Assembly (NCBI RefSeq): GCF_014651915.1
Contig: NZ_BMXU01000002.1
Span: 749,507-813,506, forward strand
Direction: 5' to 3'
From: Parvularcula lutaonensis
Lineage (GTDB): Bacteria > Pseudomonadota > Alphaproteobacteria > Caulobacterales > Parvularculaceae
Length of the DNA stretch: 64,000 nucleotides
Within the stretch, counting starts at the first letter, position 1, and each line of letters opens with the position of its first letter. A program made the position numbers and the translations under genes. Positions 1 through 64,000 of the stretch are shown in pieces. The notes beneath the pieces are model-generated. The model was not told where the DNA came from, searched no databases, and saw only the letters and a list, made by a program, of their open reading frames with translations.

Positions 1-1
1 C

Positions 2-1123
2 ACGACCCAGCGCCAGAACCTGATCCTGTCGGGCGACCTGATCGGCGAGTTCCAGACCGGCAGCATCGGGCACACGGTGGTCACTGGCGTCGAATATATC
101 GACACGGTCAACAACAATGACCGGTTCAATGCCTTCTGGGACCAGACCCAGGATGACGTGGAGTTCTTCATCATCCAGCGTCCGCTGAACCTGCGTGGCG
201 GGGTGGGTGTCAATGCGAATGGCCTGACGACCACGAACGACTTCACCGCGGACCTCAATGATGACACCGAAGCCGATGTCACGGTGTTTTCGGCCTACGC
301 CCAAGACGAAATCGCGCTGACCGAGCAGTTCGACCTCGTGCTTGGCCTGCGTTATGACAGCTTCGACATCGAGGTCCTCAACGTCCCGGCGAACGAAACC
401 CGCGAGCGTCTCGATGAGCGCGTCTCGCCGCGTTTGGGGCTCGTCTACAAGCCGCAGTCGAACCTGTCGTTCTATGCAAGCTATTCCGAGAGCTTCCTGC
501 CGCGCTCGGGCGAGCAGTTCGCCAATATCAACGGCAACAACAATGCTCTTGACCCAGATGAGTTCTCGAACCTCGAAGCGGGCATCAAATGGGACTTTCT
601 CGACAATCTCAGCCTCACCGCTGCGGTGTTCGAGATCGAGCAGAGCTCGCCTCAGGTCGCGGACAATGACCCCGAGACCCTCGACGTCATCGAGTCGGAA
701 ACGCAAGGCTTTGAGCTCCAGCTCAAGGGCGAGATCGTCGAAGGCTGGTACATCTCCGGCGGTTACAGCTATCTCGATGGCGAGATCGTCGATCGCAACG
801 GCCCGACGGGGCTGACCCCGCGCGAGCTGCCGGAGAACATGTTCTCGCTGTGGAACGCCTTCCAGATCACCGAGAAATTCGGTGTCGGTGTCGGGGCGAC
901 CTATCAGGACGAGAGCTTCATCAACAACTCGAACAGCGCGGTGCTGCCGAGCTTCACGCGGGTCGACGCCGCAGCTTATTACGACGTTTCGGAGAAACTC
1001 CGCCTACAGCTCAATGTCGAGAATCTGACGGACGAGCTCTACTTCCCGACCTCGCACAGCACCCACCAGGCAACGGTCGCGGCACCGCTCAATGCCCGCC
1101 TCACGGTGCGGGGCCGGTTCTAG
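2..1123 (+). CDS. TonB-dependent siderophore-type receptor, C-terminal part (5' truncated by window edge)
   Basis: The frame is open from the first bases of the window, so the plug and signal peptide lie upstream. The visible 373 residues look like the beta-barrel of an outer-membrane TonB-dependent receptor: alternating polar/aromatic strands, a YDSFDIEV-type extracellular strand, SPRLGLVYKP and NVENLTDELYF near the end, and a terminal aromatic residue (RLTVRGRF), as required for BAM insertion. These motifs resemble ferrichrome/hydroxamate siderophore receptors, but the ligand cannot be read from this fragment. A GTG at 77 is internal and should not be used as the start. A 92-base gap separates it from the aminotransferase. 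Confidence 0.88.
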   Translation, partial: TTQRQNLILSGDLIGEFQTGSIGHTVVTGVEYIDTVNNNDRFNAFWDQTQDDVEFFIIQRPLNLRGGVGVNANGLTTTNDFTADLNDDTEADVTVFSAYAQDEIALTEQFDLVLGLRYDSFDIEVLNVPANETRERLDERVSPRLGLVYKPQSNLSFYASYSESFLPRSGEQFANINGNNNALDPDEFSNLEAGIKWDFLDNLSLTAAVFEIEQSSPQVADNDPETLDVIESETQGFELQLKGEIVEGWYISGGYSYLDGEIVDRNGPTGLTPRELPENMFSLWNAFQITEKFGVGVGATYQDESFINNSNSAVLPSFTRVDAAAYYDVSEKLRLQLNVENLTDELYFPTSHSTHQATVAAPLNARLTVRGRF

Positions 1124-1215
1124 GCCCGCAAGAACCTCGGGGCTCCTTCGTCCAGACCCCTTGAACGCCGCTTCCAAGCGGAGCAGAGGGGATGGAGGAC
1201 AAGAAGGAGGCCCCG

Positions 1216-2538
1216 ATGGCAGACGCAGGCACGAACGAATATCCCACCAACGAACTCCTGGTCGCTCGCCGGAACGCGGCATGTCCCGCTGGCCTTCCGT
1301 CCAAGTCGGGGATCTATGCAGCGAAGGCCCGCGGAGCCGAGCTCTGGGATGTCGAAGGCAAGCGCTACATCGACTTCATCGCGGGCATTGGCGTCCTCAA
1401 TGTGGGCCATAACCACCCCAAGGTGATGCAGGCCGCGCGGGACCAGATGGAAAAGGTGGTCCACACCTGCTTCGGGGTCGCTCAGTACGAGCCCTACATC
1501 GAGCTGGCCGAGCGCCTCAACAAGCTGGTCAAGCAGGCTGGCGGCGGACGTTCCGACTACAAGACGATGTTCATGAACTCGGGCTCGGAAGCCACCGAGC
1601 ACGTGTGCAAGTTCGCCCGCCGCATCACGGGCCGTCCGGGCCTCATCAGCTTCGAGGGCAGCTTCCACGGCCGCACGCTTCTCGCCACGGCACTCACAGG
1701 CAAGGCCCGTCCGTACAAGGAAGGCTTCGGCCCGCTTCCGGGCGACGTCTATCACGCTCCGTACCCGCATGAATACAAGGGCATGTCGAGCCAAGGCGCG
1801 CTCAATTGCCTGCAACACATTTTCGAAACCTCGATCGCGCCCTCCGATGTCGCAGCGATCCTGATCGAGCCGGTGCAGGGCGAAGGCGGTTTCGTGCCTG
1901 CGCCGAAGGAATTCCTGCAGGGCCTCCGCGAGATCTGCGACAAGCACGGCATCATGTTCATCGCCGACGAGGTCCAGACCGGCTTTGCGAGGACCGGCAC
2001 CATGTTCGCGATCGAGCAGTCGGGCGTCGAGCCGGACTTCCTCGTCTGCGCGAAGTCGATCGCCGGCGGCTTCCCGCTCTCGGCAGTCGTCGGCAAGGCG
2101 GACCTCTTTGACCAGATCGCGCCGGGTGGCATGGGATCGACCTATGGCGGCAACCCCGTCGCCTGTGCTGCGGGGATCGCTGTCCTCGACGTGATCGAGG
2201 AAGAAGGGCTTATCCAGCGTGCGGAGGAAATCGGCGCCAAAGTCGAGGCCCGCTGGAAAGAGCTGGCCGACGGTGTCGGCAAGGGCGTGTTCGGCGATGT
2301 CCGCCGCGTCGGCGCCATGGCTGCGGTCGAAATGGTCAAGGACGGCGATCCGATGCAGCCGAACTCCGACGCCGCGGCGAAGATCCAGGGGCGTGCGCGG
2401 GAACTGGGCCTTCTCACCCTGACCGCGGGCAAGAAGGCGCAGGTCATCCGCACCCACGTGCCGCTCGTCGCTTCGGATGAGATCATTGACGAAGGCCTCG
2501 ACATCTTCGCCCAGGCGACCAAGGACGTTCTCGGATAA
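1216..2538 (+). CDS. gabT: 4-aminobutyrate (GABA) aminotransferase-like class III aminotransferase
   Basis: PLP-dependent fold-type I enzyme of 440 residues, expected to transfer the amino group of GABA or a related omega-amine to 2-oxoglutarate in the cytoplasm. It shows the NSGSEATE phosphate/PLP loop (about 121-128), IEPVQGEGG (about 218-225), DEVQTGFART with the PLP-ring aspartate at 251, and CAKSIAGGFPLS carrying the Schiff-base lysine at 280. The ATG at 1216 is preferred over the ATG at 1192 because a strong Shine-Dalgarno (AAGGAGG) ends 5 bases before it. Class III members (GABA, beta-alanine, ornithine, 5-aminovalerate) are hard to separate by eye, so the exact substrate is inference. 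The methyltransferase starts 3 bases after the stop. Confidence 0.85.
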   Translation: MADAGTNEYPTNELLVARRNAACPAGLPSKSGIYAAKARGAELWDVEGKRYIDFIAGIGVLNVGHNHPKVMQAARDQMEKVVHTCFGVAQYEPYIELAERLNKLVKQAGGGRSDYKTMFMNSGSEATEHVCKFARRITGRPGLISFEGSFHGRTLLATALTGKARPYKEGFGPLPGDVYHAPYPHEYKGMSSQGALNCLQHIFETSIAPSDVAAILIEPVQGEGGFVPAPKEFLQGLREICDKHGIMFIADEVQTGFARTGTMFAIEQSGVEPDFLVCAKSIAGGFPLSAVVGKADLFDQIAPGGMGSTYGGNPVACAAGIAVLDVIEEEGLIQRAEEIGAKVEARWKELADGVGKGVFGDVRRVGAMAAVEMVKDGDPMQPNSDAAAKIQGRARELGLLTLTAGKKAQVIRTHVPLVASDEIIDEGLDIFAQATKDVLG

Positions 2539-2541
2539 TCC

Positions 2542-3342
2542 GTGAGCGGACCGGGTCCGAAATTTTCTTACAAGTCCGAGCTCGTCGCCTTCGCGCGGCG
2601 GCTTGGCCTTCTTGGTATCGTGGACTGGGTCTATGGCCAGCGCCGCGTGTCCGAATATGCAAGCGCGAACGCTGCTTACCAGATGCAGCACCCCGAGTGT
2701 CGGTTTCCTCCGGCGGCGCTCGTCCAGCGCACCTATGGCACGCCGAGCTTCCAGTCCTTCCGGGAGTGGGGCGCGCGGAACGCGAAGGAAATCGCGGAGG
2801 CGATCGAGCGGCATAGCACTGTCGATGCGCCGCAGGTGCTCGAATGGGGCTGCGGCCTCGGGCGCCTCGCCGTGCACCTGGTCGACCGCTACGCCTATAC
2901 GGGCGTCGATATCGACGCGGGCTCGGTCCAGTGGTGCCGCGACAATCTCGGCGGCAGGTTCGCCATCAACCAGCCGAAACCGCCGCTGCCCTTCGCGGCA
3001 GAGAGCTTCGACGTGGTCTTTGCCGTGTCGATCTTCACCCATCTCTCCGAACGGGCGCATCTCGACTGGCGCGACGAGATGTTGCGCGTGCTGAAGCCCG
3101 GCGGCGTCTTCATCTTCACCGTCCACGGCGATGAGCAGTCGAAGGAACTGAGCCCTTCCGAACGTCAGCGCTACGATGCCGGACAGATCGTTGTCCGCGG
3201 CGGCGTCAGCGAGGGTAGCCGGACATTCCTCGCCTACCACCCCGATCCTTACGTCCGCGAGACGCTGCTTGAGGGCTACGACGTCGCCGAAGGACCGACG
3301 CCCGCCTGCGGACAAACTCTCTATGCCGGGCGGAAATCCTGA
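2542..3342 (+). CDS. Class I SAM-dependent methyltransferase
   Basis: A 266-residue protein with a Rossmann methyltransferase core. Motif I is VLEWGCGLGRLAVHLV (about residues 98-113), followed by an acidic GVDIDAGSV that would bind the SAM ribose, a PLPFAAESFDVVFAVSIFTHL segment typical of methyltransf_11/25, and LRVLKPGGVFIFTVHG. The N-terminal about 90 residues are predicted helical and probably form the substrate cap. The start is GTG, 3 bases after the aminotransferase stop, so the two are likely co-transcribed. The acceptor is unknown; similar domains methylate sugars, lipids or small metabolites. Confidence 0.8.
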   Translation: MSGPGPKFSYKSELVAFARRLGLLGIVDWVYGQRRVSEYASANAAYQMQHPECRFPPAALVQRTYGTPSFQSFREWGARNAKEIAEAIERHSTVDAPQVLEWGCGLGRLAVHLVDRYAYTGVDIDAGSVQWCRDNLGGRFAINQPKPPLPFAAESFDVVFAVSIFTHLSERAHLDWRDEMLRVLKPGGVFIFTVHGDEQSKELSPSERQRYDAGQIVVRGGVSEGSRTFLAYHPDPYVRETLLEGYDVAEGPTPACGQTLYAGRKS

Positions 3343-3404
3343 GCGGGATGCTTGCCGCCCGCGACGGAATGGGGGAGGGAAGGCACAGGCTATCAGGGGG
3401 TCCC

Positions 3405-3842
3405 ATGCGCCGCTCTCTCGTTCTCATCGCTTGCCTTGCTTCTGCGGCCTGCGTCAGTCCCGACAGCCGGGTCCCATATGTCTGCGCTGATGAAGACTGG
3501 TTCCTGCGCGGCCTCGATGCGGACACAGATACCTGGGCCATTGGCGGGCGGGCCAAGCGACTTGCCTTCTTCCGATCGAAATGCGGCGCGGATTTCGACC
3601 AGGCGGCCTATCTGGCGGGCGAAATCGCGGCAAAGAATGCCGCGCGCGGTTTGCCGGTCACCGATGACCGCTACTGGCGTTACTACGACGATCCCTATTA
3701 CCGCGACCGCCGCTGGCGCCGGGGAGGCCGGCGCTACCGGGACAATGATGGCGTGCGTATCGTCCTTCCCGAGGGCAGTACGCCCCAGACCGACAATGGC
3801 GGCAGCGGCGTGCGGATCCAGCTTCCCGAGAACAAGGACTGA
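3405..3842 (+). CDS. Small lipoprotein with Arg/Tyr-rich and repeated VRIxLPE tail
   Basis: The 145-residue product begins MRRSLVLIACLASAAC, a type II signal peptide with lipobox LASAAC and lipidated Cys16, so it should be anchored in the envelope. The mid part has a DUF2799-like look (CADEDWFLRGLDAD, then YLAGEIAAKNAARGLPVTDDR); this family link is tentative. An Arg/Tyr-rich stretch near YYRDRRWRRGGRRYRD follows, and the tail repeats GVRIVLPEG and GVRIQLPEN. An upstream in-frame ATG at 3348 would add 19 residues before the signal and is unlikely. Function is not recognised. Confidence 0.7.
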   Translation: MRRSLVLIACLASAACVSPDSRVPYVCADEDWFLRGLDADTDTWAIGGRAKRLAFFRSKCGADFDQAAYLAGEIAAKNAARGLPVTDDRYWRYYDDPYYRDRRWRRGGRRYRDNDGVRIVLPEGSTPQTDNGGSGVRIQLPENKD

Positions 3843-3905
3843 ACCGAAACTGGCGTCCTTGCGGATTCTGCTGCAAGCTGGTGTCGGGACTGAGGATCAG
3901 GGGTC

Positions 3906-5156
3906 ATGAGCAGCACCACCATGTCGGACGGGGGCGGCGGGCAGGCCGAGCACAACGCGTGCCTTGCCTGCGGTGAGCAGATCTTCGGGCCCTACTGCCA
4001 TGCCTGCGGCCAGAAGAACGATGATTGCCGCCGCTCGATCGTCAGGCTGGCGGGGGAGACCGTGGCCAATGTCGCGGCGCTCGACGGCAAGTTCCTGCGC
4101 ACCGTGCGCAGCTCCCTGTCGCGGCCGGGCAGCCACGTCCACCAGTATGCCCATGGCAAGCGCTCGCCCTTCACCCCACCGGTCAGGTTCTTCTTCGTCG
4201 TCACCTTCGTTTTTTTCGCGACGCTCTGGCTGACCGACCGGAACATCTTCGTCCTCCAGCTCGTCCCCGAGGACACCGACATCTCCGAGAGCAACATCCA
4301 GTTCCGTGTCACCGAGGACGACGAGGAGATCGCGAACCTCACCATTGGCAATGGCGAAAACTCAGAGGCCACGCAGGTCGGGTCTCGTGACGACACGGTG
4401 CCAGCCGATGCTGCCGGCGATGACCGGGAAGCGGGGCCGCTTTCAGACTTCCGAGCGGACATCGAAACAGTCCGCGGCGACTTTCGCGAGGATGTCGAAA
4501 CCGTCCGCAGCGACGTTGCCCAGGCTCTTCTCGACGAAGGCGTCATCGACGAGGCACAGGCTGACGAGATCGATTCCCAGATGGAGGACGCGCCGAAGAT
4601 CGTCCCCTATGGCGGCTTCCTCATCAAAGCCCACGACCTGACCTATACGGAGGAAGAGAAGGAGTGGCTCCGCTCCCGCGTCTCGGTGGGCGAGGGCTTC
4701 ACCTTCCTTGGCCGCGAGATGACCAGCGAGCGCCTCGGCGATGCGCTGATCCAGACCATGCAGAACCCCGCGGCGTTCAACAATGCGCTGAACGAGGTCA
4801 TCCCCTTCCTGCTGCTGCTTTTCGTGCCGCTGATGGCGGTCCTGGGCACCGTGTTCATCAGGGGGCGCGACGCGCTCGTCTACGACCACCTGCTGCTGGC
4901 GATCCAGACTCACGCCTTTGCCTTCGTGGTGATGACGCTGACGATCTGGACGGGTTTCCTGCTGCCGTCAGAGGCTGGCGCGCTGGCTTTCCTCGTGGGT
5001 GTCCCGCTCTATTACCTGATGGGCCTGCGCGGAGCGTTTCATCGCAGCTGGCGCAAGTCGATCGCGACGACCGTATTTGTCGGGGTCGTCTACCACTCGC
5101 TGTTCTTCTTTGCCCTGCTGGGCGCGATGATCGTAAGTTTCTGGCAGATTGTCTAA
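3906..5156 (+). CDS. DUF3667 family membrane protein
   Basis: A 416-residue protein. The N-terminus holds paired CxxC motifs (CLACGEQIFGPYCHACGQ), a zinc-ribbon signature of DUF3667, followed by a conserved FLRTVRSSLSRPGSHVHQY-type segment and a first membrane helix (RFFFVVTFVFFATLWL). An acidic segment of about 130 residues contains the repeated phrase ETVRGDFREDVETVRSDV. Four or five hydrophobic helices follow in the C-terminal half (IPFLLLLFVPLMAVLGTVF and others). The family is uncharacterised; position in the inner membrane is inferred from the helices. It lies 63 bases after the small lipoprotein gene and just before the hydrolase gene, possibly in the same transcript. Confidence 0.8.
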   Translation: MSSTTMSDGGGGQAEHNACLACGEQIFGPYCHACGQKNDDCRRSIVRLAGETVANVAALDGKFLRTVRSSLSRPGSHVHQYAHGKRSPFTPPVRFFFVVTFVFFATLWLTDRNIFVLQLVPEDTDISESNIQFRVTEDDEEIANLTIGNGENSEATQVGSRDDTVPADAAGDDREAGPLSDFRADIETVRGDFREDVETVRSDVAQALLDEGVIDEAQADEIDSQMEDAPKIVPYGGFLIKAHDLTYTEEEKEWLRSRVSVGEGFTFLGREMTSERLGDALIQTMQNPAAFNNALNEVIPFLLLLFVPLMAVLGTVFIRGRDALVYDHLLLAIQTHAFAFVVMTLTIWTGFLLPSEAGALAFLVGVPLYYLMGLRGAFHRSWRKSIATTVFVGVVYHSLFFFALLGAMIVSFWQIV

Positions 5157-5165
5157 GGCGTGCCG

Positions 5166-5831
5166 ATGTTCACAGTCAGTCAGCCAAGCGTGGCCACCAC
5201 GGACGGCCAGCGTTTTCCGATCCGCCGGATTTTCTGCATCGGCAAGAACTACGCTGACCATACCCGCGAGATGGGCGGCGACCCGAAGACCACGCCGCCG
5301 GTCTTCTTCACCAAGCCCGCCCATGCGGCGACATCGGCGCGTGAGATCCCCTATCCTCTGGCTACGGACGACCTTCACTATGAGGGCGAGCTGGTGGTCG
5401 GCCTGAAGGATGGCGGCACCGCGCTTTCGGAGAAGGAGGCGATCGCGGCGATCTACGGCTATGGCTGCGGCTGTGACCTGACCCGCCGGGACCTGCAGAA
5501 CGAGGCGAAGGAGCGGTGCGGGCCCTGGGACCTCGCCAAGGCGCTCGATGACGGCGCGGTGCTCGGGCGGCTGGCACCAGCGAAAGGGCTGCTCGACCGC
5601 GGGCCGATCACCCTGTCGGTGAATGGCGAGACGCGGCAACAGGCAGACCTTTCAGACATGATCTGGAGCGTGCCGGAGATCATCATGAAGCTCTCGCGCT
5701 ACTTCCACCTCTGTCCTGGCGACCTGATCTTCACGGGCACCCCTGCGGGTATTGGCGCGCTCGAGCCTGGGGACCGCGTCGAAGTTGCCGTTGCAGACCT
5801 GCCGCCCTTGCGCTTTAGCCTCGTGGAATGA
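5166..5831 (+). CDS. Fumarylacetoacetate hydrolase (FAH) family protein
   Basis: A 221-residue FAH-fold enzyme, probably a hydrolase or decarboxylase of 2-oxo acids or acylpyruvates in the cytoplasm. Key family motifs are present: IGKNYADHTREMG, FFTKPAHA, the metal-binding Glu pair in LHYEGELVVGL, and FTGTPAGIGALEPGD near the C-terminus. The length is typical of acylpyruvase/FAHD1-type members. The ATG at 5166 has AAGG about 7 bases upstream; a GTG at 5160 is an alternative. The stop overlaps the start of the next gene by 4 bases, indicating translational coupling. The exact substrate is not evident. Confidence 0.85.
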   Translation: MFTVSQPSVATTDGQRFPIRRIFCIGKNYADHTREMGGDPKTTPPVFFTKPAHAATSAREIPYPLATDDLHYEGELVVGLKDGGTALSEKEAIAAIYGYGCGCDLTRRDLQNEAKERCGPWDLAKALDDGAVLGRLAPAKGLLDRGPITLSVNGETRQQADLSDMIWSVPEIIMKLSRYFHLCPGDLIFTGTPAGIGALEPGDRVEVAVADLPPLRFSLVE

Positions 5832-6292
5832 GCAAAGCCGAACTTTACCGCCAGACCGCCAGGGAAATCGCCGCCGTTCTCGAAGGCGAGCCGAACCTGA
5901 CCGCGCGTATGGCCACCGTCTCCTGCCTGCTGGCGCAGGCCTTCCCGGACAATATCTGGACGGGTTTCTACCTCGTCGACCCGGAGAAGGAGCGCGAGCT
6001 CGTCGTCGGGCCGTATCAGGGCACCCTCGGCTGCCTGCGCATCCCGTTCGACCGCGGCGTCTGCGGCGCTGCGGCACGGACGGGCGAGACGCAGGTCGTC
6101 CACGATGTCCACGAGTTCGAAGGCCACATCGCCTGCGACAGCCGCTCTGTCAGCGAGATCGTCGTTCCCGTACGGACGAAAGAAGGCGAGCTGATCGCCG
6201 TCCTCGACATCGACAGCCCGGATGTGGGGACCTTCGATGAGGTGGACCGGGAAAATCTCGAGCTGATTGTCCGTGAGACGTTCCAGCGCTGA
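5828..6292 (+). CDS. msrC: Free methionine-(R)-sulfoxide reductase (GAF domain)
   Basis: A single GAF domain of 154 residues that reduces free L-methionine-R-sulfoxide with thioredoxin-type reductant in the cytoplasm. The redox cysteines are at 69 (GCL), 79 (GVCG) and 103 (ACDS). Their 10 and 24 residue spacing matches the E. coli enzyme's Cys84/94/118, which is strong support. Other family hallmarks are the IWTGFYLV strand, GPYQGTLGCLRIPF and VRTKEGELIAVLDIDSP. The ATG overlaps the preceding TGA (ATGA), so it is translated with the FAH-family gene. Confidence 0.93.
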   Translation: MSKAELYRQTAREIAAVLEGEPNLTARMATVSCLLAQAFPDNIWTGFYLVDPEKERELVVGPYQGTLGCLRIPFDRGVCGAAARTGETQVVHDVHEFEGHIACDSRSVSEIVVPVRTKEGELIAVLDIDSPDVGTFDEVDRENLELIVRETFQR

Positions 6293-6363
6293 CGTCGGTT
6301 GTCCTGCGCGCTTGGCCGACCTCTCCAATTGTGCCAGTGTCTCTCTGATAGGGGAGAGAAAAC

Positions 6364-7134
6364 ATGTGTTTGAGGGCAGTCGCTGGCGCCGCTTTGTGCT
6401 TAGGATTGGTAGGATGCTTGCCTGAGGCTGACACGCGGAAGCTCTACGTCTCAGTCGATGAGAAGGTTAGTGTTCCCGCTGATTCCTTTTTCATCAAGGT
6501 TAGTGTCGTTGGGTTTGGCGATACGCAAGATAGTACACTGATCGAGCTGACAGCGCAGCTTGATGATTTACGCGCAGCGATTCCAGCGCTTGAAGGTTTG
6601 ACCGGATTCAGCATTGAAACCGACGACATTTCGATCGTCCCGCGTCCGGACGAAAGGTGCAAGGAGGTATTTGGCTACGATGCTGATAGGGTCTGCGCGC
6701 CCGGAGAATACGTCGCCACGGTATCGCTGGACATTAAAGGGCAGCCAGCCCTTCAGGCCGGCAATCTGATGTCCTTGGCTTCGGAAAAGGTCAGAGGTTC
6801 GGTAGAACTCATGAGCTTCTTTGCCTCCGATAAGGAGGCAGCCGAAGCAGCGGCGCTCACCGCTGTCCTCGCCAAAGCGCGCAGAGAAGCCGACCTCATC
6901 GCTTCCACTTCCGGAAGCCGGGCCGGATCGATATTGGAGATCCGACCGCCGAACATTGATGATTACTATCTACCGGAGATGCGGCTCAACGACATGTTCG
7001 CGCCTGTTGGCGCTGGTACTCAACGACAGTATGCGATCCGCACAATCCCGATAGATCAGCCGACGGTGGAAGTGTCAAAAGACCTTCTTATCGTCTTCGC
7101 TCTGGAACCCGTCGAACCGCCCTCAGAAGACTGA
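6364..7134 (+). CDS. SIMPL (DUF541) domain lipoprotein
   Basis: A 256-residue exported protein. MCLRAVAGAALCLGLVGC gives a lipobox LVGC, so it is probably lipid-anchored in the envelope. The rest fits the SIMPL/DUF541 fold: an N-terminal strand region KLYVSVDEKVSVPADS, a central helix with ASDKEAAEAAALTAVLAKA, and the typical AxxEAxxIA helix (ARREADLIASTSG). Family members are poorly understood; some relate to oxidative stress or envelope stability. Codon use is visibly less GC-biased than in its neighbours. A good Shine-Dalgarno (GGGGAGAG) precedes the ATG. It ends 3 bases before rlmJ. Confidence 0.75.
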   Translation: MCLRAVAGAALCLGLVGCLPEADTRKLYVSVDEKVSVPADSFFIKVSVVGFGDTQDSTLIELTAQLDDLRAAIPALEGLTGFSIETDDISIVPRPDERCKEVFGYDADRVCAPGEYVATVSLDIKGQPALQAGNLMSLASEKVRGSVELMSFFASDKEAAEAAALTAVLAKARREADLIASTSGSRAGSILEIRPPNIDDYYLPEMRLNDMFAPVGAGTQRQYAIRTIPIDQPTVEVSKDLLIVFALEPVEPPSED

Positions 7135-7137
7135 GCA

Positions 7138-7908
7138 ATGCTCTCCTACCAGCACGCCTATCACGCCGGGAATCCTGCCGACGTGCACAAGCACTTCGTG
7201 CTGGCGGAGTTGATCCGTCTTCTGACGAAGAAAGATCGGGGGATCAGCTATCTAGAGACCCATGCGGGGCGGGGGCTATATGACCTGACCTCACAGGAGT
7301 CGCTGAAGACCGGCGAGGCGGCGGAAGGGATCACGCTGCTCGACCCGCCCAAGGGCTCGGCCATCAACGATGCGCTCAGGATGATCCGTACCCATTACGG
7401 TGAGACGGCGTATCCAGGCTCGCCGATGGTCGCCGCGTCGCTGCTTCGTGAGCAGGACCGCATGGTGCTGATGGAGATGCATCCGCAGGAGCACGCGGCG
7501 CTGAAGAAGGCGATGAAGGGCACAGGGGCGGCGGTCCATAACCGCGATGCCTATGAAGGCGCGGTGGCGCTAACGCCGATGGAGCCGCGGCGGGGTCTTG
7601 TCCTGATCGACCCGCCCTATGAGGTGAAGGACGAGTACGGACGGGCTGCCGATCTTGCAATGAAGATCCACAAGCGCTGGCCGGAGGCTGCGGTCATGGT
7701 CTGGTACCCGCTCCTCGATGCGGGACGGCACAAGGACCTCCTTGCACGCATGGCCGATGGCGGGCCTCTGGTCAGCGAGGTCGGCTTCGACCTCAAGGGC
7801 GGGAAGGGGATGAAGGGTTCGGGCCTCGCGATTCTTGGCGCGCCCTATGGCGCAGACGCGGCGGTGGCGCGCGCTATCCATCTCGCTAGCCCCATCCTCC
7901 GCGCATAA
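7138..7908 (+). CDS. rlmJ: 23S rRNA (adenine(2030)-N6)-methyltransferase RlmJ
   Basis: Methylates A2030 of 23S rRNA. The 256-residue product starts with the hallmark MLSYQHAYHAGNPADVHKH and contains THAGRGLYDL (SAM binding, about 41-50) and the catalytic DPPYE motif at 158-162 of the N6-adenine methyltransferases. It is slightly shorter than E. coli RlmJ (about 280). The end of the gene is marked by a hairpin shared with the convergent receptor gene. Confidence 0.93.
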   Translation: MLSYQHAYHAGNPADVHKHFVLAELIRLLTKKDRGISYLETHAGRGLYDLTSQESLKTGEAAEGITLLDPPKGSAINDALRMIRTHYGETAYPGSPMVAASLLREQDRMVLMEMHPQEHAALKKAMKGTGAAVHNRDAYEGAVALTPMEPRRGLVLIDPPYEVKDEYGRAADLAMKIHKRWPEAAVMVWYPLLDAGRHKDLLARMADGGPLVSEVGFDLKGGKGMKGSGLAILGAPYGADAAVARAIHLASPILRA

Positions 7909-7932
7909 AAAAGGGAGGCCCGAAGGCCTCCC
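7906..7932 (-). terminator. Rho-independent terminator of the TonB receptor gene, shared with rlmJ
   Basis: A perfect 8-bp stem (GGGAGGCC, loop CGAA, GGCCTCCC, 7913-7932) sits between two convergent genes. A run of six A precedes it on the plus strand, so a transcript from the minus strand ends with the stem followed by six U, a classic intrinsic terminator. On the plus strand the trailing TCTCTC is only weakly U-rich, so termination of rlmJ there is less certain. Confidence 0.8.
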
Positions 7933-7956
7933 TCTCTCATCCGATAACGGACGAGC

Positions 7957-10353
7957 TTAGTAGCGCTTACGCAGCGTCAGGCCGATGGTGCGCGGCTGGT
8001 TCGTCCGGAAGCCGAGGCGGGCACGGCCACCCCGCTCACGGTCGAAGGACAGGAGCGCATTCTCGTCAAACGCGTTGTTGATGTAGAGAAGGGCCTCGAA
8101 GCCATCGTCATTCATCAGGCCCCAGGAGAAGTTGGCGATGGTGTAGTCCGGGAGCTGAAGATCCAGTGCCGTCACTTCGTTACCCGTGGCACCGCCAAAG
8201 GGCAGGCCGCTGGAGAAGGGCTGGATGATCGGGTCCTGGTCACCCGGCTGGGTGAATTGCTCGTCGACGTACTGGACCGAGCCGTTGACGACCGCGGACC
8301 AACCCGGACGGAAGCTGTCGAGCGGATACTCGTAGCTCGCGACGATGGCCGCCTGCACCTGCGGAGCCGAAGGCAGTTCCGCGCCATCGAACAGCCCCGG
8401 AATCTGTGTCCCGTCACCGAGCGTCACGGTGCTGTCGAGTTCTGCCTCGATCCACGAGCCTGCGAAGGAGATGTCGAGGCCGTCGATGGGCTCGAAGCCG
8501 AGTTCGACCTCCACACCCCGTGTGTGGGCTTCGGGAACGTTGAACACGATCCGCGAGGAGCACGAGCCGGCATCGAGCGTGACCTGCAGGTTCGAAATGT
8601 CCGTGTAGAATGCAGCAGCATTGAACCGGACACTGCCGAAGTCCGACTTCAGCCCGGCTTCGTAGTTGACCAGCGTCTCGTCGTCATAGGCCTGGAAGCT
8701 GCCGAACAGCGCCTCGTCCTCAGCCGAGCACAGAGGGATGTTGAGCGGGTCATTGACGCCGCCGAGGCGGAAGCCTTCCGAAACCTGCGCGTTGACCGTG
8801 ACGTTTTCGTTGACGTCATAAGCTGCGATGACCCGGCCGTTGAAACCATCCGAGGTCGTCGAATCCATCACCATGAAGTCGCCATTGGCGAAGAGGCCAC
8901 CCGTGGTGATCTCGCGGTCTTCCTCGAAGTCGTAATAACGGCCGCCAGCCGTCACGCGGAAGTCGTCGTTCACGTGCAGCGTCGCCTCACCGAAAAGGGC
9001 GTACTGGGTCAGGTCGTAGAACAGGTCCGAGTTGAACGGGCTGTCAGGGCCGAAGCCGTTGCGGACCGCGTCCGAAGTCCCTGCGCCAAGGACCTGATCG
9101 GTGAACGCATCATAACCCGGCGTGGGAAGGCGCTGGGCATAGTCGCGCTCGATCTTCGAATAGAAGGCACCGACCAGCCAGTCGAAGCCTCCATCGGTCG
9201 TCGACTGGAGGCGGACCTCCTGGGTGAAGCTGTCGAGATCCGTCGTGTCACGGAGATTCGACGGCGTCAGGACCGCTGCATCCGGGTAACCGAGGTCGAT
9301 CGACACCGAACCGGTGAGGGCCGAAGCGTCGCGGCTGACGAGGATCTCACGGTCCATGACCGAGGTGATCGAGATGAACGCCATGTCGGCGAAGTCATAG
9401 GAAACCGTCAGGTCACTGATGATTGTCTCATCGAAGAAACGCTCGTCCCGCAGGAGGTATTGCTGGCGCTCTTCAAGCTGGATCGGCGTCCGGGTCGTCG
9501 TGTACGGGTTGGCGAAGACGTTGAAGACTTCCTGCCGGTTGAAGCCGTCGACGTCGATCTCCTGGAAGACCACGCGCGGCGTGATGGTCAGGTTGTCCGT
9601 CGGCTTCCAGACCAATGAGGCACGCATGCCCTGGCGGTTGCCGGAGTTGACGTCCTCGTCGACGCGGTAGCCATTGGCCGCGGAAGGGTCCTCGCGCAGG
9701 GCGTCGATGAAACCGCCATATTCGGTGTGGTAGGCGACAAAGCGCAGGGCAACGTCGTCAGAGAACGGAACGTTGACGACGCCCTTGAGGCTGCCGCCGA
9801 CACCGCCGTCAGTGATGGTGTTCACATCGGCTTCGACCATCGCCTCGAACTCTTCGGTGTTCGGCTGGTTGGTGATGTAGCGCAGCGTGCCGCCGATCGA
9901 GCCCGAACCGAAGAGGGTGCCTTGCGGACCGCGCAGCGTCTCGACCCGGTTGAGGTCGAAGAGGTCGAGGTCGGGAGTGAAGAGCGACAGCGAGATCACG
10001 CTCTCATCGAGATAGACGCCGACCTGCTCTTTCACGCCGGGCTGGTCACGCACGATCTGGCCGGCCGAGACCCCGCGGACGGAAACCTGGCTCTGGCCCG
10101 GGCCAAGGTTCTGGATGTTGAGGCTGGCAACGTTGCGCGCAATGTCCTCGAGGGTCTGCGAGCCCGTGCGCTGGATATCTTCCTGGGTCTGGGCGTCCAC
10201 CGAGAAGGGGACTTCGAGGATGTTCTGTTCGCGCTTCTGGGCAGTGACGACGATAACATCATCGTCGTCTTGGTCCTGTGCATTCGCGGCGCTGGTGAGC
10301 GCCATGGCGGACACGCCGAGGGCGAGGAAAGAAGTCAGAGGCAGTCGGGTCAT
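7957..10353 (-). CDS. TonB-dependent receptor
   Basis: Complete 798-residue outer-membrane receptor for an unknown ligand. A signal peptide (MTRLPLTSFLALGVSAMALT, cleavage near ANA-QD) is followed by the TonB box VIVVTAQKREQN, the plug (EDIARNVASLNIQNLG, VETLRGPQGTLFGSGSIGGT), a long barrel, and the C-terminal GLTLRKRY with a terminal aromatic. The VTAQKREQ box and plug sequence are of the type abundant in Caulobacterales and Sphingomonadales. The start is set by the signal peptide and by an AGGGAG about 7 bases upstream; the frame is open further upstream but without coding character. It is divergent from the PEP-CTERM gene, with 217 bases between. Confidence 0.93.
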   Translation of the reverse strand: MTRLPLTSFLALGVSAMALTSAANAQDQDDDDVIVVTAQKREQNILEVPFSVDAQTQEDIQRTGSQTLEDIARNVASLNIQNLGPGQSQVSVRGVSAGQIVRDQPGVKEQVGVYLDESVISLSLFTPDLDLFDLNRVETLRGPQGTLFGSGSIGGTLRYITNQPNTEEFEAMVEADVNTITDGGVGGSLKGVVNVPFSDDVALRFVAYHTEYGGFIDALREDPSAANGYRVDEDVNSGNRQGMRASLVWKPTDNLTITPRVVFQEIDVDGFNRQEVFNVFANPYTTTRTPIQLEERQQYLLRDERFFDETIISDLTVSYDFADMAFISITSVMDREILVSRDASALTGSVSIDLGYPDAAVLTPSNLRDTTDLDSFTQEVRLQSTTDGGFDWLVGAFYSKIERDYAQRLPTPGYDAFTDQVLGAGTSDAVRNGFGPDSPFNSDLFYDLTQYALFGEATLHVNDDFRVTAGGRYYDFEEDREITTGGLFANGDFMVMDSTTSDGFNGRVIAAYDVNENVTVNAQVSEGFRLGGVNDPLNIPLCSAEDEALFGSFQAYDDETLVNYEAGLKSDFGSVRFNAAAFYTDISNLQVTLDAGSCSSRIVFNVPEAHTRGVEVELGFEPIDGLDISFAGSWIEAELDSTVTLGDGTQIPGLFDGAELPSAPQVQAAIVASYEYPLDSFRPGWSAVVNGSVQYVDEQFTQPGDQDPIIQPFSSGLPFGGATGNEVTALDLQLPDYTIANFSWGLMNDDGFEALLYINNAFDENALLSFDRERGGRARLGFRTNQPRTIGLTLRKRY

Positions 10354-10570
10354 CTGGTGTCTCCCTGATGCTGTTTCTTGCCCGATGTTATATTTCGGGA
10401 CAGGCAACATGTCGTTTCGGGAGGTAGATGCTATCTTTACCTTGCTCGACCGCAGCATATCCTGCGTGTTTGTTGCCAAATTGTGACAGAATTCAGCGCC
10501 GAGCGCGTTGGTACGGTGATTGCTTCTCCTCCTGCGGAACGCCGCGCCGCGGCTATGCAGGAGTGCCCAG

Positions 10571-11239
10571 ATGAAACGGATTGCCGCTGTCGCAACCGCG
10601 ATTGCCTCGCTCGGCGTGGCTGACGCCGCCACCATTTTCACCGAAACCTTCGAAGGAACCCAGATCGGGCGGCGCTGGAACGTCTATGACGTCTTCGGCC
10701 AGTTCGTAACCGTGGATGGTGCAGGCATCGAGATCCAGCGCTCGGGCGTGGTCGTCCCGGCTTATGAAGGCCACCAGTATGTCGAGCTCGACAGCGACTT
10801 CCAGGTCAACCCGAACCCGGGCGAGGGTGCCAACTCCGCCATGGCTGCCCTGATGAACCTCCAGGCGGGACAGCAATACACCGTCACTTTCGCCTACCAG
10901 CCGCGGACGAACCGGCAGAATGACAACGGCATCGATGTCTCTGTCGGCACCCTGACCGATGGCGGGCAGGGCAACCGGAGCTTTGACGCCCGGTCCCTTC
11001 TCGGGACGGTGGACGGTGTCCGTTCGCAATATGGCGGTTGGCAGGTCATCTCGATGGTCTTCACCGCGGCCCTTGGCGACAATGCCCTGATGTTTGCCGC
11101 AGGCGGGCGCGAGAACGAACTCGGCGGCTTCCTCGACGACATCAAGGTTTCCGAGACCCCTGTCCCGGCCGGGGCCGTGCTGTTTGGCACCGGGCTTGCA
11201 GCGTTCTTCGCAAGGCGCGGCCGCAAGGGTGTCGCCTGA
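10571..11239 (+). CDS. PEP-CTERM-type exported protein
   Basis: A 222-residue protein with an N-terminal signal peptide (MKRIAAVATAIASLGVADAA) and a beta-rich body opening FTETFEGTQIGRRWNVYD, like extracellular jelly-roll domains. The C-terminus has a sorting tail: VPAGAVLFGTGLAAFFARR, meaning a VPxG motif, a hydrophobic helix and a basic end, as in PEP-CTERM/VPLPA proteins processed by exosortase. The start is chosen at the signal peptide with AGGAG about 8 bases upstream. No exosortase gene is in the window. Likely anchored on or exported through the envelope, possibly with exopolysaccharide. Confidence 0.8.
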   Translation: MKRIAAVATAIASLGVADAATIFTETFEGTQIGRRWNVYDVFGQFVTVDGAGIEIQRSGVVVPAYEGHQYVELDSDFQVNPNPGEGANSAMAALMNLQAGQQYTVTFAYQPRTNRQNDNGIDVSVGTLTDGGQGNRSFDARSLLGTVDGVRSQYGGWQVISMVFTAALGDNALMFAAGGRENELGGFLDDIKVSETPVPAGAVLFGTGLAAFFARRGRKGVA

Positions 11240-11314
11240 GGTTCTCAAGTCTCTCCGGGGCGCACCGCCGTCCCACAAAGCTCCCAAGGGCGCCTCACCG
11301 CCCGCACCAGAAAG

Positions 11315-11348
11315 CCCCCGCCCTTCCCAAATACAGGCGGGGGTTTTT
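11315..11348 (+). terminator. Rho-independent terminator after the PEP-CTERM gene
   Basis: Stem CCCCCGCC (11315-11322) pairs with GGCGGGGG (11336-11343) around a 13-base loop and is followed directly by TTTTT on the plus strand. It lies 75 bases after the upstream stop codon and before the convergent broken PEP-CTERM gene. Confidence 0.85.
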
Positions 11349-11371
11349 CTTTGCCTTGCCGTGGTCTGCGC

Positions 11372-11988
11372 CTAGGCCCGCGCTCTTGCCCGGCGCAGCA
11401 ACAGGAGACCCGGGATCATCAGCAGCGCAGCGCCTGGAACCGGGATCGGATTGCCCACTTTCTCAAGGGCGAAGACCGAAAAATCGACACCATCCAATGG
11501 GTTCGTCACCTGCATCGAGAAGGTGGACACAGCTTGGGAGAAGACGACAAGCCCGATGCCCCCGGTAAAGGACGCCGAATACTGGACCCCGCCAGCCACA
11601 TTGATGAGCGAGCCGCCAAGGTCCACGACCGTGCCATCCATCAGCAGCGTCACCATCTGCGAGCTGTCATTGGTCGTCCCGAAGATCAGCCCCTCGATCG
11701 GTTTGGCGAAGGTGAATGTGCCGGACGCCGTGTGGATGTCGTCATACTTGCCCGGAAGTCCGACATAGCTCGTTGCATTGGTCGTCGATGCCAGCGGCGA
11801 AAAGTTGGTGCCGACAAAGGAGAAGCCGAGACCGTTCGAGGTCCCGGTGATTGTCACCGGATTGCCGTTAGGCTTCGCGTCGATCTCGAAGCTCAGGTTC
11901 GGCAGATCGAAATCCGTCAGCAGTGCGGCTTGGCTGCTTCCAGCACCGCCGCCGCGGCGGCCAAGCCGCCCAGAATTGCTTTCAGCGT
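11372..11988 (-). pseudogene. Second PEP-CTERM-type protein, apparently frameshifted and start-less
   Basis: The reading frame ending at 11372 encodes a beta-rich secreted domain (ALLTDFDLPNLSFEIDAK, then FVGTNFSPLASTTNATSYVG) and a PEP-CTERM-like tail (IPVPGAALLMIPGLLLLRR), but it has no signal peptide and its first usual start is an internal GTG at 11857. The adjacent minus-strand frame just upstream encodes a perfect signal-peptide core (LKAILGGLAAAAAVL) and then stops at 11917. Joining them needs a shift of one base in the GC-rich stretch around 11930-11960. A strong GGAGGG at 12000-11995 is followed at normal spacing by ACG (11988-11986) where an ATG would be expected; an in-frame ATG at 12030 lies upstream of that site. 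It is read as a decayed gene or a sequencing error. Confidence 0.65.
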
Positions 11989-12151
11989 GATTGTCCCTCC
12001 TCTATCGGTTAACCTTCTCACATTGGCCATGTCCGTGTCATGCATGGATTTCAGCGCGGAAAGGCCCGCCCAATCCGCTTGAACAGGGGGGCGGCGAGCG
12101 TTAACTGCGGCCCTCTTTTCCCTGCAGCGTTCACCAAAGGACCGCCCCGCA

Positions 12152-13816
12152 ATGGCACGCCAGTTCATCTACTTCATGCAAGGCCTCACCAAATCCTACG
12201 GGGCCAAGAAGATCCTCGATAACGTCCACCTGCAGTTCTACCCGGACGCGAAGATCGGCGTGGTGGGCGTGAACGGCGCCGGTAAGTCGACGCTGCTCAA
12301 GATCATGGCCGGCGTCGATCAGGAATACACCGGCGAGGCCTACGCCGCCGAGGGGGCCAAGGTCGGCTACCTGCCGCAGGAGCCCGAGCTCGACCCCACC
12401 AAGACGGTCTTCGAGAACGCCGCGATGGGCGTCGCCGAGATCAAGGCCAAGGTGCAGGAATTCAACGACGTCTCGATGGAGCTGGCGGAGAACTACTCCG
12501 ACGAGCTGATGGAGAAGATGTCCAAGCTGCAGGAGGAGATCGACGCCCTCGACGCGTGGGACGTCGACTCCAAGGTCGAGCTGGCGATGGAAGCCCTGCG
12601 CTGCCCGCCAGGAGACTGGCCGGTCACGGACCTTTCGGGCGGTGAGAAGCGCCGTGTCGCGCTGGCCCGCCTGATCCTCGAGAAGAACGACCTCCTTCTC
12701 CTCGACGAGCCGACCAACCACCTCGATGCCGAGAGCGTCGCATGGCTCGAGAACTACCTGCGCAATTTTCCGGGCGCCGTCGTCCTCGTCACCCACGACC
12801 GGTATTTCCTCGACAATGTCACAGGCTGGATCCTCGAACTCGACCGGGCCAAGGGCATTCCCTACGAGGGCAACTATTCAAGCTGGCTGCAGCAGAAGGC
12901 CAAGCGCCTCGCCCAGGAAGAGCGCGAGGAGGCCAAGCGTCAGAAGACCCTCGACCGCGAGCTCGAGTGGATCAACCAGGGCCAGAAGGCCCGCCAGGCC
13001 AAGTCCAAGGCCCGGATCCAGTCCTATGAGAAGCTCCGCGACCAGGCAGCCAACGAGAACGTCAGCACTGCCCAGATCCAGATCCCGCCGGGCCCACGCC
13101 TTGGCGGCGTGGTGATCGAGGCGGAGGGCCTGAAGAAGGCCTTTGGCGACAAGCTCCTGATCGACGGCCTCGACTTCAAGCTGCCGCCGGGGGGCATTGT
13201 CGGTGTGGTCGGCCCCAACGGCGCGGGCAAGACGACCCTGTTCAAGATGCTGACCGGCAAGGAAACCCCGGACGAGGGCACCATCCGCCTCGGCGACACG
13301 GTCAAGCTCGGCTATATCGATCAGACCAGGGAGAATCTCACGGATTCCAACACCGTTTGGGAGGAGATCTCCGGCGGCCTCGACATCATCAAGCTGGGCG
13401 AGAAGCGCGAGGTCAACTCCCGCGCCTACTGCACCTGGTTCAACTTCAAGGGCGCGGACCAGCAGAAGAAAGTCGGCGACCTCTCCGGCGGTGAGCGTAA
13501 CCGCGTGCAGCTCGCCAAGATGCTGAAAGAGGGCGCGAACCTCCTCCTCCTCGACGAACCGACCAACGACCTCGACGTTGATACGCTCCGTGAACTCGAA
13601 GCCGCCCTCGACGAATTCGCAGGCTGCGCCGTGGTGATCTCGCACGACAGGTGGTTCCTCGACCGCATCGCGACGCATATTCTGGCCTTCGAAGGCAACA
13701 GCCACGTCGAATGGTTCGAAGGCAACTTCGCAGCCTATATCGAGGACAAAAAGCGCAGGCTTGGTCCGGATGCGGACGTTCCGCGTAGGATCAAGTACCG
13801 GAAGGCGGAGCGGTGA
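12152..13816 (+). CDS. ettA: Energy-dependent translational throttle protein EttA (ABC-F)
   Basis: A 554-residue ABC-F ATPase, almost the same length as E. coli EttA (555). It binds the ribosomal E site and gates the first elongation step according to ATP/ADP ratio. Two nucleotide-binding domains are visible: Walker [10 protein letters not shown] (39-47) and GPNGAGKTT, signature motifs [11 protein letters not shown] and [11 protein letters not shown], and Walker [13 protein letters not shown] and [12 protein letters not shown]. Between the halves of domain 1 lies the EttA arm, and the interdomain linker carries the basic helix [12 protein letters not shown]. No membrane segments are present. 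It stands alone, with a long gene-free stretch downstream. Confidence 0.95.
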
Positions 13817-14409
13817 GCTTCGCCAATAGCGGCGCTGACAAGTCAGGAGCAGGGTGCTCCGCGTCGTAGGGCGGCTGCCCGTTTGTGAACTTTGATCGGT
13901 GTGCGGCAGTTCCGGCAGCCGCGGTGCCATGTTCGCCGGTCTGGCGCGCGGGTGCGGGCACCGTTGCGCGAGCGGATCAACGGCATCAACGCGCACCCGC
14001 CCTACGTTATCCCCGCCCTATCCACCTGCGCTACAATCCCCCCACGGACAGACGCCGGGAGTTCAGGATCCGTCGACTGATGATCTGTCTGTGCCGGTGT
14101 CATCCGGCGGAGCGGGAAGGCGCTATCGCGTGACCCCGCCTGCCTTCGGTCGCTTCTTGGCTTGAGCTGATGTTCGGCCGTTCGGAAGAGTGTGGTGATC
14201 CGGCGCTAGCGCGCGGTAGGGGGTAGCGCCCTTTGCGTTGCAGCAAGCCATGAAGCAATCTTCGCTGCGGTGACCGCGTGCGAGCTTCCCTCCTCCAAAA
14301 AACCGCCCACGGGCGGTTGTTTGTGCTGTTCTTCCGGTGTTCCCTTGAGCCAGCTTGTCGCAGAAGAGAGAGTCTCGTACTCCCATGAGGAAAACTCAGG
14401 GAGCCCGCC
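13817..14409. other. 593-base region without a supportable gene; contains one strong hairpin
   Basis: No open frame here has convincing codon bias, a ribosome site or family motifs. A short hairpin GGAGCA/TGCTCC lies at 13845-13859. A perfect 8-bp stem with a 2-base loop, AACCGCCC-AC-GGGCGGTT, lies at 14301-14318. It is preceded by A residues, so it would act best as a terminator for minus-strand transcription, although no minus-strand gene is evident upstream of it. The segment could hold an untranslated RNA or the remains of a lost gene. AGGGAG at about 14399 serves the next gene. Confidence 0.5.
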
Positions 14410-14826
14410 ATGTCGTCCGCCATCGTCCACCTCGCCATTCCCGCAGGCGATCTCAAAGAGACGGTCAAGTTCTACACCGAGGTCTTCGGCTGCACGCTCG
14501 GCAATTCCGAAGAGGGTCGCTGGCAGGACGTGAACTTCTGGGGCAATGAGCTCACCCTGCACCAGAGCGAGGAGCAGCTCCCCTCGGTCCGCCACGACGT
14601 CGACATGGGCAATGTCCTTGTCCCGCATTTCGGGGTCCACCTGTCCGAGGAGGACTTCAATGCCCTCAAGGAGCGCATCGCCGAGGCGGGCCTTGAATAT
14701 ATCGACCCGCCCTACCGCCGCTTCAAAGGCGACAAGTACGAGCAGGAGACCTTCTTCATCGCGGATCCGAACAACAACATTCTCGAGATCAAGACGATGA
14801 AGAACCCCGAGGTGCTCTGGCCGTAG
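14410..14826 (+). CDS. VOC / glyoxalase-fold family protein
   Basis: A 138-residue single vicinal-oxygen-chelate unit, cytoplasmic. The paired beta-alpha-beta-beta-beta modules are visible: VHLAIPAGDLKETVKFYTEV at the start, and PHFGVHLSEEDFNALKERIAEAG then ETFFIADPNNNILEIKT in the second half. Candidate metal ligands are the histidine of VHLAI, the histidine of HFGVHL and the glutamate of ILEIK. Related proteins are often called glyoxalase/bleomycin-resistance or dioxygenase-like, and the substrate cannot be told. A clear Shine-Dalgarno (AGGGAG) is placed before the ATG. Confidence 0.8.
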   Translation: MSSAIVHLAIPAGDLKETVKFYTEVFGCTLGNSEEGRWQDVNFWGNELTLHQSEEQLPSVRHDVDMGNVLVPHFGVHLSEEDFNALKERIAEAGLEYIDPPYRRFKGDKYEQETFFIADPNNNILEIKTMKNPEVLWP

Positions 14827-14890
14827 AGACTGCGCCCAATCCTTGGCCGTAACAGGCTGACCTGATACCGTCAGGGTTGGGAGCAAGCTC

Positions 14891-15289
14891 ATGACGATCA
14901 AGGAAAAGCCGCTCATCAACGCCGTCTCCAACCCCGAGCGGATCAATTTGCCCGCGAACCCGGTCATCGCAGGGATGCTCGCTCCGCTGATCGTTGCCGC
15001 GTTCGCGATCGTGACCATGGGCTTCCAGGTGGTCGGACGAGGAGCAGTGGAGCCTTCCGAGCTTTACGGACCGCTTCGCGCCGCTGTTTACATCGGCTAT
15101 CTCGTCACCTGTTGCGGCTACGCTTACCTCTCCGTCCGTGCCAACGAGGGAGAAGGGGAGTTCGAAACCCTCACGCCGTTCATGGTTTCCGGGCTGATCG
15201 TCATGGGACTGACGTTTGTTCTCGACGTGATGTTCGGCCGCGCCGTCATGGAGTGGTTCGTGACCTTGGCGCCGCTCCTGAGCCGCTAG
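14891..15289 (+). CDS. Hypothetical inner-membrane protein
   Basis: A 132-residue protein with three likely membrane helices: MLAPLIVAAFAIVTMGFQVV, LRAAVYIGYLVTCCGYAYL and FMVSGLIVMGLTFVLDVMF. The N-terminal about 25 residues are polar. GGGAGC precedes the ATG at a normal distance. No family recognised and no neighbours that suggest a role. Confidence 0.6.
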   Translation: MTIKEKPLINAVSNPERINLPANPVIAGMLAPLIVAAFAIVTMGFQVVGRGAVEPSELYGPLRAAVYIGYLVTCCGYAYLSVRANEGEGEFETLTPFMVSGLIVMGLTFVLDVMFGRAVMEWFVTLAPLLSR

Positions 15290-15377
15290 CAGCCGCTCCT
15301 GCGGGCGTGATTGGGCGTGATTGGGCGGGTGGGGCGGAAAACCCTAAGTTCCCGGTGCGAACCCATGGGAGGACAAC

Positions 15378-15812
15378 ATGGAGCTCTTCAAGTTCGAGCG
15401 AACCCGCGGCAAGGACAAGAAGCCCGACGGCGACGACGGCAACTGGTTCACCAATCTTTTCAAGAAGAACAATCTCAAAGCCGACAAGGTCGAAGCTGAA
15501 GCGAAGGACACCAAGGTCGTCCTCAAGGGCAAGGTCCCCGACCGCGAGACGGCGGAAAAGATGATCGTCGCGGCCGGCAACAATGAGGGCGTGGCCGAGG
15601 TCGAGAGCCATCTTGAGATCGAGGACGAGAAGAAGGAACCGGCCAGCACGATGTACGAGGTGAAGCCCGGCGACACGCTGTCGAAGATCGCCAAGGAGCA
15701 TTATGGCGACGCATCGAAGTATCCCGTGATCTTCGAAGCCAACAAGCCGATGCTGTCGGATCCCGACAAGATCTATCCGGGGCAGGTGCTCCGTATTCCG
15801 CCACTCGACTGA
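15378..15812 (+). CDS. kbp: BON-LysM protein (Kbp/YgaU-like)
   Basis: A 144-residue cytoplasmic protein with a BON domain (about 33-85: AEAKDTKVVLKGKVPDRETAEKM and VAEVESHLEI) followed by a LysM domain (about 92-141: YEVKPGDTLSKIAKEHYGDA to PDKIYPGQVLRIP). This order and length match E. coli Kbp/YgaU, a potassium-binding protein. There is no signal peptide, as in Kbp. The basic N-terminus (FKFERTRGKDKK) is family-divergent. It is separated from the next ATG by no base (TGA then ATG), so it is likely co-translated with the YjbQ gene. Confidence 0.85.
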   Translation: MELFKFERTRGKDKKPDGDDGNWFTNLFKKNNLKADKVEAEAKDTKVVLKGKVPDRETAEKMIVAAGNNEGVAEVESHLEIEDEKKEPASTMYEVKPGDTLSKIAKEHYGDASKYPVIFEANKPMLSDPDKIYPGQVLRIPPLD

Positions 15813-16235
15813 ATGCATCAGTCGCTGGGTGAACTGACAATCAGGACCGGGGGCAGGGGGTTCATCGATGTGACACCTGCTCTCGGCGACTGGCTTCGTG
15901 CAGAAGGTGCGGGGGATGGGCTCCTCACGATCCTGCTCCGCCATACCTCCGCGAGCCTCGTCATCCAGGAAAACGCCGATCCGGATGTCCTCAGCGACCT
16001 GACGGACGCGCTTGACGGCCTCGCGCCCGAGCATGGCGGCTATCGCCACTCGGCCGAAGGGCCTGATGATATGCCTGCGCATATCAAGGCCGCGCTGACG
16101 AGCCCCACGCTCTCGATCCCCGTGGCGGGTGGACGGCTGGCGCTCGGGACCTGGCAGGCTGTTTACATCGCAGAGCACCGCACACGCCCCCATAGCCGTC
16201 GGCTGGCGCTGCATTTTTTTGGCGAAAAACGATAA
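15813..16235 (+). CDS. YjbQ family protein (UPF0047)
   Basis: A 140-residue protein of the YjbQ/UPF0047 family, for which a weak thiamine phosphate synthase activity has been described in some members. Hallmarks are GRGFIDVTPALGDWL, LLRHTSASLVIQENADPDVLSDL (conserved His and Asn/Asp residues), DMPAHIKAALTSPTLSIPV, and GRLALGTWQAVYIAEHR. The length is as usual. The ATG directly follows the stop of the BON-LysM gene. Confidence 0.9.
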   Translation: MHQSLGELTIRTGGRGFIDVTPALGDWLRAEGAGDGLLTILLRHTSASLVIQENADPDVLSDLTDALDGLAPEHGGYRHSAEGPDDMPAHIKAALTSPTLSIPVAGGRLALGTWQAVYIAEHRTRPHSRRLALHFFGEKR

Positions 16236-16299
16236 AACGTGGTTCCGCCCTTCGGGCCAGCAGGATAGGTTTAACCTGGATCAAGGCGGGGAGGGCCTG

Positions 16300-17526
16300 A
16301 TGTCCGGCACAATTCCCTCCGGCGGGCCCGTCACCGGGGCTGACCGAATTGCGTTTCTCGATGTGCTCCGCGGCTTCGCGGTGATGGCGATCTTCATCGT
16401 CAACATCAAGGCGATGGCGATGCCCTTCGCTTACTACAGCAATCCCACCCTTTGGGCCTCGGAACTCGACCAGCATATCGCCCTGCTCCAGAAATTCCTT
16501 GTCGAGGACAAATGGCGGACGACCTTCACCGCGCTCTATGGTGCGGGCCTGCTGATGATCAGTGAGCGGCTGATCGCCAGAGATGACAAGAGGCGCATCC
16601 TCCTGAAACGCAATCTCTGGCTGATTGTCTTCGGCGCGTTCCACCTGATCCTGATCTGGGTCGGCGACATCCTGTTCATCTACGGAGTGACAGGACTGCT
16701 CGCCATGTTTTTCGTCCGTATGCGTCTTTGGTTGCTTGTCGTGCTCGGCTTCGTCATGCTGGTACTCGGGACGGCGTGGATGGGGATCTTTGCGGCGGGG
16801 CCTGCCTTCGACGATGATCTCTATAACAAGCTCGCACCGATGTTTTGGGAGCCTACGCCGGAAACGCTCAAGGCCGAGATCGACGCCATGCAGGGTTCCA
16901 TCGCTGACCAGATCGCCTTCAGGGCGAAGGAGGCGGTCGGATTCATCGGCTTCTATTTCCTGTTCGGAGGCATGTGGCTCGTCTCGCTCGCGCTGATGGT
17001 CCTCGGCATGGCGGGGTTCAAGGGTGGCCTTTATCGAGGCCGCTGGCCGCTCCGCCTGACCCTGCCGCTGGCGGTGGTGGCGCTGAGCGCGGCATGGGCC
17101 CTCGACTGGGTGCAGATCGGAGCGCTGCGGGCTTCGGGCTATGACTTCAGGGTCTTCAGCCTCAACACATGGATGGCGATGTCCGACGGGTATATCGGGG
17201 CCTTCGGCTATGCCTGTCTCATTTCGGCGCTGGTCAGCCTGGGACTTAAATTCGGCGCTGTCGCAGCCGTCGGGCGGATGGCGTTCACGAACTACATTGC
17301 CTGCTCCCTGATCGGCACGACGATTGCCGGAGGCCATGCCGGTGGCCTTTACGGTGAGGTGTCGCTCGCTTTCCTCATGGTCGTCGCGATCGCCGCGTTC
17401 ATCGCCATGCTGGTCTGGTCGCCGCTCTGGCTGCGGGCTTTCCACTTTGGCCCGCTCGAATGGCTGTGGCGCAGCCTCGTCTACGGCAAGGCGCAGCCTT
17501 TCGTCAGGCGCGGCGCGGCGCTCTGA
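16300..17526 (+). CDS. DUF418 (YeiB-type) multi-pass membrane protein
   Basis: A 408-residue inner-membrane protein with about 9 or 10 hydrophobic helices. The N-terminus has the family signature RIAFLDVLRGFAVMAIFIVN. The middle has ALYGAGLLMISERL, and the C-terminal DUF418 region has GRMAFTNYIACSLIGTTI and SPLWLRAFHFGPLEWLWRSL. The ATG at 16300 is preferred because GGGGAGGG lies about 5 bases upstream; the frame continues upstream only into the overlapping yjbQ-like gene. The function of the family is unknown, possibly transport of a metabolite. Confidence 0.88.
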   Translation: MSGTIPSGGPVTGADRIAFLDVLRGFAVMAIFIVNIKAMAMPFAYYSNPTLWASELDQHIALLQKFLVEDKWRTTFTALYGAGLLMISERLIARDDKRRILLKRNLWLIVFGAFHLILIWVGDILFIYGVTGLLAMFFVRMRLWLLVVLGFVMLVLGTAWMGIFAAGPAFDDDLYNKLAPMFWEPTPETLKAEIDAMQGSIADQIAFRAKEAVGFIGFYFLFGGMWLVSLALMVLGMAGFKGGLYRGRWPLRLTLPLAVVALSAAWALDWVQIGALRASGYDFRVFSLNTWMAMSDGYIGAFGYACLISALVSLGLKFGAVAAVGRMAFTNYIACSLIGTTIAGGHAGGLYGEVSLAFLMVVAIAAFIAMLVWSPLWLRAFHFGPLEWLWRSLVYGKAQPFVRRGAAL

Positions 17527-17564
17527 CAGGTGGCTTGGTAACCGGATCAGGCTAACGCGGGCGG

Positions 17565-17924
17565 ATGGACCCGTATCTGCTGGCCGCGATCCTCGCGACC
17601 GTCATCACCATCGTCGTTTACACAGTGGTCGGCTGGCAGCCGATTGCGGATTGCATGCGCATGTGGCTGCGAAGGGACTACTGGACCGCGTACAACACAG
17701 TCGAGTTCCTTGCCTGGGGCACCAAGGCCGCGGTCATCGTCCCCGGCCTCGTCTTCGGGTTCGAGATCTGGTGGTTGCACGTCCTGACCCTCGGCACGTC
17801 TGTCGCACTGATCTGGGCGTCGATGAGGAAGCTCCTCCCGACGCTGATCGCGTTCAACACGCTCTGGATCTTCCTCTCGATGACGGTGATCGTCCGTCGT
17901 TTCATGGAGGGAGGGGGCGCCTAG
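17565..17924 (+). CDS. Hypothetical small membrane protein
   Basis: A 119-residue product with three to four hydrophobic helices (LLAAILATVITIVVYTVVGW, AVIVPGLVFGFEIWWLHVLT, TLIAFNTLWIFLSMTVIV). No family recognised. It starts 38 bases after the DUF418 gene on the same strand and its last 4 bases overlap the 3' end of the convergent DUF4870-like gene. Confidence 0.6.
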   Translation: MDPYLLAAILATVITIVVYTVVGWQPIADCMRMWLRRDYWTAYNTVEFLAWGTKAAVIVPGLVFGFEIWWLHVLTLGTSVALIWASMRKLLPTLIAFNTLWIFLSMTVIVRRFMEGGGA

Positions 17925-18307
17925 AGCCCCCAACCCGCCGGCACGGGATAGCCTTCGCCGCGGTTCAACCTGCTGATTCCGCGGATCGAGCGGGTCAGCA
18001 GCATCAGCCAGAGCCAGATGAAGACGATCCCGGAGACAATCATCAGCGGGATCCCGATGATCGAGAAGATCACCGTGGAGGTCAGCGCCACGCCGACAGC
18101 GAAGATGATGCCGTTGATGACATTGCCGAACACCGCGCGCCAGAAGAGGCCAATCTGGTGCTCGAAATGGCTTTGCGCGACGGGCCCGGCGTCTTCCCGG
18201 AAGATATAAGCGAGTATGACCCCGACCAGGGCAGGGACGCCCGTGAAAAGGGCTACCAGATACAAACTGTAAACCGCAATTCCCTGCCAGCGTTCTTCGT
18301 CACTCAT
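17921..18307 (-). CDS. DUF4870-like membrane protein
   Basis: A 128-residue protein with three helices: IAVYSLYLVALFTGVPALVG, a middle helix pair around FGNVINGIIFAVGVALT, and IIGIPLMIVSGIVFIWLWLM. It ends with RSIRGISRLNRGEGYPVP. The pattern YSLYL..HFEHQIG and RGI..LN.G..Y matches the COG3671/DUF4870 group of small membrane proteins. The start is at MSDEERW; the frame is open upstream through the ndk gene but without coding signals. It is divergent from ndk, with 78 bases between. Confidence 0.75.
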   Translation of the reverse strand: MSDEERWQGIAVYSLYLVALFTGVPALVGVILAYIFREDAGPVAQSHFEHQIGLFWRAVFGNVINGIIFAVGVALTSTVIFSIIGIPLMIVSGIVFIWLWLMLLTRSIRGISRLNRGEGYPVPAGWGL

Positions 18308-18385
18308 TCTCACGTTCTCCCGGTTGCCGCGCCTAGAGCCCGCATGTAATGGCGCCCCCACTTCGTTACAAACAAGGGACCAGAC

Positions 18386-18808
18386 ATGGCCACCGAACGC
18401 ACTCTTTCCATCATCAAGCCGGACGCCACCGCCCGGAACATCACCGGCAAGATCATCGACAAGCTCGAGACCGCCGGCCTGCGCATCGTTGCGCAGAAAC
18501 GCATCAAGCTCTCCGAAGAGCGCGCTGGCGAGTTCTACGCCGTCCACAAGGACCGTCCGTTCTATAACGACCTCGTGAGCTTCATGGCTTCCGGCCCGGT
18601 CGTCGTCCAGGTGCTCGAAGGCGAGAACGCCATCGCGAAAAACCGCGAAGTCATGGGCGCCACCAACCCGAAGGAAGCCGCTCCGGGCACCATCCGCGCT
18701 GAGTTCGCCGAATCGATCGACGCCAACTCGGTGCACGGTTCAGATGCCCCGGAAACGGCCAAGGAAGAGATCGCTTTCTTCTTCTCGGACGACGAAATCG
18801 TAGGATGA
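18386..18808 (+). CDS. ndk: Nucleoside-diphosphate kinase
   Basis: A 140-residue enzyme that passes the gamma-phosphate of ATP to other NDPs through a phosphohistidine. The N-terminal [11 protein letters not shown], the middle [18 protein letters not shown] and the active-site His117 in [12 protein letters not shown] are all intact. The length equals that of typical bacterial Ndk (about 140-143). Confidence 0.97.
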
Positions 18809-18902
18809 ATGCAGTAATACTGCGTTAATCTTTTCACGATCGTTCGAATTTGCGCGATCATCGCACGCCTCTTGCATTTGTACGGGCAGGAGGCGTGCAA
18901 CG

Positions 18903-19442
18903 ATGAAGACGCGCAATATGAAACTGATAACGGCCCTGGCAGTGACTGCCACGATGACGATGGGTTCCGCCTCGCTGGGCGAAGGTGTCGTGAATCCGTT
19001 TGGCGGTGCCGTGGATGCCGTGCCGATGACCGACGCGATGCTGGATGCGGCGCGGGCCTTCGAGAAGGTGGACGTCAACCGCGACGGCATCATCGACGAA
19101 GACGAATATGCCGCCCGGCGGGTGGTCTACGCCCAGCTGGCCCGTTTCAACCGTCAGATCCCCATCGATGGCCAGAGCCTGATCCGGATCCCGGTTCCCG
19201 AGGACATCCCGAATTCGATGGGCGCCGCGGAGCGTGCGGCCCTCGATGCAGTGGCCCGCCGCGACTACCACCTGCGCGTGATGGCGAAGGACGGCCTCGA
19301 CCAGTCAGCATGGCAGGATGCTCGCCTCGAAACCTTCTCCCTGGCCGATGGCAATGGCGATGGCGAGCTGCGCGATGGGGAACTGACGGTTTATGCCAAG
19401 TTCCTCTCCGGCGAACTCGCGCCAGGCGTCCCGGCCACCTGA
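18903..19442 (+). CDS. Secreted EF-hand calcium-binding protein
   Basis: A 179-residue exported protein. A signal peptide (MKTRNMKLITALAVTATMTMG, cleavage near GSA-S) is followed by two EF-hand loops of canonical 12-residue form: DVNRDGIIDEDE near residue 57 and DGNGDGELRDGE near residue 148. It likely binds Ca2+ in the periplasm. The strong GGAGGCG about 8 bases upstream supports the ATG at 18903. Its 3' end overlaps the convergent rlmB by 52 bases. Confidence 0.8.
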   Translation: MKTRNMKLITALAVTATMTMGSASLGEGVVNPFGGAVDAVPMTDAMLDAARAFEKVDVNRDGIIDEDEYAARRVVYAQLARFNRQIPIDGQSLIRIPVPEDIPNSMGAAERAALDAVARRDYHLRVMAKDGLDQSAWQDARLETFSLADGNGDGELRDGELTVYAKFLSGELAPGVPAT

Positions 19443-20179
19443 TTCGTGACGGCGTAGAGCGCGACGGCTGCGGCCGTCGCGACATTCAGGCTTTCCACCT
19501 CTTCGGCGAGCGGGATCGACACGAGCGAATCGCAGTGTCCCCGCACGCCCTCCCGCAAGCCCTTGCCCTCGGCCCCCATGACCAGCGCGAGCGGTCGTGA
19601 CGTCCCGAATTCGGGCAGGGGGACAGCGCCCTCGCCAGCAAGACCGGCGACTTCGAACCCCATATCCTTCAGCGCTTCGAGCGAACGGCTGATATTCACG
19701 GCACGGACGACCGGCATGGTCTCGAGCGTCCCGGCCGCGGCTTTCGCCAGCGCCCCGGCGAGGGGAGGGGTGCGCCGGTCCTGGACGATGACGGCCTGTG
19801 CCGAGAAGCCCGCTGCGACGCGCAGGATGGCGCCAATGTTCTGGGGGTCCGTCACCTGGTCGAGGACGACGACGGGGCGGCCAGTTCTGGCCGAGCAGGC
19901 TTCCTTCAGCCGCGCACGGGGCAGGTCGGAGAAGAGCCCGGCAATGCCCTGGTGCACGGCGCCGGGGTGCAGCAGCTTGTCAATCTGGTGCGGTTTCAGG
20001 CTTTCGGCGGAGCCTGGCACCTTGTGCTGCTCGGCCAGCCATGCGGCGGCGTTCTCGGTCAGCACCAGCCGCTTGAGGTCGCGGCGCGCATTCTTGAGTG
20101 CCGCCAGCACGGCGTGGCGGCCATAGAGCCAGACGGGCCCGTCCTGCCGGGGCTTTTCGGAGCGGCGGTTGTTCTGCAT
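19391..20179 (-). CDS. rlmB: 23S rRNA (guanosine(2251)-2'-O)-methyltransferase RlmB
   Basis: A SpoU-family TrmH/RlmB enzyme of 262 residues. The N-terminal substrate-binding domain opens with VWLYGRHAVLAALKNARR. The SPOUT knot motifs are PVVVLDQVTDPQNIGAILRVAAGFSAQ (motif 1, with the catalytic Asn and Arg), LALVMGAEGKGL (motif 2) and VSIPLAEEVESLNVATAAAVALY (motif 3). An AGGAGG lies 6 bases before the ATG. Other SpoU methyltransferases such as TrmH are shorter or lack this N-terminal domain, so RlmB is preferred. Convergent overlap with the EF-hand gene. Confidence 0.9.
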   Translation of the reverse strand: MQNNRRSEKPRQDGPVWLYGRHAVLAALKNARRDLKRLVLTENAAAWLAEQHKVPGSAESLKPHQIDKLLHPGAVHQGIAGLFSDLPRARLKEACSARTGRPVVVLDQVTDPQNIGAILRVAAGFSAQAVIVQDRRTPPLAGALAKAAAGTLETMPVVRAVNISRSLEALKDMGFEVAGLAGEGAVPLPEFGTSRPLALVMGAEGKGLREGVRGHCDSLVSIPLAEEVESLNVATAAAVALYAVTNQVAGTPGASSPERNLA

Positions 20180-20278
20180 CGGCGCCTCCTGCCGAAAATC
20201 TGTTCAGGAAGGAAGAGGAAGCGGTTGCGCGTCCGATTTCATTTCGCTAGTGCGCGGCTTCGCCCTCGGGCGGCCTAT

Positions 20279-20364
20279 GGAGAGGTGGCCGAGTGGTTAA
20301 AGGCAGCAGACTGTAAATCTGCCCGCGTATGCGTACGCTGGTTCGAATCCAGCCCTCTCCACCA
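20279..20364 (+). tRNA. tRNA-Tyr (GTA)
   Basis: An 86-base cloverleaf with acceptor stem GGAGAGG/CCTCTCC, the anticodon loop CTGTAAA reading GTA, a long variable arm typical of a class II tRNA, a GGTTCGAATCC T-arm, and the encoded 3' CCA. Confidence 0.96.
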
Positions 20365-20502
20365 TCATCCCACCCACACGAGACGATGAGGCTGATGCCC
20401 CGGCGCCGGCGCGTTCGGTGTCCAGGCGGCCTGTCTGCATAGCCTCGGTGATTTCTGCGGCTCTTGCCGGACTTGATCGGGCGCGCGATCCGGCGCACCT
20501 CG

Positions 20503-21366
20503 ATGTCCATGACCGAGCAAGCCCAAGCCCTTCTCAAACTCCTTGATCTCGAGACGATCGACCGTGACCTCTACCGGGGTGCCCGCGATCCCGAAGCCCA
20601 TGGCCGGATCTTCGGCGGGCAGGTGGTGGCGCAGGCCCTGATGGCCGCCTCCCGAACGGTTGATCCCGAGCGCAAGGCGCACTCGCTTCATGCCTACTTC
20701 GTGCGGCCCGGCGATGATGCCCGCCCGGTAATCTACTATGTCGAGCGCGATCGTGATGGCGGCAGCTTCTCGAACCGCCGGGTTGTCGCCAAGCAGGGCG
20801 GCGAGACGATCCTCAACATGATCGCCTCCTTCCATATCGAGGAAGAGGGTCTTCAGCATCAGGAGGAAATGCCGGACGTTCCGGACCCGGAGGACTTGCG
20901 CTCCGATGCGGAGATCGCGCCGGAGCTCACGCACCTGCCCGAGGGCTTCCGTGCCTTCATGCAGCGCGAGAGGGGGGTCGAGCTGCGCCGGGTCTCGACG
21001 GATGCGCTTTACGGCAAGAAGACCGCCCCCGAGCAGCAGATGTGGTTCAGGCTCAAGGCAGCAACGCCCGACGACCCGGCCGTCAGCCGGGCCGTGCTGG
21101 CCTATGCTTCGGATTTCGCGCTTCTCGGCACGGCGATGCTGCCTCACGGGCTTCACTGGACGAACAAGGGCCTGCGCTCGGCGAGCATCGACCACGCCGT
21201 ATGGATGCATGCCGACCCGCCCGTCGGGGAGTGGCTCCTCTACGCGATGGATTCAGGCTGGTCCGGCGGCGCAAGGGGGCACGCCCGCGGCCGGATCTTC
21301 ACCCGCGATGGCGTGCTCGTGGCTACGACGGCGCAAGAGGGCCTGATCCGGTACAAGCCGGGATAA
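20503..21366 (+). CDS. tesB: Acyl-CoA thioesterase II (TesB)
   Basis: A 287-residue double hot-dog thioesterase hydrolysing acyl-CoA to fatty acid and CoA, the same size as E. coli TesB (286). The first hot-dog contains GRIFGGQVVAQALMAA and SLHAYFVRPGD. The second contains AYASDFALLGTAM (catalytic Asp), SIDHAVWMHADPP and TTAQEGLIR (catalytic Gln). Start at ATG 20503, with ATG 20509 equally possible; no strong ribosome site is seen. Located between two tRNA genes. Confidence 0.92.
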   Translation: MSMTEQAQALLKLLDLETIDRDLYRGARDPEAHGRIFGGQVVAQALMAASRTVDPERKAHSLHAYFVRPGDDARPVIYYVERDRDGGSFSNRRVVAKQGGETILNMIASFHIEEEGLQHQEEMPDVPDPEDLRSDAEIAPELTHLPEGFRAFMQRERGVELRRVSTDALYGKKTAPEQQMWFRLKAATPDDPAVSRAVLAYASDFALLGTAMLPHGLHWTNKGLRSASIDHAVWMHADPPVGEWLLYAMDSGWSGGARGHARGRIFTRDGVLVATTAQEGLIRYKPG

Positions 21367-21430
21367 AAGGCGCGATTTAGGGCTTGAGCCTGCCGGTCCG
21401 TTTCGCTATTGGCGGCTCTCCGAATGGAAC

Positions 21431-21505
21431 GCGCGTATAGCTCAGCGGTAGAGCACTTCGTTGACATCGAAGGGGTCCCAAGTTCGATCCTTGGTACGCG
21501 CACCA
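21431..21505 (+). tRNA. tRNA-Val (GAC)
   Basis: A 75-base cloverleaf. Acceptor GCGCGTA pairs with TACGCGC, the D-arm is AGCTCAGCGGTAGAGC, the anticodon stem CTTCG/CGAAG encloses TTGACAT giving GAC, the T-arm is AAGTTCGATCCTT, and CCA is encoded at the 3' end. Confidence 0.96.
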
Positions 21506-22021
21506 TTCGAGGACGATTTCGCGAAGCGAAAACAAAACGTCCGGGGGACGTTTTGTAGTCCGAGAATGCGGCGGCAGCCGCTCGGTAGCTAGACCCATAG
21601 TCTTCTTCATGTCCTCGAATGGTTTGTTCTCTTGCCTCACGGCGCGTGGCGCCTCCGGCGGGGCGGCCTTTGGCCGACGCCCGGTCGGGCGTTTGGGCGC
21701 GGAGCTTTGTTCGTTGGCGCTACCGTCGGCCTGACCGGCCTCCTATTTGAGCGCTGGCTCGACTGCGCCGCTCTGCGGCTCCGCTCGCGCTCTCAGCGGG
21801 ACCGAGCGGGTTTTGAACCTCGAGAAAGCTGCGGCAGCAGCTTGGCAGCCAGGCCTAATCTCTCCATCAGCCTCTCGAATGGTTTGTTCTCTTGCCTCAC
21901 GGCGCGTCGCGCCTCCGGCAGGGCGGCCGCTGGCCGACGCCCTGCGGGGGCGAAGCTTCCTTTTCCGGACGCATTTGGGGAGAAGGAGGTCGGGATGTCC
22001 GCGCATGGTCCTCGGCCGGGT
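21506..22021. repeat. Gene-free repeat region after tRNA-Val
   Basis: No believable gene is present in these 516 bases, but there is structure. A 69-base sequence at 21614-21682 recurs at 21874-21942 with four mismatches (65/69 by eye), a period of 260 bases. The similarity extends more weakly upstream of both copies. The 12 bases after the tRNA's final C, CCATTCGAGGAC at 21503-21514, are inverted exactly at 21611-21622. Between them lies an 11-bp perfect hairpin with GGG loop at 21532-21556, which could terminate the tRNA transcript. The region looks like a tRNA-linked intergenic repeat family. Confidence 0.7.
21532..21556 (+). terminator. Hairpin downstream of tRNA-Val
   Basis: ACAAAACGTCC (21532-21542), loop GGG, GGACGTTTTGT (21546-21556): 11 perfect base pairs 27 bases after the tRNA. 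The U-rich part lies within the stem and there is no separate T-run, so intrinsic termination is plausible but not certain. Confidence 0.5.
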
Positions 22022-22750
22022 CTAGAACTCGATGCGCTTGCCTGAGTAGTCGAAGCAATTGCCCGATTGCTCCGGCTGCAGGCTGTCGAGGACCTTCAGC
22101 ATCTCGCCGGTGGAGTATTCGGGGGTGAAGAGCTTGCCCTCGGGCACATTGCCTTGGAACGGCTCGGAGAGCGAGGTATCCACCGTGCCCGGATGGATGC
22201 CCGCAATCACGGCGTTCCTGTTCTTCCGCGCGACCTCGATGGCGATGTTGCGAAGGAGCATGTTGAGCGCTGCCTTCGACGCGCGATAGCTATGCCAGCC
22301 GCCGAGACGGTTGTCGGAAATGCTGCCGACCCTGGCCGAGAGCGCGGCAAAGACCGAACGTTCCTTGTCGAGATGATTGACGCTCGCCTTGGCAATGAGG
22401 GCCGGAAGCAGGGCGTTGATGCGCATGACTTCGAGAAAGGCATCGCCGGTGAGCTGTCGCAGCGCCTTTTCGGGGCTGTAGCCCTCGCCGTGCAGCGTGC
22501 CCGTCGCGACGATGACGAGGTGAAGCGGCTGGCCCGCCGCCGCTTCCTCGGCGGCCTTTTGGATCGAAGACTCACTGGCCGGGTCATAGGTGATGCTGCG
22601 GGCGTCGCCTTCCAATGGCCTGCGGGAGAGCGCGACGATCTCGCCGCAAGCGGGATCTTCGGAGAGGTGCTTGACGAAGGCCGCGCCGATACCGCCGGAC
22701 GCGCCCCAGACGGCGGCACGAAAGTCTTGCGGAAAGCTCTGGAGTCCCAT
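22022..22750 (-). CDS. Short-chain dehydrogenase/reductase (SDR)
   Basis: A 242-residue NAD(P)-dependent oxidoreductase. The cofactor loop VWGASGGIGAAFVKHL follows the TGxxxGxG pattern with Trp-Gly in place of Thr-Gly. A VIVATGTLHGEGYSPEK segment, a catalytic Ser-Tyr-Lys set (ALSARVGS, then SYRASKAALN) and HPGTVDTSL complete the family picture. This CsgA-like SDR group is often found in proteobacteria; the substrate is unknown. It overlaps the upstream DUF2256 gene by one base (TGATG), so the two are translationally coupled. AGGGAG lies about 9 bases upstream. Confidence 0.88.
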   Translation of the reverse strand: MGLQSFPQDFRAAVWGASGGIGAAFVKHLSEDPACGEIVALSRRPLEGDARSITYDPASESSIQKAAEEAAAGQPLHLVIVATGTLHGEGYSPEKALRQLTGDAFLEVMRINALLPALIAKASVNHLDKERSVFAALSARVGSISDNRLGGWHSYRASKAALNMLLRNIAIEVARKNRNAVIAGIHPGTVDTSLSEPFQGNVPEGKLFTPEYSTGEMLKVLDSLQPEQSGNCFDYSGKRIEF

Positions 22751-22914
22751 CACGCTGTCTCCCTCTTGCGCTCGCGCCGGCAGCGGTCGGAGCAGTACTG
22801 GACCTCGTCCCACACGCGCTCCCACTTCTTCCGCCAGGTGAAAGGCCGCCCGCAGGTCTTGCAGACCTTCTCGGGCAGGTCCCGTTTCGCCACCTGTTTG
22901 CCGTTACGCTTCAT
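22750..22914 (-). CDS. DUF2256 small zinc-ribbon-like protein
   Basis: A 54-residue protein beginning [18 protein letters not shown]. It contains two Cys pairs, CKTCGRPF and YCSDRC, around the family core [16 protein letters not shown], and ends RRERKRETA. This agrees closely with DUF2256, a family often next to cryptochrome/photolyase or SDR genes. The four cysteines probably bind zinc. Its TGA shares an A with the ATG of the SDR gene. Function unknown. Confidence 0.9.
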
Positions 22915-23039
22915 GGGAAGGAGGTAACGCCTGAGGCGCGGCGCGGCGACGCTTCATCCTGCCGCGCATGGACGCGGCTCAAGATCGCCGCTATCAGCCT
23001 TTATCGGTTTGCGATGAATACGCGTCACAGGAGGTCAGT

Positions 23040-24647
23040 TTGACCAATCTCTCGTTCCCCCGCGCAGCCGCTGCGCTGCTCCTCTCGGCCAGCATCGCCG
23101 CATGCGCCACGGTCAATCCCTACGGCGAAGACCTGAGCACGCGGCTCCAGAACCATGTTACCGTGCTGGCGTCGGATGAATTCGAGGGCCGTGATACCGG
23201 CGAGCCGGGCTTCGACAAGGCTGCCGAATATGTCTCCACCTTCTACGCAGCATCGGACATCGACCCCGCAGCACCCGGCTACCGCCAGCCAGTTCCGCTG
23301 CACCGGGTAAACCCGTCCAGCATCGAAGGCGAGCTGACGATTGTGTCCAAGGGCTCGGAGATCGACCTGATCGAGGGGGAGACGGTGGCCTTCTATCCGC
23401 CGTCTGATGGCATGGGCGAGGAGTATTCCGCAGCAGCCAGCGGCGGCATCGTTTTTGTCGGTGACGGTATCGTCGCCCCCGAACTTGGCCTCAACGCCTA
23501 TGAGGGCGTCGATGTCGAGGGCAAGATTGTCATGATGTTCCAGGGCGCGCCGCAGATCGACGACAACCCGTCCTCGGTCCACCTTCGCCGCTTCGATACC
23601 AAGCGTATGGAAGCGGAGAAGCGCGGCGCTGTTGGCATTCTCTATCTTGACGCCACAGACCGGGCGATTGCCCGCTTCGCCCGCTTCACCAACTCGGACA
23701 GTCCGGGGCAGATCACCCTCGGTGCAGGCTTCGACACGCCGATGCCGGTGGCGCTGCTGGGCCTCGAAGCCGCAGCCAAGCTGATCGAGGACGCTGGCTA
23801 TGATTTCGACAGCGTCGTCGAAAAAGTGAAGGCCGGAGAGGCGGAGAGCTTCGAGCTCGATGCGACGGCCATGCTCCAGACCTCGGCCAGTTCGGAGCCT
23901 GTGAATGCATATAATGTCGTCGGTGTCATTCCGGGTACGGATCCGGACCTGCGCGATGAAGCTGTCGTCCTGACGGCTCACCTTGACCATGTCGGCATGT
24001 GCCCTGACGACGATCCCGAGACGGACGATATCTATAACGGCGCGCTCGACAACGCGACCGGTACGGCCATCATCATGGAGGCGGCCGCCCGGATCGCGAA
24101 AGAAGGCGGTAACGCCCGCACCGTGATTGTCGCAGCCCTGACGGGCGAGGAGAAGGGCCTTCTCGGCGCCGCGCATCTTGCGCGCAATGTCGAAGAGCTT
24201 GGCTACACGCCGGTGGCCAACGTCAATATCGACATGCCGGTGCTCGTCTACCCGCTGGATTCGATCATCGCGTTCGGCATGGAGTACTCTTCGCTCGAGC
24301 AGCCGTTCAAGGCGGCCGCCGACGAAGTTGATCTCTTCGCCTCGCCCGACCCGGTGCCGCAGATGTCGCTCTTCGTGCGCTCGGACCACTATCGCTTCGT
24401 GCAGCAGGGCATCCCGTCGCTGTTCCTGTTCAGCGGGATGGAGGGCGAGAACCTCCAGAACTTCCAGACCTTCATGTCCACGCACTACCACAAGCCGTCG
24501 GACGACCTGAACCTGCCCATAAACTGGCAGGACGCGGCGAAGTTCTCGGACCTGACCTTCGGCCTCGTGACCCGGATCGCGAACGATCCGGTTCGCCCGA
24601 CGTGGAACGAGGGCGTTGTCTTCGCCCCGGACGAGCCTCAGGGCTGA
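23040..24647 (+). CDS. M28 family zinc metallopeptidase, lipoprotein
   Basis: A 535-residue secreted peptidase with a PA-domain insert. A TTG start at 23040 is chosen because AGGAGG lies 5 bases upstream and gives a clean lipoprotein signal (MTNLSFPRAAAALLLSASIA, then AC with Cys22). The PA-like domain spans roughly 120-260. The catalytic M28 core shows the two-zinc ligand set: VVLTAHLDHVG (His, with the nearby Asp), YNGALDNATG (bridging Asp), ALTGEEKGLLG (catalytic Glu pair), NVNIDM (Asp) and STHYHKPSDD (His). It likely acts on the outer leaflet or in the periplasm on peptides. Confidence 0.9.
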   Translation: MTNLSFPRAAAALLLSASIAACATVNPYGEDLSTRLQNHVTVLASDEFEGRDTGEPGFDKAAEYVSTFYAASDIDPAAPGYRQPVPLHRVNPSSIEGELTIVSKGSEIDLIEGETVAFYPPSDGMGEEYSAAASGGIVFVGDGIVAPELGLNAYEGVDVEGKIVMMFQGAPQIDDNPSSVHLRRFDTKRMEAEKRGAVGILYLDATDRAIARFARFTNSDSPGQITLGAGFDTPMPVALLGLEAAAKLIEDAGYDFDSVVEKVKAGEAESFELDATAMLQTSASSEPVNAYNVVGVIPGTDPDLRDEAVVLTAHLDHVGMCPDDDPETDDIYNGALDNATGTAIIMEAAARIAKEGGNARTVIVAALTGEEKGLLGAAHLARNVEELGYTPVANVNIDMPVLVYPLDSIIAFGMEYSSLEQPFKAAADEVDLFASPDPVPQMSLFVRSDHYRFVQQGIPSLFLFSGMEGENLQNFQTFMSTHYHKPSDDLNLPINWQDAAKFSDLTFGLVTRIANDPVRPTWNEGVVFAPDEPQG

Positions 24648-24692
24648 GGCCAGTTGACCCGAGGGTCGGTTCGGACTGTATGACGAGGCGTC

Positions 24693-28531
<3,839 letters not shown>

Positions 28532-28570
28532 TTTCCGCGCGGCGCCTAATAGATGAGAAAAGATAACCTT

Positions 28571-28598
28571 CTATCCATTTCGGCGCAGAAATGGATAG
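28571..28598. promoter_or_regulatory. Perfect 11-bp inverted repeat between ligA and the TIR gene
   Basis: CTATCCATTTC (28571-28581), six-base spacer, GAAATGGATAG (28588-28598). It lies 40 bases after ligA and about 100 bases before the TIR gene. The AT-rich arms and lack of a following T-run suit an operator or RNA hairpin better than a classic terminator. No other copy was noticed in the window. Confidence 0.5.
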
Positions 28599-28699
28599 CG
28601 TAATGCTGCGCCTGCTATAAGCAAAGATGGTTGTTTTGCACGTCCGATCATTGATGACAGAATGACGCATGGTTAAGACTGTGCTGCAGGGAGGGCAGT

Positions 28700-30805
28700 A
28701 TGGTCGACGTCTTCGTCTCCTATTCACGGGAGGACAAGGAGAAGGTCCGCATTATTGCGGAAGAACTCCAGCGCGCCGGCCTAAGGGTATGGTGGGACCC
28801 CCATATCAAGACCGGCGCCGGTTTTCGCGAAGAGATCACCCAGAATCTTACCGCCGCCCGGGTCGTCGTCGTTGTCTGGTCGAGGACGTCCGTGGCATCG
28901 CGCTTCGTCTGTGACGAGGCTGACGAAGGCGCGCAATACGACCGCCTCTATCCAGCGCTGGTCGACCTGGTCGATATCCCACTCGGGTTTCGACAGATCC
29001 AGACCCACGACCTGACCCGTTGGCATGGCAGCCGGAACGATAAGTCGCTCAAGGAATTCATCGCGACCGTGGCTGAAGGTGCGAAGAGCAGTGCCCCGCG
29101 CCGGCCGACGCCCGCTCCGCCACCCGAGAGGCCGGCCGAACCGGCGCCGAAGCCCAAGAGAAAACCAGCACCCGCTCAGCGCAAGTCGCGGCACGCTGCA
29201 GCTCCGAAGCGCCGCTATACCGTCACTGGACGGAATATCCGTCTCGCGTTGGTGTTCAGGTCGTTGCTGATGGCAGCGCTTATCACTGCCGGTTTTGGTG
29301 CTCTTGCCTACACATCTGATTTCGTTTTCCCATCCCTCAGGCCGGTCCTGATCGGCGCTGTATTCCTGCTGACCTTCTTCTCGCGCTATGTCAGCTTTCT
29401 CGCCGACAAAGCGATGGGCGGTGCCGCTTCGCTGAAGCTGTTGTCAGGATCGTTCCTGACGCTTCTCTTCTTCGGGGCCTTGTTCATTGCACCGATCATT
29501 ACCGAAGGGCGTATCTATGCGAGCGCGCTTGAGGAGGTGAAGGTAGAGGGCATCGAGGGGGCGGATATCAACTCCGTAGCCATCTCAGGTGATGGCAGGC
29601 TGATGGTGACGTCCTCGGACGATAGCCAAGCCCGGCTCTGGAGTGTTGATACGGGTGTTGGGCTGGGCGTGTTCCCCAATCACGAAAATTGGGTCTGGCA
29701 CGCTGATTTCAGCCCTGATGGCGAGGAAGTGGTGACTGCTTCCCGCGATCTCACGGCACGGGTCTGGTCCGTGGCGGGGCAGAAGGAGCGCCTCGTCCTC
29801 GATGGGCACCGCGCGACGGTCTATGTCGCAAAGTTCTCACCGGACGGCGAGACGATAGCCACGGGATCGGGCGATGGCGATATCCGCGTCTTCAATGCCG
29901 AAAGCGGGGAGCTGCTCGGCACCATGTCGGGGCACAGTGACGATGTCCGCTCGCTCGCCTTCTCGCCGGACGGCCGGTATCTGGCTTCGGCGTCGGCAGA
30001 CGGGACGGTCCGCTTGTGGAACGCCCTGAGCCGTCGCTTCATCAGGATCGTCGGAAGGGCCGACCCGTGGAACGAGGTCGCTTGGGACGAGGCGGGTACG
30101 CGTCTCGCCGCCGCGGGAGACAATGGCTCGGTCATCGTCTGGAATCCGTCCGGCACGCGCCTGATGCAAACTTCCGTGCCCGGAAAGGCATTTGGCCTGG
30201 CGTTCACCCGCAAGGACAGCCAGCTCGCCGTTGGGAGCATCGACAGCCTTGTCCATATTCTCGATGCCCGCTCAGGCGATGAGCTGCTGACGCTGGCTGG
30301 TCACGAAGATGCGGTCAGGGACGTCACGGCCCGGCCGGGCGAGCCGATCCTCATCTCGGCCTCGCGGGACAACACCGCGCGAGTCTGGAGCGCGGTGAGC
30401 GGGGAGGAAGAGCAGATCGTCGGCCACATTGAATCGGCGGTGAAGCTGCCCGTCCCGATCGACCTGCCCCCTGTCGCGATGGCTTCCCGTGCACCGACGC
30501 CAATGGACTTCGCCGAAAATCGTCAGGACACGCCGTTCCTGATCGGCAAGGGCTTCGCCACTGCCGTTGCGCTCCTGATGACCGGTCTGCTGCTCAAGGC
30601 GCTGTTCTCTGTGACGCCGCTCAGGAAAATGGCGAGGCTGATGATCCCGGCGCTGACTGGGCTTGGCGTCGTCTACTACCTTGCGCTAATGCTCTCCGCG
30701 CTCCCTGTCGAGGCGAGCATGCTCTGGGGCACGCTCCTCTTCGTCCCGGCGGCAGTCTTCGCGCTCTTCCGCTGGCTTCTCGCCGTGTCGCTGTTCAAGC
30801 GCTGA
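28700..30805 (+). CDS. TIR domain, membrane and WD40 repeat protein
   Basis: A 701-residue multidomain protein. Residues 1-125 are a TIR domain (VFVSYSREDKEKV, AGLRVWWDPHIKTGAGF) with SVASRFVCDEADEG, in which Glu73 sits where NADase TIRs have their catalytic glutamate. A Pro/Lys-rich linker (about 130-172) leads to three membrane helices (about 183-268). WD40 repeats follow (about 285-560), with repeated FSPDGxxxxTxSxDxxxRxW motifs such as FSPDGRYLASASADGTVRLW. Three more helices end the protein (about 610-701). TIR-WD40 fusions of this alphaproteobacterial type are common and mostly uncharacterised, so NAD+ cleavage is inference. It converges with the SLOG/SLATT-like gene with 3 bases between stop codons. 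Confidence 0.88.
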   Translation: MVDVFVSYSREDKEKVRIIAEELQRAGLRVWWDPHIKTGAGFREEITQNLTAARVVVVVWSRTSVASRFVCDEADEGAQYDRLYPALVDLVDIPLGFRQIQTHDLTRWHGSRNDKSLKEFIATVAEGAKSSAPRRPTPAPPPERPAEPAPKPKRKPAPAQRKSRHAAAPKRRYTVTGRNIRLALVFRSLLMAALITAGFGALAYTSDFVFPSLRPVLIGAVFLLTFFSRYVSFLADKAMGGAASLKLLSGSFLTLLFFGALFIAPIITEGRIYASALEEVKVEGIEGADINSVAISGDGRLMVTSSDDSQARLWSVDTGVGLGVFPNHENWVWHADFSPDGEEVVTASRDLTARVWSVAGQKERLVLDGHRATVYVAKFSPDGETIATGSGDGDIRVFNAESGELLGTMSGHSDDVRSLAFSPDGRYLASASADGTVRLWNALSRRFIRIVGRADPWNEVAWDEAGTRLAAAGDNGSVIVWNPSGTRLMQTSVPGKAFGLAFTRKDSQLAVGSIDSLVHILDARSGDELLTLAGHEDAVRDVTARPGEPILISASRDNTARVWSAVSGEEEQIVGHIESAVKLPVPIDLPPVAMASRAPTPMDFAENRQDTPFLIGKGFATAVALLMTGLLLKALFSVTPLRKMARLMIPALTGLGVVYYLALMLSALPVEASMLWGTLLFVPAAVFALFRWLLAVSLFKR

Positions 30806-30808
30806 GGG

Positions 30809-32626
30809 TCAGGCGGGAAGGGAGATCGGTTTGCCGCGATAGACGAAGCGCCAGTCGACGACTTCGACCAACATCGTCTCGGCGGAGGCCTCCACGTAGC
30901 TCCTGAGGGAAGAGAACGAGATGGCTTCCTTCTCCTCAAGATCCCTGGCGATCTCCTCAAGACGCTCAGCGGTGGCTTCAGACCTCTCCGCCGTAGAGCC
31001 GAACTCGCCCTGCACCCTGATGCCAAGCATGGCCGCACCGATCGCGGGCAGGAGCGCAGTCAGAACCGTAACCCAGCCCTTGATTGCGTATTTGAAGGTC
31101 TTCGCCTGTTTGAGCCCGCCCCACTCATACGCCGCGTGAGAACCCAGGAAGACGAGGCAGGTCACGAGCGTGAGAAGAAACAGGCTGTCCCCGACCTTGT
31201 GCAGGCGGTGCTCAAGATGCTCCATACGGTGCGCATTGGCTTCATGGTAGGCGAGCTGGTTTTCAAGCTCGGTCTCCATGAAGAGCTGCCGGACCTTCGA
31301 GATATAGTTGCGGTCACTGACTGCCGCGGGCAGCCCCAGCTCGCGCAGGGACATCTTGTTGTACCACTCGACCCACGAGCCGGCCGGCGCAGAACCGTAG
31401 TCGTGCCTCTGGCTCACTGCGCCAAGAGAGGCGCCAGTCAGGTAGAGAAACCGCGCATGGCGAAGCTGCTCGGCAAGCTGGCGATAGTCTATCCACTTTT
31501 CATGCCAGCGAGACTTCCGTCCGCGGATCGTGATCGCTGCGATCGCGAGGATGACCACTGTCTCAAGGGCGATGAAGACTTCCTTGCCGAAGCCGACGAC
31601 GATCTCCGCCAGCGCGAGTCCCACGGCGAGGCCGGATAGCAGGTAGTTCGCGACATAGGACGAGCGGTAGAGAGAGCCGTAATAGGTCGCGAGGCCATCC
31701 GCCCATCCATAGCGCGGCATCAGCGTATTCACCGCAGGCGCCGCGAGCTTGGTGCCGCCGATATTGGCGAGGCCTTCGAGATAAGGCCGCCATTCCTCCT
31801 CGACCCGTTTCACATAGGGCGGCATACGGAAACGCAGGTTACGGATCTTTCGACCTGCGACAACGAATTCGAAGAGATCGAACAGCAAGCCGTAATTTCC
31901 GCGCTTTTCTTTTTCACCGTAAAAATCCAGCACGCCGCCATCGACATCCGGCGGGACGAGCAGCGACGTCACGATGCTCTCGACATCGCTGATGCTGCCT
32001 TCGGAGGAGAAGTCTTGCGCGACGAAGGAAACGGGCTTGTCATCCTCCGAATGCACCCAAATGACGGGCACGCCGCGGGCCAGCGCGATCTCGATGATCA
32101 TCGCGGTTCCGCCGATGCCGCGCGCGGCCTTGCCGTTCCAGATGGCCAGCAATACGTCGCATTGGTCGAGCACGACCTGGCCGCCTGCGAGATAGGCCGA
32201 AGCCTCATGCTCCCGCGTATCCCGCTCTCCGTCGAGTTGCAGCACGGCGTCAGCTTTTTCCAGCATGGTGTCGAAGACAGGCCGTTCGTCTACGGAGAAA
32301 TCCGAGCAGTATTCTTTCACTGGGAAAGGGGTGACGGCTTGCAGGGACCAGCCAAGAGACGTGGCGCGCTCGGCTGCCAGCGTATCCGCCCCCGCTGCGA
32401 GCGGGCTCACCAGGCGGAGGAGGGGAGGTTCGTCCACGACCCAGCCATCGGATTTCGCCTTGGCTGTCTGCGCGGCAAGGGTGCAGGCGGAAAGGACCTC
32501 GTCGACCTGGCGCGTGATCCTCTCGCGTTGGTCTGGTTCCAGAGCCCGGTGGCCGGTCACGCCGACCCGCAGGCAGAGCCGGGCGCGCGGCGGTGTCACC
32601 AAACCCTTGCGTGGCTTGTTCCCCAT
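30809..32626 (-). CDS. SLOG-like nucleotide sensor fused to SLATT/DUF4231-like 2TM domains
   Basis: A 605-residue protein. Residues about 17-225 look like a SLOG (DprA/LOG-type Rossmann) ligand domain: LRVGVTGHRAL at the start, SPLAAGADTLAAERA, and CDVLLAIWNGKAARG followed by IGGTAMIIEIALARGVPVIW. After a spacer come two helix pairs (about 326-367 and 481-536) with the intervening DYRQLAEQLRHARFLYL, the pattern of SLATT/DUF4231 effector membrane domains. In described systems SLOG domains sense NAD- or nucleotide-derived signals and SLATT domains are proposed pores. The start at 32626 is chosen because the GVTGHR domain begins soon after and GGAAGGG precedes it; the frame is open further upstream without coding features. 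Confidence 0.75.
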   Translation of the reverse strand: MGNKPRKGLVTPPRARLCLRVGVTGHRALEPDQRERITRQVDEVLSACTLAAQTAKAKSDGWVVDEPPLLRLVSPLAAGADTLAAERATSLGWSLQAVTPFPVKEYCSDFSVDERPVFDTMLEKADAVLQLDGERDTREHEASAYLAGGQVVLDQCDVLLAIWNGKAARGIGGTAMIIEIALARGVPVIWVHSEDDKPVSFVAQDFSSEGSISDVESIVTSLLVPPDVDGGVLDFYGEKEKRGNYGLLFDLFEFVVAGRKIRNLRFRMPPYVKRVEEEWRPYLEGLANIGGTKLAAPAVNTLMPRYGWADGLATYYGSLYRSSYVANYLLSGLAVGLALAEIVVGFGKEVFIALETVVILAIAAITIRGRKSRWHEKWIDYRQLAEQLRHARFLYLTGASLGAVSQRHDYGSAPAGSWVEWYNKMSLRELGLPAAVSDRNYISKVRQLFMETELENQLAYHEANAHRMEHLEHRLHKVGDSLFLLTLVTCLVFLGSHAAYEWGGLKQAKTFKYAIKGWVTVLTALLPAIGAAMLGIRVQGEFGSTAERSEATAERLEEIARDLEEKEAISFSSLRSYVEASAETMLVEVVDWRFVYRGKPISLPA

Positions 32627-32763
32627 CCGGTGCCCTTCCCGACTCGTTGATCGAAGCTGAGGTCGTAACTTGCGTGCCGAGAGGCAGCAAGCACGCTGGG
32701 CGCTTGGCGTGGGTCGCGGCATCGCCCTAGGCTTCCGAGCTCGGGACGAGGAGTGGAGCGAGG
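32627..32763. promoter_or_regulatory. Divergent promoter interval between SLOG/SLATT-like gene and ion channel
   Basis: These 137 bases separate two divergent starts and must hold both promoters. No clear -35/-10 pair or palindrome could be singled out by eye. The right part carries the purine-rich GAGGAG used by the channel gene. Confidence 0.4.
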
Positions 32764-33525
32764 ATGGGGAAGCTGCGCGAGGCGGTACATAGGCAGCTCG
32801 ATCCCGAGGCATGGCCGGGCAGGGGCTTTTCCCCGGTCAATTGGGCGATCCTTTTTGCTATTGGTTTTCTGATCTTCCTGTCGATCTTGACCACCGAGCC
32901 CTCGGTGATGGCGGCGCTCGGCCCGGAGATCCTGTTCGTCGAGCAGGTGATTTTGGCTCTCTTTGCCATCGAGCTGCTGCTGCGGTTCTGGACAATCGGC
33001 CTGAACCCACGGTTTCGTGGCGCTCGCGGGATCTTTCACTACGCCATCAGGCCCTCGACCATCGCTGACATTCTGGTGGTCACTCCGCTCTTTATCGCCG
33101 TGCCGCCAGGATGGATTCCGATCCTCAGACTGGTCCGCGTTCTCCGCCTCCTGCGCCTTGCCGCGATGCCGAGGGTGCAGAAGGCGTTCGCCGAGTTCGG
33201 CGGCGCACTCCTCGCCAAGCGTTTCGAGTTCCTGCTGACGGCCTGTTTCGCGCTCGCGCTGCTGCTGGCATCGTCGACGATCCTCTATCTGACCGAGGGG
33301 GACGTTCAGCCTGAAGCCTTCGGCTCTATCCCGCGGGCGATCTGGTGGAGCGTCGTGACCTTCACCACCGTCGGCTACGGCGATGCCGTACCGGTGACAT
33401 GGGTCGGCCGGTTCTTCGCCGGCACCTTCGCAGTGCTCGGCATTGGCCTGGTCGCGATGCTGACGGGTATCGTCGCCTCTGCGCTCACAGAGGCCTCCGA
33501 GCGGCATAATTCTGACGACAGTTGA
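32764..33525 (+). CDS. Voltage-gated-type potassium channel subunit
   Basis: A 253-residue inner-membrane protein with a full S1-S6 plan. Helices S1 (about 25-44) and S2-S3 come first, then an Arg-rich S4 (ILRLVRVLRLLRLAAMPR, 120-137) with regularly spaced positive charges. S5 (about 155-177), a pore loop with selectivity filter TTVGYGD at 201-207, and S6 (about 218-241) follow. The filter indicates K+ selectivity; a tetramer is expected. No C-terminal RCK domain. Divergent from the SLOG/SLATT-like gene. Confidence 0.92.
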   Translation: MGKLREAVHRQLDPEAWPGRGFSPVNWAILFAIGFLIFLSILTTEPSVMAALGPEILFVEQVILALFAIELLLRFWTIGLNPRFRGARGIFHYAIRPSTIADILVVTPLFIAVPPGWIPILRLVRVLRLLRLAAMPRVQKAFAEFGGALLAKRFEFLLTACFALALLLASSTILYLTEGDVQPEAFGSIPRAIWWSVVTFTTVGYGDAVPVTWVGRFFAGTFAVLGIGLVAMLTGIVASALTEASERHNSDDS

Positions 33526-33579
33526 CGTCTTGCGTTTCGCGCCGCGCTTCCGCACGCCGGACCAAAACGGAGGAACATC

Positions 33580-34725
33580 ATGGCCAAGGAATTCGATATC
33601 ATTGTCTACGGTGCCAGCGGCTTCACCGGCCGCCTCGTCGCCGAGTACCTGGGCAAGATCGGCCACAAGAGCTTCGCCATGGCTGGCCGCAATGAAGACA
33701 AGCTGGCGCAGGTCCGCGACGAGTTGGGCATCGATGCCCCTCTCGTCGTGGCTGACGGTGACGATGAGGCGGCCCTCAAGAGGATGGCTGAGAGCACCAA
33801 GACGGTGATCACCCTCGTCGGCCCGTACCAGCTCTATGGTGACAAGCTGCTCAAGGCCTGCATCGACACTGGCACCGACTACACCGATCTATGTGGCGAA
33901 CCGGCGTGGATGGCGAAGAAGATCCGCGAGTCGGAGGATGCGGCGAAGGCTTCGGGCGCCCGGATCGTCTTTTCCTGCGGTTTCGACTCGATTCCGTCGG
34001 ATTGCGGCGTGCTGCACCTCGAAAACAAGGTGAAGGAGGCCACCGGCGCTCCAGCAGAGCGCGTGAAGCTCTTCGTTCGCAAGATGAAAGGCACCTTCTC
34101 GGGCGGCACGGCGGCGAGCTTCAAGGCGACGATGAAGGCCGCGTTCTCCGACCCGCAGGTGCTCGAAGACCTCAAAAACCCGTTCTCCCTCTGCCCTGGC
34201 TTCCAGGGACCGCCGCAGCCGGACCTGCAGGCTGTGCGGTACGACGAGGAGGAAAAGACCTGGCTTGCGCCATTCATCATGGCGACGATCAACACCAAGA
34301 ACGTCCACCGCACGAATTTCCTGACCGGGCACAGCTATGGCGAGGGGCTCGTCTATGACGAGATGGTCCCCACCGGCGACGGTGAGGAAGGCAAGGCCAA
34401 GGCCGAAGCCATGGCCGCCGACAAGTCGATGGCCAGCGACGACGGACCGAAGCCGGGCGAAGGCCCTTCCAAGGAGGAGCGCGAGAACGGGTTCTTCGAA
34501 CTCGCCGTGATCGCCAGGACCCCGGGCGGCGAGCGCTTCGAAACCGTGGTGAAGGGTGACAAGGACCCCGGTTACGGTTCGACCAGCAAAATGATCTCCG
34601 AGGCTGCCCGGTGTCTCAACGAGGACAGGCCCGAGGGCCCCGGCGGCATCTTCACCCCGGCCGCCGCGCTCGGAGAGGACCTCATCAAGCGCCTCCACGC
34701 CAACGCGGGCGTAACCTTCGACTGA
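33580..34725 (+). CDS. Saccharopine dehydrogenase-like / trans-acting enoyl reductase family oxidoreductase
   Basis: A 381-residue NAD(P)-binding protein. The Rossmann N-terminus is DIIVYGASGFTGRLVAEYL, followed by FAMAGRNEDKL, TVITLVGPYQLYGDKLLKAC, TDYTDLCGEP and IVFSCGFDSIPSD. These are hallmarks of the mycobacterial trans-acting enoyl reductase/saccharopine reductase-like family. The substrate is uncertain; members act on lipids or are of unknown role. A clear GGAGG precedes the ATG. Confidence 0.88.
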   Translation: MAKEFDIIVYGASGFTGRLVAEYLGKIGHKSFAMAGRNEDKLAQVRDELGIDAPLVVADGDDEAALKRMAESTKTVITLVGPYQLYGDKLLKACIDTGTDYTDLCGEPAWMAKKIRESEDAAKASGARIVFSCGFDSIPSDCGVLHLENKVKEATGAPAERVKLFVRKMKGTFSGGTAASFKATMKAAFSDPQVLEDLKNPFSLCPGFQGPPQPDLQAVRYDEEEKTWLAPFIMATINTKNVHRTNFLTGHSYGEGLVYDEMVPTGDGEEGKAKAEAMAADKSMASDDGPKPGEGPSKEERENGFFELAVIARTPGGERFETVVKGDKDPGYGSTSKMISEAARCLNEDRPEGPGGIFTPAAALGEDLIKRLHANAGVTFD

Positions 34726-34734
34726 CCAAAAAAT

Positions 34735-34761
34735 CGCGGGAAGGGCTTTGCCTTTCCCGCG
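34735..34761. terminator. Hairpin between the oxidoreductase gene and the rfb operon
   Basis: CGCGGGAAGG (34735-34744) pairs with CCTTTCCCGCG (34751-34761), 10-11 bp with one wobble or bulge, 9 bases after the stop codon. A run of six A precedes it and CGCCTTTGACT follows. It probably terminates the oxidoreductase transcript and isolates rfbC, though the T-run on the plus strand is weak. Confidence 0.6.
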
Positions 34762-34796
34762 CCTTTGACTAGGCCCTGAAGTGGCAGGGAGGGCCC

Positions 34797-35357
34797 ATGT
34801 TCACTAGGCTTGCAATCAACGACGTCATCTTGGTGGAGCCGCCGCGTTTCGGCGACCATCGCGGTTTCTTCCAGGAGACCTTCCACGCGGACCGCTATGC
34901 CGAGGGCGGCATTGAGGGTCCGTTCGTGCAGGACAACCACTCGCTCTCCCGCGAGGTCGGCGTGCTGCGTGGGCTTCACTTCCAGATCGATCCATCGCCC
35001 CAGGGCAAGCTCGTGCGCTGCACGGCTGGCAGGATCCTGGACGTGGCCGTGGACATCCGGAAGGGCTCGCCCACCTTCGGACAGCATGTGAAGGCCGAGC
35101 TTTCGGCGGAGAACGGCCACCAGCTCTGGGTCCCAGTTGGCTTCGCCCACGCCTTTGTCACCCTCGAGGCTGACACGGAAGTTCAGTATAAGGTAACGGG
35201 TTATTACGATCCGGCAGCCGATCGTGGCCTTGCCTGGGACGATCCGGACCTCGGTATCGACTGGGGCCTCGGCGACCGCGACCCGGTCTTGTCCGAGAAG
35301 GACACCAAACATCCCCGACTGGCCGATTTGCCAGACTATTTCTCCTATCAAGGTTGA
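34797..35357 (+). CDS. rfbC: dTDP-4-dehydrorhamnose 3,5-epimerase
   Basis: Third enzyme of dTDP-L-rhamnose synthesis, 186 residues, a cupin. Conserved RmlC motifs are [40 protein letters not shown] (catalytic His in RGLHFQ), [23 protein letters not shown] and [14 protein letters not shown]. First gene of the four-gene rfbCBDA operon. AGGGAGG precedes the ATG. Confidence 0.96.
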
Positions 35358-35368
35358 GGACACACGCG

Positions 35369-36424
35369 ATGAAAGTCATCGTCACCGGCGGCGCAGGGTT
35401 TATCGGCTCGGCAGTCATCCGCTACCTGATCAATGACACCGATGCCGAAGTCGTCAATGTCGACAAGCTGACCTATGCGGCGAATCTCGACACCTTGAAC
35501 TCGGTTGCGGACGATCCGCGCTACAGCTTCAAGAAGCTCGATATCTGCGATCGCGCGGCGATGGACCAACTCTTCGCTGACGAACAACCGACCCACGTCA
35601 TGCACCTCGCCGCGGAGAGCCATGTGGACCGCTCGATCTCGGGCAGTCAGGCTTTCATCGACACCAATATCATGGGGACCTACAACCTCCTCGAAGCTGC
35701 GCGCGGCTACTGGATGGGGCTCGGTGACGCGGACAAGGAAGCATTCCGCTTCCACCATATTTCCACCGACGAGGTCTACGGTTCGCTAGGCGAGGAGGGC
35801 CTTTTCCACGAGACCACCGCCTATGATCCGTCCTCGCCCTATTCAGCATCGAAGGCGGCTTCCGACCATCTCGTCATGGCGTGGCACCGGACCTATGGGC
35901 TCCCTGTTGTCCTGTCTAACTGCTCGAACAATTACGGCCCGTTCCAGTTTCCTGAGAAGCTCATTCCGCTGATGATCCTCAACGCGCAGGAAGGCAAGGA
36001 GCTGCCGGTCTATGGCGACGGCTCGAATATTCGCGACTGGCTCCATGTCGATGACCATGCGCGCGCGCTCTACATGATCCTGACCCAGGGGCGGCTTGGC
36101 GAAGGCTACAATGTCGGTGGACGGAATGAGCGGACGAACCTGCAGGTCGTGCATACGATCTGCGATACGCTCGACCAGCTGCTCCCGACCGATACGCCTC
36201 GGCGCGAACTGATCAAGTTCGTCCAAGACCGTCCGGGCCATGACCAGCGCTACGCCATCGATGCGACAAAGCTCGAGGAAGAGCTGGGCTGGAAAGCCCA
36301 GTACAATTTCGACACCGGCATCCAGCAGACGATCGAATGGTACCTCGCGAACCGCGACTGGTGGGAGCCGCTGCGTGCCAAGGTCTATGACGGCAAGCGC
36401 CTGGGCCTTGTGGACAAGAAATGA
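35369..36424 (+). CDS. rfbB: dTDP-glucose 4,6-dehydratase
   Basis: Second enzyme of the pathway: oxidises and dehydrates dTDP-glucose using bound NAD+. The 351-residue protein has the glycine-rich TGGAGFIGS (6-14), the catalytic Thr-Asp-Glu in STDEVYG (132-138) and YSASK (158-162). It ends with [15 protein letters not shown] and [10 protein letters not shown]. The start at 35369 is the ATG of MKVIVTGG. Its stop overlaps the next start (ATGA). Confidence 0.97.
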
Positions 36425-37320
36425 GTGCGCTGACGATCCTCGTCGCCGGGAAGTCCGGTCAGGTCGCCCGCAGCCTTGTCGAGGCGGCGGAGAAGCGCTC
36501 CGGACTCAAGCTCACCGCCATGGGCCGCCCTGAGCTCGACATCGCCGACCGGGAGAGCGTCGAGAGCGCGCTGGCGCGGGTGAAGCCCGACATCCTCATC
36601 AATGCCGCGGCCTACACGGCCGTCGACAACGCCGAGAACGACCGCGAAGCAGCCTATGCGGGTAACGAAGCGGGCCCTCGCCACCTTGCCGAGGCGAGCG
36701 CCGCACAGGGCATCCCGATGATCCATATCTCCACGGATTATGTCTTCGATGGAGAAGCGAGCCGTCCCTATACCGAGCAGGATGCGGTCTCGCCGCTCGG
36801 AGTTTACGGCAAGTCGAAATTCGCTGGCGAGGAAGCTGTCGCACACGCGAACCCGGAGCACCTGATCCTGCGCACCGCATGGGTCTACGGAGCGTTCGGC
36901 AAGAACTTCCTCAAGACGATGCTGGCAGTGGCTGAGAACCGTGACGAATTGCGGGTTGTCGCCGACCAGAAGGGCGCGCCGACCTCGTCCCACGATATTG
37001 CTGAAGCCCTGCTCGACCTCGCTGAGAAGGTCGGTCCCGGAGCGGATCCGGACCTTTACGGCACTTATCACATGACTGCACGCGGCGAATGCGTCTGGGC
37101 CGAGTTCGCCGAGGCGATTTTCGCTGCGTCGGCTGCAATCGGCGGGCCGACCGCATCGGTCGAACACATTCCGTCATCGGAGTACCCGACGCCCGCCAAG
37201 CGGCCGGCCTATTCTGTCCTTGATTCCTCCGCCCTCGAAAAAGCATTCGGCGTGCGCCTGCCTGATTGGCGCGAACCCGTAGCTTCGATCGTGGCGCGCA
37301 TTCTGAAAGAGAAAGACTGA
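36421..37320 (+). CDS. rfbD: dTDP-4-dehydrorhamnose reductase
   Basis: Final step, NAD(P)H reduction to dTDP-L-rhamnose. The 299-residue SDR has [14 protein letters not shown] in place of the usual GxxGQx[37 protein letters not shown] and the catalytic YGKSKFAGE. The C-terminal [18 protein letters not shown] is characteristic of RmlD. Coupled to rfbB by ATGA overlap. Confidence 0.95.
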
Positions 37321-37324
37321 CCCC

Positions 37325-38191
37325 ATGAAAGGCATCATCCTCGCAGGTGGCCATGGCACGCGCCTTTATCCGATCACCCGCGCGATTTCGAAGCAGTTGC
37401 TGCCGGTCTATGACAAGCCAATGGTGTATCATCCGATCACCACGCTCATGCTCGCCGGCATTCGAGAGATCCTGATCATCGCGACGCCCGAGATGATGGA
37501 CCTCTACAAGCAGCTTCTCGGTGATGGCAGCCAGTGGGGGATCAAGTTCGCCTTCGCCGTGCAGGACGAGCCGCGCGGCCTCGCCGAAGCCTTCATCATC
37601 GGTGAAGACTTCGTGGACGGACAACCTTGCGCCCTCGCTCTCGGCGACAACATGTTCTACGGCGCAGGCCTTTCGGGCGAGCTGGAGAAGGCGGGCAAGG
37701 TGGAGGAGGGCGCGGTGGTCTTCGCCTATCGCGTGCCCGATCCCGAAGCCTTCGGTGTGGTGGAGTTCGATGCCGACGGCCGGGCGATTTCCATCGAAGA
37801 GAAGCCATCCGTGCCCAAAAGCGACTGGGCCGTGACGGGGCTCTATTTCTACGACAAGGACGTCGTCGAGATTGCCAAGAAAGTGAAACCGTCACCACGA
37901 GGAGAGCTTGAGATTACGTCAGTGAACGACGCGTATCTCCAGCGGGGCCAACTCAATGTCAGCCGCCTTCCGCGCGGCACCGCATGGCTTGACGCAGGCA
38001 CCTTTGACGGCCTTCTCCAGGCCAGCCAGTTCGTCCAGACACTCGAAGCCCGTCAGCGCTTCAAGGTGGCGTGTCCGGAGGAAGTGGCCTTCCGCAAGGG
38101 CTTCATCTCCAAAGCCGATCTCATCAAACTCGCCGACGCCTTCAAGAACGATTACAAGACCTACCTCCACGACATCGCCGAACACGGCTGA
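37325..38191 (+). CDS. rfbA: Glucose-1-phosphate thymidylyltransferase
   Basis: First step: glucose-1-phosphate + dTTP to dTDP-glucose + PPi. The 288-residue protein contains [45 protein letters not shown] and [17 protein letters not shown], then [14 protein letters not shown], the RmlA set. Last gene of the operon. Its TGA abuts the stop of the convergent kpsC gene (TGATCA) with no base between. Confidence 0.97.
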
Positions 38192-40258
38192 TCACCGCAG
38201 GTAGTCCGGCGCAGTGCTGAGCTTTCGCCAAAGCCTCAGCGCGGCTCGCCCGCCCGGAATGCTGGGTGGTTGTAACTTTCCGCGTGCGAGTTCTTCGATG
38301 ACCATCTCGGGCGTCGCGGGCGTTCCCTTCCGGGGGCTGACATAAAAGGGGTAGTGCACCAGCGTCAGGTAGACGAGTTCTTCGAGGGTTCGCTGCCTGC
38401 CACGGCGTTCGGAGCGAAGCCGGTCTTGGGTCAGCCCCCATCCCGCGTAGAACGGCAAGCCGTAGGTCGAGACGTGCTTGCCGCGCAACAGCGCCTCGAA
38501 TCCCATGAGCGACGTCATTGTGTGCACCTCGTCAGCGATGCTGATCGCGGCTGATGGATTGGTCTCCGTCAGGACGAGATCGGCGAGGTCCTCCGCATGC
38601 GGGACGAACCCGGGCCGACCGGCAAGCTCGACATCCGGGTGGGGCTTGTAGACGAGAAACGCATCGGGACGCGCCTCCCGTACGGCCAGAAGGAGGTCCC
38701 GATTGGTCCTGACCTCGCCGGCCCCCCTCAGGATGGAGGCGTCGTTCTCGACCTGCCCGGGCACAAGGACCACGTTCCTGCCTCCCGGATCGAAGACAGG
38801 TGCGCTGTTCCCGACATTGTATTTGCTGACGCCTGTGTCACCGAGAAGCTTCGTGAGCTGACGGCCGCGGCGGAGCTGGTCTTCGGACAGCTCCGCTTCC
38901 TGAAGGGCACATTCGAGATCGCTGGGTTTGCTTGGGTCGAGATAGATTCCGCGGCTGTCGAAAATGAGTGAGCTCGGCCGGACCAGATCGGCCCCGAGGC
39001 CCACGGATCGCAGGAAGCCGTCCTCTGCGTAAAGGCAATCTTCACGCCTCCAGGCGCGCTCGGCCTCCTGATCCTTCAGGATCCGGGAAACCCAGACCGC
39101 TTTGCGATGGTCGGTATTCGGCTGCGGCGTCAGCGCCGGGTGCACAGAGAGCGGCTGTCCGACCGAGGCGACAAATGGCTCGATATGGCTGCGCTTCAGT
39201 TTCTGCACGCCATGCATGGCGATGCCGCCGCCGAAGGTGGTGGCATGACGCTGGGCTGCCGAGATGAAGCGGCAAAGCTCAAGCGCCGATCCCTGCCGCT
39301 CAACACCTGGCAGCCAGTAATGTCCGTAGGCGCCATAGACCGCGCGGCAGAGCTGGGCGAGGGAAGGCTTGGCCTTCCGCCTCTCGATGGCCTGGCGATC
39401 ATCCGTAAGTCCCCAGCCACCGAAAAACGGAACGCCGAAGCAAGTGACTTTCGCGCCACCGATCAGCGCTTCCAGACCTGCATTGCTCGAGACGACATAG
39501 ACGTGCTCCGTGTTCTGTACATAGCGAAGCCACGGCGCACGCTTCGGCAGGGCTGAGAGGCCATGTTTCTCCGCAAGCTGAGCGAGGTGACCCCGTCGCC
39601 CGCCGACACCGTCATAGGGGTGCAGTTTCACAGCCACCCGCCCGCCGGGGTGTTCATCAAGGGCGGCTTCCAGCATTCGTTCGAAGTCGTGCGCCTCGGC
39701 AAGGGCTCCGGGTATGGAGAGATCACCGGCGATCTGGTCAACCACGATGGCGTCGTAGTGATCGGTCGCTTCATTGGCCTGGGCAAGCGCTTCGGGGTCG
39801 AGGCTGTTGAACTTGCCGATTGCGTCCTGCCTGATCGCGGCAAGCAGGTCACGGTCTTCGTCCGTTTCAGGAGCATCTTGGCTAGCGGCGATCAGCTCTT
39901 CCACGAGGGAAGGGGCATGGGCGTCGTAGTAGATGCCGACCGGGTCAGCGATGAGGCCGAGAAGGCCGAACATTCTCTCGTCCGGTCCGAGGCGCGCGAT
40001 AAAGGCGTCTTCCAAGGCAAGGTAGGGAAGGCCGCGCTTGGCTGCGAGGTCCTTGCCGCTGCCCTTGAGACCCCATCCTGCCACGGCGTGCGCGCCGGCT
40101 ACACTGCCAAACCTGAATCGGACGCCGGGGCCGAGAAGCTGGCGAAGCCGCGCCCTGCGCCGCCAAACACCGGGCGCGACAATCCCGATCAGCAGCTCGT
40201 CATCAGGCGACAGTCCGTGGGCGGAGACGATCCGCTGCCGCCAAGCCTCCGCCATCAC
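38192..40258 (-). CDS. kpsC: Capsular polysaccharide Kdo-linker transferase KpsC
   Basis: KpsC extends the poly-Kdo linker on the phosphatidylglycerol acceptor of group 2 type capsules. The 688-residue protein is the usual two-module form: the N-terminal module has VAVKLHPYDGVGG, VSSNAGLEALIGG and FFGGWGLT. The C-terminal module repeats this with FLVYKPHPDVELAGR, TMTSLMGFEALLRG and FYAGWGLT. Last gene of the kpsMTEDC block, 6 bases after kpsD. The start context is weak (MMAEAWRQ). Confidence 0.92.
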   Translation of the reverse strand: MMAEAWRQRIVSAHGLSPDDELLIGIVAPGVWRRRARLRQLLGPGVRFRFGSVAGAHAVAGWGLKGSGKDLAAKRGLPYLALEDAFIARLGPDERMFGLLGLIADPVGIYYDAHAPSLVEELIAASQDAPETDEDRDLLAAIRQDAIGKFNSLDPEALAQANEATDHYDAIVVDQIAGDLSIPGALAEAHDFERMLEAALDEHPGGRVAVKLHPYDGVGGRRGHLAQLAEKHGLSALPKRAPWLRYVQNTEHVYVVSSNAGLEALIGGAKVTCFGVPFFGGWGLTDDRQAIERRKAKPSLAQLCRAVYGAYGHYWLPGVERQGSALELCRFISAAQRHATTFGGGIAMHGVQKLKRSHIEPFVASVGQPLSVHPALTPQPNTDHRKAVWVSRILKDQEAERAWRREDCLYAEDGFLRSVGLGADLVRPSSLIFDSRGIYLDPSKPSDLECALQEAELSEDQLRRGRQLTKLLGDTGVSKYNVGNSAPVFDPGGRNVVLVPGQVENDASILRGAGEVRTNRDLLLAVREARPDAFLVYKPHPDVELAGRPGFVPHAEDLADLVLTETNPSAAISIADEVHTMTSLMGFEALLRGKHVSTYGLPFYAGWGLTQDRLRSERRGRQRTLEELVYLTLVHYPFYVSPRKGTPATPEMVIEELARGKLQPPSIPGGRAALRLWRKLSTAPDYLR

Positions 40259-40264
40259 GCCGCC

Positions 40265-41896
40265 CTAGAGCCGCGCGACGGTAGCCGTCGACAGGGCGAG
40301 CTGGAAGATCACTTGGGTGACCTCGCTGGCCAGCAGGAGGCCCCGGTTACCCGTACGCGGAAGGACAAGGATCTGGTCGCCCGCTTCCGGGATGTAGCTG
40401 CCATTGACCTTGAGCGCTGCGCCCGAGCGCTTGCGAACCACGAAGTCGGACTTGTTGGCCTGCTGCTGGAAGCCGCCGGCGCGGTTGATGTAGTCGCGTA
40501 TCGAGTCCCGGTCGTCCTTGACGAAAGCACCCGGCGCGACGACTTCACCAGCGACGAGGACCACGTCGGTCTTGTCAGGGATCACGACGACATCGCCATC
40601 CTCGAGCGTCAAGTCAGCGAGCTGACCATCCTCGACCACGGTGATCGTCCCGACGGGCTCGGCGTTACGGGCCTGCTCGATGAAGCGTGCGATCGATTCG
40701 GCCTCGGCGCGCTGGACCTGTGCGCTCTCCGCGCTGAAACCCGGCGTGAAAGCAACGGCACGCTGGAGCCGGTCGAGGGCTTCGTTCAGCGCCTCCTTCT
40801 GGGACCGCGCCACGCTGACCCGGTTGACGTGGATAGACTGAAGGTCGGCCCGGCCCGGCTCCACCGGCGTGATGGCCAGGAGCTCCGAAAGCTTCGCATC
40901 CCTCGGCAGGACGTAGAGCGCCTGCGCATCCATCGAAGTCGATTGCACGGCCACGGCAATGGACTGACCGAAGGCATCGGCGCGGAACTCCGCACGATCG
41001 CCATCCTTGAGCTCGACGCGCGAGAAATCAGCAATGGTGAGGTATTCCGTAAACGGCCTTCCAGACCGCACGCCGGAGAGGACCACGTGGGTCACGTCCG
41101 GCTCGGGCCGCGCAATGTTGATGAGCCGCGCGCCTTCAAAGCCGATGGCGGGAAGCTCGTAGGCGAAGGGAGCGAGCACGTCTCCTGAAGCCTCGATCAG
41201 AGGGCCACGGCCAGTGACGAAAACCACGTCACCGCTGCGGAAGTCGACATCAGGCATCGTCCCCTGGAACAGGAAGTCATAGAGGTCGATCCGCGCGATC
41301 AGCATATCGCCGCGCATCACCCGGATGTCGCGGAAGCTGCCCCGTGTCGTGTTGATGCCACCTGCAGACTGCAGGTAATAAAGGACGTCGTCGGATGACC
41401 CGCCAAGATAACGGCCCGGCTTGTTGACATCGCCGGTGACGTAAACGCCGACGGCCCCTGGCACGACCAGGGTGGCGTAGACCCGGACATTGTCCGTGAA
41501 CGTCTTGCTGACAGCAGCTTCGATCACCGCCTGCAGCTCACCCGCCCGGCGCCCTTCGAGTTCAACCGGCCCGACCTCCGGGATGAACAGGATCCCGTTC
41601 TGGTCGATCTCTTCGACCACGTCCGTGTTGTAGGCACCGAAGGCCCGCACCGCGATGCGGTCACCTTTCTGCAGTTCGTAATTGGGTTCGGTCGCCATGC
41701 GGGTGCTGGCGGAACGGCCATTGAAGAGCTGCGAGCCGAAGACGGGGAGGGCACGTTCCCCCGACACATCGGCGAGCGCTTCCTGCACCCGCCTCTCAGC
41801 GGACGCTTCATCGGTGCCGATCTGGGCGGCCGACACACCAAGCAAGGCCCACATCCCGACGAGGAGGGCAAAGGCGACGCGCAGGCTAGCGGTCAT
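40265..41896 (-). CDS. kpsD: Polysaccharide export outer-membrane protein KpsD (Wza-like)
   Basis: A 543-residue secreted protein: signal peptide MTASLRVAFALLVGMWALLG (cleavage near SAA-Q). A poly_export domain follows (NYELQKGDRIAVRAFGAYNTD, ILFIPEVGPVELEGR). Several SLBB domains come next (GAVGVYVTGDVNKPGRYLGG, VVLVAGEVVAPGAFVKDD, SDFVVRKRSG). It forms the outer-membrane capsule channel with KpsE. The start overlaps the end of kpsE by 11 bases. Confidence 0.92.
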   Translation of the reverse strand: MTASLRVAFALLVGMWALLGVSAAQIGTDEASAERRVQEALADVSGERALPVFGSQLFNGRSASTRMATEPNYELQKGDRIAVRAFGAYNTDVVEEIDQNGILFIPEVGPVELEGRRAGELQAVIEAAVSKTFTDNVRVYATLVVPGAVGVYVTGDVNKPGRYLGGSSDDVLYYLQSAGGINTTRGSFRDIRVMRGDMLIARIDLYDFLFQGTMPDVDFRSGDVVFVTGRGPLIEASGDVLAPFAYELPAIGFEGARLINIARPEPDVTHVVLSGVRSGRPFTEYLTIADFSRVELKDGDRAEFRADAFGQSIAVAVQSTSMDAQALYVLPRDAKLSELLAITPVEPGRADLQSIHVNRVSVARSQKEALNEALDRLQRAVAFTPGFSAESAQVQRAEAESIARFIEQARNAEPVGTITVVEDGQLADLTLEDGDVVVIPDKTDVVLVAGEVVAPGAFVKDDRDSIRDYINRAGGFQQQANKSDFVVRKRSGAALKVNGSYIPEAGDQILVLPRTGNRGLLLASEVTQVIFQLALSTATVARL

Positions 41897-43061
41897 GGTC
41901 GTTGATCCCTGCAATGGTGTAGGCAACGATCCCATAGGCAATCACCGCCAGGATCATCGCCAGCATGAAGCTTGCGAAGCGCCTAGGTTCGGTCGATTCG
42001 GTCGGCATGACCGGGGCCACGATCGGAACGACGAAACGTTCGCGCTGGTCAGCCAGCTGCCGTGCGTTGTCGAGCGCCGTCAATGCCGCCGTGAGGCGGG
42101 TCTCCGCATACTCCCGCTGGATCACGAGTCCTTCATACTCCTGAAGGAGTTCTGCGAGGGTTCCATCCTCCGCATTGCTTGCCAAGGCCCGGCGCTGGTC
42201 GGCAGCCTGCCTTTCGAGGCTGGCGATCTGGGCCTTGATGACCTGGACCTGGGGCGCGTCCTCCCGCGTCACGGCAAGCTGGGAAGCCAGTTCCCCGCGC
42301 AGGCGCGTGATGTCGGCTTCGAGCCCGACAAGGGCACCGACCGTGGCGGCACCGCTGGCCGTCGGGTCCAGCTCGCCCGAGCGGTTGCGGAAGGCAGCGA
42401 GTTCCAGCCGGACATCGCGCACTTCGTCGCCTGCCTTCTCGACCTCCTCCCGCGCATCGGCGAGGGTCGCCTCCCGGACCCGGGCGGACAGGTCGTTGAC
42501 GTAATCCTCGCTGAACCGAACAATCGATCTGGCCACATCGAAGGCGGACTCCGGCGTGTAGGAGTGCACCTCGACCTTGAGGATGCTCGCCTCTCGGTCC
42601 AGCGAGACCTTCACCCGGTCGCGGTAGAAAGCGACGAAATCCTCGGTCGATGCCCGCGCAGAGATGCGGTTGAGCGGGTCGAGGCGGAACCGCGAATAAA
42701 GGCCCCGCAGGTCATGCTGCTCGTCAAGCAGCGCGAGCATCTGCGGCGAGTGGATATACTCCCGCACCGCGATGCTTTCCGAAATCCCGCCAGACCCCCC
42801 GGACGGAATGAAGGCCGACAGGACCGACGCCTGCTGGCCGCTGTCCTTCCCCCTGATCGAGAATTGGGTGGTCGAGACATACATCGGAGGATGCAGCAGG
42901 CCGAAATACACCCCGAAAACAACAGCCGCCACCGCCAGATAGGCGAGGAAGGGGCGGCGCTTCGCTTTATCAAGAAGCCGGGCGAACAGCCGGGAATGCC
43001 TGTCGCCCTCGTTGGCCATGGCGGGCTTGGGGTCGTGAAAATGTCCGTGCATCAGCACCAT
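41886..43061 (-). CDS. kpsE: Capsule export inner-membrane protein KpsE
   Basis: A 391-residue polysaccharide co-polymerase/MPA-type protein linking transporter and outer-membrane channel. It has an N-terminal helix (FLAYLAVAAVVFGVYFGLL), a periplasmic part (YVSTTQFSIRGKDSG, then SPQMLALLDEQHDL), a long coiled coil (about 185-320) and a C-terminal helix (FASFMLAMILAVIAYGIVAY). Size close to E. coli KpsE (382). ATG 43061 is used; a second in-frame ATG lies 9 bases downstream. Confidence 0.9.
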   Translation of the reverse strand: MVLMHGHFHDPKPAMANEGDRHSRLFARLLDKAKRRPFLAYLAVAAVVFGVYFGLLHPPMYVSTTQFSIRGKDSGQQASVLSAFIPSGGSGGISESIAVREYIHSPQMLALLDEQHDLRGLYSRFRLDPLNRISARASTEDFVAFYRDRVKVSLDREASILKVEVHSYTPESAFDVARSIVRFSEDYVNDLSARVREATLADAREEVEKAGDEVRDVRLELAAFRNRSGELDPTASGAATVGALVGLEADITRLRGELASQLAVTREDAPQVQVIKAQIASLERQAADQRRALASNAEDGTLAELLQEYEGLVIQREYAETRLTAALTALDNARQLADQRERFVVPIVAPVMPTESTEPRRFASFMLAMILAVIAYGIVAYTIAGINDHDR

Positions 43062-43071
43062 GCTTCCAAGC

Positions 43072-43764
43072 TTATTGTGGCCGCTCCCAGACCCCCTCTG
43101 TGAGAGCGCGCTGATAAGCTTTGATCGATTTGTGCACCTTGGTTGAGATCACTGGTCGATCTTCAACGCCTAGTACAATGACCTTATTGCAGAGTCGGTC
43201 AATTTCATGAAGGCCGTGATTGACCAAGACGAAGGCACGGTTCTCGCTCAGCGTCTCCAGAGCATCATTGCATTTTTTTCTGAAAGCGGCGTCCCCAACC
43301 GCAGTGACCTCATCGATCAGGAGGCAGTCGAATTCGATCGCCATCGAGAGAGCGAACCCAAGCCTCGCTTTCATGCCCGAGGAGTATGATTTGACCGGTT
43401 CCTCGAGATAAGTCCCGAGTTCAGAGAATTCACGCACGAAGTCGACCACGCCGTCGACATCCGCACCATAGACCCGCGCGCAGAACTTCGTGTTCGCACG
43501 GCCCGACATTCCCGGCTGGAGGTGGCCATTGAATCCAACCGGCCAAGAAACCGTCATACTCCGTTCGACAGTCCCTGAGTCGGGAGTTTCCGAGCCGCCG
43601 ATCATCCGGAGCAAAGTCGACTTCCCGGCTCCATTCCTCCCAAGGATTCCGAGCCGGTCATCGGGTGTTATTTCCAGACTGACCTCTTTAAGGACTGGGT
43701 TCCATCCAGCCTTGGTCTTGTAGGTCTTGGAAACGTTCTGAACACGAATATATTTTTTATCCAA
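43072..43764 (-). CDS. kpsT: Capsule ABC transporter ATP-binding protein KpsT
   Basis: A 230-residue nucleotide-binding subunit. Walker A GRNGAGKS (42-49), signature KSYSSGMKARLGFALSM, Walker B CLLIDEVTAVGD and an H-loop (LVNHGLHEI) are present. Energises export of the lipid-linked capsule. Overlaps the 3' end of kpsM by 8 bases, so both subunits are translated together. Confidence 0.94.
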   Translation of the reverse strand: MDKKYIRVQNVSKTYKTKAGWNPVLKEVSLEITPDDRLGILGRNGAGKSTLLRMIGGSETPDSGTVERSMTVSWPVGFNGHLQPGMSGRANTKFCARVYGADVDGVVDFVREFSELGTYLEEPVKSYSSGMKARLGFALSMAIEFDCLLIDEVTAVGDAAFRKKCNDALETLSENRAFVLVNHGLHEIDRLCNKVIVLGVEDRPVISTKVHKSIKAYQRALTEGVWERPQ

Positions 43765-44539
43765 TCCGAATGCCTCTCCTAGTTCGCCGCTCGAGGAAGA
43801 GGCCGATCATGAGGATCGGAAGGCCCACCGTGTACGGATAGGCTATATCAAGAACCGGCGATTGATAAGTTTCGAACCAGCCCTGCCTCATACCTTCGAT
43901 GGAATGGAGTATCGGATTCCACTTCACGTAGTCGTAGGTCCATGACGGTAACGCCGAAGTTGTGAACAGCACACCTGATATGAAAAACCCAAGACGATTG
44001 ATGGGGTTGATGAAGTTCATCGCGACCGGAAAGTATGTCATGATCGCACAAACCAGGACCCCTACGGAGAGTCCGACAAAGCCGGCACTGAAAAAGCTCA
44101 GCGCGGTGAGCAGAGGATCGTCGGGGAGTGATGCCTCCTCAACCATCATGGCCAGCACTCCTCCGACGCAAAGGAACAGCGCTGTCGTCAGGACCTCCAG
44201 CAGGCCACGCGAAGCTATGACGTCAAGCCGGGTGACGTTTTGGTGCATCAGCAGCGCTTTGTTGGCTGCTTCGCTGTTTGCGATCATCGACACCATCGAC
44301 TGGTAAAAGCCGAAGGTAAACCAGCCCGTAACGAGGAACGCGAGCAAGGGGATTTCCGTCTCGCGTTGGCGGATCAACGCGAAGACAAAGTACAGCGTAA
44401 GGATCGATATGATCGGCGTAAGGATGGCCCACAGATAACCTGCGCGCGACTCGGCGTAGCGAGCGGATATCTCACGCAGAATGAGCGCATGGATAACCCG
44501 AAGGGACGTTGCACACCGGCTTGAGAAACTACCGGTCAT
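43757..44539 (-). CDS. kpsM: Capsule ABC transporter permease KpsM
   Basis: A 260-residue ABC-2 type permease with six helices. The N-terminal amphipathic segment (VIHALILREISARYAESRAGYLWA) is the KpsM signature, followed by IISILTLYFVFALI, FFSAGFVGLSVGVLVCAIMT and FFISGVLFTTSALPSW. The pore-side MRQGWFETYQSP and the end LFLERRTRRGIRIG fit. It overlaps the upstream lipoprotein gene by 11 bases. Confidence 0.93.
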   Translation of the reverse strand: MTGSFSSRCATSLRVIHALILREISARYAESRAGYLWAILTPIISILTLYFVFALIRQRETEIPLLAFLVTGWFTFGFYQSMVSMIANSEAANKALLMHQNVTRLDVIASRGLLEVLTTALFLCVGGVLAMMVEEASLPDDPLLTALSFFSAGFVGLSVGVLVCAIMTYFPVAMNFINPINRLGFFISGVLFTTSALPSWTYDYVKWNPILHSIEGMRQGWFETYQSPVLDIAYPYTVGLPILMIGLFLERRTRRGIRIG

Positions 44540-44789
44540 TCAAGGACGATTCCTCCAGGTCCCTGAAGCGTTGCCAGCCATTCGGCGATTTGCACCAGAC
44601 CTGCGCACCTTCAGACGACAAAACACGACCACAGGGGACACCTAGCGCTGAGTTCCACGTCAGAGTGACGGTCTTCTCTGGGGTAAAAGGCTCTCCGACC
44701 GATTCCGCAATGATCGAATTCCCTTGCGAGGGCCCTCCCGCACACGCGGATACGAAAAGCATGAGAAGCGGTAAACATCGAAGCGACAA
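44529..44789 (-). CDS. Small lipoprotein leading the kps operon
   Basis: An 86-residue protein whose signal MSLRCLPLLMLFVSAC carries a lipobox FVSAC, then CAGGPSQGNSIIAES. The body (TVTLTWNSALGVPCGRVLS, AQVWCKSPNGW) has two further cysteines that could form a disulfide. The start is TTG at 44789 with GGGGAAA upstream; the next ATG (44762) would leave too little signal. No family recognised. Its last 11 bases overlap kpsM, so it is co-expressed with capsule export. Confidence 0.65.
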   Translation of the reverse strand: MSLRCLPLLMLFVSACAGGPSQGNSIIAESVGEPFTPEKTVTLTWNSALGVPCGRVLSSEGAQVWCKSPNGWQRFRDLEESSLNDR

Positions 44790-45030
44790 CGCTTTTCCCC
44801 ATAACGGACAGGCTGGAGGATAATCGCCTCCGGAGCCATCAACGTGGAATCCCTATTCTGGACCAAGGGGCTTCGCGTCGCAATATTCGGAACCCATGTT
44901 GCGAAAATATCAGCCGATCAGGCTTCGCAGAACCTGATACGCTGTCGAGGCTGGACATGCCTTGATGGCTATGTCGACTGCTCCTAGGGCTACGGCCGTG
45001 ATCCACGACGTGAATTGAGAGAGTTGGGAT

Positions 45031-47112
45031 ATGGGCAAAGTGAAGGGCGCCGATGGTGGGGCAGGCCTGACGGTGCATCTTGACAGTGTAGATGCCAAAG
45101 AAATCGTAGGGTGGTGCGACTTCGCTGAGGTGTCGCCCCAGGAGGTTCGTTTCTCGATCCTGTTGGGACAGAATCGGATTCCGGTCATCAGCAGGCTCTT
45201 CGAACGAGCGGATCTTCGGTCGGCAGAAGGGGGAAACGGGCGACGCCTCGGCGTAGAGATTGATCTCAACAACATAACGAACCGGCGCGCAATCCTCGGG
45301 TGCGTCAACGGGGGCACGGTCGAATCGCCTTTGTCTGTGACCTTGATCGCCGAGTGGCAAGCCTCTCAGGCCACAAGCCGGTCGATTGAACTCTCGCGCG
45401 ATGAGTTCCTGCAAACGGCCGGGTTTCTTCCCGACCGGTCAGGCCAGTGGACAGATCCAAACGATTTCGAAGTTTTTCTTCCGTCCGGGGACCGACCGCA
45501 CGAGCGGACGGAGCACGAAATTGAAGACCTGAAGACTATCGCGTTCTACCTTCCTCAATTCTACCCGCTGGCTGTGAACGACCGCGTTTGGGGACAGGGG
45601 TTCACCGAATGGACAAACGTTGTCGAGGCAAAGCCCAACTATCCTGGCCATGGCATGCCGCTAAAGCCAGCAGATCTGGGCTTCTATGACGCTAGACTTT
45701 CTGCAACGAGAAAGCGCCAGGCAGATCTGGCGAAGCTCTTCAACATCGACGCCTTTTGTTACTATTACTACTGGTTCTCCGGTCAAAGGGTGATGACCGA
45801 GGTCATCGACGATCTGTTGCGCGTCGGCGGAGATGACTTTCCGTATTGTCTGTGTTGGGCAAACGAGACTTGGTCGAGGCGATGGGATGGGTCCGAGCAA
45901 GAAGTCATCCTGAAGCAGGAGCACGATCCCGATGAAGACATCAAGCTGATCGATGAGTTGATCCCTCATTTCCGCAGTCCGAATTATCTAAAAGATCGTG
46001 GACGTCCTATTCTCTTGGTCTATCGCGTTGAGATCATGCGTGATCCCCAGCGTGTTGTTGCTGCCTGGCGGGATGCTGCCCGGCGCGCCGGTTTCCCCGA
46101 CCTCTACATCTGCGCGGTTGCCAGCTTTGGCTTTGACGATCCACTTTCCTTCGGCTTCGATGCCTTGGTCGAGTTTCCTCCGCACTCGGCGACGGCAGAA
46201 TCGATTGATCCGAAGAAACTCGATGCGAATCCGGAATTCGAGGGCCAGATCTATAGCTACAAGTCCTACGTGGATAATTACTCCAAGCGCCCGGATTACG
46301 ATGCTCCCTGCCATCCGGGGATCATGCCCCGCTGGGACAATACAGCCCGGAAAGGCACTGCATCCCATATCTTCCATGGTGCAACCCCTGAGGAATTCGA
46401 GCGACTGTCCCAGATCGCTATCGGGCGCGCACTGAAGCGGCCTGAGCAGCCACCGCTGTTGTTCATCAACTCTTGGAATGAATGGGCAGAAGGAGCGAAT
46501 CTCGAGCCTGACCGAGACTCGGGGAAGTCTTATCTGGAGGCCTACCGTCGCGCGTGGGTTAGCCATACCGCTGATCCTGACCCGACCGACGAAAACAGGC
46601 GGTTGCGAGTGGAAAACTCCGTTCTCGGGAAGATGGTCGAACAGAATTTCAGCATCGCGGCTCAGCCCGTAACCAACCTTGAGCCTGCTATCCTGGCCTC
46701 TGCAGACAGCCAAGCCGACGAGCTGCGTGCTTCGGTCGATTTCCTGAACGGTTCGCGAGGTTTCGTGAACACGATTGCTCGCACGTTACACCGCTGTCGT
46801 ATCAGTGGCTGGGCTTCTCCTCCGCGCCAGTCAGAAACTGGTGAGCCAATCGCAACTTATCTTCGCCTGACCGATCAGATTTCAGGCGAAGCATTTTATG
46901 CGCTCGTTGATCAGCACACGTTCCGCGAAGATGTTGTTGCTTTCCTTGGATGGGATGGGTCGACGTCGCGGCAGATGGGCTACGAAGCTGTCCTCGATCT
47001 GACCGAGGTCCCGCCTGGTTATTATGATGTCAGCCTGCTTCAGTTCGATGAGAAAGATGGCACGATTGTTTCGTGGACCAGCGGGACGGTCGGACGTCTT
47101 TACCGGGGTTGA
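45031..47112 (+). CDS. WbsX-like (GH99-fold) glycan protein with flanking accessory domains
   Basis: A 693-residue protein of the WbsX/GT-WbsX_like group, found in O-antigen and capsule loci. The core (about 175-510) contains IAFYLPQFYPLAVND, WGQGFTEWTNVVEAKP, FCYYYYWFSG, DDFPYCLCWANETWSRRWDG and LLFINSWNEWAEGANLEP, typical of this GH99-like fold. An N-terminal beta domain (VDAKEIVGWCDFAEVSPQE, then ADLRSAEGGNGRRLGVEIDL) and a C-terminal domain (CRISGWASPP, then GYEAVLDLTEVPPG) look related to each other. It is divergent from the kps operon. Whether it transfers or cleaves glycan is unknown. Confidence 0.82.
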   Translation: MGKVKGADGGAGLTVHLDSVDAKEIVGWCDFAEVSPQEVRFSILLGQNRIPVISRLFERADLRSAEGGNGRRLGVEIDLNNITNRRAILGCVNGGTVESPLSVTLIAEWQASQATSRSIELSRDEFLQTAGFLPDRSGQWTDPNDFEVFLPSGDRPHERTEHEIEDLKTIAFYLPQFYPLAVNDRVWGQGFTEWTNVVEAKPNYPGHGMPLKPADLGFYDARLSATRKRQADLAKLFNIDAFCYYYYWFSGQRVMTEVIDDLLRVGGDDFPYCLCWANETWSRRWDGSEQEVILKQEHDPDEDIKLIDELIPHFRSPNYLKDRGRPILLVYRVEIMRDPQRVVAAWRDAARRAGFPDLYICAVASFGFDDPLSFGFDALVEFPPHSATAESIDPKKLDANPEFEGQIYSYKSYVDNYSKRPDYDAPCHPGIMPRWDNTARKGTASHIFHGATPEEFERLSQIAIGRALKRPEQPPLLFINSWNEWAEGANLEPDRDSGKSYLEAYRRAWVSHTADPDPTDENRRLRVENSVLGKMVEQNFSIAAQPVTNLEPAILASADSQADELRASVDFLNGSRGFVNTIARTLHRCRISGWASPPRQSETGEPIATYLRLTDQISGEAFYALVDQHTFREDVVAFLGWDGSTSRQMGYEAVLDLTEVPPGYYDVSLLQFDEKDGTIVSWTSGTVGRLYRG

Positions 47113-47114
47113 AG

Positions 47115-48023
47115 ATGCATAATTCTGCCACCTATGTGGTGCCGCTCTATAATCACGCGGCTTACGTCGAGGAAACTCTTCGGTCGATTGTGGAGCAAGA
47201 CTACGACGATCTAGCGCTGGTCGTGGTTGATGATGCTTCGGCCGATAACAGCTTTGAAATTGCGTCGGAGTTCCTCAGCCGCGCTGAAAGCAAGAACCGC
47301 TTCCGGTGCGTCGACGTCGTTCGGAACGATACAAACCAAGGTGCCCATTATGCGCTGAACCGGGGCATGATGATTGCTGATGGGGACGTCATTTTTCTGG
47401 CCAATAGTGATGACCCCGTGCCTGAGAGCCGCGTGTCGTCCATCATGAGTTTGATGGAGGCTTCTGGGGCGGAGTTCGTCGTTACGCAGGTCGAGTCGCT
47501 TCACTCGGGAGGATTCGCTCGAGACCACGTGTTTGGGGACTTCCTCAGGTACACACCGACGCGGACAATCGATTCGTCGCCGAGTTTCTCTTGGGCGGCG
47601 GCGCGTTGGCAGGTCGGGGTCAGCACGGGGAACTTTGCATTCAGGAAAAAGTTGCTCGCAGAAGTTGGAGGTTTCAAGCCCTATCGGTATTGCCATGACT
47701 GGGACTTCCTCCTCCGTGCCTGCCTCGTTACCGAGCCGGAGCTCCTGCGTGAGCCGCTCTATCGCTATCGGCTGCACAACGAGAATTCATTCCGATCACT
47801 GAGCGAGGTGGCGGAGGCGGAGACGGATGAACTTTTGACCGGTTTTCTGCGCGAGACAAACCGTAAACCTCCGTCTAATGAGCGGTGCCCCTCTCCATTT
47901 AACTATCCTTCTAGCTATACATCTTTGTTGAAAGTCTTCGGATTGTATGCCCGGTATCAAAAGGTCTGTGCGCCATACGAAAAGGGGCACCGGACAGTGT
48001 CTCCGCGTCTCGTTGAGATTTAA
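47115..48023 (+). CDS. Family 2 glycosyltransferase
   Basis: A 302-residue GT-A enzyme. TYVVPLYNHAAYVEETLRS and VVVDDASADNS form the nucleotide-sugar site, IFLANSDDPVPESR carries the metal-binding Asp pair, and HDWDFLLRA matches the catalytic-base ED/DW motif. No membrane helices. It begins 2 bases after the WbsX-like gene; the donor and acceptor cannot be read. GC content is lower than in the flanking housekeeping genes. Confidence 0.88.
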   Translation: MHNSATYVVPLYNHAAYVEETLRSIVEQDYDDLALVVVDDASADNSFEIASEFLSRAESKNRFRCVDVVRNDTNQGAHYALNRGMMIADGDVIFLANSDDPVPESRVSSIMSLMEASGAEFVVTQVESLHSGGFARDHVFGDFLRYTPTRTIDSSPSFSWAAARWQVGVSTGNFAFRKKLLAEVGGFKPYRYCHDWDFLLRACLVTEPELLREPLYRYRLHNENSFRSLSEVAEAETDELLTGFLRETNRKPPSNERCPSPFNYPSSYTSLLKVFGLYARYQKVCAPYEKGHRTVSPRLVEI

Positions 48024-48087
48024 TTTCAATTTCCTTGTCGTTCGTCATGATTAATCATGACGATGATTCAGAAAGTATCGGCTTGAT

Positions 48088-48840
48088 ATGATGAACCGAT
48101 TTAACAAAGAAACTAATATTTCGGTTTTTGGGGATACACATTTAGTCTACGTTCACGTTGGGAAAACTGCAGGCGAGAGTATCATCTCATGGTTTGAGAA
48201 CAATGATCTGAGCTTCACTGAGGCTCACGTCGCTCCGGCCTTGCCGCTGTTGCAGCAGATCGTTGCGGAGACGCTTTCAAATTGCTTTTTTGTTGTGTCA
48301 GTTAGAGATCCGATAGAGCGGTTCATATCTGCTTTCAATTGGGATCGGCATAATTTGGGGCTTAATCCTGAAGCCACTGACGCCTCGCTCAAGCAAGCGT
48401 TTGCCCAACTAAGAACTCCAGACGAACTCGTGGATGTCATTCGGACAGGTGAGGCCAGCAGAATTTCCTCAGCTCATAGAATTATCTCTCGAACGCACAT
48501 CTTTTTCGATTTGGACTTTTATCTCGTCAGATCCGGTATCCTCCACAGCGTACCTGCTGACCGCATATGTTTTGTTCCTCTCGAGAACCTGTCGGGAGGT
48601 CTCGAGAGGTTCGCTTCTCAGTATATGATTTCACAGCCAAAAAACTTCGAAGTTCCTCATACAAAGAACAATTTCACTGACGACTATGAAGAGGGAACTT
48701 TTTCAAAGGAGATGAAGCCAATTAACCGTAAATTTCTCTCTTCTTTTCTTTTAAACGAGTATCGTGTTCTTTGGCATATTAAGAGAGATTTCGGTGTTCC
48801 GTATGACTATCAATTCCCTCCGGAAGTCCAGTCCCAATAG
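48088..48840 (+). CDS. Sulfotransferase-like protein
   Basis: A 250-residue protein that would move sulfate from PAPS onto a glycan. HVGKTAGESI resembles the 5'-phosphosulfate-binding loop (YVHVGKTAG) and VVSVRDPIERFISAF resembles the 3'-phosphate-binding motif of sulfotransferase family 2. Codon use is strongly AT-leaning (for example AACAAAGAAACTAATATTTC) compared with neighbours, suggesting recent acquisition. It overlaps the convergent sulfotransferase by 31 bases. Confidence 0.75.
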   Translation: MMNRFNKETNISVFGDTHLVYVHVGKTAGESIISWFENNDLSFTEAHVAPALPLLQQIVAETLSNCFFVVSVRDPIERFISAFNWDRHNLGLNPEATDASLKQAFAQLRTPDELVDVIRTGEASRISSAHRIISRTHIFFDLDFYLVRSGILHSVPADRICFVPLENLSGGLERFASQYMISQPKNFEVPHTKNNFTDDYEEGTFSKEMKPINRKFLSSFLLNEYRVLWHIKRDFGVPYDYQFPPEVQSQ

Positions 48841-49478
48841 CCGAAAAGAGCAAGGTCGTCTTTATATTTCGACTGTATAGCTTTGACCACATCCGGGGCT
48901 AAATCTTCTGGGTCGTAAGGCATCTTGTTCTTATGCCCGAGTTGTATCTTGCTGATCTTGTTGGGGGGGATTCCAGTTTTTTCTAGAAAATCGAGCAGAC
49001 CAGACTGAATCTGTTCAAGTTTGATAAAACGATCGACGAGCAAACTCCCAGACGGGCTGTGAGTCCACGTATGTTGCGGCAAGAACATTCTGTCTGGTCC
49101 TGATTTTGACCATTGGTCAGACAAAACGAAATCCTCGATCGTGTCGAACTCTTCAATGAACTGATAGGTGTCAGCATGATGCTTCAGGTATCGGAAGGTA
49201 GAAATTGTTCGCGCGACGGGATGCCGGACGATCGAGAATGTACTATACCGCTCCCATAGGGCGGCGCCGACTACTGACCGAATCTCGTTCGAACGGCTGT
49301 GCTTCGAGATATTGAAGCGTTTCTGGTAGGCGACTTGGCAGACCTCGCCGAATTCGGTTCCGCCTAGAACTAAGTCTCGCCATGTACATAAAGGTTCGAG
49401 CGCGTGGCTTACGGTTGTCCCGCCGCACTTCGGGATGTGCACGAAGATGAACTTCCAGGTGTGATTGATGATCGCCAT
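48810..49478 (-). CDS. Sulfotransferase-like protein
   Basis: A 222-residue protein with IFVHIPKCGGTTVSHAL (PAPS 5'-loop of Sulfotransfer_2) and FSIVRHPVARTISTFRYL (3'-phosphate motif). Both active-site regions are intact. Its overall sequence differs from the convergent sulfotransferase, so they are not a tandem duplication. Lower GC than average. It sits 10 bases upstream of ugd on the same strand. Confidence 0.8.
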   Translation of the reverse strand: MAIINHTWKFIFVHIPKCGGTTVSHALEPLCTWRDLVLGGTEFGEVCQVAYQKRFNISKHSRSNEIRSVVGAALWERYSTFSIVRHPVARTISTFRYLKHHADTYQFIEEFDTIEDFVLSDQWSKSGPDRMFLPQHTWTHSPSGSLLVDRFIKLEQIQSGLLDFLEKTGIPPNKISKIQLGHKNKMPYDPEDLAPDVVKAIQSKYKDDLALFGYWDWTSGGN

Positions 49479-49488
49479 GTCTTAGCGC

Positions 49489-50805
49489 CTACGCCCGTCC
49501 GATCGACCGATACGTGAACCCGGCCTCGCGTACCTTTTCGGGTCGGTAGACGTTGCGCAGGTCGACGAGGACCGGTTCCTTCATCATCTCTTTCATGCGG
49601 CTGAGGTCGAGCGCTCTGTAGGCGTCCCATTCGGTGACGATGACGGCTGCGTCGGCCCCCTCGATCGCGTGGTAGGGGCCGTCGCAATAAGTCACATCCT
49701 TCAGCACCTTCTTGGCTTCCTCGATGCCTTCGGGGTCATGGGCGCGGATCCTGGCGCCGGCGTCCTGGAGCATGTTGATGATGTCGATGCTGGGGCTGTC
49801 GCGCATGTCGTCCGTATTTGGCTTGAAGGTCAGGCCGAGGATCGCCACGGTCTTGCCTTCGGCGCTGCCGCCCATGGTCTCGATGATGCGGCCGGCCATG
49901 CTCTTCTTGCGTTTGTCGTTGGCCTCGACAACGGCGTCGACGATCCTCACCGGCGAGCCGTAGTCATGGGCGGTCTTGGTCAGCGCGAGCGTGTCCTTGG
50001 GGAAGCAGCTGCCGCCATAGCCGGGGCCTGCGTGCAGGAACTTCTTCCCGATGCGGTTGTCGAGGCCGATGCCCTTGGCCACCTGCTGGACGTCCGCACC
50101 CACCTTTTCGCAGAGGTCCGCCATCTCGTTGATGAAGGTGATCTTCGTCGCGAGCAAGGCGTTGGCGGCGTACTTGATGAGCTCCGACGTGGCGCGGCTG
50201 GTGAACACCATCGGCGTCTCGTTGAGGTAGAGGGGGCGATAGAGCTCTGCCATCACCTCGCGGGAGCGCTCGTCTTCCGTACCCACCACGACCCGGTCGG
50301 GGCGCTTGAAGTCCGAAATGGCTGCGCCTTCGCGCAAGAACTCAGGGTTCGATGCAACGGAGAAGTCGACACCGGGCTTCAGGTCCGGACGGGCTTTCAT
50401 GATGACCTTCTCGACCTCGGCGCCGGTTCCGACGGGTACGGTCGATTTGGTGACGATCACCGTGTAGCCGTCAAGGGCGTGCGCGATCTCTTCAGCGGCG
50501 GCGTAGACATAGGAGAGGTCGGCGTGGCCGTCGCCGCGGCGCGACGGGGTGCCTACGGCGATGAAGACGGCATCGACGCCGGGCACGGCTTCCTTGAGGT
50601 CGGTGATGAAAGACAGCCGCCCAGCTTCCACGTTGGAGGCAACAAGGCTGTCGAGGCCGGGCTCGTAGATCGGCATGACGCCATCGAGCAGGCGATCGAT
50701 CTTGCCCCGGTCCTTGTCGACGCAAACGACCTCATGGCCAAAGTCGGAGAAGCAGGCTCCTGACACAAGGCCCACATAGCCTGTTCCGATCATTGCGACG
50801 CGCAT
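49489..50805 (-). CDS. ugd: UDP-glucose 6-dehydrogenase
   Basis: Oxidises UDP-glucose to UDP-glucuronate with NAD+, supplying acidic sugar for the capsule. The 438-residue protein has MRVAMIGTGYVGLVSGACFS, the STVPVGTG and SNPEFLREG motifs, KYAANALLATKITFINE, and the catalytic Cys267 in GPGYGGSCFPKD. It ends with LGLTFKPNTDDMRDSPS. The start is set by the Rossmann loop, since the frame is open further upstream. Confidence 0.95.
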   Translation of the reverse strand: MRVAMIGTGYVGLVSGACFSDFGHEVVCVDKDRGKIDRLLDGVMPIYEPGLDSLVASNVEAGRLSFITDLKEAVPGVDAVFIAVGTPSRRGDGHADLSYVYAAAEEIAHALDGYTVIVTKSTVPVGTGAEVEKVIMKARPDLKPGVDFSVASNPEFLREGAAISDFKRPDRVVVGTEDERSREVMAELYRPLYLNETPMVFTSRATSELIKYAANALLATKITFINEMADLCEKVGADVQQVAKGIGLDNRIGKKFLHAGPGYGGSCFPKDTLALTKTAHDYGSPVRIVDAVVEANDKRKKSMAGRIIETMGGSAEGKTVAILGLTFKPNTDDMRDSPSIDIINMLQDAGARIRAHDPEGIEEAKKVLKDVTYCDGPYHAIEGADAAVIVTEWDAYRALDLSRMKEMMKEPVLVDLRNVYRPEKVREAGFTYRSIGRA

Positions 50806-50893
50806 GGCTTGGTCCCCTGAGAATCTTTCGCGCGGGAATAGAGGCCCGATAGCCTCCTCGTCCAGCATTCGTTGGTTTCTGTTCGTTTCAGCG

Positions 50894-52030
50894 TCAGCGG
50901 TCGCGGATCTCGATGATTTCGTCGGCGAGGGTGATGAGATGATAGAGGAGGCTCGCCGGGGTCCTGTCCGACATTGGTTTGCCGCGGGAATCCACGCGGT
51001 CATGCCAGCATCCCTTGGCGATCCCGGTCAGGTAGATGTCCTGGAAGCCTGTGAGCAGTCGTCCGGCCTCATCGATCCATTTCTCGGCGCCCGTGACCCT
51101 GGCGAGGACGAGAGCCGCGCGGATGTGCTCTGTCTGGCACCAGAGCCGGCAACCCTCGGTGGCTTCCCCGGTGCGAAGATCGACGCAGTCGGCAAGGAGC
51201 ATCCGCTCCTGATGCAGGCCATGGCGGCGCGCGCCATCCCAGAGCGCGAGCAATTGCTCTTCGGAAGCAGAGCCGTGCTCGTCGAGCAGCCAGATCCATT
51301 CCGCCATGTGCCCTGGCTCGACAAGGTCACCTTTTTCGGGGTGGAGGCTCCAGTCAGCGGCGAAGAATTCGCGCATGACCTCCGCTTCTGGGTCCCAGAA
51401 ATGCTTTCCCCACAGCGCGCGGATCTCGCCGAGCATCGCTTCGCTGAACGGGTCCTCGCCAACCCGCCTGCGCAGGAGGGCCGCCTCGATGAGGTGCATG
51501 TGCGGGTTCTGGCGCCGGGGAAGCGACCGCCGGTCGTCCTCGGCGAATCCGCCGTGGCCACAGCGAAGAGCGTCAAGGAATTGGTGGGCCAGGCTCTCGA
51601 TCTTCCGGGCCTCGTCATCACCGTATGCGCGCTGGCGTTCGGCCGCTGCGAGGAGGACAAAGGCATGGTCGTATGTATCGCGCTTGTCGTCAGCGACCGA
51701 GCCGTCGGGAGCGAAGACGTGGATGAAGCTCGTAGGGAAACCGTCGCAATGAGCCTTCAGGCCCTTATCGACCATGAACCGCCATGCATAGTCGGAGGCC
51801 TCGCGACCTCCGGGCATCAGGCCCAGCGCTTCGGCGCGTGCGAACGAGAAGGCCTGCCGCGCCTGTACACGCAGCCGAACCGGTGCTGGGGAGATCGGTG
51901 AGCCATCAAGGTCCAGCGCTTCGTAGTAGCCGCCATCGGGGTTCCGGCCAGGACCCGCGCACCGGGGGATGGCGTCTTCGGCGAGCCAGGCGATGAAACG
52001 GCTAGAGGCTTGATCAAAGATCGAATTCAC
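50894..52030 (-). CDS. AGE family sugar epimerase/isomerase
   Basis: A 378-residue (alpha/alpha)6-barrel enzyme. The family histidines are in DTYDHAFVLLA, QNPHMHLIEA, PGHMAEWIWLL and LWCQTEHIRAAL. The end has GKPMSDRTPASLLYHLI. In this family (N-acylglucosamine 2-epimerase, mannose isomerase, sugar-6-phosphate isomerase) specificity is not clear from sequence by eye; mannose-fructose interconversion is plausible. The start is GTG at 52030 with GGGGAC upstream. 88 bases upstream of ugd in the same orientation. Confidence 0.85.
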   Translation of the reverse strand: MNSIFDQASSRFIAWLAEDAIPRCAGPGRNPDGGYYEALDLDGSPISPAPVRLRVQARQAFSFARAEALGLMPGGREASDYAWRFMVDKGLKAHCDGFPTSFIHVFAPDGSVADDKRDTYDHAFVLLAAAERQRAYGDDEARKIESLAHQFLDALRCGHGGFAEDDRRSLPRRQNPHMHLIEAALLRRRVGEDPFSEAMLGEIRALWGKHFWDPEAEVMREFFAADWSLHPEKGDLVEPGHMAEWIWLLDEHGSASEEQLLALWDGARRHGLHQERMLLADCVDLRTGEATEGCRLWCQTEHIRAALVLARVTGAEKWIDEAGRLLTGFQDIYLTGIAKGCWHDRVDSRGKPMSDRTPASLLYHLITLADEIIEIRDR

Positions 52031-52080
52031 AACTGTCCCCGGGCGTTGCGCAGGCGGTTAGGCCCGCGGACCAGTCCCGT

Positions 52081-53289
52081 CTAGCTCCTGTCTTGCCGTG
52101 CTGCAGTTGCTTTCTCGTGAACGGACCGGATGCGCTGCAGCCAGACATCGCCCGCCAGCGGCGAGACGGCATCGAATTCTGCCGTGGCCACTTCCCTGAA
52201 AACCGGAAGGTCCGAAGCGATCACATGGGTGCCGAGGGCCTGGGCCTCGACAACCGGAAGGCCGAACCCTTCAGCGAAGGATGGCATCAGGAGCGCTTCG
52301 GCTCCTGCTATTACGCTCGCCAGTGCTGCGTCGGGCAGGTCAGGGGCCTCGTGCACATGGCCTGAGAGAAGCGGGCAGCGGTCGAGAAGGGCAAAAGTAT
52401 CGCTGTTCATCCAACCGCGGCGACCGGCAATGACAAGGGCTGGGGTCCGCTCGCCGAGAGAACGGGCCAGCTCTCGCCAGACCTCCAGCAACAGCCGGTG
52501 GTTCTTGCGCGGCTCAATGGTGCCCACGGTGACGAAATAGGGCCGCGAAGCCTTCGCTGGTTCCACCGTTCCCGGTTCGGGGAGGTGAGAACGGAGCGGC
52601 GAGACCACCGTCTCCGGCAATGGCAGGCCGAACCTTTGGGCGAGGCCCGCCAGCTCATCGCGCGTCGCGCAGGAATTCACTTCGATCAGGTCTGCGCTCC
52701 CCAGCATGCCCTTGAGCCTGCGCAGGTGCTTCTCGGCGTCGCCCTCCTTTGAATATTCCGGCCAGAGAATGGGGATGGCATCATGCCAGTAGATCTCGAT
52801 CCGCGCTGCCCATCTCTCTTTCAGCCCGGACAGGAAGCCATCCTTGTCGAGATGGTGGTGCGAGACGTTACGGTAGGTGACGGGCTGTTCCGGCTTCGAG
52901 AGCTCGGCTTCGGCGCGGCGGCTCTGGAGGATGGCCGACGCGCTTCGCGGGCCGTCGACCCTCGGCGCGGGAGGTCGGGCCGTCCCTTCGAAGGCCGCTG
53001 CGGGGGCGCCTGAGCCGAGGAATTGATAAAGCCTGCCGGCCGCGGCGCGTCCCTCTTCGGTGCCGGCAGCCCACCGCGCTTTCAGCGCTGTCGCCGCATC
53101 ACGGATCTGTTCGCGGGCGATGAACCACGAACGCCGGCCCCGCGTCGCCATGAACCGGGCTTCGTCGCCCAAAGTCAGTGCCGCTTCCACGGCCTCCAGC
53201 TCGACCCGGTCGATCCCGGTCGGCGCCGTGCGCTCGAGACGGGAGACGAAACGGGACACATCGAGGACGAGGATCGGCGCCTTGCTCAT
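52081..53289 (-). CDS. Family 4-type glycosyltransferase
   Basis: A 402-residue GT-B protein. The C-terminal half has GTIEPRKNHRLLLEVWREL, LVIAGRRGW, and EGFGLPVVEAQALGTHVIA, the GT4 E(x7)E motif. The N-terminus (ILVLDVSRFVSR, then APTGIDRVE) fits family members that first bind an acceptor. The start is at 53289, since a Met codon 39 bases upstream adds only unlikely residues. Divergent from the next gene across 118 bases. Confidence 0.88.
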   Translation of the reverse strand: MSKAPILVLDVSRFVSRLERTAPTGIDRVELEAVEAALTLGDEARFMATRGRRSWFIAREQIRDAATALKARWAAGTEEGRAAAGRLYQFLGSGAPAAAFEGTARPPAPRVDGPRSASAILQSRRAEAELSKPEQPVTYRNVSHHHLDKDGFLSGLKERWAARIEIYWHDAIPILWPEYSKEGDAEKHLRRLKGMLGSADLIEVNSCATRDELAGLAQRFGLPLPETVVSPLRSHLPEPGTVEPAKASRPYFVTVGTIEPRKNHRLLLEVWRELARSLGERTPALVIAGRRGWMNSDTFALLDRCPLLSGHVHEAPDLPDAALASVIAGAEALLMPSFAEGFGLPVVEAQALGTHVIASDLPVFREVATAEFDAVSPLAGDVWLQRIRSVHEKATAARQDRS

Positions 53290-53407
53290 AGGCAGGGTTC
53301 CCTGCCGCATTCCGCACCGAAACGCCAACGAAACCGCGCAATGCCAAGGAGTTCACTTCATTCGCGACCTGTGCCAGACGCGGTAACCTGGAACACTGCG
53401 CCGAACC

Positions 53408-54856
53408 ATGCCCATGCACGACATCCTGACCACCGAGGCTCCGCATCCTGCTGGAGCAGCGTTGCGTGGCGAGCGGGTGCTCTTCACGATCTGCTCGAAG
53501 AACTACCTGCCGCAGGCCCGGATCCTAGTTCGCTCCGTGCGCGAACAGATGCCCGATGCCCCGGTCCGGGTCATTCTCTCCGATGAAGCCGAAGACCTCG
53601 GAAGGATCGCGGAGTATGTCGGTGCGGAAGTCATTCCGGGCAGGGCACTCGGGCTTCCGACCTATTACGACATGGCGATGCGCTACGACATCGTCGAGTT
53701 CAACACGGCGCTGAAGCCTGCCGCTTTCCTCCATTTCTTTGCGCAAGAAGCAAGAACGGCCGTCTACCTCGATCCCGACATCGAGCTCTTCCGCCCCCTG
53801 ACGGAAGTGGATGCGGCGTTTGAAGCTGGCGCGCAAGGCGTGATCACCCCGCATATCTGCGAACCGCTCGACATGGTCCACAATCCGACCGAGCTGAAGA
53901 TTATGCGCACCGGGATCTACAATCTCGGTTTTGCCGGGATCGCAAACACGGAAGAGGGCGTCAGCTTCACCCGATGGTGGGCACGGAAGATGCTGTCGGA
54001 CTGCCGGGTCGATCTTGATGCAGGGATCTTCGTCGACCAGAAATATGTCGACCTCATGCCGTCCTACCTGCCGCGTACGAAGATTCTCCGCCATAGGGGC
54101 TATAACGTCGCGTACTGGAACCTAGCCAACCGCGCGTTGACCCGCGAAGGCGATGGAAGCTTCGCGGTCAACGGCCAGCCGCTGGTCTTCATGCACTTCT
54201 CCGGCGTTCGTCCAGAAAAAGAAGACATCATCAGTGTGCATCAGGACCGCGTGAGCGTGGACGACCTCGGGGATGGAAAAGCCCTGTTCGACAACTACCG
54301 CGCAGAGCTGAAGCGTGCCCGCGAGGAGATGGCCGAGGCAGGCATCGAAAAGAGCTATGCCTACGGATCGTTCACGACCGGAGAAGCCATACCGCCACTT
54401 GCGCGCCAGGTCTATGCCAAGGCGATCCCGCCCATGCGGGTAAGCTTCGATGATGTGTTCGATCTTGAGAAAGGCCCCTTCAATCAGGGTGCTACAGGTA
54501 TCAACCACAGGAACCAGCGGCTGATCTCGCCAGTCATGGCAGACCTGTGGATGCGCAAGCCGTATTTGCAGGTCGCTTTCAACATTCGCGACCCGGAAGA
54601 GGCAAAGGCCTATGCGCTATGGTTCGCGGAAACCGGCTTCAGGGAGTGGAACATCCCGCCCGCCTTCATCCCAAAGGAAGCCTGGGAGCTGAACCGCCAG
54701 CGCAAGACCTTCCGAAGCCGGATGGCCGTCTTCGCGCTCCAGGCCCTTGAGCGGGGCAAGTGGTTCAAGTTCATGTATCCCAAGCCTGTCCGCAGGGCCG
54801 CCGTCCGGATCAACCGCAAGGTCCTTCCCCACCTCGTCAAGCGTATCGGTTCATGA
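53408..54856 (+). CDS. Glycosyltransferase with GT8-like YLDPDI motif
   Basis: A 482-residue protein. VLFTICSKNYLPQARIL, DMAMRYDIVEFNTALKPAAFLHFF and AVYLDPDIELFRPL (a DPD metal-binding motif) indicate a GT-A enzyme, and GIYNLGFAGI plus GYNVAYWNLANR follow. The same phrases recur in the N-terminal half of the next gene, so these two are paralogous. The C-terminal tail is basic with WFKFMYPKPVRRAAVRI. Specificity unknown. It overlaps the next gene by 4 bases (ATGA). Confidence 0.8.
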   Translation: MPMHDILTTEAPHPAGAALRGERVLFTICSKNYLPQARILVRSVREQMPDAPVRVILSDEAEDLGRIAEYVGAEVIPGRALGLPTYYDMAMRYDIVEFNTALKPAAFLHFFAQEARTAVYLDPDIELFRPLTEVDAAFEAGAQGVITPHICEPLDMVHNPTELKIMRTGIYNLGFAGIANTEEGVSFTRWWARKMLSDCRVDLDAGIFVDQKYVDLMPSYLPRTKILRHRGYNVAYWNLANRALTREGDGSFAVNGQPLVFMHFSGVRPEKEDIISVHQDRVSVDDLGDGKALFDNYRAELKRAREEMAEAGIEKSYAYGSFTTGEAIPPLARQVYAKAIPPMRVSFDDVFDLEKGPFNQGATGINHRNQRLISPVMADLWMRKPYLQVAFNIRDPEEAKAYALWFAETGFREWNIPPAFIPKEAWELNRQRKTFRSRMAVFALQALERGKWFKFMYPKPVRRAAVRINRKVLPHLVKRIGS

Positions 54857-57240
54857 CGACAGTCTATTTCTCGATCTGTTCCGCGAATTACATGCCCTAT
54901 GCGCGGACGCTCCACGCCTCCCTGACGCAGGCGGATCCGGATGCGGAGTTCATTCTCTTCCTCGCTGATGTCATCCCTGATGATCTCGACGCGTCCTCGC
55001 TTCCCTTCGAGGTTGTCGAGGCGATGGATCTCGGCATCGATACGTTTGCGGACATGGCGTTCCGCTACGACATCATGGAGTTCAACACGGCCATCAAGCC
55101 GTTCTGCTTCCAGCATCTGTTCGACCGCACGCCCGGCTCGCGGGCAGTCTATCTGGACCCGGACATCTATGTCACGAAGCCGCTGGCAGAGCTCGGCCAG
55201 TTTTTCGATCAGGGTGCCGAGCTGATTCTGACGCCTCACGCTCTTGCGCCGCTCGATGACGGTTATGATCCTGACGACCGGCGGATCATGCAGACGGGTT
55301 CGTACAATCTCGGTTTCGCGGCCATGGCGGATTCCTACGAGACGCGGGGGCTCCTCGACTGGTGGGCGTCACACATGCGCACGCGCTGCATCTCGAACCT
55401 GCCCGGCGGCCTCTTCGTCGACCAGAAGTTCATGGACATGGCCCCGGCCTTCGTGGAGCAGACCGAGATCCTGCGCCACAAGGGTTACAACGCAGCCTAC
55501 TGGAACCTGCACGAGCGGGAGATCATCAAATCCGAGGACGGATGGAAGGCAGGCGACGATCCGCTTGTCTTCTTCCATTTCAGCGGTGTCGAGCGCAACG
55601 ATCCTGAAGTCTTCTCGCGCCACCAGAACCGTTTCTCCGCCGAAGGGGCGGGGGATGCTCGCGAGCTTCTGGAGATCTACAAGGCAGCGCTGGCGAGCCA
55701 TGACGAGGACGCCTGGCGCAAAGTGCCCTATGCCTATGGCACGCATACGGACGGCACGAGGATTGTCGATGCCATGCGCAGGGTCTACCGCCGGGTCTGG
55801 CCGGAACCCCTGCACGCGGATCTCGACACGATCTTCACCTTCAATCCTGTCCTCTACAATCATCCCTCCGAAGAGCTGAAAGACCAGAGCGGCGCCCGCA
55901 TTACCCGGCTGATGCACGAAGTCTGGCGTATGCGGGCGGACCTGCGGGCAGCGTTCGCGCTGACGCGGGAGGATGGCCGTAAGCGCTATGCGGAATGGTT
56001 TGCTCAAAGCGCCGTCGCCCAGCACGGCTTCCCGACGGAACTCGTTCCCGGTGCGGTCGATGCCCAGCGAGGGGAGGGGGCGCCGGTGGAGCAACCTGTC
56101 AAAACCCCATCGCTCCCGGTCGATGGCTCCCTGCCCGAGGCGGTCAGGATGGTCGGCTATCTCAAGACCGAGAGCGGCCTTGGCGAAGCGGCCCGGAACA
56201 AGGAGGCAGCCTTGCGTGCCGCCGGCATTCCGGTCCTCAGGCGCACCATCCGCGCAGAGGGATTCGTCAATCTCGAAGGCGAGGATGCCGATGATCGCGG
56301 CGATGCGCGCATCCTCTACCTCCACGTCAACGCTGACCGGACCCTCGGTACGCTGGAGGCGCTGCCGGCCAAGGAAAAAGATGGCTGCTACCGCATCGGA
56401 TACTGGGCGTGGGAGCTGAGGACGTTCCCGGCCAATTGGGTCAGCGCAGCGGACAACCTGCACGAGATCTGGGTGCCCAGCCAGTTTGTCGCCGATGCCG
56501 TCCGGGAGCGGACCGACAAGCCCGTCCAACTCATCCCGCACCCCGTCGTCGTGACCCCCGGCAATCGGGAAGCGGGCAGGCAGGCACTTGGGGTCGAGGA
56601 CCCCGAAACCCTCGTCATCGCGACGATCTTCGACACCCGTTCCTTCATCAAGCGGAAGAACCCTGCCGGGGCTATCGAAGCCTTCCGCAGGGCCTTCCCG
56701 GACCCTGAGGCAGCCAACGCCGTCCTCGTTCTCAAGAGTCACGGCCCCCTCGACAGTGACCTCGCGCGGCAGGTCTTTGCCGAAGCGGCGACCATGCCGA
56801 ACGTCATCGTCCGGCATCAGGTTTTCACAGGACAGGACATGGCCGATTTCCAAGAGGGGATCGACGTCCTCCTCTCACCGCACCGGGCGGAAGGCTTCGG
56901 TCTCAACATCGCCCAGGCGATGGCCCGCGGGAAACTCGCGATTGCGACGGGCTGGTCGGGCAATGCGGATTTCATGACCGAAGCGAACAGCATGCCGCTG
57001 CGCTATGACCTCCGCCCGCTCGCGCCGGGAGACTATCCCTTCGCCGAGGGGCAGAGCTGGGCTGAGCCGGATATCACGCAGGCTGCCGAGTGCCTGCAGC
57101 GCGCAGCGGCCGATCCGGCCCACCGCCAGCGCCTGGGAAAGGCGGCGCAGCAGACCATGGAAGATGATTTCAGTATCGAAGCCATCGGTGAGCGATCGCG
57201 CCGGAGGCTGGCAGAAATTTTCGCCGCGACCGTGAGCTAG
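54853..57240 (+). CDS. Bifunctional glycosyltransferase: GT8-like plus GT4 modules
   Basis: A 795-residue two-module protein. The N-terminal module (1-about 330) repeats the previous protein's plan: YFSICSANYMPYARTL, DMAFRYDIMEFNTAIKPF, AVYLDPDIYVTKPL. The C-terminal module (about 430-795) is GT-B: VGYLKTESGLGEAARN, RIGYWAWELRTFPANW, EIWVPSQFVADAV, and HRAEGFGLNIAQAMARGKLA. Two catalytic sites would add two linkages or process in turn. The ATG overlaps the stop of the previous gene, so they are translationally coupled. Confidence 0.85.
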   Translation: MTTVYFSICSANYMPYARTLHASLTQADPDAEFILFLADVIPDDLDASSLPFEVVEAMDLGIDTFADMAFRYDIMEFNTAIKPFCFQHLFDRTPGSRAVYLDPDIYVTKPLAELGQFFDQGAELILTPHALAPLDDGYDPDDRRIMQTGSYNLGFAAMADSYETRGLLDWWASHMRTRCISNLPGGLFVDQKFMDMAPAFVEQTEILRHKGYNAAYWNLHEREIIKSEDGWKAGDDPLVFFHFSGVERNDPEVFSRHQNRFSAEGAGDARELLEIYKAALASHDEDAWRKVPYAYGTHTDGTRIVDAMRRVYRRVWPEPLHADLDTIFTFNPVLYNHPSEELKDQSGARITRLMHEVWRMRADLRAAFALTREDGRKRYAEWFAQSAVAQHGFPTELVPGAVDAQRGEGAPVEQPVKTPSLPVDGSLPEAVRMVGYLKTESGLGEAARNKEAALRAAGIPVLRRTIRAEGFVNLEGEDADDRGDARILYLHVNADRTLGTLEALPAKEKDGCYRIGYWAWELRTFPANWVSAADNLHEIWVPSQFVADAVRERTDKPVQLIPHPVVVTPGNREAGRQALGVEDPETLVIATIFDTRSFIKRKNPAGAIEAFRRAFPDPEAANAVLVLKSHGPLDSDLARQVFAEAATMPNVIVRHQVFTGQDMADFQEGIDVLLSPHRAEGFGLNIAQAMARGKLAIATGWSGNADFMTEANSMPLRYDLRPLAPGDYPFAEGQSWAEPDITQAAECLQRAAADPAHRQRLGKAAQQTMEDDFSIEAIGERSRRRLAEIFAATVS

Positions 57241-57341
57241 TCGCATGGTATACCGAATTTTCTGATGAATTAATCTCTGACGCATATTGCTAATGACCGG
57301 GGGGCACCGCTAGCTAACACCCAATTGGGGAAAACTGGGCT

Positions 57342-58709
57342 ATGGGGCAGACACGCGTCGGGCACGATCGGGACGTGCAAGATATGCGAGCACCGAGTGA
57401 CGGAAGTTCTCTTCGGGGACGCCACTTCCTGTTGCTGCAAGGGCCGTTCGGGCCATTCTACCTGCGCCTCGCTCGGGAGCTGACGGCGTATCACGCCGAT
57501 GTCACCAAGGTCATTCACAACGGTGCCGACGAATGGGGCTGGTCGCGCTCGTTCCCCGCTGTCCGTTTCCGCGACAAGGTCGAGAAATGGGGCGAATGGC
57601 TCGCCGAGCTGATCGAGGAGCGCGGCATTACCGATGTCATCATGCACTCGGACTGCCAGCTTTATCACCGCATCGCGGTGGACGTGGCGCGATCACTTGG
57701 TGTGAGGATTTATGTCACCGAGCAGGGCTATCTCCGCCCGCACTGGATCACGTTCGAGCGCGGCGGCGTGAATGCCAACTCGTCTCTGTTCTCCGAATTC
57801 GAGAACATCAAGACGTTCCCCGCGCTCTTCGCTTCGCGCAGGAAGATTGCCACGCCGACGGGCAAGCACACCCGCGCCTATGTGATCCGCACCAGTGTCG
57901 CGAACCTCGCGCTCTACTTCCATTGGCTGCAGTTTCCGAACTACTCGAACGCCTTCACCTATGCGCCCTGGCTGCAATGCGTCGGTCATATCCGCCGCTA
58001 CCTGCGCAACCGTTTCGGTGGCCGGAAGAAGAGCCTCGAACGTCTGCAATCGCTCATGCAGGGTGATGCCCCGTTCTACGTTGCGCTGCTGCAGCGTCCG
58101 GGCGACAGCCAGATCTACAACCATTCCCGCTTCGGCAAGCTCGGCGATTTCTGCGATGCGGTCATCGAAAGCTTTGCCCAGCACGCGCCCGCCAATGCCA
58201 AGCTGATGTTCAAGGCGCACCCGCTCGACCACGACCTCGACGATCACCGCAAGTGCATCGAGATCGCGGCGAAGAAACACCGTGTCGAGGACCGCGTGGT
58301 CTATGTCGATGGCGGCGTGCTCGGCCAGATCCTTCCGCGTGCGGAGGGTGCCATCACCATCAACTCGACCGCTGGCCTGACGTCGGTGGAGATGGGCTGC
58401 CCGACCATTTGCCTCGGCCGCGCGCTCTATGACGGAGAGGGGCTGACCCATCAGGGGCCGCTGGACGGGTTCTGGACCAAGCCGCAAAAGCCGGACGCCG
58501 ACCTCGTTCGCCGCTTCATCGGCTACCTCCTCATCAAGACCCAGATCAACGGCGACTTTTCGACGGACCACGGCATGCGCATGGCGATTGCCGGGATCAT
58601 CGGTGGCCTGATCTATGAGGCTGCGATCGAGAACAAGGAGGCTGAGGCCCCTGCTGCGATCCCCGCATCTCTTCCTCTCGACGAACAGCGCCGCGCCGCA
58701 ACGGGCTGA
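57342..58709 (+). CDS. kpsS: Capsular polysaccharide Kdo-linker transferase KpsS
   Basis: KpsS adds the first Kdo to phosphatidylglycerol, starting the capsule linker that KpsC extends. The 455-residue protein shows LLLQGPFGPFYLRLA, TKVIHNGADEWGWS, IYVTEQGYLRPHWITFERGG, FYVALLQRPGDSQI, FKAHPLDHDL and TINSTAGLTSVEMGCPTICL, the KpsS/LipB set. The ATG at 57342 is used; ATG 57384 is an alternative that removes a weakly conserved leader. It is 17 kb from kpsC and on the other strand. Confidence 0.9.
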   Translation: MGQTRVGHDRDVQDMRAPSDGSSLRGRHFLLLQGPFGPFYLRLARELTAYHADVTKVIHNGADEWGWSRSFPAVRFRDKVEKWGEWLAELIEERGITDVIMHSDCQLYHRIAVDVARSLGVRIYVTEQGYLRPHWITFERGGVNANSSLFSEFENIKTFPALFASRRKIATPTGKHTRAYVIRTSVANLALYFHWLQFPNYSNAFTYAPWLQCVGHIRRYLRNRFGGRKKSLERLQSLMQGDAPFYVALLQRPGDSQIYNHSRFGKLGDFCDAVIESFAQHAPANAKLMFKAHPLDHDLDDHRKCIEIAAKKHRVEDRVVYVDGGVLGQILPRAEGAITINSTAGLTSVEMGCPTICLGRALYDGEGLTHQGPLDGFWTKPQKPDADLVRRFIGYLLIKTQINGDFSTDHGMRMAIAGIIGGLIYEAAIENKEAEAPAAIPASLPLDEQRRAATG

Positions 58710-58717
58710 ACCGTTCC

Positions 58718-59611
58718 TTACGCAGAGCGTTCTGCCACGGTCAGGGCACCATAAAGCCCTGCGTCACGCCCCAGGCTTGGAAGCACGATGAGCTGATCTG
58801 CAGGTTGGTCCTCGACATAGCCGGTCATCAGTTCCGCGTGCCGGTCCCGGATACGGTCGAGAAGGCCCTCCGCAGCCATCACGCCGCCTCCGAGAATGAT
58901 CCTTTCGAGCCTGAACAGCAGGACCAGCGCATTGGTCAGCTGGGCAAGGTAGAATGCCGGAATGTCCCAGCGCTCGTCCGATCCCGGAATATCCTTGGGC
59001 TCACCGAAGCGCGCCTTGATCGCAGGTGCCGAAGCCATGCCTTCGAGGCAGTCTCCATGGAACGGGCAGGTGCCGGCGAAGTCCGTGTCCTCCGGGTGCC
59101 GTTTGACCCTGATATGGCCGAGCTCGGGATGCTTGGGACGGCCTGCAAAGCGATCCTTGGCGCAGATCCCTCCGCCGATACCCGTTCCCACGGTGACATA
59201 GGCCGCTGAACTCGTGCCGACCGCGGCGCCCCGGAGCATTTCGGCTTCGAGCGCCGCGTTCACGTCGCTGTCGAGGCGGATCGGTACGCCGAGCGCTGTT
59301 GACAGTTTCTGCCTCAGCGGAAAGTTCGACCAGCCGGCCTTCGGGGTCGAGAGGATGGTCCCGTAGTTGCCTGATGCAGGATCCACGTCCACCGGTCCGA
59401 AGGCGGCCACGCCCACCGCCGTGACAGAGCCGCCGACCTGAGCCGCCAACCCCCGGATGGCTTCGATCGAACGCTTCACTGTCTCGTCGGGGGTCGTAGT
59501 CGGGATGCGGGTATGGGCGAGCAGCGGCCCGCCGGGCTCTGCGATCCCGATCTTGAAAGTGGTGCCGCCTGCGTCGATGCCGGCGAGGACGTCCCTGGTG
59601 ATCGTGGTCAT
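58718..59611 (-). CDS. ROK family fructokinase-like sugar kinase
   Basis: A 297-residue sugar kinase. AGIDAGGTTFKIGIAE is the phosphate-1 ROK motif, PIRLDSDVNAALEAEML the catalytic Asp region and VTVGTGIGGGI the adenosine site. The zinc-binding patch HPELGHIRVKRH then AGTCPFHGDCLEGMAS matches bacterial fructokinases (Mak/GmuE type). A palindrome just upstream of the start may be regulatory. With the AGE enzyme it could interconvert and phosphorylate hexoses; that link is inference. The start at 59611 follows AGGGA. Confidence 0.88.
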   Translation of the reverse strand: MTTITRDVLAGIDAGGTTFKIGIAEPGGPLLAHTRIPTTTPDETVKRSIEAIRGLAAQVGGSVTAVGVAAFGPVDVDPASGNYGTILSTPKAGWSNFPLRQKLSTALGVPIRLDSDVNAALEAEMLRGAAVGTSSAAYVTVGTGIGGGICAKDRFAGRPKHPELGHIRVKRHPEDTDFAGTCPFHGDCLEGMASAPAIKARFGEPKDIPGSDERWDIPAFYLAQLTNALVLLFRLERIILGGGVMAAEGLLDRIRDRHAELMTGYVEDQPADQLIVLPSLGRDAGLYGALTVAERSA

Positions 59612-59622
59612 CTTGGATTTCC

Positions 59623-59637
59623 CTAGGAAATTCCTAG
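59623..59637 (-). promoter_or_regulatory. Palindrome upstream of the ROK kinase gene
   Basis: CTAGGAA-A-TTCCTAG is a perfect 15-base palindrome 12 bases upstream of the start codon, partly covering the ribosome site. A related half site (CTAGGAA) occurs at 59822-59828. This placement suits an operator for a sugar-sensing repressor, but no regulator gene is nearby. Confidence 0.4.
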
Positions 59638-60142
59638 CACAACGCCGCCCAGAACGACAATCGGCACGCCCGGCTGGATGGCCCTGCAAAACGCTCGACG
59701 CTGTGATCCCTCCGCCCTGACCCCCCGCGCCGTCCGGTGCTTCCGCGATGATACCCATAGCGGAGGAGAGACTGGGAAGCTGATTCTTTCCCCGTCTCCG
59801 TCAAGCCTGCTGATGCCAGCCCTAGGAATAGGCACCGGCGGAACGGGTCAGTTCGGGCAAGTCACGGATCCGAGAAACGGCTGATGATCACGACCGTTGA
59901 CGAACGCGGAACAAGAGCCAGATCAGAAGCCGTGGGCGGGGCCGACCCCCCGGATCAGCAGGGGCAGGAGCCCGAGAAGCCACTCCTCACGATAAGTTTG
60001 ATTCGTGGGTGGGGCGCGGAGCCTAGAGCCCGAGAACGGGCGGGGCTAGCAGACCGCCTGCCTTGCTGGCCGGGAGCGTCTGCTGTCCGGCCTCACTGGT
60101 CGCAAGAGGAATTATTACACCCGGCGTAAGGAGCGCTAGACG
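59638..60142. other. Intergenic region, no gene supported
   Basis: About 505 bases between divergent genes. Apart from the half-site at 59822 and the ribosome site AAGGAGCG before 60143, nothing was recognised. A small open frame at 59884-60129 lacks bias, motifs and a ribosome site. It should carry the promoters of the kinase gene and of the hibernation-sigma fusion. Confidence 0.5.
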
Positions 60143-61294
60143 ATGAAAACGAAGTTCGCATTCGAAAATCTTGCTTCGGCCGAACGGGATCGTGCCGAGC
60201 GCAAGCTCGCTTCCCTCGTGGATGGACTTTCATCGCGCGAACTGGCGCGCGTACCGGCCGATCTCGTGCGGATGGAAGCCCATTTGGAACGGCGGGGAAA
60301 CAAGAACCTGTACCGGGCGTCGCTGCGCCTCTCGCTGCCATCGGGCACCCTGTTCGCCGATGAGGAGGCCGCGGAATTGGACCTGGCGCTGAACGAGGCT
60401 GCTAAAGAGCTCGAACGTCAGGCGCGCCGTCACATGGAGAAGGTCCGCCGCGAGTATCACTGGCAGCAGACCCGTCGGCGCCAGCGCATGGAAGCGCTTC
60501 GCCAGCCGCCTGCCGACGTGCAGGCCCAGGAACGCCGCCAGCTGTTTTTTGACTTGATCGAGCAACATCTCGACCGGGTCTGGACGTACGCCTGGCGCGA
60601 GCTGCGCTACCTCGAGGCTTCAGGATCGATCCCTGCCGGCGCGCTGAGTGTCGAGGACGCTATCGATGCTATTCTCGCAGAAGGTGCCAAGCGTTTCGAA
60701 GAGCGGCCAACGGAATTCTCCGTGGACGAATGGCTCCTGAAGCTGACCGTCGAGACCTTGGAGGCCGAAGCCCGCCGCGTGGCCCGGACCCTGCCCGCCG
60801 ATGCCCTTTCGCTCGAAGACGAGGTGCCCGAACCTGCCACCGACCCCACCACAGCGGACGAGGAATTCTACGAGTTCTACCAGCCTGATGACGCTCCGCG
60901 GCTGGAGGACGTCGTGCCCTATCCGCAGGCGCATTCTCCCGAGGCGGAGCTGGAAGAACGCGAGGAGGCGCTGGCCGTCCATCGCGCCTTGTCGCAGCTT
61001 CCGCAGCGGTGGCGTCACGCCCTTGTCCTTTCCTTCATTGAGGACATGCCTCGCGACCGGGTGGCCTCAATGCTGGGTGTGACCGAGAAAGAACTCGGCG
61101 AGATGATCGACCGTGCCCTGACGGTCCTCCGTGCCAAGCTCCTGGATGACCAGGTCGATAGCGAGGCTCTCTCCGACGGGCGGGTGGCCGACCACCTGCG
61201 CAACACCCGGCGGATTGTCGTTCATCAGGCGATGCGTCTCCGGCTGGCGCGTGCGCTTGGCATTGAAGCACCAGTATCGACCAACGCCGACTGA
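60143..61294 (+). CDS. Sigma-70-like protein with N-terminal HPF/RaiA-like domain
   Basis: A 383-residue protein. Residues 1-about 100 resemble a ribosome hibernation (HPF/RaiA) domain: ERKLASLVDGL, LVRMEAHLERRGNKNLYRAS, LRLSLPSGTLFADEEAAELD and NEAAKELERQARRHMEK, a beta-strand pair and a long helix. Residues about 130-215 resemble sigma region 2 (LFFDLIEQHLDRVWTYAWRE). After an acidic linker, 278-332 form a sigma-4 helix-turn-helix (ALSQLPQRWRHALVLSFIED, then ASMLGVTEKELGEMIDRAL). The fusion is unusual. Whether it binds ribosomes, RNA polymerase or both is unknown. An AAGGAGCG precedes the ATG. Confidence 0.75.
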   Translation: MKTKFAFENLASAERDRAERKLASLVDGLSSRELARVPADLVRMEAHLERRGNKNLYRASLRLSLPSGTLFADEEAAELDLALNEAAKELERQARRHMEKVRREYHWQQTRRRQRMEALRQPPADVQAQERRQLFFDLIEQHLDRVWTYAWRELRYLEASGSIPAGALSVEDAIDAILAEGAKRFEERPTEFSVDEWLLKLTVETLEAEARRVARTLPADALSLEDEVPEPATDPTTADEEFYEFYQPDDAPRLEDVVPYPQAHSPEAELEEREEALAVHRALSQLPQRWRHALVLSFIEDMPRDRVASMLGVTEKELGEMIDRALTVLRAKLLDDQVDSEALSDGRVADHLRNTRRIVVHQAMRLRLARALGIEAPVSTNAD

Positions 61295-61297
61295 AGC

Positions 61298-61328
61298 TGT
61301 CCGGGGCGCGTGCTTCGCGCCCCGGACA
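61298..61328 (+). terminator. Strong 13-bp hairpin after the sigma-HPF gene
   Basis: TGTCCGGGGCGCG (61298-61310), loop TGCTT, CGCGCCCCGGACA (61316-61328): a perfect stem beginning 3 bases after the stop codon. There is no T-run behind it, so it may be a transcript-stabilising or attenuating hairpin before the downstream membrane protein gene rather than a full terminator. Confidence 0.55.
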
Positions 61329-61355
61329 TTCGCCAGACATCTTGAAAGCTTTCCG

Positions 61356-61964
61356 ATGAAGCGCAGTTTCACCCGCCGCGACGTCGCCTATCTTGTTGTG
61401 GCAACCGTTCTGGCCGTGGCTGGCTACGGATTGTTCCGTGCCATGTATTTCGCGGGCGAGCCGTTGCCGTTTGCGCAGGAGATGGTCCTCGTCTTCCTCG
61501 GCGCCGTCGCGACGATCTACCTGACAGCGGTTCTCTTGAACCGGCAGACGGAGCTGGAGCTGCGCAAGGAGGGCCGCGTGATCGTCCTGCAGCAGAAGGC
61601 CGACACCTATATGGCCTGCATCGAGAAGGTGGCCGAGATCGTCGAGACGGCGAACCACGACCCCCGCCTGATCGATGAGCTGCGGGTGCTGAACCACAAA
61701 CTGGCCATCGTCGGCAGCGGCGCTGCGGTGCGCCAGTTCTGCGCTGTGCTCGACCGCCTCCTTGAAGGCCTCAAGGATGGTGACATGACCAATGTCGAGG
61801 GCGAGTCGGTGATGCAAGCCCTTGCCGATCTGACCGCCGCCATGCGGACCGATATCCTGCAGGAAATTGGCATCGACGGCGAAGGCGACATGCTGGACGC
61901 GATCCGCCGGAACTCGCGCCGGATGGAAGCGCTGGACGACCTGGGAGAGAAACCCGGCGGATGA
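61356..61964 (+). CDS. Hypothetical membrane-anchored protein
   Basis: A 202-residue protein: basic N-terminus (MKRSFTRRD), two helices (VAYLVVATVLAVAGYGLF and EMVLVFLGAVATIYLTAVLL), then a cytoplasmic predicted-helical region with QQKADTYMACIEKVAEIVE and NSRRMEALDDL. The frame is open upstream into the sigma-HPF gene, but the hydrophobic N-terminus places the start here. No family recognised. Probably in the same transcript as the sigma-HPF gene. Confidence 0.65.
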   Translation: MKRSFTRRDVAYLVVATVLAVAGYGLFRAMYFAGEPLPFAQEMVLVFLGAVATIYLTAVLLNRQTELELRKEGRVIVLQQKADTYMACIEKVAEIVETANHDPRLIDELRVLNHKLAIVGSGAAVRQFCAVLDRLLEGLKDGDMTNVEGESVMQALADLTAAMRTDILQEIGIDGEGDMLDAIRRNSRRMEALDDLGEKPGG

Positions 61965-62283
61965 TCGACTGGTGGTGTCCGGAGTGCCGTCGCCCAGCAG
62001 CGGTCACCGGCCCTTCACGTTTGGATGCCACTCCGCATCCATCCGTACAGCTCCGATAGGGCGAAGGGTGCGGGCACCCCAAGGAGGGGCATCCACCACG
62101 CTGGAACTACAAGTCCGCACACAGCCGTACTGCCGACGGCCGGTGGCGTAGAAAGTGGCCGTGGCCGGACGTTTACCAAGTAAATCGGTGCAGCCCTCCA
62201 TCAGACCCGAGGATCTCAAGATAGCGGGGCAGTGGAACAGGCTTCAGCCATCAGAAACATCAACGCCTAAGTCATGGAAAGAA
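61965..62283. other. 319-base stretch without a clear gene
   Basis: A 32-residue open frame at 61961-62059 overlaps the previous stop (ATGA) and reads MIDWWCPECRRPAAV. It has a single CxxC and then nothing recognisable, so it is not called as a gene. No other feature was seen before the tRNA-Thr. Confidence 0.5.
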
Positions 62284-62359
62284 TGGTGCCCCCAGTCCGA
62301 CTCGAACGAACGACCTACTGATTACAAATCAGTTGCTCTACCAGCTGAGCTATAGGGGC
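62284..62359 (-). tRNA. tRNA-Thr (TGT)
   Basis: A 76-base cloverleaf on the minus strand. Acceptor GCCCCTA pairs with TGGGGGC, the anticodon stem ACTGA/TCAGT encloses TTTGTAA with anticodon TGT, the T-arm contains GTTCGAGTC, and CCA is encoded. Confidence 0.95.
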
Positions 62360-62497
62360 TGTGCCTCTCTGGTGGCGCAGGGCGCGGCGGAAATCAATCG
62401 CTCTTTCTCCGGCGCGACGCGAGCGGGGATCCTGTTAACGGATTGCGCGCAACGGTGGTGCGACAAGTGACCGCACATTGAAAAGGGGAAGAACAGA

Positions 62498-62572
62498 TGG
62501 CTCCGGTGGAGGGATTCGAACCCCCGACCCAGCGATTAACAGTCGCTTGCTCTACCACTGAGCTACACCGGA
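62498..62572 (-). tRNA. tRNA-Asn (GTT)
   Basis: A 75-base cloverleaf on the minus strand. Acceptor TCCGGTG pairs with CACCGGA, the anticodon stem AGCGA/TCGCT encloses CTGTTAA giving GTT, the T-arm contains GGTTCGAATCC, and CCA is encoded. Confidence 0.96.
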
Positions 62573-62658
62573 ATGAGGGCTGCGAATAGCGAAACGACTC
62601 GGCCCTGAAAACCCCAAACTTTGCCTATTCCGGGGTTTTTTTGACCCTGAAACCAGAA

Positions 62659-62682
62659 ACGGCCCTGCAGAAGCAGAGCCGT
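62659..62682 (-). terminator. Probable terminator of the RND transporter gene
   Basis: ACGGCCCTGC (62659-62668), loop AGAA, GCAGAGCCGT (62673-62682): 10 pairs with one mismatch. On the minus strand it is followed by TTTCTGGTTTC, a T-rich tail, 95 bases after the RND stop. Confidence 0.6.
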
Positions 62683-62777
62683 CCCTTGGGGGTATGGTGG
62701 GTATGTCTTCCTGGGAGAAGAAGACCCTTTCCTAATGAACCTGTAAGGTTAACGTCGGGTAAAGATATACTTTCCTG

Positions 62778-64000
62778 TCATTCGGCAGGGTGGCCCGGAG
62801 CGCCCTTGATGTCGGGGATGCCTTTGGTCGAGTCGCCTTCGCCGAGCTTCGGCTGGCGCTTGCCCGTCCAGATCCCGCGGAAGAACCGGGCGATGTCTGC
62901 ACCGACCGCGTACATCGCGGGGACGAAGAACAGCGTCACAAAGAGGGCGAAGGCCACGCCGAAGGCGAGGCTGACGACCACGGGTTTCAGGAACTCGGCA
63001 TCAAGGCTCCGCTCCAAGAGGATGGGCAGCAGGCCGATGAACGTGGTGACCGAGGTTAGCAGGATCGGGCGGAACCGCACCGTGCCTGCCTCGACGAGAG
63101 CTGCGAAGGCTCCGGCTCCCTGCGCCCGGAGGCGGTTCACGTAATCGACCAGCACCAGGTTGTCGTTCACGACCACCCCTGCGGCGGCTGCAATGCCGAA
63201 GAAGGAGAAGATCGAGAACTCGATCCCGAAGATCGCGTGCCCGAAGATCGCGCCCATATAGCCGAACGGGATCGCCGACATGATGAGCAGGGGCTGCCAG
63301 TAGCTGCCGAAGGCGATCGCCAGCAGCATGTACATCCCGAAGAGGGCCGCAGCCATGGTCACGAGGAAGCCGCTGAAAAACTCGGCCTGTTCCTCGTCGC
63401 CGCCGCGGCGGACAATGTCCACGGCAGGGTATTTCGACAGGATACGCGGCACGATTTCGCCGTAGAATTCCTGGCGCAGGGGACCGGCATCGGCGCCTTC
63501 GCGGATCCGCGCGAAGATCATCACCGAGCGCTTGCGGTCGGTGCGCCGGATGAAACGAACCGCGGGACCGGTCTCGAACTCGACGACGGAGCTCACCGGG
63601 ATTTCGCGACCGTCGGGGGTCCGGATCCGGAAGTCGTTGTAAAGACCTTCGAGACTTTCCCGCGTCTCCTTGGGGTAGCGGACCATCACGCGCACGTCCT
63701 GGCCATCGCGGGGGAGGCGCTGGACCTCCTCGCCGTAATAGGCCTGACGGAGCTGGCGCGAGACATCCTGGACGCTGACGCCGAAGCGTTCTGCACCCGG
63801 ACGGAGCTTCAGGCGCAGCTCGTCGAGCGGAGCCTGAAGGTTGTCGCGGACATCGTAGAGGATCGGCACCGAGCGGAGATACTCCTTGATCTCGTCGGCC
63901 GCCGCCGCCGCCTGGTCGAGATCATTGGTCTCGATCGCCAGCATGAAGCGATTGGCACCGCCGCCGAAATCACTCTCGAGCGAGATTTCCTGAGCATCGG
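62778..64000 (-). CDS. RND efflux transporter, C-terminal part (5' end beyond window)
   Basis: The frame is open to the right edge, so the start lies beyond 64000. The visible 406 residues are the second half of an AcrB/MexB-type inner-membrane proton antiporter or heavy-metal/drug RND. The porter subdomain has LRLKLRPGAERFGVSVQDV and FRIRTPDGREIPVSSVVEFE. The membrane helices include FGMYMLLAIAFGSYWQPLLI, GIAAAAGVVVNDNLVLVDYV and RPILLTSVTTFIGLLPILLE, the RND signature. A charged cytoplasmic tail follows. Substrate unknown. Confidence 0.9.
   Translation of the reverse strand, partial: DAQEISLESDFGGGANRFMLAIETNDLDQAAAAADEIKEYLRSVPILYDVRDNLQAPLDELRLKLRPGAERFGVSVQDVSRQLRQAYYGEEVQRLPRDGQDVRVMVRYPKETRESLEGLYNDFRIRTPDGREIPVSSVVEFETGPAVRFIRRTDRKRSVMIFARIREGADAGPLRQEFYGEIVPRILSKYPAVDIVRRGGDEEQAEFFSGFLVTMAAALFGMYMLLAIAFGSYWQPLLIMSAIPFGYMGAIFGHAIFGIEFSIFSFFGIAAAAGVVVNDNLVLVDYVNRLRAQGAGAFAALVEAGTVRFRPILLTSVTTFIGLLPILLERSLDAEFLKPVVVSLAFGVAFALFVTLFFVPAMYAVGADIARFFRGIWTGKRQPKLGEGDSTKGIPDIKGAPGHPAE

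Follow-up and report, generated by a model that had tools for sequence, protein, structure and literature searches.

An HPF/RaiA domain fused to a sigma-factor-like protein in Parvularcula lutaonensis and in heat-resistance islands of other proteobacteria

Ribosome hibernation factors of the HPF/RaiA type include the ordinary long HPFs, in which a C-terminal domain of another kind than the one described below dimerises ribosomes. ECF sigma-70 factors carrying fused regulatory domains are also known. Among the genes of the tLST (or LHR) heat-resistance islands of Escherichia coli, Klebsiella and Acinetobacter, orf11 encodes a protein with less than 30% identity to anything of known function, according to a review (PMC8290217). 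Deletions made in E. coli MG1655 showed seven of the 13 genes to be necessary for resistance to heat or chlorine; orf11 was not one of these, and its removal from the E. coli tLST reportedly did not lower heat or chlorine resistance (PMC8407380). This reported lack of a phenotype suggests that the role of orf11 is regulatory or condition-specific rather than part of core protection. The gene described here, which belongs to the same family as orf11, lies in a stretch of 64,000 nucleotides (the window) from the alphaproteobacterium Parvularcula lutaonensis, and it joins an HPF/RaiA domain to a sigma-factor-like protein.

Architecture and predicted fold of the fusion protein

The features of the locus, in window coordinates and with the evidence for each, are as follows.
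60128..60133, + strand: ribosome-binding-site-like AAGGAG, 9 nt upstream of the fusion ATG (direct reading of the sequence)
60143..61294, + strand: fusion ORF (P0001), open, 383 aa, ATG start, HPF/RaiA-sigma-like
60143..60457, + strand: HPF/RaiA (Ribosomal_S30AE) domain, residues 1-105 (PF02482, model, Z 15.7, dN/dS)
60377..60499, + strand: long second helix, residues 79-119 (alignment, model)
60518..60790, + strand: divergent sigma2-like domain, residues 126-216 (TIGR02937, alignment, model helices)
60851..60913, + strand: disordered linker joining the two sigma-like domains and carrying the signature DEEFYEFYQPDD..LED of the family (alignment, model)
60938..61147, + strand: sigma4-like helix-turn-helix domain, residues 266-335 (PF08281, alignment, Z about 10)
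61298..61328, no strand assigned: inverted repeat, 13 bp and perfect (TGTCCGGGGCGCG/CGCGCCCCGGACA), in the gap that separates the fusion ORF from the downstream gene (sequence)
61356..61964, + strand: small membrane-protein-like gene, 202 aa (tblastn, 60% to a 206-aa tLST hypothetical protein)

An earlier note on this DNA had read the N-terminus as HPF-like and the remainder as sigma regions 2 and 4 of an ECF-like factor, and profile searches bear out this reading. Pfam Ribosomal_S30AE (PF02482) matches residues 14-102 (E 7.6e-7; 30.2 bits against a cut-off of 23.7), and Sigma70_r4_2 (PF08281) matches residues 277-326 (33.5 bits against 25.7). The ECF-like character is upheld by the NCBIfam profile TIGR02937 (sigma70-ECF), which spans sigma2 and sigma4 at residues 137-333 with 50.3 bits, above its cut-off of 42.9; the NCBIfam TIGR00741 match falls below its equivalog cut-off. 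In the Pfam scan Sigma70_r2 was not matched, and sigma2, which the note had already called divergent, is for that reason considered divergent here as well.

The predicted structure points the same way. The AlphaFold2 model, built from a 3-sequence alignment only (mean pLDDT 68.6; a deeper alignment would be preferable), places residues 1-119 in a beta-alpha-beta-beta-beta-alpha order, which is the HPF topology, at a block pLDDT of mostly 76-91. Its residues 1-101 superimpose on V. cholerae HPF (4hei) with Z 15.7 and an rmsd of 1.3 over 91 residues (VIA-align), so that an HPF fold is present where the note had placed one, at residues 1-105. The sigma2 and sigma4 helices are predicted with moderate confidence (pLDDT mostly 65-83), and the linker (residues 220-264) is disordered in the model. 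The helices at 126-160, 170-187 and 194-216 fit sigma2 with modest confidence, in agreement with the sigma-2 fold called at 130-215. By VIA-align, residues 261-340 match SigL region 4 with Z 10.3, and residues 128-345 match an EcfG-type sigma (5uxx) with Z 10.1 and an rmsd of 5.7, a value to be expected if the linker is flexible. HPF and sigma structures both rank at the top of the Foldseek results for the model.

Searches of plasmids with tblastn returned relatives in 86 records, and in 77 of these a single place covers at least 80% of the protein, colinearly and at 22-42% identity; the domain order of the window protein is thus kept in its relatives. The fusion of an HPF/RaiA domain with a sigma-factor-like protein is therefore genuine, and the full-length colinear relatives together with the predicted fold rule out a chance fusion, an assembly artefact or a mis-joined ORF. 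That this is an ordinary ECF sigma whose N-terminal likeness to HPF is accidental, or that the ORF is mis-joined, could be entertained while the call rested on sequence pattern, and no tool result backs it; it is refuted by independent profile, fold and colinearity evidence, and we regard it as extremely improbable.

Family members and their genomic setting

Identity to the window protein is 37-42% in alpha members, 31-35% in most beta members (28% in one shorter member) and 22-25% in gamma members. Pfam S30AE is found in 14 of 18 members taken singly, and the linker residues Q247-P248-D249 (QPD) are invariant in the alignment of the family. Within the class, relatives at E 1e-8 or better occur in three of 384 other genomes drawn, two of the three being full-length. 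Searches of the 60 nearest relatives gave ordinary ECF-like sigma4 matches only and no copy of the fusion, and this absence rules out a genus- or family-wide gene. With so few carriers, the fusion is rare and its occurrence sporadic, which is what one would expect of a mobile gene. A profile-profile comparison aligns the gamma orf11 with the alpha and beta members at probability 99.9 (E 1.8e-35, columns 1-351). The family is widespread and conserved and apparently not previously described, and its gamma-proteobacterial member is tLST orf11, which thereby gains a concrete domain identity. The component domains were known already; neither the fusion nor its family, nor the recognition of orf11 as such a fusion, was found in the open literature (subscription papers being largely outside this coverage), and judged on that literature all three are apparently new.

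The sigma-only relatives (L031, L147 and L148) form a separate branch of the tree with support 100/99; they share sigma2, a QP[DE]-type linker and a sigma4-like end, and have no HPF domain. Because this well-supported branch has the same linker type, a sigma-like family already divergent from ordinary ECFs must have existed beforehand, and the HPF domain was either added to it or lost from it. The family tree has long branches, that of the window protein included, and the exact place of the window protein in it is unsure. Two copies depart from the common form. In Roseomonas mucosa (L078 9001-10116, alpha) an in-frame deletion of 22 residues removes the core of the sigma4 helix-turn-helix, and a plasmid copy of Cupriavidus sp. 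P-10 (L077 9001-9897), annotated as two adjacent ORFs, is apparently a decayed fusion gene.

The strongest clue to the fusion protein, absent from the earlier note, is its link to heat-resistance islands of the tLST type. The plasmid members studied in detail belong to protein-quality-control islands, which contain either Hsp20s, ClpG/ClpK, FtsH and HdeD or GroEL/DnaK. On alpha plasmids the usual order is three divergent Hsp20 genes, MarR, FtsH, a ClpG/ClpK-type AAA protein, the fusion gene and HdeD, followed by a 206-aa hypothetical protein, NDUFS4-like, rhomboid, ClpP-like, TrxC and KefB genes. In Burkholderia and Paraburkholderia the fusion gene is flanked by an Hsp20 group and groES-groEL-dnaK, and in Cupriavidus and Caballeronia Hsp20, GroEL and DnaK genes are near it. 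The gene comes after hdeD-GI in Enterobacter, Klebsiella and Acinetobacter, and in most of these copies it stands ahead of trx-GI; this gene is tLST orf11, which 152 of 5426 complete E. coli genomes carry and which also occurs on Klebsiella and Acinetobacter plasmids. The sigma-only relative L148 adjoins tLST-type rhomboid and ClpP genes. A viral origin was considered and rejected, as viral contigs yielded one match only, a tLST island beside phage-tail-like genes. In that IMG/VR contig (L085 1-17110) the island directly adjoins the phage-tail-like ORFs, and it may be described as a prophage-borne or prophage-adjacent heat-resistance island.

In the window, the fusion gene has a ROK kinase gene on one side and the 202-aa membrane-protein-like gene on the other. 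The latter (61356..61964) has no Pfam match; its tLST homologue is, in the alpha islands, the second gene downstream of the fusion gene. Between the fusion gene and the 202-aa gene a strong RNA hairpin is predicted at 61298..61328 (fold z -4.2), which is not a classic terminator because it has no T run. Elsewhere in the same genome, at about 366-378 kb of contig C1 (L142, L143), are genes for HdeD (61%), ClpG (84-85%), FtsH (74%), an NDUFS4-like protein (37%) and YfdX (51%), together with an ECF factor and three Hsp20 genes. As the ClpG/FtsH/HdeD/Hsp20 cluster is on C1 and the fusion gene with its downstream neighbour is on another contig, C2, a tLST-like set is present but split. An ordinary HPF gene is found at C1:1333084. 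Further out in the window, glycosyltransferase and capsule-synthesis-like genes (54760-58709) precede the ROK kinase gene. Downstream of the fusion gene, 62778-63944 on the minus strand belongs to an RND efflux pump of the AcrB type (whole gene L072 5285-8440), beyond which are an adaptor-like ORF and an outer-membrane-factor-like ORF.

The two halves and their possible roles

For the sigma half, 22 family members were aligned with 29 ECFs from related genomes and four PhyR sequences; a fifth PhyR row, being a neighbouring ECF and not PhyR, was left out. The glutamine of region 2.2 is present in 28 of the 29 ECFs and in none of the 22 family members, where it is replaced, mostly by Asp. The net charge of the -35 recognition helix (residues 313-332 of P0001) averages -0.86 in the family (range -2 to +1), against +2.17 in the ECFs (range 0 to +5) and about -5.8 in the four PhyR; the helix is thus neutral or acidic, tending towards the PhyR sigma mimics. 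In gamma members the sigma half is still more degenerate. The earlier note had imagined a protein that might connect the state of ribosomes with the start of transcription, and the second part of that idea is weakened, at the level of sequence, because the whole family lacks residues that characterise sigma2 and the sigma4 recognition helix in ECFs. Judged by its sequence, it looks doubtful that the sigma half is still active in transcription.

These results bear on the possibility, in our judgement somewhat unlikely, that the protein is a working ECF-type sigma with the HPF domain as an inbuilt sensor, which the binding of idle ribosomes would restrain or activate, so that promoter use by the stress island would follow ribosome state. 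Such a sigma would agree with the TIGR02937 match over its cut-off across sigma2 and sigma4, with model helices that fit both domains, with purifying selection on both, with the label sigma-70 family factor that many members bear in RefSeq, and with the precedent of ECFs carrying fused regulatory domains. It is opposed by the loss of the region-2.2 glutamine in 22 of 22 members, by an acidic or neutral recognition helix, by a sigma2 that Pfam Sigma70_r2 does not match and by the further degeneracy of gamma members. Its bolder form, an active sigma set directly by ribosome occupancy through the fused hibernation-factor domain, on mobile heat-resistance islands across proteobacteria, seems to us quite unlikely; if true, a single protein would link idle ribosomes and promoter choice.

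In HPFs basic residues of helix 2 meet 16S rRNA, and the HPF half of the fusion has kept some of them. On helix 2 (79-119), R92, R96, K100 and R102 retain part of the HPF basic face, and the R112-R113 pair, invariant in the family, has been gained relative to ordinary HPFs. Compared with HPFs of related genomes, basic residues are kept at position 96 in all members, at 100 and 102 mostly and at 92 in half; they are lost at 89, 98 and 99 in all members and at 93 and 95 in most, so that, of the positions on helix 2 that are basic in ordinary alpha HPFs, roughly half are no longer so. The pattern fits a retained basic face, and ribosome binding, while plausible, is not assured by it.

Selective constraint differs between groups. 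In alpha and beta groups dN/dS of the HPF domain is 0.12-0.21. In the alpha groups the HPF domain has the lowest values and sigma4 and the C-terminal tail the highest (0.32-0.56; 0.32-0.44 for sigma4 together with the tail); in the beta group HPF and sigma4 both stand at 0.18. The HPF value is 0.57 in the nearly identical gamma group, and a gamma dN/dS of 0.63 is weak evidence either way, as there are few differences among gamma copies. Constraint is clear for sigma2 and the linker motif, and in the beta group for sigma4 as well. A protein that is mainly a heat-stress ribosome hibernation or protection factor, with a leftover sigma half that now serves as its C-terminal structural or dimerising domain, would accord with the HPF domain being the most conserved part in alpha groups and with the ribosome dimerisation performed by the C-terminal domain of long HPFs. 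We consider it improbable: sigma2, the Q247-P248-D249 linker and beta sigma4 are clearly constrained, and sigma-only relatives share the linker signature without an HPF domain, and one of these has tLST-type rhomboid and ClpP genes next to it. That sigma4 is as constrained as HPF in beta members argues in particular against the sigma half being purely vestigial.

What this analysis shows directly is the architecture, the existence of the family, its association with islands and the constraint acting on it. The reading that we prefer, tentatively and at somewhat less than even confidence, is that the fusion is a member of a tLST-type proteostasis-island family in which a long basic helix connects a putative ribosome-docking domain, of the HPF/RaiA type, with a degenerate sigma interaction module of the ECF type. 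The N-terminal domain would dock, as HPF/RaiA, on the small ribosomal subunit or on idle 70S ribosomes under proteotoxic stress. The sigma-like half would chiefly make contacts with other proteins, as an adaptor or sigma mimic touching the RNA polymerase core or an anti-sigma factor, and probably not as a promoter-reading sigma factor; the protein may in this way tune transcription and/or translation while the chaperones and disaggregase of the island repair the proteome. Counted for the island-family reading are the HPF fold and profile, the sigma superfamily match, the cross-class relatives, the island context, the degenerate sigma, the HPF-weighted constraint, the alpha copy without the sigma4 helix-turn-helix core, the tLST-like genes on C1 of the window's genome and the adjacent tLST protein at 60%. 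Counted against it are the orf11 deletion without loss of resistance, the basic losses on helix 2, the beta sigma4 constraint and the position of the window gene outside the tLST-like cluster. With a domain identity for orf11, it can be tested directly whether one protein of a mobile stress island acts on both ribosomes and RNA polymerase.

Comparison with known systems

Ordinary HPF/RaiA proteins (YfiA, Ribosomal_S30AE) resemble the N-terminal 105 residues of the fusion in fold, profile match and basic face on helix 2; the fusion differs in having lost part of the basic helix-2 positions and in carrying a sigma-like half, and, unlike long HPFs, it has no long-HPF C-terminal dimerisation domain. 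With ECF sigma-70 factors (sigma2-linker-sigma4) it shares the superfamily profile and two helical domains joined by a linker, but it lacks the region-2.2 glutamine and the basic recognition helix, and has an N-terminal HPF domain and a disordered linker of about 40 residues with a family-specific motif. The sigma-like domain of PhyR, an anti-anti-sigma mimic, is similar in its sigma2- and sigma4-like halves, its non-basic recognition helix and its lack of the region-2.2 glutamine, and the fusion has a weak PF22233 match (21.2 bits, below the curated cut-off of 27); unlike PhyR, it has no receiver domain in the Pfam scan, and no NepR-like partner gene was seen adjoining the fusion gene. The sigma-only relatives are alike from sigma2 to the sigma4-like end and differ in the missing HPF domain. 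The tLST/LHR orf11 product of the E. coli, Klebsiella and Acinetobacter islands is colinear with the window protein over 351 columns and has the QPD linker motif, whereas identity is about 22% and the gene of the window genome stands outside the main tLST-like cluster.
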